From the IMG/VR virus record IMGVR_UViG_3300044641_001746, positions 1 to 32,791 of that record: a stretch of 32,791 nucleotides of DNA; one strand, given 5' to 3'. This document shows, one piece after another, positions 1-32,791 of this stretch (its first letter is position 1; every line of letters begins with the position of its first letter). The DNA comes from a virus. The position numbers and the translations under genes were made by a program. Below the pieces are notes generated by a model that ran no database searches, was not told the origin of the DNA, and saw nothing but the letters and a program-made list of their open reading frames with translations.

Positions 1-379
1 GATAATATAATTTACCACCTTCTTGCCTATTTTTTTCTACATATTGTAGTTGATTGTCTCCAAAATAACCTTCAACATTTGGAACTACATCAAAACGTCT
101 GTTGTTTTCTGGGTTTAATGCATAACCGTGCATATACTCCATCCAAGCTGTAGGGTGTTGTTTAGATTTTAACAACATACCATTAGTACTATCTACTGAT
201 GGCCAATGACCTGTTTCATCTGGAGTATAACCTAACTCTAATGCTCTTTGCATATTATAGTCACCACCATCTTGATAATAAGTGGGATTCATACCTAATG
301 CCTTTCTAAAAGACATTTCTCCAGGATAGTCAGATTTCTTTTTCTTCCTAACAGGTTTTTTAATTCTAGTTTTAGCCAT
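1..379 (-). CDS. N-terminal part of a large virion (possibly cargo) protein, cut by the window edge
   Basis: The ATG at 379 shares one base with the TAA of the muzzle gene (TAATG), so the two are translationally coupled. The frame stays open for 126 codons to the window edge. The first 16 residues are very basic (MAKTRIKKPVRKKKK). A Trp/Pro/His-rich segment follows, about residues 49-80, reading LGYTPDETGHWPSVDSTNG then LKSKQHPTAWMEYMHGYALN. I recall similar segments in large structural proteins of gut phages, but this is memory and not a search. In crAss-like phages the genes after the muzzle encode virion-packaged cargo and RNA polymerase subunits, so a cargo role is inferred from position only. 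The basic N-terminus could bind DNA or serve as a packaging signal. Confidence 0.75.
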   Translation of the reverse strand, partial: MAKTRIKKPVRKKKKSDYPGEMSFRKALGMNPTYYQDGGDYNMQRALELGYTPDETGHWPSVDSTNGMLLKSKQHPTAWMEYMHGYALNPENNRRFDVVPNVEGYFGDNQLQYVEKNRQEGGKLYY

Positions 380-3300
380 TAGTGATAACTCATTGTAATA
401 TTAGTATTGAAATCATTAAGCCTAAAGTACCTATTGTTTTGGTTATTATAGAATATCTTAATCTTGACATAGACATCTCTAAGGAATGGCTTAATGGGTA
501 GTGGACTGCTAAAGTCCCTAATAGCATTGATTCTCCAAGTTCTTTCTCTTCTAACAACATTTTGTTGAGGTGTTAATAGTAGTAGAGATGAATCAGTAGT
601 TTGATAATCATTGTACAAAAGAATACCACTTATAGTTTCTAAAGGGATATCTATACCATTACTATCAAAAACTTCTGACCAGAACTCTAATGTATCTATA
701 CGAAATGTAGCAACTTTAGTTGCATCAGGGAAGTTAAGAATAAATTCTGCTTCAGTTATAGAAGGACTCTGGTTATAAAATTGTCCAAAGTTTCCTTCAT
801 TATGTATATACGCAGAGTTACTGATATCAAAGGGATTTGATGATAGTAATCTTTTACCAGTTGGTAAATATAGTGAAGGAGTAAAAGAATAGAAAGATTC
901 AAATGCTTGCAACATTTCATTGAAAGCAATAGTAAATTTATAAACTATTGGAGTTTTTTGTAGTAAAGGAGTAATAGACCCAGTAACTACTGATACTGTT
1001 AATTGAGTAGTAGTGATATCTTGTACCTTGTAAATATTAGAAGCAATATAAAATATATCCCCTGGGCTTAGTACAGATAACTCTTTAGGTGAATAACTAT
1101 TAAGTATATACTTAGTAGGACTTCCTGCTACTACAGTTACTGTAGTAAAGTTAATTGCAAACTTATTCATAAAAGTCATATAGACTTTATTGTACTTAGT
1201 ATCATAAGCACCATGAATACCTGTATTAAGTAATACTTGGTCAGAATCTAAAATAACTCCTTGTAGTTTTTTTCTAAAGAAAGCTGATAGACCTTTAACA
1301 TCAGATATATTCTCTAATCCTTGTCCTACTCTAAAGAACTTTTTAGTTCTAGCATCAAAAGAATATATAGCAGCAGGGCCAGTAACTACACTATGCTGAT
1401 GGAAAGAACCATAGTCTTTACTTAAGTAGTCATACCTAGCAAGTACATTACCAGTACCTACTTGATAAACAGCACCAGTACCTGCATCAGGTACAGCTGT
1501 ATTTTCTTGAGAACTAACTTGAGCTATAGCTCTACTTTGAAAAGCTATAATTGCTTCTTTAAGATTTGTTATTTTATTAATCTCTCCATAGTTACCCTCA
1601 AGAGCTAAGTAGTTATTAATCAAATATCTTCTCCAATTATCTTCAATTTCCCTATCAAACTTTTCTTCTGATACCCATACCCAGTTAGGTTGGTCTTCAT
1701 CAGTATCTAAGTTAAAAGGTTTAGGAGAATATACTTTTAAGTTATTGTCCTGAGAGTAAGCTCTATTATAAACATATTCATCTACTAAGAATTTAGCAAA
1801 GTCTTCACCTGCAGCTCCTGGAGTTACATTTTTAATACCATTATTAGCTGAGGTAAATACTTGACTATTATTCCAATATAAACCATGTCTATACTCAGTA
1901 TTAATAGTAGTTTCAGAAGGAAAGGCTAAAGCTAAAGCTGACATTGACCTTGATACAGGGTTATAAGCTTCACCTAAACCTGAAGGTGATGCAGTAACAA
2001 TTCCATAGGTTTCTTTCCAGTGAAAGAATCCTAATGTAGTGCTATAGTAAGAACAATAGATATCTCCACCAAACACATCAATAGCTTGAGTAGAAGCTAT
2101 TACACTTTTAGGAAAAAAGTCAGAGGCACCTATGTAAGCATTATTGTATCTAGAAGCTCTCCAAGGCCCACCATATTGCCCAAAGTTATATCTACAAAGA
2201 GATACTATTCTGTAAGCAGGGTCTTTAGTGGTTGTTGTAGGATTATCAATGTGGCTACCTGCATTAGCAGCATCAATTTTATTACAGATACCGTTAAAAT
2301 CACAAAATAAAGATTTAGATGCAAAACCTGATAACTGCCAGTCTATAACTCCAGCAACAGTTTCAGACTCAGGTAATGTATAAATAGAAATATGATGGTA
2401 GTCTTTACTTACCATTTTAGCTGGAGAAAAACTAGAAGGTATAATTCCTTCTATATCTACTTCTTGCTGATTTAAAATATTAACAATATTTCTTCCTCTT
2501 CCAGCTATACCACCTACATTAGCTACTTTTTTATACTTAGCAAGATAAGCAGCTGCTTGTCTAGCTCCAACTCCTACACCACCTAAATAATCTGCCCAAT
2601 AGCAAACACCTTGATTAAAAAATTCTCTACCAGTAACAGGAGGAGTAAGCACTCCAGTATAATATGTATCTGCATCTGGAAGTGTTGTGGTATTTGGTGT
2701 AAATAAATAGTTATGAATTAATTTAATATGTGAAGCATCGCCTACAGCATACTCTCCAAAATCAAATTCTGGAAATTTAATTATGCCTAATCTGTTTTCT
2801 CTTAATACTATAGCTCCTGCTGTTCCAGAATTAGCTCCATGATGTGCAGGTGCAGCTCCAGTACCTCCTGCCCAAGTTTCTCCTTGACTAAAATCATTAT
2901 TAATAAATAGTAAAGGTATCTCATCAGTATTAGGAACAGCATCAGTTGTGTCAGAATTACTAAAAGACATCAAGTGTAAACAATCAGTAGAAACACCTGT
3001 ACCTGATAGCATAATTCTACTATCTAGTAGTCCAAATATAGCACCTGTGCCAAATCTAGTTTTATCTTTCTTTTGTCTTTGTACTCTAACTATTCTAATG
3101 CCTGTAATATTTGCAGGAAGATTGTTGAAAGTAAATTCAACACCCATAGACCTAGTTACAATTCTTTTATCTCCAAAACCATCATCTTCATAACTAGACA
3201 AATCTGCATAGTCACTACCACTTATAGTACCTTCCCAAGGCTCAGGGATTCTAATATCTGCTATCCAATTAACAAAAGACTCTTGCCCTTTATCATTGTA

Positions 3301-5181
3301 AAATACTACACCAAATCTATAAATTTCTCCTCTTGAGTATCCATCATAGATTGTAGATTTAAGAGGATTTTTATATCCTCCCCAACCTTGTACAGGGTGA
3401 TAAAATCCATCTAAAGCTGGTGTTCCAAAGTTGACAGTACCTGCACTTGTAACTAAGTTATCAACAAATGGAGCATTTGTCATGTTATAGTTCTTCAAGT
3501 TAAAAGTGGTAGAGTCTAAGTAAGGGTAAACCATTTGGCTATCCCCTCTTAAGTCATGGAAAGTAAACTTGTAAGATACATTAGGGCCTTGACCACCTAT
3601 TGTAGTACCATTAGTTTGATACTTATATTGATAGTTAGTTAGCCAATCATCATAGTCTTGTGTAGGTAATAACCCATAGATTTGTCCTGATTCATCATTG
3701 TAAGGGTTTACAGCATCTTCAGAATCATCTATAGCGTATAAAGCTGCTAATTGAGCTGGAACAGTAGCATTATAATCATTAAAAGAACCATCTCTAGAAT
3801 ATAATCTAGCAATTCTGCCACTATTAAATCTATAAGCTCTAGAATCATAATCAACTTCAAAGCTAGTAGTTCTAGTATTAGCTGGGTATAATCTATTCTT
3901 TTTCTGAGTAAAGGTCTTAACCTTATCAAAGAATATTAAAGGATTAACAAACTCTTCTACTGATATAGCTATTTTATCCTCACCACCACTAATTACAAAT
4001 TCCATAGTTTCACCATCAATAGGCAAATCATAGACATAATTAATGATAGGTACATCTTCAACTGAATACTCAATTAAAACTATTTTAATAAAGTCATATC
4101 TTAAATCTATATGACTAATTGATATAGCTATAGATTTACTTGAAGGTGTTTCTACAGGTGCACCTTGGTATTCAAAATAAGGCCCATTTAAATTAGAATC
4201 TGTAATAGGTACTAATGTACTAGCAGGGCTATAAGCTGTAACAGCTCCATCTTTACTATAAAGCTGATATGCAAACTGATAAGTACCTACTACTAATAAA
4301 CCACCTTCAAGAACATTTTCTATGATAGGGGTGCTCATATCTACAGAAGGTTTCCAATCTAAAAGACCCACAGGAATAGCAGGACATTGGGGATTATAGA
4401 TATTAAGAGCACGAGGATAGTTATAATCATCAGTCCAATAAAATGTACCACGGAGAGAAGACTCTCTTCTACCAATTGCTTCACGATATACTTCATTAGC
4501 TAACGAAAAATTAAGAATATTATTATATCTAAGATGTGTAGAAGCTACTAATGATGTACCTGATAATCCTATTACTGTACTAGTGGCATCATTATATTGC
4601 AATACCCATACTTGACCTGCAGTATTAGAAGGTGTAGCTGAAGTATTAGTTCTGCTAGTAGTTAGTAAAATAATCTCTTCTTCTAAAGTACCCCAACCAA
4701 TAATAGACAAATCAGTTTGTGCAGTAACTAAAGTAGTTACAGTTAAATCATTTCCTGCAGTAACAGATACCAATGGGTTTAAAGAATAGCCTTGAATTAG
4801 TACCTCTTGGGTATTATAATAAACTCCATATTCACCAGCAACTATATCAGCAGCTATTGCTGGGTCAGCAATTATTTGATTATAGATATTAACAGAATCT
4901 GTAATACTAGATAATGCAATAACTACTGATGTACCATTAATACTAAGTGTAGTAGCTGCTATAGGTGCTACAGGAGTAAACTTAATAGAGTATAAAGGCT
5001 GAATATTGGGTATGCTAAACTGTAGTTTATTTCCTTTATGATTGGAAATAATACCAGAAGACTCACCAGTATCTGTAATTAAATCAATATCTAGAGCATT
5101 ATAAAGATGCTCATTGTCATTTTTAGCTATAGCCAAATCTTGGCTTAGACCTTTAATATAAGAACTGGTTAATCTTGGCAT
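379..5181 (-). CDS. Muzzle-like giant tail protein (1600 aa)
   Basis: This is the largest gene of the window. The protein is rich in Ser, Thr, Asn, Tyr and Gly and in predicted beta strands, with no signal peptide, membrane segment or enzyme motif seen. Its N-terminus (SSYIKGLSQDL, later NHKGN) fits the KGxxxDxxx...KGN start I associate with crAss-like 'stabilization'/muzzle proteins. It lies directly downstream of the tail-tube/ring gene (2 nt gap) and upstream of the presumed cargo genes, the order expected for the protein that closes the distal tail end. The 3' third has many paired aromatic-Gly motifs compatible with beta-propeller or beta-barrel repeats, which is not shown. The family assignment rests on size, position and the N-terminal motif; a tail-tip or tubular protein of another fold is the main alternative. 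Confidence 0.72.
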   Translation of the reverse strand: MPRLTSSYIKGLSQDLAIAKNDNEHLYNALDIDLITDTGESSGIISNHKGNKLQFSIPNIQPLYSIKFTPVAPIAATTLSINGTSVVIALSSITDSVNIYNQIIADPAIAADIVAGEYGVYYNTQEVLIQGYSLNPLVSVTAGNDLTVTTLVTAQTDLSIIGWGTLEEEIILLTTSRTNTSATPSNTAGQVWVLQYNDATSTVIGLSGTSLVASTHLRYNNILNFSLANEVYREAIGRRESSLRGTFYWTDDYNYPRALNIYNPQCPAIPVGLLDWKPSVDMSTPIIENVLEGGLLVVGTYQFAYQLYSKDGAVTAYSPASTLVPITDSNLNGPYFEYQGAPVETPSSKSIAISISHIDLRYDFIKIVLIEYSVEDVPIINYVYDLPIDGETMEFVISGGEDKIAISVEEFVNPLIFFDKVKTFTQKKNRLYPANTRTTSFEVDYDSRAYRFNSGRIARLYSRDGSFNDYNATVPAQLAALYAIDDSEDAVNPYNDESGQIYGLLPTQDYDDWLTNYQYKYQTNGTTIGGQGPNVSYKFTFHDLRGDSQMVYPYLDSTTFNLKNYNMTNAPFVDNLVTSAGTVNFGTPALDGFYHPVQGWGGYKNPLKSTIYDGYSRGEIYRFGVVFYNDKGQESFVNWIADIRIPEPWEGTISGSDYADLSSYEDDGFGDKRIVTRSMGVEFTFNNLPANITGIRIVRVQRQKKDKTRFGTGAIFGLLDSRIMLSGTGVSTDCLHLMSFSNSDTTDAVPNTDEIPLLFINNDFSQGETWAGGTGAAPAHHGANSGTAGAIVLRENRLGIIKFPEFDFGEYAVGDASHIKLIHNYLFTPNTTTLPDADTYYTGVLTPPVTGREFFNQGVCYWADYLGGVGVGARQAAAYLAKYKKVANVGGIAGRGRNIVNILNQQEVDIEGIIPSSFSPAKMVSKDYHHISIYTLPESETVAGVIDWQLSGFASKSLFCDFNGICNKIDAANAGSHIDNPTTTTKDPAYRIVSLCRYNFGQYGGPWRASRYNNAYIGASDFFPKSVIASTQAIDVFGGDIYCSYYSTTLGFFHWKETYGIVTASPSGLGEAYNPVSRSMSALALAFPSETTINTEYRHGLYWNNSQVFTSANNGIKNVTPGAAGEDFAKFLVDEYVYNRAYSQDNNLKVYSPKPFNLDTDEDQPNWVWVSEEKFDREIEDNWRRYLINNYLALEGNYGEINKITNLKEAIIAFQSRAIAQVSSQENTAVPDAGTGAVYQVGTGNVLARYDYLSKDYGSFHQHSVVTGPAAIYSFDARTKKFFRVGQGLENISDVKGLSAFFRKKLQGVILDSDQVLLNTGIHGAYDTKYNKVYMTFMNKFAINFTTVTVVAGSPTKYILNSYSPKELSVLSPGDIFYIASNIYKVQDITTTQLTVSVVTGSITPLLQKTPIVYKFTIAFNEMLQAFESFYSFTPSLYLPTGKRLLSSNPFDISNSAYIHNEGNFGQFYNQSPSITEAEFILNFPDATKVATFRIDTLEFWSEVFDSNGIDIPLETISGILLYNDYQTTDSSLLLLTPQQNVVRRERTWRINAIRDFSSPLPIKPFLRDVYVKIKIFYNNQNNRYFRLNDFNTNITMSYH
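695..723 (-). promoter_or_regulatory. Late-promoter-like element F near the 3' end of the muzzle gene
   Basis: GCAACT and TTCGTATAGA show the same AACT-N15-CGTA spacing. It lies about 315 nt before the next gene (ATG at 379). The upstream box also forms part of a GCAACT/AGTTGC inverted repeat. It is in coding sequence. Confidence 0.4.
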
Positions 5182-5183
5182 AA

Positions 5184-6131
5184 TTAATAAGCTAGTCTGC
5201 TACTAAATCCTCCTAGTGTACTAATTCTAGGATGGTTATATCTTTCTTCAGGTCTTTGTAGATTACCAAAGAATCTCTTATGTTCAAAGAACTTAGGAAT
5301 TGTTCTAAGTCTTTGGTTTTTGTAAGATTCCCATTCATCTAAACTCTTAGGCATCTTACCTTCGTTTTTAGCTTTTTGGTAATACAAGGACAAATATCCT
5401 TTAAACTCTTCATATTTATCCCTAGTATATTTATCAGTAAGATAAAGCTGAAAAGCTATCTTATTTCCCATATACCAAGTAACATAATTAATAACAGATT
5501 GATTATCTGGAATCATTGGTAGACCATTTTCATCTGTAGGTACAGCCCTATAAGCCATAGCTACTTTACCAGTCTTGAATGATGTAAAGATATAGTTGTT
5601 ATTAACAGTATAAGTAAGGTCTGAATTGACTCTAAAATCAATATCAGTCCCATGATAAGCTTTATAAAAAGTGCTAGTATCCCATCTCATAGGAAGGAAA
5701 GTATAGCACTTTTGTTTTGGGTCACATTCATGATTGCACATATCTTGAGAGCAAACCAAAGAGTTACATAGTGGACTGCCATCTCCTGTAGTACAGGTCT
5801 GGTCTGTATTGTAATCTACATATACTACACCAGTTACAACAGCTTTACTTACATCAGGCTGGACTTCTACTGCACAAGCAGTTTGGGTTATAGAGAATAA
5901 ATCACAAGGTAATTTACCTCTTCCATCTTCAATATGAATAAATTCTTTATGGCCTAAATCTTTATTCCCATCAGTAACTTTATCTACATAGAAACAAGGC
6001 ACTTTAAGTTCTCTTAAAGATTCTCCAAGCCATTCTATGACATCACTATACTGAAGAGTATAATCCCAAGCAAAATCTCTGTACATTTTATCAATGACAG
6101 AGCTAGAAGATACTAATAGCCCATTGTACAT
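5184..6131 (-). CDS. Tail tube / ring protein (crAss-like 'tail tubular' family), 315 aa
   Basis: Residues about 15-80 carry the pattern I associate with this family: an amphipathic start (IDKMYRDFAW), then DVIEWLGESLRELKVP, a Lys-Val-containing strand, and the hallmark GRGKLPCDLFSI, where related proteins have 'RGxLPCD'. Residues 150-215 are beta-rich (RVNSDLTYTVNNNYIFTSF, KVAMAYRAVPTDENGLPMIPD). The C-terminus is alpha-helical (YLTDKYTRDKYEEFKGYLSLYYQKAKNEGK). Such proteins stack as a ring below the portal. An insertion at residues 113-142 contains six Cys (113, 122, 127, 132, 136, 142) and looks like a disulfide or metal-binding loop. The gene sits between a 93 aa gene (1 nt gap) and the muzzle gene (2 nt gap), consistent with one tail-assembly operon. 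Confidence 0.78.
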   Translation of the reverse strand: MYNGLLVSSSSVIDKMYRDFAWDYTLQYSDVIEWLGESLRELKVPCFYVDKVTDGNKDLGHKEFIHIEDGRGKLPCDLFSITQTACAVEVQPDVSKAVVTGVVYVDYNTDQTCTTGDGSPLCNSLVCSQDMCNHECDPKQKCYTFLPMRWDTSTFYKAYHGTDIDFRVNSDLTYTVNNNYIFTSFKTGKVAMAYRAVPTDENGLPMIPDNQSVINYVTWYMGNKIAFQLYLTDKYTRDKYEEFKGYLSLYYQKAKNEGKMPKSLDEWESYKNQRLRTIPKFFEHKRFFGNLQRPEERYNHPRISTLGGFSSRLAY

Positions 6132-6132
6132 T

Positions 6133-6414
6133 TTAAACTAATTTTCTAGCTAATTCAGCTAATTTTTTAAGATTCATGGATTTTTCTTCCATAAGCATTT
6201 CATCAGGCATACTATCAGATGCTTGAGCAAAAGTTTCAGTAGATTTACCACCCATGTAGTATTCTTCTTTATCTTCTGACATTTCTCTTACATCTTTGAA
6301 TACAAGATATCCACCATCTTTAAGCTCATATGCACAGATATGTGTAATCTTGTTTCCTGATTTCTCAGTTTTTTCTACTTTAGAGTTGTAGTAACATTCG
6401 CTAATGTGTGACAT
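6133..6414 (-). CDS. Small tail-module protein of unknown function (93 aa)
   Basis: I do not recognise this protein. The first 50 residues look like a small beta sheet (KITHICAYELKDGGYLVFKDV). The remainder is acidic and Met-rich, ending in an amphipathic helix (MNLKKLAELARKLV). Its position inside the ring-protein/tail-tube block suggests a tail assembly factor or minor tail protein. The start codon abuts a perfect 8-bp tandem repeat (6413-6436) that also holds the stop of the upstream gene. A copy of the AACT-N15-CGTA promoter-like element lies about 100 nt upstream, inside the 177 aa gene. Confidence 0.7.
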   Translation of the reverse strand: MSHISECYYNSKVEKTEKSGNKITHICAYELKDGGYLVFKDVREMSEDKEEYYMGGKSTETFAQASDSMPDEMLMEEKSMNLKKLAELARKLV

Positions 6415-6436
6415 AGTTTAATAGTTTAATAGTTTA
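6413..6436. repeat. Three perfect 8-bp tandem repeats (ATAGTTTA)
   Basis: Three head-to-tail copies span the junction of the 177 aa and 93 aa genes. They include the TAA stop of the former and reach into the ATG of the latter. Confidence 0.85.
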
Positions 6437-6959
6437 TTTCAAAATAGTCTACATCTAAGCCAGTTTTTAGAATATAAGACAATTCTCTGTCTACTTTTCT
6501 AACAGGCTTAAATCTATATACGGATTTATTTGGTAAAAGTTGTTTTCTCTTATCCCAAATAAACTTATAAAGGTACCCCTTTGAGTGTTTATTTAAGTGA
6601 TACACTTTTCTTTTTTCTTCTTTAGCTACAGGGTCACTATTCCAAAGCTTTAAAGTATTACCCCAGTCAATTCTAATGTGGCTTTTTCTAATATCTAAAT
6701 CCCCATTAGGTTTGAACTTAATCTTTGGTTTATACTTCTTTATATATAAGTCACCTAATCTAGGTAAAGATATGATATAAGAGCTGTATAAAACCCTATG
6801 AACAATCTGTTCAACAACACCTTTATTACTAGAAGAGGAAAAAAGAAAATCTCTAAAAGTTTCATAAGGAACAGGATTATCATTGGACTCTTTATAAAAA
6901 TTATAAATGTCCTTTGTAATAAAATCTTTTGTAATTACAGACTTGCCTCTCTTTGTCAT
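6426..6959 (-). CDS. Conserved crAss-like structural protein with HU/IHF-like N-terminal region (177 aa)
   Basis: The protein is basic. Residues 32-76 (FRDFLFSSS, then IISLPRLGDLYIKKYKPK) resemble the HU/IHF-like small proteins of crAss-like phages, in which a hydrophobic strand is followed by LGxxxI+. The C-terminal half has DWGNTLKLWN (about 98-107), VYHLNKHSKGYLYKFIWDKR (119-138) and YRFKPVRKVDREL (148-160), a pattern I recall from conserved tail/neck proteins in this phage group. It sits between the 239 aa ring protein (2 nt gap) and the 93 aa gene, so a ring, hub or head-tail joining role is likely. DNA contact is possible given the charge. The exact role is inference. Confidence 0.65.
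   Translation of the reverse strand: MTKRGKSVITKDFITKDIYNFYKESNDNPVPYETFRDFLFSSSSNKGVVEQIVHRVLYSSYIISLPRLGDLYIKKYKPKIKFKPNGDLDIRKSHIRIDWGNTLKLWNSDPVAKEEKRKVYHLNKHSKGYLYKFIWDKRKQLLPNKSVYRFKPVRKVDRELSYILKTGLDVDYFEINY
6515..6543 (-). promoter_or_regulatory. Late-promoter-like element D inside the 177 aa gene
   Basis: ACAACTT and CCGTATATA at AACT-N15-CGTA spacing lie within coding sequence, about 100 nt before the 93 aa gene that leads to the tail-tube and muzzle genes. It is weaker support than the intergenic copies because coding constraint also acts here. Confidence 0.45.
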
Positions 6960-6961
6960 GA

Positions 6962-7681
6962 TTATTTAGGTTGTCCACCACCTGGAGGTAGAGGGTCAAT
7001 TCTATTTTCTTGGTTATCATTCATCACATCTTCAGGATTAGAATACTTAATCTTGAAATCAGTATTTAGAATGTCTTGTTTACAATAATCCCATAGTCTT
7101 TCTTCCAATGGAAACTCCATATCAGGATTCCAACATGGTTTATTCTCACAAGAAATAAATTTAGAAGCATCCCTAGGGTCTCTAAAGATGCCTCTAATAG
7201 TTACCTTCTCTATAAGAGGATAATGTACCTTATCTTTAGAGATAAAATACATATATCCATTATATAAAAAAACACCTACAGAGTTGTAATTATATCTGCC
7301 ATTACCAAAGAACTCTGCTCTTCTGTATGGAATAACATTGAAAGGCAATCCAATAATACCTACTGGAGATACCTTGTCAATTAATTCTCCATCTGATAAG
7401 CTTAAGAAAGAGGGAAGCTTATTAACAGTTCTTAAAATAAGACAATCAGTAACAGTATCACAACATTCTGCTTGGTCTACTAATTGTACAGGAACACAGC
7501 TTAGTGATTGATAATATACATTAGGAATGGTTTTGTTAAACTTGTTATAAGTATTTTCAAACCATTTTACTCTCTTATTAATGATAAACTCATCAATAAG
7601 ACGATAGTCTAGCTTACTATCATCAGTGTACTGATTGATAAGTTCTAGTAATTCAAATCTAAGCTGGTTTAGTGATTTCAT
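6962..7681 (-). CDS. Ring/tail-stabilisation protein, crAss-like (239 aa)
   Basis: The protein starts with a helical region (residues 1-45; NQLRFELLELINQYTDDSKLDYRLIDEFI) followed by INKRVKWFENTYNK. A Cys-rich strand pair follows (C62, C73, C74, C80 in LSCVPVQ...AECCDTVTDCLILRT), then KLPSFLSL and a Phe/Tyr-rich sheet (GLPFNVIPYRRAEFFGNGRYN). Toward the end comes TIRGIFRDPRDASKF. This succession matches what I know of crAss-like neck/tail ring proteins. The C-terminal tail is Pro/Gly-rich and unstructured. The start codon overlaps the TAA of the phosphoesterase gene by one base (TAATG), so translation is coupled. It probably belongs to the dodecameric or hexameric rings under the portal. Confidence 0.72.
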   Translation of the reverse strand: MKSLNQLRFELLELINQYTDDSKLDYRLIDEFIINKRVKWFENTYNKFNKTIPNVYYQSLSCVPVQLVDQAECCDTVTDCLILRTVNKLPSFLSLSDGELIDKVSPVGIIGLPFNVIPYRRAEFFGNGRYNYNSVGVFLYNGYMYFISKDKVHYPLIEKVTIRGIFRDPRDASKFISCENKPCWNPDMEFPLEERLWDYCKQDILNTDFKIKYSNPEDVMNDNQENRIDPLPPGGGQPK

Positions 7682-8847
7682 TAGATATGTACTAATAGGT
7701 TAGCTGCTAATCCTTTATGTTTTGTAAAAATATAACTTTCAGCAGTTTTAGGTACACCAACATAACCTTGTTCATATTCCCATCTTCCTAAATCAGATAA
7801 ACATCTTAGGAATGAAATAGTACATCCTCTTAAGTCATGTGATGTTCTAGATTGAAATGTTTCTTTATGGTGAACATCTCCACAGAAATGATGAATATAA
7901 TCAATCTCTGGCATTATTTTCTTATTTTCAATCATAATGGTTGCAGGAAGGTCTTTAATATAATTCTTTTCTTTATCTCCATGGCTAAATCCTAATAGGT
8001 TAGAACCATAAGTGATATACTTCCTAGATGTAGTAGTATCATCAATACATACTGCACCATCTTTTTCATAAGTAGCTTTTAGCATTTGCCCTAAGTAGAA
8101 AAGCTTATCAGCATCATGGTTACTCATAACCATTACTACATATACACTACAGTATTGAGTTGCTTTATCTATGCACCTTCTAATAGTTCTGTAACCTTCC
8201 ATAAAGCTCTTTTTCCAAAATGGATTAGAATCTTGTGGAGTACCTTTTAAAGTAGTATTACGAGAATCATTAGCATTGAAGAAATCATTACCTACAGGAA
8301 ATATAATCATCTCTGGATTATATACTAAGCTTTGGCTAAGTAGTTTATCAAAAGCATTTTCAAAGATTTCACAATTGGTTTCTACAGAACCTGAAGGATT
8401 AGTTTCATCAATAAGAACTAACTTATCAATATGGGCATCATATAGGTTAATAACTGCTATACTCTCACCATGATTCCTTTTAATGGTAGGTTTGTGTACA
8501 GGTCTTTCATACTGCTCTAGTACATCTCTAAATTCTGCAAGCAGTTCTTGAGGATTACTATACCATTCATTTTTAGTATCAACACTAAACCTGTTTTCTC
8601 CTTTAAAATTCTGCCAGAATTTTACTTTCTTAACATCACTTAGTTTTAATCTATTAGATGCTAAAAAAGAATTAAATTCTGCTGCATCATTGTTAAACTC
8701 TACTGTTTTTTCTTCTTTAATCTGTTTAACAGCTTCCATTACATCTTCTAGATTAACCTTGTATCTAGTAGCAAACCTTTTGTGGTCATAGTTTCTAATG
8801 TAACTAGGATAGATGTGTAATTGTTTTTTGATTTCTTCTATAGTCAT
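7681..8847 (-). CDS. Calcineurin-like metallophosphoesterase in the tail module (388 aa)
   Basis: I chose the ATG at 8847 (MTIEEIKKQLHIYP) over the upstream ATG at 8898 because the latter would run through the end of the preceding gene and add a non-family N-terminus. Residues 1-125 are a helical extension (FATRYKVNLEDVMEAVKQIKEE). The catalytic domain carries the metallophosphoesterase motifs: D137-A-H139 (DxH), G-N-D188 in place of GDxxD, N243-H244-D (NHD/E), H289-G-D, and D324-V-H326-H327 near the end. All expected metal ligands appear present, so the enzyme is predicted active on a phosphomonoester or phosphodiester, possibly nucleic acid. Its place immediately before the ring-protein genes suggests a virion or assembly role, or ejection with the DNA. 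Substrate unknown. Confidence 0.8.
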   Translation of the reverse strand: MTIEEIKKQLHIYPSYIRNYDHKRFATRYKVNLEDVMEAVKQIKEEKTVEFNNDAAEFNSFLASNRLKLSDVKKVKFWQNFKGENRFSVDTKNEWYSNPQELLAEFRDVLEQYERPVHKPTIKRNHGESIAVINLYDAHIDKLVLIDETNPSGSVETNCEIFENAFDKLLSQSLVYNPEMIIFPVGNDFFNANDSRNTTLKGTPQDSNPFWKKSFMEGYRTIRRCIDKATQYCSVYVVMVMSNHDADKLFYLGQMLKATYEKDGAVCIDDTTTSRKYITYGSNLLGFSHGDKEKNYIKDLPATIMIENKKIMPEIDYIHHFCGDVHHKETFQSRTSHDLRGCTISFLRCLSDLGRWEYEQGYVGVPKTAESYIFTKHKGLAANLLVHI

Positions 8848-8878
8848 AGCAAATGATTTAAGTTTACAAATATTTACA

Positions 8879-9310
8879 TTAATTATTAGCAATAACAATA
8901 GTCAAAACTGTAATTATTGCTCCACCTGCTATACTGCCTACCTTAGCCCAAAACCTATGTCTTTTAACTTTCTTGGTTAATTCAATGTTTTCTTGGACTA
9001 ACAAATGGTTGATTTTCTTATGCTTATCTATCTGATTAGTTAAGTTAGTATTTTGACTTTCTAAGTTATCAACAACAGCTTGGTAATAACTTAATGAAGT
9101 ATCACAGATATTAAGAGCTACTTCCATAGAATCAATAATCTGAGTTTTGCCCTCAGATAGTTCTATTTCATAGATAATATTTTTAAGCTGTGGAAAAGTA
9201 ATACATACTACTGTATCATTCCCCAGCTTTACTTCTTTTGGATAAGAACTTTGAGAGATACTCAACTGACTTATCATTAGAAAGATGCTTAACAGAATCA
9301 GCTTTTGCAT
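8879..9310 (-). CDS. Spanin-like lysis protein with signal peptide and C-terminal membrane segment (143 aa)
   Basis: The N-terminus (MQKLILLSIFLMISQLSIS) is a clear signal sequence or membrane anchor without a lipobox Cys. Residues about 45-115 form a coiled coil (NNLxSQNTNLTNQIDKHKK pattern). Residues 121-141 are a hydrophobic C-terminal segment (AKVGSIAGGAIITVLTIVIA) followed by NN and the stop. A periplasmic coiled coil between two membrane-targeting ends is the layout of a spanin, which joins inner and outer membranes in the last step of lysis. The gene overlaps the 117 aa gene by 95 nt in another frame, as Rz/Rz1 pairs often do. A structural or tape-like role is the alternative. Confidence 0.6.
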   Translation of the reverse strand: MQKLILLSIFLMISQLSISQSSYPKEVKLGNDTVVCITFPQLKNIIYEIELSEGKTQIIDSMEVALNICDTSLSYYQAVVDNLESQNTNLTNQIDKHKKINHLLVQENIELTKKVKRHRFWAKVGSIAGGAIITVLTIVIANN

Positions 9311-9569
9311 AAAGTTTCTTTTTTAAGTTTTTAATCTGGGTTTTCTTTTCTTCTAAAGATTCTAAGGATTCTGCTAAGGAATTATTAAGGCTATCTCTTT
9401 CTAGTTTTAGCATTTTTAATTCCTTTTGATAAACACTTACAGAATCTTCATAGCTTTTAATAATCTGGTCTTTGGTACTCACTTTTATATTTTCGTGAAT
9501 ATATAAACCACAAGCTACTGAAACAGCTATAAGAAGAACAACTACCATAATCATAAAATAAGCTTTCAC
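9216..9569 (-). CDS. Spanin partner: membrane-anchored coiled-coil protein (117 aa)
   Basis: Residues 5-22 are a single hydrophobic segment preceded by one Lys, with a Cys at position 20 (SVACG). This can be read either as an N-in transmembrane anchor (i-spanin) or as a permissive Bacteroidota lipobox (outer-membrane lipoprotein). Residues 35-110 are a charged coiled coil (KMLKLERDSLNNSLAESLES). Its 3' end is nested in the 143 aa gene. Together the two genes probably form the spanin complex of the phage, lying apart from holin and amidase. The start at 9569 is the first Met after the 78 aa gene's stop (6 nt gap). Confidence 0.6.
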   Translation of the reverse strand: MKAYFMIMVVVLLIAVSVACGLYIHENIKVSTKDQIIKSYEDSVSVYQKELKMLKLERDSLNNSLAESLESLEEKKTQIKNLKKKLYAKADSVKHLSNDKSVEYLSKFLSKRSKAGE

Positions 9570-9575
9570 AGACTA

Positions 9576-9812
9576 TTAGCTAAATAAAGCAGTTGCCCAA
9601 TTAGAGCTAGTTCCGTATGTAACTCCTTCAATAGTTACAGATAAGTCAAAAAATATAATACCTCTATCTGTACCAACTATAAGTTGAGAAGTATTATATG
9701 TTGAATTAGTAACAGTATTTCCATCTTTGTCAACAAAAGATTCAAAAGAAAAAGGGGTATTTCTAAAAATAAACCCTGAAGCGGTTTTGGTAATATTAAG
9801 CATGGATTTCAA
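9576..9812 (-). CDS. Small fibre-associated protein (78 aa)
   Basis: Not recognised. The protein is short and beta-rich (FIFRNTPFSFESF, QLIVGTDRGIIFFDLSVTIEGVTYG) and neutral, without Cys or membrane segments. It overlaps the end of the 197 aa fibre-like gene by 17 nt, so the two are translated together. Short genes immediately after phage fibre genes often encode fibre tips, collars or folding chaperones, and this is the role inferred here from position. Confidence 0.6.
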   Translation of the reverse strand: MKSMLNITKTASGFIFRNTPFSFESFVDKDGNTVTNSTYNTSQLIVGTDRGIIFFDLSVTIEGVTYGTSSNWATALFS

Positions 9813-10389
9813 GTTTTACAAGGTTTACAGCAGCAGTGCCTGCCAATGGTAAGTTACAAGCAAATATAAGGTAATTATCAACTGCAGGATTAAATGCAGC
9901 AGTATTAATACCAGTAGTGCTTTGAGTATATTCTGAACTAGCAAGTTGTGCTGGGTTAGGACTAAATCTTAAAGTGTTATTTGATAATGCATATACACTA
10001 GTAGCTCCAATAGATACAGTAGCTGTTAGATTGCCTGCAGTTCTAAGAAGAACTCCACCTACTAATGAATTAATAGTATTAGCATATAGCTGTATTTGAA
10101 CAGCTGTACTTCCACTTAACCTAGAATATGCCCAATATAGGTCAATAAAGTTTCCATCTGCTAAAGTATTAGCAGGAATTAATATAGATTGGGAAACAAA
10201 CACACCTGGGCCTGTTACTACTGTACCATTAGTGGTAATAGTAGTTCCAGAAGGTTTAACTAAATTAAAAAGAGTTGTGATATCTTCAACAACTTTGTTA
10301 AAATTTTCAACTCTTACAATACCTGCATTTTGAATATTCTTAGGTGCAGGGTCATTAAAAGTTATTTTTTTAGATATTTGAGTAGCCAT
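9796..10389 (-). CDS. Fibre/receptor-binding protein with jelly-roll-like C-terminal domain (197 aa)
   Basis: Residues 1-48 form a short N-terminal region with a helix (RVENFNKVVEDITTLFNLVKP) that may trimerise or dock. The rest is beta-rich with SILIPANTLADGNFIDLYWA, close to SLVVPANSFAVGDSFSLIMG of the 192 aa protein at 13734-14312, so both seem to carry the same C-terminal fold. A head-fibre or tail-fibre tip is likely. The AACT-N15-CGTA element ends 16 nt before the ATG and gives this gene its own candidate promoter. The upstream neighbour is a 41 aa basic peptide gene whose stop codon lies in the promoter-like element. Confidence 0.7.
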   Translation of the reverse strand: MATQISKKITFNDPAPKNIQNAGIVRVENFNKVVEDITTLFNLVKPSGTTITTNGTVVTGPGVFVSQSILIPANTLADGNFIDLYWAYSRLSGSTAVQIQLYANTINSLVGGVLLRTAGNLTATVSIGATSVYALSNNTLRFSPNPAQLASSEYTQSTTGINTAAFNPAVDNYLIFACNLPLAGTAAVNLVKLEIHA

Positions 10390-10405
10390 TTAAGTTTTTT
10401 ATATA

Positions 10406-10434
10406 GTTATACGAAGTTAATCAAAATAAGTTAC
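10406..10434 (-). promoter_or_regulatory. Late-promoter-like element A (GTAACTT...TTCGTATAAC) before the 197 aa fibre gene
   Basis: On the minus strand GTAACTT and TTCGTATAAC are separated by 12 nt, with AACT and CGTA 15 nt apart. It ends 16 nt before the ATG. It matches 23 of 29 positions of element B without gaps. The stop codon of the 41 aa gene is part of the upstream box. Confidence 0.65.
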
Positions 10435-10556
10435 CTACCTTGACGATTATATTTTTTTGGTTTTTGTTCTCTAGGCCCAAATTTTCTTTTAGCCTTTCCA
10501 GATTTTCTAGTTCCAAAGGATACTTTCTGTGAATTTGATTTAGTTGTTTTTGCCAT
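10431..10556 (-). CDS. 41 aa highly basic peptide
   Basis: An ATG at 10556 opens a 41-codon frame ending with TAA at 10433-10431. The product is extremely basic: about 15 Lys/Arg, almost no acidic residues, and an end KKYNRQGR. Codon usage looks coding, and the frame fills an otherwise unexplained gap between two fibre genes. I recall similar tiny Lys/Arg-rich proteins with a KKYxxQGR end in Bacteroidota phages, but cannot verify this here. A DNA-condensing or RNA-binding virion peptide is a reasonable inference. It is separated from the 522 aa gene by 10 nt. Confidence 0.6.
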   Translation of the reverse strand: MAKTTKSNSQKVSFGTRKSGKAKRKFGPREQKPKKYNRQGR

Positions 10557-10566
10557 GATTTATGTA

Positions 10567-12135
10567 TTAAGGTAAAAATGCTGCTAATTGAGCACCTGTA
10601 CTTTGAACAGTAGATGCATCTTTTAATCTCTTTCCTATGCTGTTAAGTGTAGTAATACTTGCTAGTGGTACATTCCACATATCTGCTGCAGTTAAAAATG
10701 CTGTTCCTGTAGTATTATCAACAGGCACCCCAAGACTTACTGCAGCTGGAGGTGGCACAGCACAAGTACCTGTGTAATCGTTATTTGGGCCATATATTAT
10801 ACCTGAACGTACATCTGATTTAGTAGCTTGTCCTGTACTTTGGGCTGATGTGTATAGAAATCTATTAGCATTATTAGTATCTTGAAATCTGATTGACATA
10901 TTTGCTGATGGGGATATTCTGAGTCTGTTCACACTTAATGGAAATATACCCGCAGTACAAGTTATATTACCAGTTAAGTTTAATTCACCAGAGACAACAC
11001 AATAGCCTCCATTTACCGTGGGGCCTATGATATTACCAGTGATGTTATGAACTGTAGTGACTGTATTACCAGCAATGATGCCGTTAACCGTGGTATTAGC
11101 CCCTCCAAAGTTAGTTACATTACCTGTTATGTTTAATATATTTTGATGTAAAATTACTCTCATATTGTTTGGGTCAGTACTATAACCATAAACATTACCA
11201 ACTATGTTTATAATATTAGTAGATATAATACTTGATATTAATCTTCCTTGACCTGTGGTTGATAATGAATCCAAATAAACATCTCCCGTTATGTTTACAG
11301 TGTTGGTACCTCCAGCTATTGTAATAACACCATTAAGTACACTTCCACCGATATATTGAACAATATTACCTGTTATAGTGGTTGTTGTATTTGAACCCCC
11401 TATATTGACAACTTGGACACTGTTATTAGTAGACCTAACTATTCCAAACCCAGTGCATGTTATTGTTCTATTTACATTACTGTTGAATTGACCGTTTACA
11501 CTATATCCATTAGCCAAGTTGGTGCTTTCTGTCATGTCTATATAGTCAATTACTACAGCCACACTAGTTTGCACTGCTGTCACATTAATTCTATAATACA
11601 AATAAGATGATGGGTTTGAAATAACAGGACTGAAATAGGTTGCAGCGGTGGGGTATAATGCGACTGTATGTAAAATCACATAGTTAACACCATCGTTGCT
11701 CCCTTCAAAATTCCAGCTTCTAGGCCTCGCACTCGGGTTATTGGTCTGATACCATGAATATCTTTGTATATTCTTTGGTGTGTTAAATTGATATCCTATT
11801 TGTCCACTGTTAGTTACTCCACTGGTCCATGTATTGGTTGAGAAATTTGGGGTTGGTTTCTTAAATACTACCCACGCTGTCGCATTATTTTGTACTGCAA
11901 ATGCTTGACCCACACCCGCGGGTGTTGTATTATTTGTCATATTAGGAATAGGAGATAAAGGTACTCCTACTGGAGTTGTTCCTCCATTCAAACATCCTAC
12001 ATTAATGTTCTGATCTAGAGTTATATTAAACCCATTTGAGTAAACATCATCACCGGCTTCAGGTATAGTTAATCCTCCATCCCAAGTTAAAGGATCACTC
12101 CAGTTACCGTTTTGCCTTGCAAATCTAATAGCCAT
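10567..12135 (-). CDS. Large tail-fibre/adhesin with F5/8C-like (discoidin) and beta-helix regions (522 aa)
   Basis: Residues 1-47 (NGNWSDPLTWDGG, then IPEAGDDVYSNG) are a start found on many Bacteroidota adhesins and phage fibres. Residues about 55-205 resemble a coagulation factor 5/8 type C carbohydrate-binding domain (IGYQFNTPKNIQRYSWYQ, SWNFEGSNDGVNYV). Residues about 220-400 contain repeated xNITGNVx/NIxGNI units (VNITGDVY, LNITGNVT, HNITGNII, LNLTGNIT), typical of a right-handed beta-helix. The C-terminus (TAADMWNVPLASI...TGAQLAAFLP) is a fibre end module. The likely job is binding host surface polysaccharide. The gene is richer in CpG than the surrounding genes, suggesting acquisition. 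It follows the 97 aa gene by 2 nt. Confidence 0.78.
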   Translation of the reverse strand: MAIRFARQNGNWSDPLTWDGGLTIPEAGDDVYSNGFNITLDQNINVGCLNGGTTPVGVPLSPIPNMTNNTTPAGVGQAFAVQNNATAWVVFKKPTPNFSTNTWTSGVTNSGQIGYQFNTPKNIQRYSWYQTNNPSARPRSWNFEGSNDGVNYVILHTVALYPTAATYFSPVISNPSSYLYYRINVTAVQTSVAVVIDYIDMTESTNLANGYSVNGQFNSNVNRTITCTGFGIVRSTNNSVQVVNIGGSNTTTTITGNIVQYIGGSVLNGVITIAGGTNTVNITGDVYLDSLSTTGQGRLISSIISTNIINIVGNVYGYSTDPNNMRVILHQNILNITGNVTNFGGANTTVNGIIAGNTVTTVHNITGNIIGPTVNGGYCVVSGELNLTGNITCTAGIFPLSVNRLRISPSANMSIRFQDTNNANRFLYTSAQSTGQATKSDVRSGIIYGPNNDYTGTCAVPPPAAVSLGVPVDNTTGTAFLTAADMWNVPLASITTLNSIGKRLKDASTVQSTGAQLAAFLP

Positions 12136-12137
12136 GA

Positions 12138-12431
12138 TTAAAGACCTTTTGCGTTAATGTACTCTTGAATTGCCTCAGTAATTTTAGAAAATGCTACTAA
12201 AGCATCAGTATCTTGAGAAGTTACTACATCACCATATACAACAGGAACGTCATATTGTGATGGGTCTTCTGGCCTAATTACATTCCCATTTTCATCGTGG
12301 GTGTAATACTGTAACCTAATGGCTACAGTTTGCCCAATTTCTTCTTCTCTGAATAGAGGCATTGATGAAAGAGATGCTGCTACTTTATCATAGGTAACTC
12401 CATCAACAACAATAGGTTTGTTAGTATTCAT
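12138..12431 (-). CDS. Small fibre-module protein (97 aa)
   Basis: Not recognised. The sequence begins MNTNKPIVVDGVTYDKV and has a beta-rich middle containing VAIRLQYYTHDENGNVI, then a C-terminal helix (TDALVAFSKITEAIQEYINAKGL). It lies between the amidase (4 nt gap) and the large adhesin (2 nt gap). A fibre adaptor or assembly factor is the best positional guess. Confidence 0.6.
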   Translation of the reverse strand: MNTNKPIVVDGVTYDKVAASLSSMPLFREEEIGQTVAIRLQYYTHDENGNVIRPEDPSQYDVPVVYGDVVTSQDTDALVAFSKITEAIQEYINAKGL

Positions 12432-12435
12432 AGTT

Positions 12436-12915
12436 TTAATGATTATTATTTAACAGTTCCAGAATCTTTTCTTTGACAGCTTTTTCAGCTCTTGGGTCTA
12501 CATCAGCTTTTCTCCCTGGACATATCTCTCGGTGTGTAGTTATCCTGTCAATACCAAAGTTATAAAGTTTCATTTTAGCAACACACCATTCAGCTACGCT
12601 ATTAATCTCATCTTCATTTAATAAACGCTTACTAGTATTACCAGTTACCGCTATACCCAACAAAAAGTTGTTACAATGCTGCTTACCTTTAAAAGAAGAT
12701 ACACCAGCATGCCATGCTCTTTTATTGTCAGGAACTAATATAGTTCTATTACCATCAGTATTTACTAAACAATGGTATGACACCTTGCTTTTTGGTGATA
12801 AAATCCAAGATTCTGAACCCACAAAATTACCTGCAGAATGGTGTAATACAATGCCAGTAGGTTCTAGCACTCTAGACTTATTAGGAGATTCTTTAAAAAC
12901 TTCTGTGTAGTTCAT
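12436..12915 (-). CDS. Endolysin: N-acetylmuramoyl-L-alanine amidase (PGRP/T7-lysozyme type), 159 aa
   Basis: The protein is a single-domain amidase cleaving the MurNAc-L-Ala bond of peptidoglycan. Visible motifs are GIVLHHSAGN (zinc ligand H25), VSYHCLVNTDG (Y47-H48), a Trp-His pair AWHAGVSSF (68-75) and THREICPGRKADVDP (H128, C132, K136), matching the zinc site and catalytic Lys region of T7 lysozyme-like amidases. Length is normal for a phage endolysin without a separate wall-binding domain. There is no signal peptide, so release depends on the holin encoded 386 nt upstream at 13301-13732. It sits within the fibre cluster, with the 126 aa fibre gene just upstream. Confidence 0.9.
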   Translation of the reverse strand: MNYTEVFKESPNKSRVLEPTGIVLHHSAGNFVGSESWILSPKSKVSYHCLVNTDGNRTILVPDNKRAWHAGVSSFKGKQHCNNFLLGIAVTGNTSKRLLNEDEINSVAEWCVAKMKLYNFGIDRITTHREICPGRKADVDPRAEKAVKEKILELLNNNH

Positions 12916-12920
12916 AGTAT

Positions 12921-13301
12921 TTAAGTGTAAGGTACAGTATATCTATTTGTCCAGGCAACATTTATTGCTGATAAGACAATCACATTACCATCATTTAACA
13001 CCTCAATTCTTTTAATAGTCCATACATTACTTGATTCTGCAGAGCCTGTTGGTGCTGTACCACAATATGAATATGGCGCTACCCAATCACTTCTTCTTTC
13101 TTTACTACCACCGCCAGATACAGCTTTATAAGTACCATCATCGGCAAGATAATTAGTTCCAGGCCCTGAGCTTATAAGTGTATCTAATAAAGGTTTATTA
13201 GGGTGAGTATGTGCTTCTGTAGTAACAGTAAGCATAGAGGTTCTGAGAAACCTTTTAATGGTCTCCTCAACATATACTTGTATTTCTCTAGATACTTGCA
13301 T
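12921..13301 (-). CDS. Short tail/head fibre protein with HTH-P-NK motif (126 aa)
   Basis: An N-terminal helix (residues 1-22; SREIQVYVEETIKRFLR) is followed by EAHTHPNKPLLDTLISSG (28-45) and GTNYLADDGTYKAVSGGGS, a region typical of phage fibres where His/Asn side chains line a trimer axis. The final 35 residues (VWTIKRIEVLNDGNVIVLSA, then NRYTVPYT) are a small beta cap. The gene overlaps the holin stop by one base. The role as a minor fibre or collar protein is inferred from motif and context. Confidence 0.68.
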   Translation of the reverse strand: MQVSREIQVYVEETIKRFLRTSMLTVTTEAHTHPNKPLLDTLISSGPGTNYLADDGTYKAVSGGGSKERRSDWVAPYSYCGTAPTGSAESSNVWTIKRIEVLNDGNVIVLSAINVAWTNRYTVPYT

Positions 13302-13732
13302 TATTTAATGCCCTTTGTAGATAGGAGATTAATAACAGACTTAAATATAGAGTAACCAAAAAGCCTCTCCCAATGTTCATCTAAAGATTTAACTTCAGCA
13401 GTAGCTATAAGTGCTGATACTAATTGTACAGCAGGAACATGTGGACTAAAAGTATTTTCAATAAAGTAAGCTCCTTTGATAGCCATAGGATAAATACAGA
13501 ACTTAATTACAGTTCTCCAAAGTTTTCTACTTTCAATATTAGCTACTCCTCCAGGCTGTCTGACTGCAATTATAATAGCTACTATCATATCAAGGACTAC
13601 AATAAATCCTATTGCAGTAATGTACTTATCAACTGGTGCAAAAAATGCAACAGTGTAAGCTATAATACCTATAAAAGTAGAATGCACCCAGTCAATAATA
13701 GGTCTAGTCCATGTATATAGAAAATGATTCAT
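13301..13732 (-). CDS. Holin (143 aa, several membrane segments)
   Basis: Hydrophobic segments lie at about residues 18-34 (FIGIIAYTVAFFAP), 38-57 (ITAIGFIVVLDMIVAIIIAV), 74-92 and 100-113. The second holds the conserved Asp of phage holin family 4-like proteins, followed by a short polar loop (ESRKLWRT) that resembles the ESRKxxxxxxK region of that family. The protein would form inner-membrane lesions that release the amidase encoded by the next-but-one gene. It is placed between two fibre genes and coupled to the 126 aa gene through a one-base overlap. Confidence 0.82.
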   Translation of the reverse strand: MNHFLYTWTRPIIDWVHSTFIGIIAYTVAFFAPVDKYITAIGFIVVLDMIVAIIIAVRQPGGVANIESRKLWRTVIKFCIYPMAIKGAYFIENTFSPHVPAVQLVSALIATAEVKSLDEHWERLFGYSIFKSVINLLSTKGIK

Positions 13733-13733
13733 T

Positions 13734-14312
13734 TTAGTAAATTTTAGATAAGGTGAATATTTCTGAGTATAATACTTTGGCAGGATTCAATATAGACCAC
13801 TGACCAGTTATGTCTAAGGTATTTGAAATAGTAGTACTAAATGTAGTATTGTTTGTAGTGCTAAATGTAACACCTTCAAAGTTTGAAGCAGAATCTCTTA
13901 AATAAAGAAAATCACCATGAGTAATAATAGAAGCTACACCAGCAGCACCAATTTGTCTAATAGTAAAAGATACTTCTAACTCCCAGTTTTTATTAGTAAT
14001 CTGAGGTAAAGTTATAGCACCAGTTGTAGCTAAAATAATAGAGCCAGACTTAATTCTAATTGTTAAAGGAGAATTATTAGGACAACTGATTTTACCTCCC
14101 ATTATTAGTGAAAAAGAATCTCCTACTGCAAAACTATTTGCAGGAACTACTAAACTTCCTACACCACCATCAATTAAAGTAGTTTCTAAGATAGTATTAT
14201 TATTAGGACTATCTCCAGTTTGAGAAAAAAGTCCTCCTACAGAGCTACCACTTCCTGATGCTCCAGTGTTTTTAAATACTTGTTGATTAGATATATTTAT
14301 ATACTTTGACAC
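13734..14312 (-). CDS. Fibre protein with docking N-terminus shared with the 131 aa gene (192 aa, GTG start)
   Basis: The start codon is GTG at 14312. It is supported by the N-terminus MSKYINISNQQVFKNT, which aligns without gaps with MSKYINTTRQSVFKNT of the gene at 15385-15780. This shared stretch probably attaches both fibres to the same virion site. Residues 20-50 are Gly/Ser-rich, and the rest is a beta domain containing SLVVPANSFAVGDSFSLIMG, similar to the 197 aa protein. The fold suggests a jelly-roll receptor-binding tip. The gene ends 1 nt before the holin gene. Confidence 0.75.
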   Translation of the reverse strand: MSKYINISNQQVFKNTGASGSGSSVGGLFSQTGDSPNNNTILETTLIDGGVGSLVVPANSFAVGDSFSLIMGGKISCPNNSPLTIRIKSGSIILATTGAITLPQITNKNWELEVSFTIRQIGAAGVASIITHGDFLYLRDSASNFEGVTFSTTNNTTFSTTISNTLDITGQWSILNPAKVLYSEIFTLSKIY

Positions 14313-14330
14313 AAGTTTATTATTAATAAA

Positions 14331-14573
14331 TTATAGTTCATGTAGGTTTGGTTGAGTTACATCAAATTCGGTAGGCTCGCCAAGGACAGGCAGAAGACTA
14401 TCATTGAATAGTATAAACCAAAAAACAGGCTCATCTAACATTGCAGAATAATAATCCACCCAATATTGGGTTGTATCTTCAGGAGAAACAGGGATGCCAT
14501 AATAGTCAGAGCAATCTTTTCTTGCCTTTTGAGCATCAGCCTCAGTTAAGTATTTATAGCCTAATGTGGTCAT
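14331..14573 (-). CDS. Small fibre-partner protein (80 aa)
   Basis: Not firmly recognised. Residues 1-40 hold a helix-rich region (LTEADAQKARKDCSDYYGI). The second half (FWFILFNDSLLPVLGEPTEF) recalls short proteins encoded right after phage fibre genes that match the pattern W-x-I-x-x-x-x-x-L...LG-x-P-x-x-F. Its start overlaps the stop of the 271 aa fibre gene by 4 nt (ATGA), so it is probably a fibre tip subunit or chaperone for that protein. Confidence 0.62.
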   Translation of the reverse strand: MTTLGYKYLTEADAQKARKDCSDYYGIPVSPEDTTQYWVDYYSAMLDEPVFWFILFNDSLLPVLGEPTEFDVTQPNLHEL

Positions 14574-15385
14574 ATTGTAATTGAATAGTGAGAACTCATG
14601 TTTGATTCGATTCCTGACTTAAATCCGCTTTCTTGGCTGGTTGGATATACGATACACTCTGACATTTTACCTATAAACCATCTTCCAAGAAAAGTAACAT
14701 CGCTTATGCCAAACTTTTTAGTAATCGCTGATAACCCAAAAGATGACAAAATATGTGGGTTTAAAAAGTTGTTTGCTGTTATATGTAGGTTGCCGTTAAA
14801 GTACATATTACTTAAATTTGTGAAATCAAAGGCATCTGTTGGTGCTGTACTCGGTGTTCTCCAATAATTCGGGCTATAAGAGCGAATCCAAGGGCCAAAA
14901 CCTGATACACTATCAAAGGAAACAAGCGATTGAAGCGAACTATAACTATTTACCTGAGCAACAGTAAAAATGCTTTGGGCAGTTACATTTTGTAAAGGTG
15001 TACCTGTAAACGTAGCTGAAATGTAATTTATTGTAGGCTTTGAATTTACTGTTTCTAGGTTTCCTGACAATACAATTCTTGGTTGAGCTCCTAATGACAA
15101 TTGTATATTATCTTTTAGATTCCCACTTTGATCATACCATCTTGATATAAAACCATTACCTCCTCCACAAAAGGTTAATAGAGTACTAGTATCTAAAACC
15201 CCTGCTGTAAAATTAATATCTTGTTCTGCATTATCGCTTGACCTTCTTACCCTAATTGCAGAACCAGCATAAGTGCTGCTTAGTAATCTAAGGGAATAAG
15301 CTACTGATGCACCGGGGTAGGTGTCAAGAAATAATTGTACTGGGGGAACTCCCTCGCTAATAAGCCCAAACTTAAACCGCCTCAT
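14570..15385 (-). CDS. Receptor-binding protein with LamG/arabinofuranosidase-like beta-sandwich (271 aa)
   Basis: The ATG at 15385 is preferred because it overlaps the TAA of the 131 aa gene by one base (TAATG). The upstream Met at 15436 would overlap that gene by 52 nt. After a 17-residue lead comes LFLDTYPGASVAYSLRLLSS, then AIRVRRSSDNAEQDINF and FISRWYDQSGN. This signature is shared by phage and bacterial proteins annotated as arabinofuranosidase-B catalytic-like or LamG-like sandwiches. I see no proof of catalysis; glycan binding is at least as likely. Its CpG frequency is far above neighbouring structural genes, hinting at acquisition with the preceding gene's C-terminal part. It probably forms the tip bound to the 131 aa docking subunit. 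Confidence 0.72.
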   Translation of the reverse strand: MRRFKFGLISEGVPPVQLFLDTYPGASVAYSLRLLSSTYAGSAIRVRRSSDNAEQDINFTAGVLDTSTLLTFCGGGNGFISRWYDQSGNLKDNIQLSLGAQPRIVLSGNLETVNSKPTINYISATFTGTPLQNVTAQSIFTVAQVNSYSSLQSLVSFDSVSGFGPWIRSYSPNYWRTPSTAPTDAFDFTNLSNMYFNGNLHITANNFLNPHILSSFGLSAITKKFGISDVTFLGRWFIGKMSECIVYPTSQESGFKSGIESNMSSHYSITI

Positions 15386-15780
15386 TAGACCGCTGGTGTT
15401 ATAACGTAACCTACACTTGTGCCACCCATCCACCAAAACAAAATAATATTTACTTTGGTAAGGTCATAGCTTGCTGTTCCGAATTTAACTGCTGTGCCAC
15501 CCGTTACCGTAATTGTTGGGGCAACCGTGTCATCGTGATAAAGCGTTTGGTCAATCCCTCGCACAGCATTTGTCAAACTAACGGTTATGTTGCCAGTTTG
15601 TGCAGTTGCATAGCTGCCGTATTCTTGTGGTGTTACAAGTGCAATAGATACACCTGTAGTTGTTGCAGTTATGTTTTGTTTGCCATCAAGCCCTGCATCA
15701 ACATAAGCTTTAGAAGCAGCATTTGGATCACTTGTATTTTTAAATACACTTTGTCTAGTTGTATTAATATACTTTGACAT
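15385..15780 (-). CDS. Fibre base/docking protein (131 aa) feeding into the 271 aa receptor-binding gene
   Basis: The N-terminus MSKYINTTRQSVFKNT is nearly the same as that of the 192 aa fibre protein. It is followed by SDPNAASKAYVDAGLDGKQN, a fibre linker motif (AASKAYVDA) known from many phages, then a small beta domain ending VGYVITPAV. The DNA changes character at about 15,700: the docking part is CpG-poor like the rest of the phage, while the downstream part is CpG-rich. This looks like a chimeric gene in which a phage-owned anchor is joined to an imported distal module that continues into the coupled 271 aa gene. Confidence 0.72.
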   Translation of the reverse strand: MSKYINTTRQSVFKNTSDPNAASKAYVDAGLDGKQNITATTTGVSIALVTPQEYGSYATAQTGNITVSLTNAVRGIDQTLYHDDTVAPTITVTGGTAVKFGTASYDLTKVNIILFWWMGGTSVGYVITPAV

Positions 15781-15784
15781 GGCC

Positions 15785-16132
15785 TTACTGTAAATAGGTG
15801 ATAAACAAAGTTGTAGTAGCTGCTAGCTCTTGTATTACTCTAAACTTTTGTAGGTTAGAAAATTCAGTGATAATGAATTCATCATTATCTTTTCTAGCAA
15901 TACCTACACCAGCAGAAGGAGTAGACCCATCATAGGTGTATCTTAAAGCTTTACTTGCAGCAGTAGAGTCTACATAGATATGTACTGCTCTAGCATTAGC
16001 TCTAGGACCACTTAAATCAAGTAGTTGCACTGTTCCACTTACTGTAATAGTAGCAGAACCAAAAGCTTTATAATCATTTACTATGGTTTCTTTAGCTTTA
16101 AAAAGATTACCATTTAAGAATCCTTGTGTCAT
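15785..16132 (-). CDS. Beta-rich accessory virion protein (115 aa)
   Basis: The product is a compact beta protein with RYTYDGSTPSAGVGIARKDN (about residues 63-82) and a C-terminal VIQELAATTTLFITYLQ. The YDGSTPSxGxGI pattern is widespread in small phage head/tail accessory proteins of about 110 aa. The gene lacks any CpG in its 348 bp, unlike the neighbouring fibre module. It follows the 91 aa gene by 12 nt. A fibre or decoration subunit is inferred. Confidence 0.62.
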   Translation of the reverse strand: MTQGFLNGNLFKAKETIVNDYKAFGSATITVSGTVQLLDLSGPRANARAVHIYVDSTAASKALRYTYDGSTPSAGVGIARKDNDEFIITEFSNLQKFRVIQELAATTTLFITYLQ

Positions 16133-16144
16133 TTTATTTATTTT

Positions 16145-16420
16145 TTAACAATTACAATCTTCTGTTAACTCCATAGCATGATGAACAATACTGCAGATTT
16201 CTTCTTCTGTTAAACAGTTTATATCATCTAAAGTTTGACCTTCTTCTAATGTAGTATTATAGCAGTATAAAGATTTAATATACTCTCTAACTACTAACAT
16301 TCTATTTTCAAGTTCAGGACATTTTCTTCCCAACTTGTACTTATTAGTTAGCTGTTGAGCTAAATCTGAGTACTTACATTGTATATACTGGATATACTTT
16401 ATTCTACATTCTTCGGTCAT
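16145..16420 (-). CDS. Cys-rich small protein (91 aa)
   Basis: Not recognised. The protein is mostly helical with seven or eight Cys spread over its length (ECRIKYIQYIQCKY, KCPELENRM, LYCYN, DINCLTEEEICSIV) and a C-terminal EDCNC. The gene overlaps the collagen-like fibre gene by 4 nt (ATGA) and forms a Cys-rich trio with it and the 188 aa gene. A role in cross-linking or assembling that fibre is plausible. Confidence 0.6.
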   Translation of the reverse strand: MTEECRIKYIQYIQCKYSDLAQQLTNKYKLGRKCPELENRMLVVREYIKSLYCYNTTLEEGQTLDDINCLTEEEICSIVHHAMELTEDCNC

Positions 16421-17070
16421 GATTTTCTTAAGATATATTCTACAGTGAAAAAAGTAGGAAGTATATATCCTAAATTCTGAGAACCTAGAAATATATAAAA
16501 AGGAGAATTTAATACTGTAGGGGCTGTTACTAGTTGGTTAATTCTGCGAATAACATAACTACTTTCAGCAGGAACTAAAAATAATCCTTGGCCTATTTCT
16601 GATACAATATTAGAAAATTTTGCAGTACCTGTTACATTAAATCTTTGAGTAGTATATCTGTCAAAATAAAACTCAATATAAAAATACTTACTATTAGGAA
16701 TAGTACCACTAAATTCAGCTAATGCTGTAGCACCAACCATAGATGCAGTACTATTAATATATACTCCTAATACCCCAGAAGCAGGAGCAACTTCACTTGT
16801 TAGTGCAAAAACTGCTCTTATCTTTAGTCTATCATCTGTTTTAGTTAATTCTGTGCTAGGAGTAATAAGAATTTCTGGAGTATACCTTCTAACAGCACCT
16901 TCTGCAGGACCAGCAACAAAAACAATTTCTGTATCAATAACATTACCTGCATTTAAACCATTAGTACCATTGTTTCCAGGAGGCCCTTGTGGGCCTACTA
17001 AACTAGGTATAGTTATAGTAGAGCAGTCATTACAATCACAATTAGAAATACTAGAAGAGCAGTTGCACAT
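16417..17070 (-). CDS. Collagen-like fibre with Cys-rich N-terminus (217 aa)
   Basis: All five Cys lie in the first 16 residues (MCNCSSSISNCDCNDC). A short collagen-type repeat (GPQGPPGNNGTNG, residues 27-39) follows, then a beta-rich head domain through residue 217. Collagen-like Gly-X-Y stretches force trimers, so this is very likely a trimeric fibre or head-fibre protein whose N-terminus is locked by disulfides or metal. The domain after the collagen stretch (AEFSGTIPNSKYFYIEFYFD) is a probable receptor-binding or capsid-decorating head. It lies 11 nt after the 188 aa gene and overlaps the 91 aa gene. Confidence 0.75.
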   Translation of the reverse strand: MCNCSSSISNCDCNDCSTITIPSLVGPQGPPGNNGTNGLNAGNVIDTEIVFVAGPAEGAVRRYTPEILITPSTELTKTDDRLKIRAVFALTSEVAPASGVLGVYINSTASMVGATALAEFSGTIPNSKYFYIEFYFDRYTTQRFNVTGTAKFSNIVSEIGQGLFLVPAESSYVIRRINQLVTAPTVLNSPFYIFLGSQNLGYILPTFFTVEYILRKS

Positions 17071-17081
17071 AATATATTATT

Positions 17082-17648
17082 TTAGCAGCAGCATTTTTGG
17101 ATGCTACAAATTTTATTTACTTGAGTTAATAAGTCAGTAGCTTGGGCATCTTTACCACAAGCAAATGCTGATTTAGCAGCATAGAGAAGAGCTTCAGCTT
17201 TTTTATAATAGTCCCAAAAGTTTTCCCAATTGCAACCACAAAGTTCTTCTTTAAACTTAGCTTTCATTTTTTCTACACAGCAATCAGCTTTACAAGTAGA
17301 AAAAGATTTAACTGTAATAGTGTACTCAGTATCAGTATTATCATCTATTACAGTATAGGTTAAAGTATAGATGCCATCATTAAGAGTGATGTTATCTACA
17401 AGCTTTAACAAAAAGGTGCCATTTACAATAGTTGCTCCCTGCACTACAGCAGTAACATTATATGTAATAGCAGAACCCCCAGGAGGGGTTAAAACAACAG
17501 AAGCTGAATCTACATTAGCTAGTGTTAAATTAGGTGCACCCCATCCAGTAGGATTAGTGGTTACATTATATACTCCAGTAGCATCAGATATCTGAAGCTT
17601 ACTGCATTTCTCTTTAAAGCAAAGAGATAGCTTTAATTCTAGTGCCAT
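17082..17648 (-). CDS. Virion protein with Ig-like domain and Cys-rich helical C-terminus (188 aa)
   Basis: Residues about 45-112 resemble a bacterial/phage Ig-like fold (LTLANVDSASVVLTPPGG, then DGIYTLTYTVIDDNTDTEYT). Residues 117-188 are helical and Cys-rich (TCKADCCVEKMKAKF, EELCGCNWENFW, ICSIQKCCC), about a dozen Cys in all. The gene is preceded by an intrinsic terminator of the previous operon and then by an AACT-N15-CGTA element ending 8 nt from the ATG, so it starts a new transcription unit. It probably cooperates with the collagen-like fibre next door. The family is unnamed to me. Confidence 0.7.
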   Translation of the reverse strand: MALELKLSLCFKEKCSKLQISDATGVYNVTTNPTGWGAPNLTLANVDSASVVLTPPGGSAITYNVTAVVQGATIVNGTFLLKLVDNITLNDGIYTLTYTVIDDNTDTEYTITVKSFSTCKADCCVEKMKAKFKEELCGCNWENFWDYYKKAEALLYAAKSAFACGKDAQATDLLTQVNKICSIQKCCC

Positions 17649-17656
17649 ATGTAATC

Positions 17657-17685
17657 ATATTACGGATTATTGAAAAAATAGTTCC
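17657..17685 (-). promoter_or_regulatory. Late-promoter-like element C before the 188 aa gene
   Basis: GGAACTA and CCGTAATA lie at the same spacing (AACT-N15-CGTA), matching 21 of 29 positions of element B. It follows 10 nt after the terminator of the preceding gene and ends 8 nt before the ATG, so a transcript would have almost no leader. Confidence 0.6.
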
Positions 17686-17694
17686 ATAAACTAC

Positions 17695-17727
17695 TAAAAA
17701 AGGGTAGCCCAAAAATAGGCTACCCCC
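17695..17727 (-). terminator. Intrinsic terminator after the 430 aa gene
   Basis: On the minus strand GGGTAGCC, an 8-nt loop and GGCTACCC form a GC-rich stem followed by six T. It lies 20 nt downstream of the stop codon and directly upstream of promoter-like element C. The plus strand also has a partial T-run, but the minus orientation is better. Confidence 0.85.
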
Positions 17728-17746
17728 TTTAGTAGCATTGCTATGA

Positions 17747-19039
17747 TTACAGGTTACCTACTTGGGCAGTTAGGTTAGTAAAGTTGGTTACATAAGCATC
17801 CAATACATCTACACAACCAGTACCAAGACCAGCAGTATAAGAAGTATCAAAAGTGTTAGCAACATTATTATCCAAAGCACAAGCTAAGCAAAGTTGTGCT
17901 CTGAAATCAGTATTAGTCAAAGCTCTGTTAGCCTTACGCAATACCAAATCCAAAGTGGAGTGGTTTTGAGCAGCAATCAAGTCTGTCAATACAGTAGTAG
18001 GAGGGAACTCAGTATACACAAAGATCTGTCCTTGGTTTCTCCAAGAAGCAGCTTCCAAAGTACGCATTTGCTCATAAGTACCATGTCCAATGAAAGCACC
18101 TACTTGATAGCTCAAGTTAGTAGTACCTCCACCAGAAATACCAATTTGGAAAGTTACCAATCCATAAGGGCGAGAATCTAGGATGAAAGGCTGGTTAATA
18201 CCAGTTACTTTAATACCAAAGTTAGCAGCAGTAGCATTAGCAGCAGTAATACCTTCCCAAGCAGCAGCAAGCAAAGTACCACTAGTTTGAAGAGGAGTAG
18301 ATACAGTAAAGCTAGTGTTTACTGCAATAGCAGTAATTTTATAAACAGCATCGTTAACACCTAGACCAAGTCTTATGTAATCACCTACTGCAAAACCAGC
18401 AGTGTTAGCACAAGTAACAATAGGAGAACCTTGAGTCGAAGTAATGTTAGCACCTACACCAGGAGTAATTACAAGTGCATTTTGACCATTAATTAGCTCA
18501 GCTAAAATAGGCCTGCGAGTCCAGTAAGAAAGTTGTCTTACCAAGTTTCTGTAAAGACCATTAGCTACTTCTTCTTGAGTGGCAGAACCATCAGAAAGAT
18601 AATCTACAATGATGGGGTTCATCAAAGCAGAAGCTTCTTGAGATACTAGCTCATAGAAAGAAACTACAAGGCTGTAATAGTTGTTATTGATAGCTTGGAA
18701 AGAGCCAACACCAGTAACACCATTAAAACCATAGTAAGATACTTGCTGAACTTTAGAAGCAAAGGGAGTACCAGTATAGGCAGAAATGTCATTAAAATTG
18801 AAAAGCTGTGATTCCCACAAGTTTTCAGTAGTTCCACGGCCCATAACTACTTTAATAGCAGGGGCAGTAAGAACAGTAGCAGTACTCAAAATTACATTAC
18901 TAGGGTCAGTAATAACAATTTCTCCTACAGCTAGAATACCAGGGGAAACTACAGTTCCTGCAGTAGCACCAGCACTTCTGGCTACATCAGCTCCTGCGAA
19001 CAACTTAAAGTTGTCTAAAATTTGCGGTTGTGCAATCAT
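17747..19039 (-). CDS. Probable abundant virion protein (430 aa), function unassigned
   Basis: The protein is soluble and rich in Ala, Thr, Val and Asn. Its N-terminus, LFAGADVARSAG, leads into alternating beta segments, with a small insertion domain at about 205-270 (VITPGVGANITSTQGSPIVT, GDYIRLGLGVNDAVYKITAI) that looks like a beta-barrel decoration. Arg codons include many CGT/CGC, as in the capsid gene, whereas most genes here use AGA. A strong intrinsic terminator follows 20 nt after the stop. Both features suggest very high expression. It forms a two-gene unit with the 141 aa gene. A head-decoration, collar or second major shell protein are candidates. I considered a tail sheath, but a crAss-like podovirus has none. 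Confidence 0.7.
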   Translation of the reverse strand: MIAQPQILDNFKLFAGADVARSAGATAGTVVSPGILAVGEIVITDPSNVILSTATVLTAPAIKVVMGRGTTENLWESQLFNFNDISAYTGTPFASKVQQVSYYGFNGVTGVGSFQAINNNYYSLVVSFYELVSQEASALMNPIIVDYLSDGSATQEEVANGLYRNLVRQLSYWTRRPILAELINGQNALVITPGVGANITSTQGSPIVTCANTAGFAVGDYIRLGLGVNDAVYKITAIAVNTSFTVSTPLQTSGTLLAAAWEGITAANATAANFGIKVTGINQPFILDSRPYGLVTFQIGISGGGTTNLSYQVGAFIGHGTYEQMRTLEAASWRNQGQIFVYTEFPPTTVLTDLIAAQNHSTLDLVLRKANRALTNTDFRAQLCLACALDNNVANTFDTSYTAGLGTGCVDVLDAYVTNFTNLTAQVGNL

Positions 19040-19067
19040 GATTTCTAAATTTAAAGTTTATAGTTTA

Positions 19068-19493
19068 TTAGATTTTAACAATATTGAAAAGTACGGTTAC
19101 TTGTAGAGTACCATCAAAAGCAGAAATAGTGGCACCATCAGCACCAATATCAATACCTTTACCAGCATATACATCTGAGGATGCAGATACATTTCTAGCA
19201 AGAGCAGCAGTGTAAGTAGCAGCAGTTGATCCTGTAGCTAAAACAAGGTTAGATCTAGTAGCAGAACTTACGGCATCTAAACCAATAAGTACATCTGTAT
19301 CTCCTGTGTAAAAAAGGCCAATAGGATCAGCACTACATGAGCCAACAGCAGTGCCAGATTTTTTAACTACAATAAGGTTTTGAGGAATCAAAGCATAACC
19401 AGCTTGAGGAGCAGGTACTACATTGATAGGAGTGGTAGCTAAAGCATTTACTTGAGCAGCAGTCAAGGTAATAGTTCTTGCGAAAGTTTTCAT
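19068..19493 (-). CDS. Head accessory/decoration-type protein (141 aa)
   Basis: The protein starts MKTFARTITLTAAQVNALAT followed by PINVVPAPQAGYALIPQNLIVV, a beginning shared by many small phage proteins encoded near capsid genes, with a beta-rich remainder (VLIGLDAVSSATRSNLVLAT) ending LQVTVLFNIVKI. No Cys cluster or membrane segment occurs. It heads a unit with the 430 aa gene, and an AACT-N15-CGTA element ends 27 nt before its ATG. Decoration or fibre-base function is inferred from family style and position. Confidence 0.65.
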   Translation of the reverse strand: MKTFARTITLTAAQVNALATTPINVVPAPQAGYALIPQNLIVVKKSGTAVGSCSADPIGLFYTGDTDVLIGLDAVSSATRSNLVLATGSTAATYTAALARNVSASSDVYAGKGIDIGADGATISAFDGTLQVTVLFNIVKI

Positions 19494-19520
19494 TGCGTTT
19501 TAAGTTTTAAAAGTTTATAT

Positions 19521-19549
19521 GTTATACGAATTATTTTAAAAAAAGTTAC
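19521..19549 (-). promoter_or_regulatory. Late-promoter-like element B before the 141 aa gene
   Basis: GTAACTT and TTCGTATAAC have the same spacing as in element A, with a T-rich spacer. The TAA stop of the 262 aa gene lies inside the GTAACTT box. It ends 27 nt before the ATG of the 141 aa gene and would drive the 141-430 aa unit, which closes at a terminator. Confidence 0.65.
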
Positions 19550-20334
19550 TCAATTTGTTGAGCATCTAGTTGTAAAGATTGAGAAGGCTGTGTCAATGAC
19601 TCTTTCATCATCTTAACAGCTATGTCCACAATAGGTCTGTGAGTAGATTCATCTAACTCGCAATTCTGCATATTTACAGGGGTTACAAAGTTTGCTAAGT
19701 CTACTTTAACAGGTTTTGGAAGTCTTAAATATCGTAAATCGTAATCTACGATATTAAAGTTTCCATCTGTAATTAATTCATGTCTTTTGCCTGTTTGACC
19801 AGAAATAAATGAATACCCATTAGAAGATGTCGTAGTTTGAGAATTATATCCAGTGTTGGTTCTAGTAAATGCTAACCTCCATACTAAACCTTCAGTTTGA
19901 TTAAAATAAGGTTTTTTGAATGGATTATTTCTGCTTCTGGTAAACTCATTATGAGATATAACATACACAGGTAAATCAGCAGGTTCACCAGTTTCACAAT
20001 CATCTTGGTCAATAATACACCTCTCCAAAATAGTATACATAAAATCTAATGGTAACGTAGCAAATACTCCATTAGGTAAGTTATCTGTGGTGTTAGTAAA
20101 ACTTGAAACAGTAGCAGAGGTTATCAATGGTGATAACCCCTGCATTCTGATTTCTGTTTCTTCTAACCCTTCCCTCTTCAAATTTAAGATAGCAGTAATT
20201 CTAGTATGCACAAAATAATTCTGGGCATTAGTCAATATAATATTAGCTTCACCTTCCTGTATACCAGGGGCTCCAGCAGAGTTAAGTTTTTCATACTCAA
20301 CTAAGACTAATTGCCACATTTCATTTGCGGTCAT
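19546..20334 (-). CDS. Head-tail connector / neck protein, crAss-like (262 aa)
   Basis: A helical N-terminus (TANEMWQLVLVEYEKLNSA) leads into EGEANIILTNAQNYFVHTRI, then ATLPLDFMYTILERCII (about 92-108) and VYVISHNEFTRSRNNPFKKP (126-145). Near the end comes YDLRYLRLPKPVKVDL. The HxEFxxxxxNPFKKP and RYLRLPKP motifs are familiar from adaptor/neck proteins of Bacteroidota podophages encoded shortly after the capsid gene. A ring directly below the portal or a capsid-vertex protein is likely. Its start overlaps the stop of the 332 aa gene (ATGA), and its own stop lies in the promoter-like element of the next operon. Confidence 0.65.
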   Translation of the reverse strand: MTANEMWQLVLVEYEKLNSAGAPGIQEGEANIILTNAQNYFVHTRITAILNLKREGLEETEIRMQGLSPLITSATVSSFTNTTDNLPNGVFATLPLDFMYTILERCIIDQDDCETGEPADLPVYVISHNEFTRSRNNPFKKPYFNQTEGLVWRLAFTRTNTGYNSQTTTSSNGYSFISGQTGKRHELITDGNFNIVDYDLRYLRLPKPVKVDLANFVTPVNMQNCELDESTHRPIVDIAVKMMKESLTQPSQSLQLDAQQIE

Positions 20335-21329
20335 AGATTAGAATTTTCTACTTGAAATTCTAGTTTCTTGCGGAATTCTAGTTTTTCAGGGTTATTAATA
20401 AGTGAAATAACATCACCTAGTACTCCCAAAGGTTCATCACCCATAGTAAAATACTTGGTGCTGATTTTCTTAAGTATTCCTGCTCTTACTGCTTTGAAAA
20501 TAAGAATCTTATCTTCACGATATTCATCATTAACAATAGATAGGAATAACTTAGGATTGGTTTCCATTACTTCATACACAAGATTAAATAAGAAATCTGT
20601 AGATGCAGTTTTAGAGATAATGTTGTTAGGGTCTTTGATAATCATAAACTCCATAAGGATTTCACGATGGTCTTTGATTCTATTAAACTCTTCAGTTGCT
20701 TTTAATTTAAGATTAATCTCTTCTTTTTTCAAGTCTACAGAAATTCTTTCATCTACTAAAGCAAACCAATAAGTGGGTTTAGCATTTCTAAGTTCCCATG
20801 AAGGAGCAACATATCTATCATTGGTTTTCAAAACCCTCCAAGTGATATTGTCCCAAGCATTGCTTAAATCTAATGTTAAACCTTCTTTTGGAAGCTTTAC
20901 AGAATAAGGTAATTTACCTCTGTTGTTTGGGCCTTCAGATATCCATCCAGACCAAAAGTTTTTAGTATCTTTAGAAAAAGATAAATCATATCCAGTGATT
21001 TTACTGAAGAACTCTAGTTCTGTCATAGGTTCATCTGGAAACTGAGGACTAATTACATTTTCGATATTATCAAAAATAGGTAAAAACTCTCCAGTAGTTC
21101 TATCTCTTTTTAATTCTAGAGATCTTCCCATTCCTTCATGAATAAATCCTTCTGGCAATTGTTCTATTTGTTGGTTAGTAAAAGTTCTAGTTTCAATAGG
21201 AACTACTCTAACAATTTTTTTAGCCAAGAAATCCTGTGAGGAATACTTGGGTTTAGATTCAATTGATGCCAAAGTGATTACTTCTTCTTGGGGCATTACT
21301 TGTGTTTGTTTTCTTAGTTGTTTACTCAT
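20331..21329 (-). CDS. Virion protein of unknown function following the capsid gene (332 aa)
   Basis: Not confidently recognised. The first 60 residues are charged and probably extended. Residues about 100-195 are beta-rich with many Trp (FWSGWISEGPNN, WDNITWRVL, SWELRNAKPTYWFALV). Residues 205-332 are helical (LKATEEFNRIKDHREILMEF, EYREDKILIFKAVRAGILKK), ending in INNPEKLEFRKKLEFQVEN. The phrase 'KAVxAGxLKKxxxxY' and a following NPE motif recur in minor structural proteins of several phage groups. It is separated from the capsid gene by the only GC-rich hairpin nearby, so it is probably made at lower level. Read-through from the capsid operon is expected, since no clear promoter lies between. 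Confidence 0.65.
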   Translation of the reverse strand: MSKQLRKQTQVMPQEEVITLASIESKPKYSSQDFLAKKIVRVVPIETRTFTNQQIEQLPEGFIHEGMGRSLELKRDRTTGEFLPIFDNIENVISPQFPDEPMTELEFFSKITGYDLSFSKDTKNFWSGWISEGPNNRGKLPYSVKLPKEGLTLDLSNAWDNITWRVLKTNDRYVAPSWELRNAKPTYWFALVDERISVDLKKEEINLKLKATEEFNRIKDHREILMEFMIIKDPNNIISKTASTDFLFNLVYEVMETNPKLFLSIVNDEYREDKILIFKAVRAGILKKISTKYFTMGDEPLGVLGDVISLINNPEKLEFRKKLEFQVENSNL

Positions 21330-21353
21330 AGCAATATTTTTAAGTGATAATGC

Positions 21354-21379
21354 AAAAGTGGGGTTTTATCCCCACTTTT
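21354..21379 (-). terminator. Hairpin terminator/attenuator after the capsid gene
   Basis: A perfect 10-bp inverted repeat AAAAGTGGGG...CCCCACTTTT with a 6-nt loop begins 17 nt after the capsid stop codon. The terminal T4 belongs to the stem, so it may end transcription or only reduce it, since the next gene has no evident promoter of its own. Confidence 0.75.
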
Positions 21380-21396
21380 ACAAATATCCACAACTA

Positions 21397-22929
21397 TTAG
21401 ATGTTATATGGCATCCACAAGATTTTGGTAGGGTCTTCTACAACACAACCAGTCCATTCCATACCATGTACTTCATAAGCATCAACAGGGCTGCTAGTCA
21501 TTGCTGAGCCAGTGTTTACTTTATTAGTATATGGAGAGAATGGGTCACGCATACCAGCAATATACTTGTATACTCCATTTTCAAGACCTTTAACAGTCAA
21601 ACGATGGATACCTGGGTCACCCAAGAACTCACCATTAGCCATTTTGTGTCCACCACGGATTAACATATGGCGAGAAGCATTAAGACCATATCCAGAAGGA
21701 TGCTTCTCTTTGTAACGCTCTACGTCATCAAAGAAAGGTCTGTGCTTAACCATGATGTTTACACCATTGTAAGACTTAAACTGAGTGAATACACCTTGGT
21801 AAGTCAAACCTTGGCTTCCCATATCACCATTCTTTTGTACCCTTTCAGTTACAAAGTTAGGAGTGTATTGGGTAGAACGGCTTTCAATCCACTGAGAGAT
21901 ATCTTTCTTACCATAAGCACCAGTTTCAATTACTACATAATACTCATCTTGCATTTTGTAAGCAAGACCCATTTCAATGGTCATGTCTACAATTTTGTCA
22001 AGGTTTAGAGTAGAGTAGGGGTGAATATTGGTGTTAGCAATTTGCTTGAACATACCAGCAAAAGTCTGGATAGTACAACCATTGCGGTCATCAATACCAT
22101 AATAGATTTCATTTTGTGTGTAGTTCTTGTGAGAAAACAAGAATGCACGAGCTTGTTGCTTCTTAAATTGGTAAAGAGCTACCATATCATAGAAGTTAAC
22201 AAAAGCTCCAGTATAAGGCTTAGTAGACTTAGGGTCTGTAGGGTCAGGGAAACCAAAAGCTAGAGGTACGTTTTTACCTTCAGCGATGATGTTACCATCT
22301 ACTTTGTAGTTCATACGTTGTAGGGCAGCACGAGCTTTCAATTCTACAAAAGTAGTAAAGTGAGCTTGAGTACCACTCATAGAACGCTCTCCAGATTGGA
22401 AGTTAGTTTCTTTAGACCAACGAGTACCAATACCAAGTTCAGTGGCAGGCATTGAACGGTTTAATGGGTCATCAGTAATAAGAGAAACTTCATATTTCCA
22501 ACGATTAGGAGCTTGTTCTTCAACACTCTTAACTTGAACGTAGTAATCATCAGGATTGTGTCCTACAATAACGTCATTCAAATCAAAGAATCTTTCTCCA
22601 AAAATCATATACCAACGAGCTTGGTTAAGACCTACAGCAGCAGGCTTAGCACCAAGAGAGTCAGACCAATCAAGAAGCTGTACAGTTTTGTTGTTGTTGC
22701 CAGCTACTCTCCAATGGTAAAACTTGTTCTCAGTGTCAAGAACTCTAGTTGGGAACTCATTCATAAAGTTCACATAATCATCAGAAGGTAGAGTTTGGAA
22801 AATTCTACGATACATGTCAGAAGCCAATTGAGGCTCAATCATGCCTAGTTCTCCCAAGTGGGGAACTTTGAGGGGGCCATTAAAAGTTTTAGGGCCGTAC
22901 CTCGCAATTAAGGGAAATAACTCAGTCAT
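21397..22929 (-). CDS. Major capsid protein (HK97-fold inferred), 510 aa
   Basis: Length, and place after terminase, portal and scaffold-like genes, match the crAss-like major capsid protein. The sequence is a mixed alpha/beta protein rich in aromatic and Asn residues: PLIARYGPKTFNGP near the N-terminus, RWYMIFGERFFDLND around 105-120, KARAALQRMNYKVDGN around 200, and a C-terminal strand region (GVYKYIAGMRDPFSPY, CVVEDPTKILWMPYNI). Arg is often encoded by CGT/CGC instead of AGA, a sign of selection for high expression. A hairpin terminator follows 17 nt after the stop. No protease or delta-domain boundary could be seen. The fold is assigned from gene order rather than from a diagnostic motif. 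Confidence 0.82.
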   Translation of the reverse strand: MTELFPLIARYGPKTFNGPLKVPHLGELGMIEPQLASDMYRRIFQTLPSDDYVNFMNEFPTRVLDTENKFYHWRVAGNNNKTVQLLDWSDSLGAKPAAVGLNQARWYMIFGERFFDLNDVIVGHNPDDYYVQVKSVEEQAPNRWKYEVSLITDDPLNRSMPATELGIGTRWSKETNFQSGERSMSGTQAHFTTFVELKARAALQRMNYKVDGNIIAEGKNVPLAFGFPDPTDPKSTKPYTGAFVNFYDMVALYQFKKQQARAFLFSHKNYTQNEIYYGIDDRNGCTIQTFAGMFKQIANTNIHPYSTLNLDKIVDMTIEMGLAYKMQDEYYVVIETGAYGKKDISQWIESRSTQYTPNFVTERVQKNGDMGSQGLTYQGVFTQFKSYNGVNIMVKHRPFFDDVERYKEKHPSGYGLNASRHMLIRGGHKMANGEFLGDPGIHRLTVKGLENGVYKYIAGMRDPFSPYTNKVNTGSAMTSSPVDAYEVHGMEWTGCVVEDPTKILWMPYNI

Positions 22930-22960
22930 TTGTTTTAGGGTTTAGTTATTAAATTAAAGA

Positions 22961-24181
22961 TTATTTAGGTGCTAGTTTTTTGGCTAATTCAGCCCAGCGT
23001 TTTTTATGGTCTTCTTTTTCTACATCCATTTCAACTCCACTATCTGAAGAATAGCCAGAAGTTCTTCTCCTTACATTATCAGATTCTACAGCTCTATGAA
23101 GCTCGTTAATAGCTTCAGTTTTGCCTAGAGATTTGATAGCAGTAAAATCAGGAACAAAATCCCTTTTTCTGGCATCATATTTAAATAGTCCCATTGTATG
23201 ATATAGCCTAAGCAGAGCATCAAATTTATTAGGGTCAACATCTCTTGTTGCCAAGATAGGATTGACTTTTTTACCATCTTGAGTTTCAACTATTGAGTAT
23301 TCTCTCATCCAGTTGTCCTTCATTTTTTTGTTTAGCTTAATTCCAGCAATTTCATCAGTACCTTCCAAATAGTTTTTAAGGTCATCAGCTTGTCTTTTCT
23401 GGAATTCTCTCCTTTTGTACTCATTCTGAGCTAATTCAGCTTGAGCTTCTCTTTCAGCATTTGCTAAAAGTTCTTTAAATTCAGGAAGACTTTCTAGAGC
23501 ATCATCTGTTAATGTCCCTAAGTCTTCTTTTTTCTGTACTTCTTTTTGTATTTTTTCTTCAGAAAAACTAGTAGTATAACGAAGATACTCAGCATATAAT
23601 TGTTTAGCTTTATCAGGGTTTTCTATTAATACATCTTCATTAATACCTTGTGCTAATTTATATCCTTTAACAATTTGAGCAGCTGAATCCTCAGAAACAC
23701 CATTCTCTACCATATCAACAAACTTTTGTTGAAGTGGAGTTAGGTTTCTTTCAATATAGTCTGAAGCCATAGCTTCAGCATTTTTTGTTGCATACTCATC
23801 TAAGTAATCTAAAAAAGACTCAGGAGAATCTTCAAACTCTTCTTCATTAAATCCTTCAAAAGCTCCAGTCTTTTCATGTAGAGCTTTAATGATGGCAGCA
23901 TATTTTTTAGATGATGATTGAGAGGATGAATTTGGTTTGCTTGAGGAGGTATTAGATTCACCACTTTTTGTCTTGGAAGACTCTCCATCATCATCTGTAT
24001 CTGACATATCTGTAATAGGCATTAAATCTCCTGTGTTAGGAGTTGCCTTACTGGAATTATCTACTCCAGATTCATCTTCATCTGAAGACATAGAAGAACC
24101 AATAGAAGTAGTTTCTACTTCTGATAAGCTCATTAGAGGCTGCTCCTCTACTTTTAACGAATTAAATAAATCTAATGCCAT
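22961..24181 (-). CDS. Capsid scaffold-like protein (406 aa)
   Basis: Residues about 18-95 are a low-complexity acidic, Ser-rich region (SSMSSDEDESGVDNSSK, then SNTSSSKPNSSSQSSSKK). The rest is almost wholly charged helix, including AEREAQAELAQNEYKRREFQ (about 235-255), and ends in a basic segment, KKRWAELAKKLAPK. Acidic N-terminus, coiled body and basic C-terminus are typical of phage scaffolding proteins, and it lies directly upstream of the capsid gene (31 nt gap). A TAnnTTTG -7 element sits 26 nt before the ATG. It could alternatively be an internal virion protein packaged with DNA. Confidence 0.72.
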   Translation of the reverse strand: MALDLFNSLKVEEQPLMSLSEVETTSIGSSMSSDEDESGVDNSSKATPNTGDLMPITDMSDTDDDGESSKTKSGESNTSSSKPNSSSQSSSKKYAAIIKALHEKTGAFEGFNEEEFEDSPESFLDYLDEYATKNAEAMASDYIERNLTPLQQKFVDMVENGVSEDSAAQIVKGYKLAQGINEDVLIENPDKAKQLYAEYLRYTTSFSEEKIQKEVQKKEDLGTLTDDALESLPEFKELLANAEREAQAELAQNEYKRREFQKRQADDLKNYLEGTDEIAGIKLNKKMKDNWMREYSIVETQDGKKVNPILATRDVDPNKFDALLRLYHTMGLFKYDARKRDFVPDFTAIKSLGKTEAINELHRAVESDNVRRRTSGYSSDSGVEMDVEKEDHKKRWAELAKKLAPK

Positions 24182-24206
24182 ATTGATAGTTGTTAGTTAA
24201 TACATA

Positions 24207-24214
24207 CAAATTTA
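24207..24214 (-). promoter_or_regulatory. Candidate -7 element (TAAATTTG) for the scaffold-capsid unit
   Basis: TAAATTTG on the minus strand matches TAnnTTTG and ends 26 nt from the scaffold ATG, the same spacing as the element before the 145 aa gene. It lies in the 112-bp gap after the DUF5856-like gene. No good -33 box was found, so it may be weak or need an activator. Confidence 0.45.
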
Positions 24215-24293
24215 GATATAAGTTGCAATAATCCCATATAAAATTTTACCATAGGCACAGGGTATATAGCATTTATATATAGATTATATAGAC

Positions 24294-24686
24294 TTATGAA
24301 AGGTTCTTTAGTTTATAAAGGGTTGACTGAATTAAAGTCTTTACCTCATCTATTTGATTTAACAGGGCTGAATCAGTAAAAATCTTTTTATTTTCATCAA
24401 TGAACTTATGTAGTTGTTCTAGATGTTTAATAGGATTTTCGTTTGAAGATGCTGGTATTTCAAGTTTTACAATTCCATAAAGTCCTTGATATGCTTCTAC
24501 AAATCCATCAATAAAATCCAATAGACCATCATAGTAAGAGTTTAATGCCATGTGCTCTGCATAGCTCTTAGTAGATAAATGAGCTAAATGGGTTATATCC
24601 CTTGATTGAAATAATTTAGCAATAAATGCTTCTGGTGCACTTTTTGATAATTTAAGTCCTGCTAGTTCTTTTATAATATCATCCAT
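24294..24686 (-). CDS. DUF5856-like ferritin-type four-helix protein (130 aa)
   Basis: The core FQSRDITHLAHLSTKSYAEHMALNSYYDGLLDFIDGFVEAYQG (residues 26-68) matches the phage family I know as DUF5856. H33/H36, H41-region Lys-Ser-Tyr, E44-H45, D60 and E64 are placed as in ferritin/Dps-like helical bundles, where such residues bind metal (Dps: LHxxxxGxxFxxLH...D...E). Whether metal is bound is unknown. The family occurs in many large phages, often next to head genes. It ends 12 nt from the portal gene in the same operon and precedes the scaffold by 112 nt. A virion DNA-protecting or assembly role is speculative. Confidence 0.68.
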   Translation of the reverse strand: MDDIIKELAGLKLSKSAPEAFIAKLFQSRDITHLAHLSTKSYAEHMALNSYYDGLLDFIDGFVEAYQGLYGIVKLEIPASSNENPIKHLEQLHKFIDENKKIFTDSALLNQIDEVKTLIQSTLYKLKNLS

Positions 24687-24697
24687 AATTTTTGTTT

Positions 24698-27208
24698 TTA
24701 TTTTTTAATTTTTTCTCCTGATACAGGATTACGAAGTTTCATTCTTTCTACTTCTTTAGCTGTCTCGGATTTTAGTCTTTCAATTTCTCTTTGGTTCTGA
24801 ATCTTTTCTCTTTCTAGAGCTATCTTTTGCTGCTCAATGTTAAACTTAGAAGAAATCTCTAACTCTTTATCCATTCTCTTAGCATCAGCTTCTCTATCTT
24901 TCTGATATACTTTTTCTAATTCAATAGGGTCAGGAATTTGATTATTATTCAAATCTATTTCTTCCCTTCTAGCATAAGTCTGTATGGTAGCTATTTGCAA
25001 TCTAGTTTGTGCATCTAAGTCATACCTATACTTATCAAGTTCAAGCTTCTTCATCTCTAGCTCCATATTTTGCTGAGCTTCTTGAGCTTTCTGTTGAATT
25101 TCTTGTTGCTTGATTTTATTAGCTTCTTGCTGTTGCTGTTCTTGTCTAGCTTGCTGTTCTTCTCTTCTTTTCTTTAAGATTCTAGCTGCATCTTGAACAC
25201 TTTCAGTTTTAAATACACTAATAAGGTCACCCATATCAGCAGTACCAGCTGCTACAGCTTGGTTAAAGTTTTGCTCAATCATTTGTAGTAGCATAGCATC
25301 ATCTGAAGACCTAGATACCATAAGGTCAAAGTCTGCTAATAAGATTCCATTAATCTCATCATCAGTCATAATTTCCTTAGTAAAGTCATCCATTAAGTAA
25401 GAAAGTTTTTTAGGATTCTTTCTTAAAACATGAATGCCAATATCTAGAATTCTTTTTAGACATCTTTCTTTGAAAAATTCATTTTTAGCAAACCACCTCT
25501 CAGTGCTTAAAGAAGATTGAGTAACAGCTCTTTCAACATTACCTACTAGTTCTGAATTTGAAATAGCCCCTTGCCTTTGTTGAGTAACTCCAGATACTAT
25601 ATCCATAGTCCTAATGATATCTTGCAATACATTATTAAGTACACTAATAGGCCCACTTTGATTTGAAGATAACCTGTTAGGAGTAATAGTATTATATGTA
25701 CCTGCAGCTTGTAAACCTTTAGGAGTCATTACTTCTGCAGTAGGGTCCATAGGCATAAATGCAGTAGAGGTTACATAATTCAAAAACTCATGTAAAGTCA
25801 TGTTATCAGGAATCATGCTAGTAGGAAACTGCACAATGTCTGGTAGCATTAAGTTTATTAAAACCTGTCTTTTATAATCAAAAATATTATACAAGTAATC
25901 ATAAGGCTTGATAATATCCATTAAAGACTGTGCTCTAGAAGAATTGGTATTATAGAACTGTAAAACCACAGGAGGCTCTTGCTTAGAAATATTATCTAAA
26001 GAGTTGCCTAAATATGGAATAGGCTCAGCTTTAATATAAATATTAGCACCAATTTTATAACCTCTCCACCACTCATTAATCCACTCTTCTCTTTCTAGTG
26101 TTTCTCCATTAAGCTCATCAATAACATATTTTTGATGCTCATATTTAAGTAGTTCTACACCATTTTCATCTAGAGATTTAACAAGCTTTATTTTTCTTTT
26201 AGACCTCCAAATACAATGTAGTAATCGTATATTACCTCTAGCATCAAAGTAACTAGAAAACATAGGTAAGTCTAAATCACCCAAAGGCATAATTTCCTGC
26301 ACTCTTGCAGTAGCAGAATCTGAAGGAATAGCTAATTCTCCTATATGGCCATACATAGGGTAGTTAAAATAAGGAGTAGGGCCTGAATTATATCCTCTGT
26401 AATCTTCTAATTCTTTAAGCTGGTCTTTAGTTAAGTAGTCATGAAATAAATCTACCAAAGAAGATATAGTATGATATGTAACTTCTACTAATGCTTCTAA
26501 ACCAGATTCATTTGTAGCATGCCCATTCATAATTGTAAAAATCCTAGTAGGGTCTCCTTTTCTAATAGCTAGTTCTCCACCCATTTCTTCAATAAAACAA
26601 TATTGCTCTGCAGCAATAAGTGCATCTTCAAAAGCAGGGTCAAATACTAAGTCTTTAACATAGTAATACTTGTAAAGATACTTGAGCAATTTATTAGCTC
26701 CCCTTTCAGCTATATCAAAAAATGAAGAGTTTGTGTATTCATCTAATTGCTTTAACTTCCTTTCAGCTTGGGCTTCATCAAAATTAGAGTTCTGAATTTG
26801 CTCTGCAAAAAACTTTTGGTACTCTTGCAGTTTAGATTCTTCTACTTCTCTAATACCTTGTTGGTCAGAAGAACTTCTAATAACTCTAAAGTCAAACTTT
26901 CTTTTCATGTGCTCCCCTACCAGTAGGTCAATCTTAGAGTTACCAACTCCTTTATGTTCCATTCTTCCAGGAAAAGTACCTAAACCTAATCCATAAGGGT
27001 CAACTACTTTCTCAACATCATTCATGTTAAGAATACCTCTCTTTAGATTATAGTTAGTTACTTTATTGTAGTAAGAATTTTTAATCTGTCTATTCTCAAA
27101 AAGCACTAAAGCTTCAAAAGAATCTATTGTGTCTTGTTGCCATTTTTTAGTCTTTTTAACTGAATCAGTTACTAGTTGACTAGGTGCAGTAAACATTCTA
27201 TTGTACAT
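24698..27208 (-). CDS. Portal protein (836 aa) with long Gln-rich coiled coil
   Basis: The gene starts 1 nt after the TAG of TerL. The first 560 residues are a mixed domain with conserved-looking elements (YGLGLGTFPGRMEHKGVGNS around 72-92, FFDIAERGANKLLKYLYKYY, IEQNFNQAVAAG later). They include MDIIKPYDYLYNIFDYKRQ and a region PNRLSSNQSGPISVLNNVLQ, then VSGVTQQRQGAISNSELVGN, a phrase found in many phage portals. Residues 681-836 are an extended Gln/Glu/Lys coiled coil, the barrel and crown extension of crAss-like portals. Within it, DLNNNQIPDPIE (752-763) matches an EF-hand calcium loop. It forms the dodecameric DNA channel at one capsid vertex. Confidence 0.88.
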   Translation of the reverse strand: MYNRMFTAPSQLVTDSVKKTKKWQQDTIDSFEALVLFENRQIKNSYYNKVTNYNLKRGILNMNDVEKVVDPYGLGLGTFPGRMEHKGVGNSKIDLLVGEHMKRKFDFRVIRSSSDQQGIREVEESKLQEYQKFFAEQIQNSNFDEAQAERKLKQLDEYTNSSFFDIAERGANKLLKYLYKYYYVKDLVFDPAFEDALIAAEQYCFIEEMGGELAIRKGDPTRIFTIMNGHATNESGLEALVEVTYHTISSLVDLFHDYLTKDQLKELEDYRGYNSGPTPYFNYPMYGHIGELAIPSDSATARVQEIMPLGDLDLPMFSSYFDARGNIRLLHCIWRSKRKIKLVKSLDENGVELLKYEHQKYVIDELNGETLEREEWINEWWRGYKIGANIYIKAEPIPYLGNSLDNISKQEPPVVLQFYNTNSSRAQSLMDIIKPYDYLYNIFDYKRQVLINLMLPDIVQFPTSMIPDNMTLHEFLNYVTSTAFMPMDPTAEVMTPKGLQAAGTYNTITPNRLSSNQSGPISVLNNVLQDIIRTMDIVSGVTQQRQGAISNSELVGNVERAVTQSSLSTERWFAKNEFFKERCLKRILDIGIHVLRKNPKKLSYLMDDFTKEIMTDDEINGILLADFDLMVSRSSDDAMLLQMIEQNFNQAVAAGTADMGDLISVFKTESVQDAARILKKRREEQQARQEQQQQEANKIKQQEIQQKAQEAQQNMELEMKKLELDKYRYDLDAQTRLQIATIQTYARREEIDLNNNQIPDPIELEKVYQKDREADAKRMDKELEISSKFNIEQQKIALEREKIQNQREIERLKSETAKEVERMKLRNPVSGEKIKK

Positions 27209-27209
27209 A

Positions 27210-29225
27210 CTATTCTTCTTGTATATTATTAAAGTGCTTCATCCATATATCTTGATTATCTCTTTTTTGTTTATACTTATCAAAATAAGAAGCGGTTTTT
27301 TTCTTTTGTGGTGATTGTTCTATTGATATACGATTAAACTCTTGTAAAGTTACATCATACCACATAACCATAAGCATAGCTGATACACGGTCAAAGTTAG
27401 CTCTAGGGTTAGGGTTCCATGCTATAAGTTCTTTTAGTAGACCAATAGATCTTATTTTTGTTAGGTTTTTTTCTTCGCTTTCTTCAGATATATTTTCATC
27501 TATCCAAGATTTTAGATATTCCATACCTCTTTCTTTTACTCCTTTACTCATAATAATTCCTTTGGAAGTATTAGTATTAGGTCTCCAAGTATTTCTATCT
27601 CTAAGATTGTAAGGAGTATCTGCTAAAAAGTGCAAAGCTTTTTTCTTTTCAAAATATGTGTACATACCAGTAATGTTTGCTTCATACATAGCAGTAGCTT
27701 GATAATAAATAATTAGTTTTCTACATGTTTCATAAAACTGGTCAGTAGTTTCTGGCCTACCAGTGTACTCAGCAACTATTCTTCTAGTAAGTCTATCAAA
27801 CATAAATATAGAACCTACTGAATCTGTACTAGAATTATCATATCTATAAGGGTCAATACCAGCAATATACCTAGCTATATTATCTCCATTTTCTGACAGT
27901 CTAGGTGTTTCATATATCTCAATTAAACCATGTTCTGGTTTTTGTACAGGATATTCTCTAAATGGAGTTCCACCTTGTACATCTTTCCATTTAAGTTCAC
28001 CTTCTTCAAACTGCAATATACCTATACTGTGTTTATCTAATTCAATGGAATCATCCATCTTAGATAAAACTCCTTTTAAATCTACAATAGGAAAGAAAAA
28101 AGAATGACTTTGTAAAAACGCTTCTTTAGGTGATAATGGAAACTGTGTAACAGAGTCAATTTTAGCTTGTTGGTCTGCACCTTGTTCAGCTCTTTTTCTT
28201 AAGTCCATAATAGACTGCCTAGCAACCTCTTCAAGAGAATTACCATAGTCATCTATCATAGGCTTATCCTTCCATTCAGGATGTTCTTTATAAGCATCTT
28301 TATAGGTACCAAATCTCATTCTAGTGGCTGGTATAAAAAAGCCACATTTTGAACCTATAGAATCTTCATCCCATATATTATCAAAGGCTAAGAAATTATA
28401 TTTCTCAGGATGAAAAAACATTTCAGCAAATTCCTGTGTACCCCCTTCCATATCACCACCAGTTCCTTGAATAATAGGTACACCAATAAGGTCATCACCA
28501 TCTTTCCAACAAGGTTCAGAAATATTATATGACTGAAGAAGGCCTGGCCATTTACCTGCTTCTTCAAATAAGAAAAGGTTACTAGATTTACCAATAGCAG
28601 CAAAAGGGTTATCCTTAAAAGTAAAAGAATGTATCTCAGACATATACCCTGACCAAGCTGATACTCCATCTACTGTCTTTTTATACCTAGCTTTTACAAA
28701 GTCCTTAGTATTAGGATTTCTTTCTTTACCCCATTCTGTATAAAGGTCTAAAAAGTTAAGGTCATCTAATGACATCCTCATAGTGTTCTCAGAAAGTTCT
28801 GACTGAAAAGCACCTATAATACATTTAGCATCTCTAAAAAAGCTAAACTCGTGTGCAATAATAGCTGCTGACTTATAAGAAAAACCAATCCTTCGTGGTT
28901 TTACTAGCACTATACCTTTTTGCTGTTTTCTAGCTTTTTCAATAAAAGTAAAATACTCTAAATCAACATCTGTAAAAACAGGAAACCCTTTATTTTTTCT
29001 ACCAGTCTTAGTATTCTTAAGCTCAATTTGTGTGTAGTTCAAGTAGAAATAATAAGCCCCTGGAATATATAGTTCTCCATGGGTAACTCCTTCTTTACAC
29101 TTTCTAGTCTCTTCTTCCCAAAACTCATCAAACTGATAAGTACCTATAGGGTATTGAGTATACACCCCATGGTCTTGAAAAGTATGTGATACTTCTTGAA
29201 AATACTTTGGTGGAATACTAATCCT
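27210..29225 (-). CDS. terL: Terminase large subunit (ATPase-nuclease, 671 aa)
   Basis: The protein drives ATP-dependent genome packaging and cuts the concatemer. An N-terminal segment (PPKYFQEVSHTFQDHGVYT) precedes the ATPase: Walker A KPRRIGFSYKSA at 109-120, Walker B NLFLFEE at 216-222, and coupling motif QGTGGD at 253-258. The RNase-H-like nuclease shows AGIDPY (Asp458), a YEAN acidic site (Glu515) and FDRVSA (Asp612). I prefer the ATG at 29225 because it gives an 8-nt overlap with the upstream gene; an in-frame ATG at 29267 would add 14 residues and a 50-nt overlap. The gene ends in TAG. An AACT-N15-CGTA element is embedded in its 3' end, 117 nt before the portal gene. Confidence 0.92.
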   Translation of the reverse strand, partial: RISIPPKYFQEVSHTFQDHGVYTQYPIGTYQFDEFWEEETRKCKEGVTHGELYIPGAYYFYLNYTQIELKNTKTGRKNKGFPVFTDVDLEYFTFIEKARKQQKGIVLVKPRRIGFSYKSAAIIAHEFSFFRDAKCIIGAFQSELSENTMRMSLDDLNFLDLYTEWGKERNPNTKDFVKARYKKTVDGVSAWSGYMSEIHSFTFKDNPFAAIGKSSNLFLFEEAGKWPGLLQSYNISEPCWKDGDDLIGVPIIQGTGGDMEGGTQEFAEMFFHPEKYNFLAFDNIWDEDSIGSKCGFFIPATRMRFGTYKDAYKEHPEWKDKPMIDDYGNSLEEVARQSIMDLRKRAEQGADQQAKIDSVTQFPLSPKEAFLQSHSFFFPIVDLKGVLSKMDDSIELDKHSIGILQFEEGELKWKDVQGGTPFREYPVQKPEHGLIEIYETPRLSENGDNIARYIAGIDPYRYDNSSTDSVGSIFMFDRLTRRIVAEYTGRPETTDQFYETCRKLIIYYQATAMYEANITGMYTYFEKKKALHFLADTPYNLRDRNTWRPNTNTSKGIIMSKGVKERGMEYLKSWIDENISEESEEKNLTKIRSIGLLKELIAWNPNPRANFDRVSAMLMVMWYDVTLQEFNRISIEQSPQKKKTASYFDKYKQKRDNQDIWMKHFNNIQEE
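27325..27353 (-). promoter_or_regulatory. Late-promoter-like element E inside the 3' end of terL
   Basis: GTAACTTT and TCGTATATC show the same AACT-N15-CGTA spacing. It lies in the terminase coding sequence, 117 nt upstream of the portal ATG, where it could raise portal expression above terminase. Confidence 0.5.
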
Positions 29226-29733
29226 CATACTTTCTAGTTCTTTTCTCTCCAGACCTTTTAGTAGCATCTGTAGATTTTTCTTTATTTACAGCATCTTCTA
29301 AAGTGGACAATTGAGATACAAGTTTTGATGTACTTTCAATAGCCTTAAGTACTGGGCCTAAAGAATCTTCTGTAATATCAGTGTTCTTTAAGAAGTTAGC
29401 TACATCATCAATTTTACCTTTAACACTACTAAGTAACCTTTGTGTAGGAGTTTCTGACATTAGTATGTACTTATCCATAGCAACCTTTAGTGCTGGAGTT
29501 TCTTTTACTTCTCCTTTAAAAATATCATTACCTACAAACTCTTTCCTTTTATGTACTGGGAAATTACTATAAGGACTACCAGAGTCTATTATAAAATATA
29601 TATAAGCAAACTGTTTAAATACTAAGTCTTTGGTTTTGCTTTTATCTGCTTCCCATAGTTCTTTAAACTCTGGTATCAATAATAGCTCAGTATCAAAAAC
29701 TACTTTATTGTTAGCAAGATTAAATATCTTCAT
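29218..29733 (-). CDS. TerL-adjacent protein, candidate small terminase (171 aa)
   Basis: Residues 1-90 contain KVVFDTELLLIPEFKELWEAD, FKQFAYIYFIIDSGSPYSNFP and KRKEFVGNDIFK, a set I associate with a conserved hypothetical protein of crAss-like phages. Residues 95-171 are helical and charged (SVKGKIDDVANFLKNTDI, LVSQLSTLEDAVNKEKS), ending in a basic RSGEKRTRKYED tail. It overlaps TerL and follows an HU/IHF-like gene by 14 nt overlap. A helical protein directly before TerL is the classical location of the small terminase, but no HTH is evident, so this is only a positional hypothesis. Confidence 0.62.
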   Translation of the reverse strand: MKIFNLANNKVVFDTELLLIPEFKELWEADKSKTKDLVFKQFAYIYFIIDSGSPYSNFPVHKRKEFVGNDIFKGEVKETPALKVAMDKYILMSETPTQRLLSSVKGKIDDVANFLKNTDITEDSLGPVLKAIESTSKLVSQLSTLEDAVNKEKSTDATKRSGEKRTRKYED

Positions 29734-29971
29734 TTGCTTCTTTGTTTTCGATGTTTCTTTTAATATTCTTGACTATATCTAGTCTAGGATATATTATACC
29801 TAAGTCCTTAATATAAATTGATTTATATGAGTCAGGATTTAAAGGGTTACCTTCTTTCATTATCTTAGCTACAAATCTAGGTATAGAGTTAAATATCTCT
29901 AAAGCTTGTGCCTTAGAAATACCCAGCTCTTTAGCTTTTAGGGTTATTATTTTTTCTAGAGTTCCATCCAT
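29720..29971 (-). CDS. HU/IHF-like small DNA-binding protein candidate (83 aa)
   Basis: An N-terminal helix pair (TLEKIITLKAKELGISKAQA, then FNSIPRFVAKIMKEG) precedes SYKSIYIKDLGIIYPRLDIV. This fits the crAss-like IHF/HU-family pattern of helix-helix followed by xxSIxIxxLGxxxxxxxR. Such small proteins bend DNA and may organise packaging or replication sites. It overlaps its neighbours on both sides (16 nt with the 193 aa gene, 14 nt with the 171 aa gene), so all are in one translationally coupled unit leading to TerL. Confidence 0.55.
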   Translation of the reverse strand: MDGTLEKIITLKAKELGISKAQALEIFNSIPRFVAKIMKEGNPLNPDSYKSIYIKDLGIIYPRLDIVKNIKRNIENKEANEDI

Positions 29972-30537
29972 GTTTCTGTAGGATTATCCCCCTCATTAAA
30001 ATACTTATCAAATGAATCTCTAAAATCCAAAGGCTCATTAGGCACCTCATCTAAATCATCATACTCATCTAATTGAATATCTACTGCAGCATTTACTTGT
30101 ATCTCTACTGGAATTTGCTCTGTAGGTATTTCTAGCTCTTCAACTTTTACTTCTACTTTAGGAGTTTGTACTTCCATAAAACAAGTAAAGGTTACCTCTA
30201 TAGAACTTTCTGGATAAACCAAAAATCTTTCTGGTACACTATTACCAACAATAAATCCTTTATTTCTAAGCTTGTTAAGATAAGTTTCTAGCTTATGAGT
30301 AACTATATTAAACTCCTGTTTAATCTTGTTCTTTATAGTAGTAGAGAATAGTAAATCCATTCTAACCTCATGTTCTGTAATAGACTTGTACTTATCATTG
30401 TAATACAATAAATAAGAAAATATCTCTAGTTCAGAATCAGTGAGCTGATTAACTCCTAGTGTCCAATTAATAGCCCCTAGCCATACTTGAAATACTTGAA
30501 CTTTTTCTTTAACAGGTATGTTAAACTTTTTAATCAT
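29956..30537 (-). CDS. Winged-helix-like protein with acidic C-terminus (193 aa)
   Basis: Residues about 30-100 (TDSELEIFSYLLYYNDKYKS, KIKQEFNIVTHKLETYLNKL, RNKGFIVGNSVPERFLVYP) match a winged helix-turn-helix: two helices, a recognition helix and a hairpin wing. Residues 118-193 are acidic and Pro/Val-rich (VEVKVEELEIPTEQIPVEIQ, QLDEYDDLDEVPNEP). The layout suits a DNA-binding regulator or a terminase-associated DNA-recognition protein. It sits two genes upstream of TerL and overlaps the 83 aa gene. The assignment is by pattern only. Confidence 0.58.
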   Translation of the reverse strand: MIKKFNIPVKEKVQVFQVWLGAINWTLGVNQLTDSELEIFSYLLYYNDKYKSITEHEVRMDLLFSTTIKNKIKQEFNIVTHKLETYLNKLRNKGFIVGNSVPERFLVYPESSIEVTFTCFMEVQTPKVEVKVEELEIPTEQIPVEIQVNAAVDIQLDEYDDLDEVPNEPLDFRDSFDKYFNEGDNPTETWMEL

Positions 30538-30740
30538 AGCTTTTCTTTTTTAATACCAAATGTAGCATTGGCATATATCTTTATTTGGTCAGTTAAATAG
30601 TGCCTTACTATTCCAGTATCACAATGCACTACACACCAAACATCATTCTCAAAAGTACCAGAATCCCTAACATAGATAGCATAGCCATCTTTGTTATCCT
30701 CTACTACTACAGGAATGGGATTATGGAATTCATGAACCAT
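30534..30740 (-). CDS. Small hypothetical protein (68 aa)
   Basis: Not recognised. The sequence is mostly beta (IPVVVEDNKDGYAIYVRDSG, NDVWCVVHCDTGIVRHYLT) and ends in a basic helix with KKEKL. It overlaps the next gene by 4 nt (ATGA) and its own start overlaps the preceding gene by 11 nt. It is part of the run of small genes upstream of the packaging genes. Confidence 0.6.
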   Translation of the reverse strand: MVHEFHNPIPVVVEDNKDGYAIYVRDSGTFENDVWCVVHCDTGIVRHYLTDQIKIYANATFGIKKEKL

Positions 30741-30924
30741 GATTCTTTTCCTCCTTTAACTGTTGCTTTCTTAATTCATGCTTTGTGCATATTTCTGTTT
30801 CAATGTAGTTACACCCCTTTAAACAGTAAGTGCCATTAATAACACAAATATTATTAACATTAAACCTTTCGTCTATTACTACCTCATCAGGTTTTCCTTT
30901 CATATTAGTATATGTCTTTCCCAT
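30730..30924 (-). CDS. Small Cys-containing hypothetical protein (64 aa)
   Basis: Not recognised. Four Cys appear in 25 residues (NNICVINGTYCLKGCNYIETEICTKH) with a His two residues after the last, so a small zinc-binding knuckle is possible. The charged C-terminus is helical. It starts 1 nt after the 54 aa gene ends. Confidence 0.58.
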   Translation of the reverse strand: MGKTYTNMKGKPDEVVIDERFNVNNICVINGTYCLKGCNYIETEICTKHELRKQQLKEEKNHGS

Positions 30925-30925
30925 A

Positions 30926-31090
30926 TTAGTATTCTTTAGTATCAGTAGCTACCCAAGTGGCAGGTAAGCTTTTGTTGTTTTCTTCATTCAATTTTAAATA
31001 CCTAAGCTCTTGTTTAAGTATTTCTAACTTAAGCTCATATTCTGTAATAATTTGCTCTAGTGTTTCAATCTTTTGTTTATTATTTACCAT
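30926..31090 (-). CDS. 54 aa coiled-coil protein
   Basis: An ATG at 31090 opens a 54-codon frame ending in TAA at 30928-30926. It fills the gap between two small genes and overlaps the 99 aa gene by 11 nt, the same packing as its neighbours. Residues 4-40 are a coiled coil (KQKIETLEQIITEYELKLEI, then LKQELRYLKLNEENN). The end, LPATWVATDTKEY, is polar. A small oligomeric accessory protein is likely, with no known function. Confidence 0.6.
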   Translation of the reverse strand: MVNNKQKIETLEQIITEYELKLEILKQELRYLKLNEENNKSLPATWVATDTKEY

Positions 31091-31379
31091 AAAATCCTTT
31101 TACCACAAAGTTAGATTTTTCTTTTAATTTTTTTAGTTCTAAAAAGCTGTGCTTGACTACCATATTACCTAAAGTCCTATGATGAATCAAGCACCTCTCT
31201 TTATATAATTTTCCATTATTATTGTAATGTTCTTTGAAGGCTAATATATCCTCTATCTCTAGTTGCATCTTTGTTATAAATCCTAGCTTTACTGGTATTT
31301 GCTTAATATCTACAGGAATTCCTTCCTTATTATAAATAGGTTCTTCCTTATATAAAAACTCTATGCATTTTATTTCCAT
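31080..31379 (-). CDS. Small hypothetical protein (99 aa)
   Basis: Not recognised. Residues 1-40 look like a beta hairpin region (EIKCIEFLYKEEPIYNKEGI, then VKLGFITKMQLE), followed by IEDILAFKEHYNNNGKLYKE and a Cys-His containing RCLIHHRTLGNM. It shares one base with the upstream gene's stop (ATG at 31379) and lies in the leading part of the late operon. Confidence 0.58.
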   Translation of the reverse strand: MEIKCIEFLYKEEPIYNKEGIPVDIKQIPVKLGFITKMQLEIEDILAFKEHYNNNGKLYKERCLIHHRTLGNMVVKHSFLELKKLKEKSNFVVKGFYGK

Positions 31380-31588
31380 TAAAACTCATCTTTATTTTTT
31401 TGAACACCGATATGCAAAGTAACAAGATGTACACCAGTTAAGTTTGAGCTTTGCAAAGTTACTTCATACCATATACTACTATAATCATTAGTATACTTAG
31501 TAAGTTTTTCTTGCATTACTCTATAGTAGTTTAAAGCCTTTTTCAAATCAGTAAACTCATATATCTTCGGCTGCATCTCCCTGGGCAT
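31379..31588 (-). CDS. Small protein (69 aa), paralogue of the next upstream gene
   Basis: Residues 13-62 align with residues 15-61 of the 68 aa product encoded at 31557-31763: a DLxxxLxxxxxxxxxL+K helix, DYSxxxYxxxxxSSNxxG, and a strand ending in Q. The shared alpha-beta-beta layout suggests tandem duplication of one small domain. The start is uncertain: the second Met (at 31576) would reduce the overlap with the upstream gene from 32 to 20 nt. Confidence 0.6.
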   Translation of the reverse strand: MPREMQPKIYEFTDLKKALNYYRVMQEKLTKYTNDYSSIWYEVTLQSSNLTGVHLVTLHIGVQKNKDEF

Positions 31589-31763
31589 TGTGGAATATAT
31601 TAATATTTAAATACCATCCTTGATTACTAGATTCTATAGAATAAGTGTATGAATAATCTACTGCTTGTTTATCTAGTGTACTCAATACTCTTTCCTTAAC
31701 TAGAAGTAAATACTCTAAGTCACTACCAAAAAATAAAGTATTAAGCCTGTTGATTCTTTGCAT
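31557..31763 (-). CDS. Small protein (68 aa), paralogue of the following gene
   Basis: A helix (SDLEYLLLVKERVLSTLDKQ) is followed by two strands (YSYTYSIESSNQGWYLNINI). The features DL, L-K, DYS, SSN-x-G and a final Q recur in the following gene, giving a probable tandem paralogue pair. Function unknown. It overlaps the first gene of the operon by 23 nt. Confidence 0.6.
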   Translation of the reverse strand: MQRINRLNTLFFGSDLEYLLLVKERVLSTLDKQAVDYSYTYSIESSNQGWYLNINIFHNAQGDAAEDI

Positions 31764-32178
31764 TGTTAATCATCACTTCTCTAAGTAGCTGCCAGGCATG
31801 TTGTTCATTAGCAGCTTCAAAAGTATGATCCTTCTGAAGATTATCATCAATAACAATACCTTTGAACTTAAACGAAAATTTACCCTCTTCAGTTACATCA
31901 GTAAGCTCATATACCCTAGTAATCAAGTTAAACTTAACAAAAGTTTCTGTTGGTACATGAATAGCTATCTCATCAGACACCAAGTAGTATTCTTTTAACT
32001 CCTCTAGAATGTCCTCTTCATTTATCTCAGCCATGTTATCCTTATGCTGACTAACTACAGTAGTCATAACAAACCTAAGATTAGCAAGTTCATTGTAGAT
32101 TTCCATCATTCTTCTTGCCATACCTTCACCTAAAGAATCAACTTTCTGGTGAATCAATTGTGCTTTAGTCTTTTCCAT
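31741..32178 (-). CDS. First gene of the minus-strand operon; hypothetical protein (145 aa)
   Basis: Not recognised. Residues 1-60 are helical (AQLIHQKVDSLGEGMARRMM), followed by a beta-rich part (DEIAIHVPTETFVKFNLITR, FSFKFKGIVIDDNLQ) and a C-terminal helix (EQHAWQLLREVMINN). The ATG at 32178 is preceded by an A/T-only leader and a TAGCTTTG element 26 nt upstream that fits the Bacteroidota -7 consensus. It opens the whole late-strand gene series. Confidence 0.65.
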   Translation of the reverse strand: MEKTKAQLIHQKVDSLGEGMARRMMEIYNELANLRFVMTTVVSQHKDNMAEINEEDILEELKEYYLVSDEIAIHVPTETFVKFNLITRVYELTDVTEEGKFSFKFKGIVIDDNLQKDHTFEAANEQHAWQLLREVMINNAKNQQA

Positions 32179-32203
32179 TTTTTTTAATTTTAAGATTATA
32201 GTA

Positions 32204-32211
32204 CAAAGCTA
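32204..32211 (-). promoter_or_regulatory. Candidate Bacteroidota sigma-A -7 element (TAGCTTTG)
   Basis: TAGCTTTG on the minus strand matches TAnnTTTG exactly and lies 26 nt before the first ATG of the late operon. No clear TTTG -33 element is seen at the usual distance. The A/T-only leader after it is typical of Bacteroidota initiation regions. Confidence 0.5.
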
Positions 32212-32219
32212 CATTAAAA

Positions 32220-32235
32220 ATTCTACATATAGAAT
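32220..32235. promoter_or_regulatory. Palindrome, possible operator
   Basis: ATTCTA-CATA-TAGAAT is an inverted repeat with 6-bp arms centred about 20 bp upstream of the TAGCTTTG element, a place where a repressor or activator dimer could control the first late promoter. Confidence 0.45.
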
Positions 32236-32376
32236 ATAAAAGATATTAACAATTGTTTTGAGTTATTGTCAATTTGTATGGAATTGCAACTTTTCTCATC
32301 TGGCAGTCGTACTAATCAATAGATTCTTGCAGAACTGTTTTATAGTACTGCGAACACTTCGTTACAATGTAAACTT

Positions 32377-32580
32377 GGGGGGAGGTGTTTTATTAAAGAG
32401 GTACCCCCCTTCAAATATAAGTACCCCCACTACCTAGTAACTTTTAAGATAAGCCCCCCTATACTAAGGTACAATAATAATACCCCCCACCCCTTTTGTA
32501 ATTTTATAAAACACCCCCCACCACTTTTAAAAAATACTTGGTGTATGTAAATGGGTGCCACCTATTAAACATCCCCCCTA
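32377..32580. repeat. Phased C6-tract array
   Basis: Runs of six C begin at 32404, 32454, 32483, 32514 and 32573, with a run of five at 32424 and six G at 32377-32382. Spacings are 20, 30, 29, 31 and 59 bp (the last about two units). Flanks resemble ACCCCCC followed by (A/T) and C/T-rich sequence, then an A/T-rich spacer often containing CTTTTA. Such tracts occur nowhere else in this AT-rich window. Confidence 0.8.
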
Positions 32581-32609
32581 CCTAAGTTCGTAACCAAAAA
32601 ATCAAAATT

Positions 32610-32791
32610 ATGTTAAACATTAAGGTTCACCGTAAAACCGGTAATGCAACTTCTAACCAGGAAATTGCAAATGCAGAATGTGCAAACATTGCCAAGGCTG
32701 CAGCATTGCTATGTGATTTAGTAGGCATGGATAATGTCATACTTAAAGGCAAAAGTGATGCTGGAAGGCCTTACTATTACATGTATCCTGA
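32610..32791 (+). CDS. Divergent gene, N-terminal 60 codons only
   Basis: The ATG at 32610 opens a plus-strand frame that stays open to the window edge. The start (MLNIKVHRKTGNATSNQEIA) is basic, followed by an Ala-rich helix (AKAAALLCDLVGMDNVIL) and a polar GKSDAGRPYYYMYP. No family recognised. Because it is divergent from the late genes, it probably begins the early/replication arm of the phage. Codons here include more CAG, GCC and GGC than the late genes. Confidence 0.65.
   Translation, partial: MLNIKVHRKTGNATSNQEIANAECANIAKAAALLCDLVGMDNVILKGKSDAGRPYYYMYP

Follow-up and report, generated by a model that had tools for sequence, protein, structure and literature searches.

An array of C-runs lies at the divergent switch between the two gene arms of a crAss-like phage, and its extra C6 runs are a lineage-specific expansion of a conserved element of about 60 bp. 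Judged by sequence comparison, this element is common to most of the crAss-like phages we examined and stands directly upstream of their first early gene. The key feature is the conserved motif adjoining the last C6, rather than the array by itself. We infer, with moderate confidence, that a cis-element conserved across most of Crassvirales, expanded into the array in this lineage, directs the expression of the early arm from the divergent switch as an early promoter or leader, probably for the virion RNA polymerase. The stretch of DNA analysed, called the window hereafter, is the IMG/VR record IMGVR_UViG_3300044641_001746 at its full length of 32,791 nucleotides. We found no earlier description of the element, or of an early promoter consensus of crAss-like phages, in the open literature, and consider its novelty provisional.

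Genomic context of the array

The left arm of the window, on the minus strand, has PHROG matches for the terminase large subunit, the portal and the MCP. The best known relatives of its terminase are crAss-like, with 34-36% identity to those of crAss-like phages of the human gut. With terminase, portal and capsid genes present, the phage is, by its gene content, crAss-like (Crassvirales). The contig stops 180 bp into the right arm and ends short of the gene of the giant virion RNA polymerase with the DxDxD motif, which is present in a relative (G006). The 5,160-aa protein of this relative aligns with gp66 of phi14:2 across the catalytic motif (ADFDVD vs SDFDID).

The control region is a module boundary. 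The window and the contig G001 (L039) are 97-99% identical up to the last C6 and then carry unrelated first early genes (32579-32791), their local alignment stopping at 32598. Assemblies often break at the control region. A blastn search of the region against known phages returned a single weak match (73%), at 30546-30744 and within a gene; it corresponds to MW202828 (Manatee Spring), with genes annotated as hypothetical protein and FAD-dependent thymidylate synthase. Further from the switch, an exonuclease (phrog_704, 7681-8898) is encoded in the structural arm rather than with the replication genes. The late-arm leader contains an inverted repeat, GTACTA/TAGTAC (32309-32348), which, by eye in the alignment, seems compensatory in relatives: GTTCTA/TAGAAC in L007 and GTATTAAA/TTTAATAC in L009.

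Table 1. Features of the window around the early/late switch.
Feature	Position	Strand	Remarks
Terminase large subunit, late arm	27210-29267	-	phrog_6681
First late-arm gene, 145 aa	31741-32178	-	No PHROG match
Divergent intergenic control region	32179-32609		Separates the minus-strand late arm (left) from the plus-strand early arm (right); ORF map, synteny with the crAss-like early/late switch
Putative partial mirrored copy facing the late arm, GGGTACCTCTTTAATAAAACACCTCCCCCC	32377-32419	-	Includes G6; strongly conserved in the near lineage, invariant alignment columns
G6 run	32377-32382		Inside the left mirrored block
C6 of array	32404-32409	+	Also 3' arm of the left stem with G6
C5 of array	32424-32428	+	
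C6 of array	32454-32459	+	
C6 of array	32483-32488	+	GGTAC-N9 in front
C6 of array	32514-32519	+	
Conserved core element, ~60 bp	32525-32588	+	A/T tract, GTGTATGTAAATGGGTGCCACCTA (32541-32564), spacer, C6 at 32573; profile match, alignment
C6	32573-32578	+	Run kept across lineages; nearest the early arm
First early-arm gene, cut by contig end	32610-32791	+	Differs between near-identical phages

The array of C-runs in the window and its near relatives

Six C5/C6 runs and one G6 run were identified in the window, all within the 431-bp divergent intergenic region (Table 1). The GC content of the window is 33.6%, runs of six are absent outside the array region, and 7 runs of five are scattered elsewhere. 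When 200 sequences were simulated with a first-order Markov model using the window's own statistics, the maximum was 3 C5+ runs per 200 bp, against the 6 observed. With the local composition, at least six runs within 430 bp arise in 0.7% of simulations. Hence, the array reported in the initial annotation is real, since no other part of the window has runs of six, and such clustering almost never arises in simulated sequence. It also lies, as was claimed, between the two genome arms, in a non-coding stretch between divergent gene starts. The proposed step of about 30 bp holds for three start-to-start steps (30, 29, and 31 bp) and for a double step (59 bp), but not for the remaining one, which is 20 bp.

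Two structural proposals attached to the array fared less well. The C-runs were thought to present the same face of the helix at each site, and their phase coherence is indeed high in the window at 10.0 bp per turn (R 0.96), but it is lost at 10.5 bp per turn (R 0.21). The gaps vary in relatives, most of which lack a consistent phase of the C-runs, and the conserved C-run spacing of 28 bp is a non-integral number of helical turns. Helix-face phasing was therefore rejected. The alternative of G-quadruplexes on the G-rich strand is not supported, as the array lacks any canonical G3N1-7 motif and its loops would be 14-25 nt long.

IMG/VR contigs whose terminases are 77-100% identical carry the array at the corresponding position. 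In this near lineage, a strongly conserved left zone (G6 run, GGTGTTTTATTAAAGAGG, C-run) is followed by a middle zone in which the number of C-runs varies and successive C5+ runs are 8-38 bp apart, and then by a conserved right zone, GTGTATGTAAATGGGTNCC..CATCCCCCC, 30-33 nt upstream of the early ATG. Since the locus, strand, and approximate spacing of the array are kept in relatives, it is neither peculiar to this contig nor the product of an assembly error. In one contig (L103, 600-1350), three pairs of C6 runs, all with a spacing of exactly 28 bp, stand ahead of GGGGAGCTnAAACATCCC-type repeats, which looks like an independent array expansion. A reading of the left block as a small ORF was rejected, as a conserved frame is absent by eye.

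A conserved core element adjoins the last C6

The core element consists of an A/T tract, GTGTATGTnAATGGGTnCCACCTA, about 9 bp, and a C-run, the last C of which is 31 nt upstream of the early-arm ATG in the window. An nhmmer model trained without the window lineage gave only one strong match in the window, at the core element on the plus strand (25.6 bits, E 3.4e-7). The second-best match of the same blind model (E 0.017) is on the minus strand at the left G6 block, and the local alignment score of this mirrored copy was equalled by 34 of 2000 shuffles. These results are suggestive, although not proof, of the left G6 block being a partial duplicate of the element, oriented towards the late arm. 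The earlier view of the array as a protein-binding site is retained in part: a putative cis-acting site for a phage machinery is the best reading, but the array alone is not the key to it.

The element across Crassvirales

Distant relatives were gathered through a wider terminase search. In phages with 33-55% identical terminases, C-runs are found at the same divergent switch and invariably on the early strand. Among cultured or complete genomes, those of crAss001, phi14:2, DAC15/17, cr85_1, cr112_1, cr10_1, cr4_1, and cr118_1 share the same layout: a T/A tract, a TGTG-type motif, a C-run, a second C-run 24-30 bp on, and the early ATG. By family, the element lies ahead of the first early gene, and on its strand, in Steigviridae (crAss001, phi14:2, DAC15/17), Suoliviridae, some Intestiviridae (cr11_1 and cr3_1), and many environmental lineages. 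It is nearly unique within each genome. We failed to identify it in the 26 kb examined around the p-crAssphage switch and in the stretches of crAss002 examined, whose tail was searched by pattern only.

To quantify these trends, we tabulated the upstream regions of 24 lineages (200 nt each; 330 nt for cr11_1). They contain 71 C4+ runs and 15 G4+ runs, with C exceeding G in 20 of the 24 lineages (p 0.0015). A pair of C4+ runs 27-30 bp apart is found in 15 lineages; in 19, the early ATG follows the last C-run at a distance of 26-67 nt. The gaps between C-runs in distant phages are of 27-30 or 13-14 bp.

Thirty elements were then aligned and, for each family, a nucleotide profile built without that family was scanned against its genomes. 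In 24 of 26 stretches, the best match fell at the expected place and on the early strand (E<0.05 in 19). This leave-one-family-out design is not fully blind, because the training elements were chosen by eye at the switch and aligned together, and the unseen genomes number only four. The models missed G017 and crAss001 itself. Outside the training set, the best match was at the switch in L094 (E 6e-7), cr109_1 (E 7e-4), and cr108_1 (E 4e-4), and more weakly in ctbg_1 (E 0.18), where it falls on a C5 pair 28 bp apart. The stretch of cr272_1 ended short of the switch. Annotated ORFs of cr108_1 (L154, about 7017-7106) and ctbg_1 (L155, about 37-112) run across the element on the opposite strand and are likely to be false gene calls.

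A probable early promoter or possible packaging end

Transcription of the arm that follows the element is early in crAss001, beginning within 10 min (PMC8375218), and the similarly organised operon of phi14:2 has been ascribed to the virion (injected) polymerase (PMC8375218; review PMC10136315). These observations, together with the gp66-like protein of the relative, lead us to read the element as an early promoter with an initially transcribed leader. Its location upstream of the first early-arm gene, on the strand of this gene, and its sequence kept between families are what one would expect of such a promoter. Recognition and melting would take place at the A/T tract plus TGTATGTnA...GGGTnCCACCTA, the downstream C-run or C-runs would lie at or just past the start site, and transcription would be carried out by the giant virion RNA polymerase that enters with the DNA. 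The extra C6 units (GGTAC/AT-rich/C6, in steps of about 30 bp) may be additional partial sites raising occupancy, and the mirrored left copy may serve the opposite arm.

The putative promoter shares its genome position, at the start of the early arm, and its phage order with the early promoters of the virion polymerases of phi14:2 (gp66) and crAss001. The polymerase gene is present in a relative of the window. No consensus for this polymerase was found in the literature examined, and the identity of the element with such promoters is presumed. The hairpin promoters of the phage N4 vRNAP and the AT-rich promoters of the P23-45 vRNAP are likewise sites of injected polymerases at the first-expressed genes, with an A/T-rich part. 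However, these occur in several copies per genome, against about one for the element, which also lacks a conserved small 3-nt-loop hairpin and is unrelated in sequence as far as examined. Other observations count against a promoter. The element is absent around the p-crAssphage switch and from the crAss002 stretches examined, although giant polymerases are encoded by these phages as well. A single site per genome is a low number for an early promoter. Finally, the annotated genome end of DAC15/17 lies inside the element. A promoter motif repeated along the whole early arm, TATGTGNAAGTGG, was considered separately and rejected, as it showed no excess over a reversed control.

The annotated repeat ends of DAC15/17 in the element and the reported terminal repeats of crAss001 make a packaging-end role, alone or combined with early transcription at the entering end, a serious alternative. 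A terminase cut inside the element would then produce the right genome end, beside the early region entering first, which we consider rather unlikely. The records of DAC15 and DAC17 have annotated exact direct terminal repeats of 1842 and 1839 bp (L149 1-1842, L142 1-1839) that end within the element, between ...CTA and ATTAACTCATGGTCCCCCC, 13 bp before the first C-run; yet the two phages are near-identical and amount to one observation. crAss001 is reported with a direct terminal repeat of 576 bp (PMC6235969). The array is where several environmental contigs stop (L005, L011, L019, L022, L050) and where the cr85_1 record starts, but these ends have no common coordinate and may result from strain mosaicism, as the window and G001 diverge directly past the last C6. 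Moreover, a terminal-repeat phage does not of itself cause assembly breaks there. The site is single-copy and near terL, whereas a packaging site would not be expected to keep a fixed strand and lie so close to the early ATG. Packaging mode also failed as a correlate of the element, as cr11_1 and cr3_1 carry it although crAss002, of the same family Intestiviridae, is headful. In direct-terminal-repeat phages of the T7/N4 type, the genome end is near the early region, as is the DAC15/17 repeat end in the element. The likeness is limited to one independent case, and no significant motif is shared between the two ends of the DAC17 repeat. A perfect short hairpin, GGAATAA..TTATTCC, stands before the left end of this repeat. 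Finally, a single site might couple packaging and early transcription: a cut just past CTA would place the C-run about 13 bp from the entering end, the virion RNA polymerase would start there, and the C6 array would multiply the loading sites. We regard this combination as improbable.

Less likely explanations: replication origin, RNA leader, or chance

The tandem units at about 30 bp adjoining an A/T tract recall iteron-type origins, and the G-runs on the late-arm RNA strand could prime an R-loop origin from the leftward transcript. The GC skew, which had been suggested as a check for an origin, has its cumulative minimum at the switch in G017 (18,577) and cr10_1 (35,435), but divergent transcription yields the same skew. 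Distant phages have one or two C-runs, against six or seven here, so that iterons are not a conserved property; neither their number nor their spacing is kept across relatives, no initiator was identified, and the conserved part is tied to the early ATG. An origin is, for us, a doubtful explanation. The C-runs in the presumed 5' leader and the G-poor early strand would also suit a leader acting as RNA, either as a Rho or RNA-binding site or as a hairpin regulator, and hairpins of the C-run/GGGG/C-run type are found in Steigviridae and some Suoliviridae. Yet, the GGGG partner is absent from the window lineage and many others, and conservation reaches upstream of the C-runs into the A/T tract. 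A structured RNA was rejected because the folding of the window leader did not surpass that of shuffled sequences (z -1.5 and -1.1) and the non-coding stretch with the array has no Rfam match. We judge a function as RNA very unlikely. As for chance, low-complexity drift, or assembly error, run lengths do differ among relatives (C5-C10), as is typical of homopolymers, but position, strand, and sequence are kept over families with about 30% terminase identity, and the simulations also argue against chance. The conservation of the element refutes these explanations, which we find hardly credible.

Implications for Crassvirales

Crassvirales, which rank among the most abundant human gut viruses, possess an unusual RNA polymerase that is injected. 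We found no published statement of the DNA that this polymerase recognises in the open literature. An element of about 60 bp that is common to cultured phages (crAss001, phi14:2, DAC17) and to many uncultured ones provides a concrete sequence for tests of promoter, packaging-end, or origin function. It is also a marker for finding the early/late switch and for orienting fragmentary crAss-like contigs.
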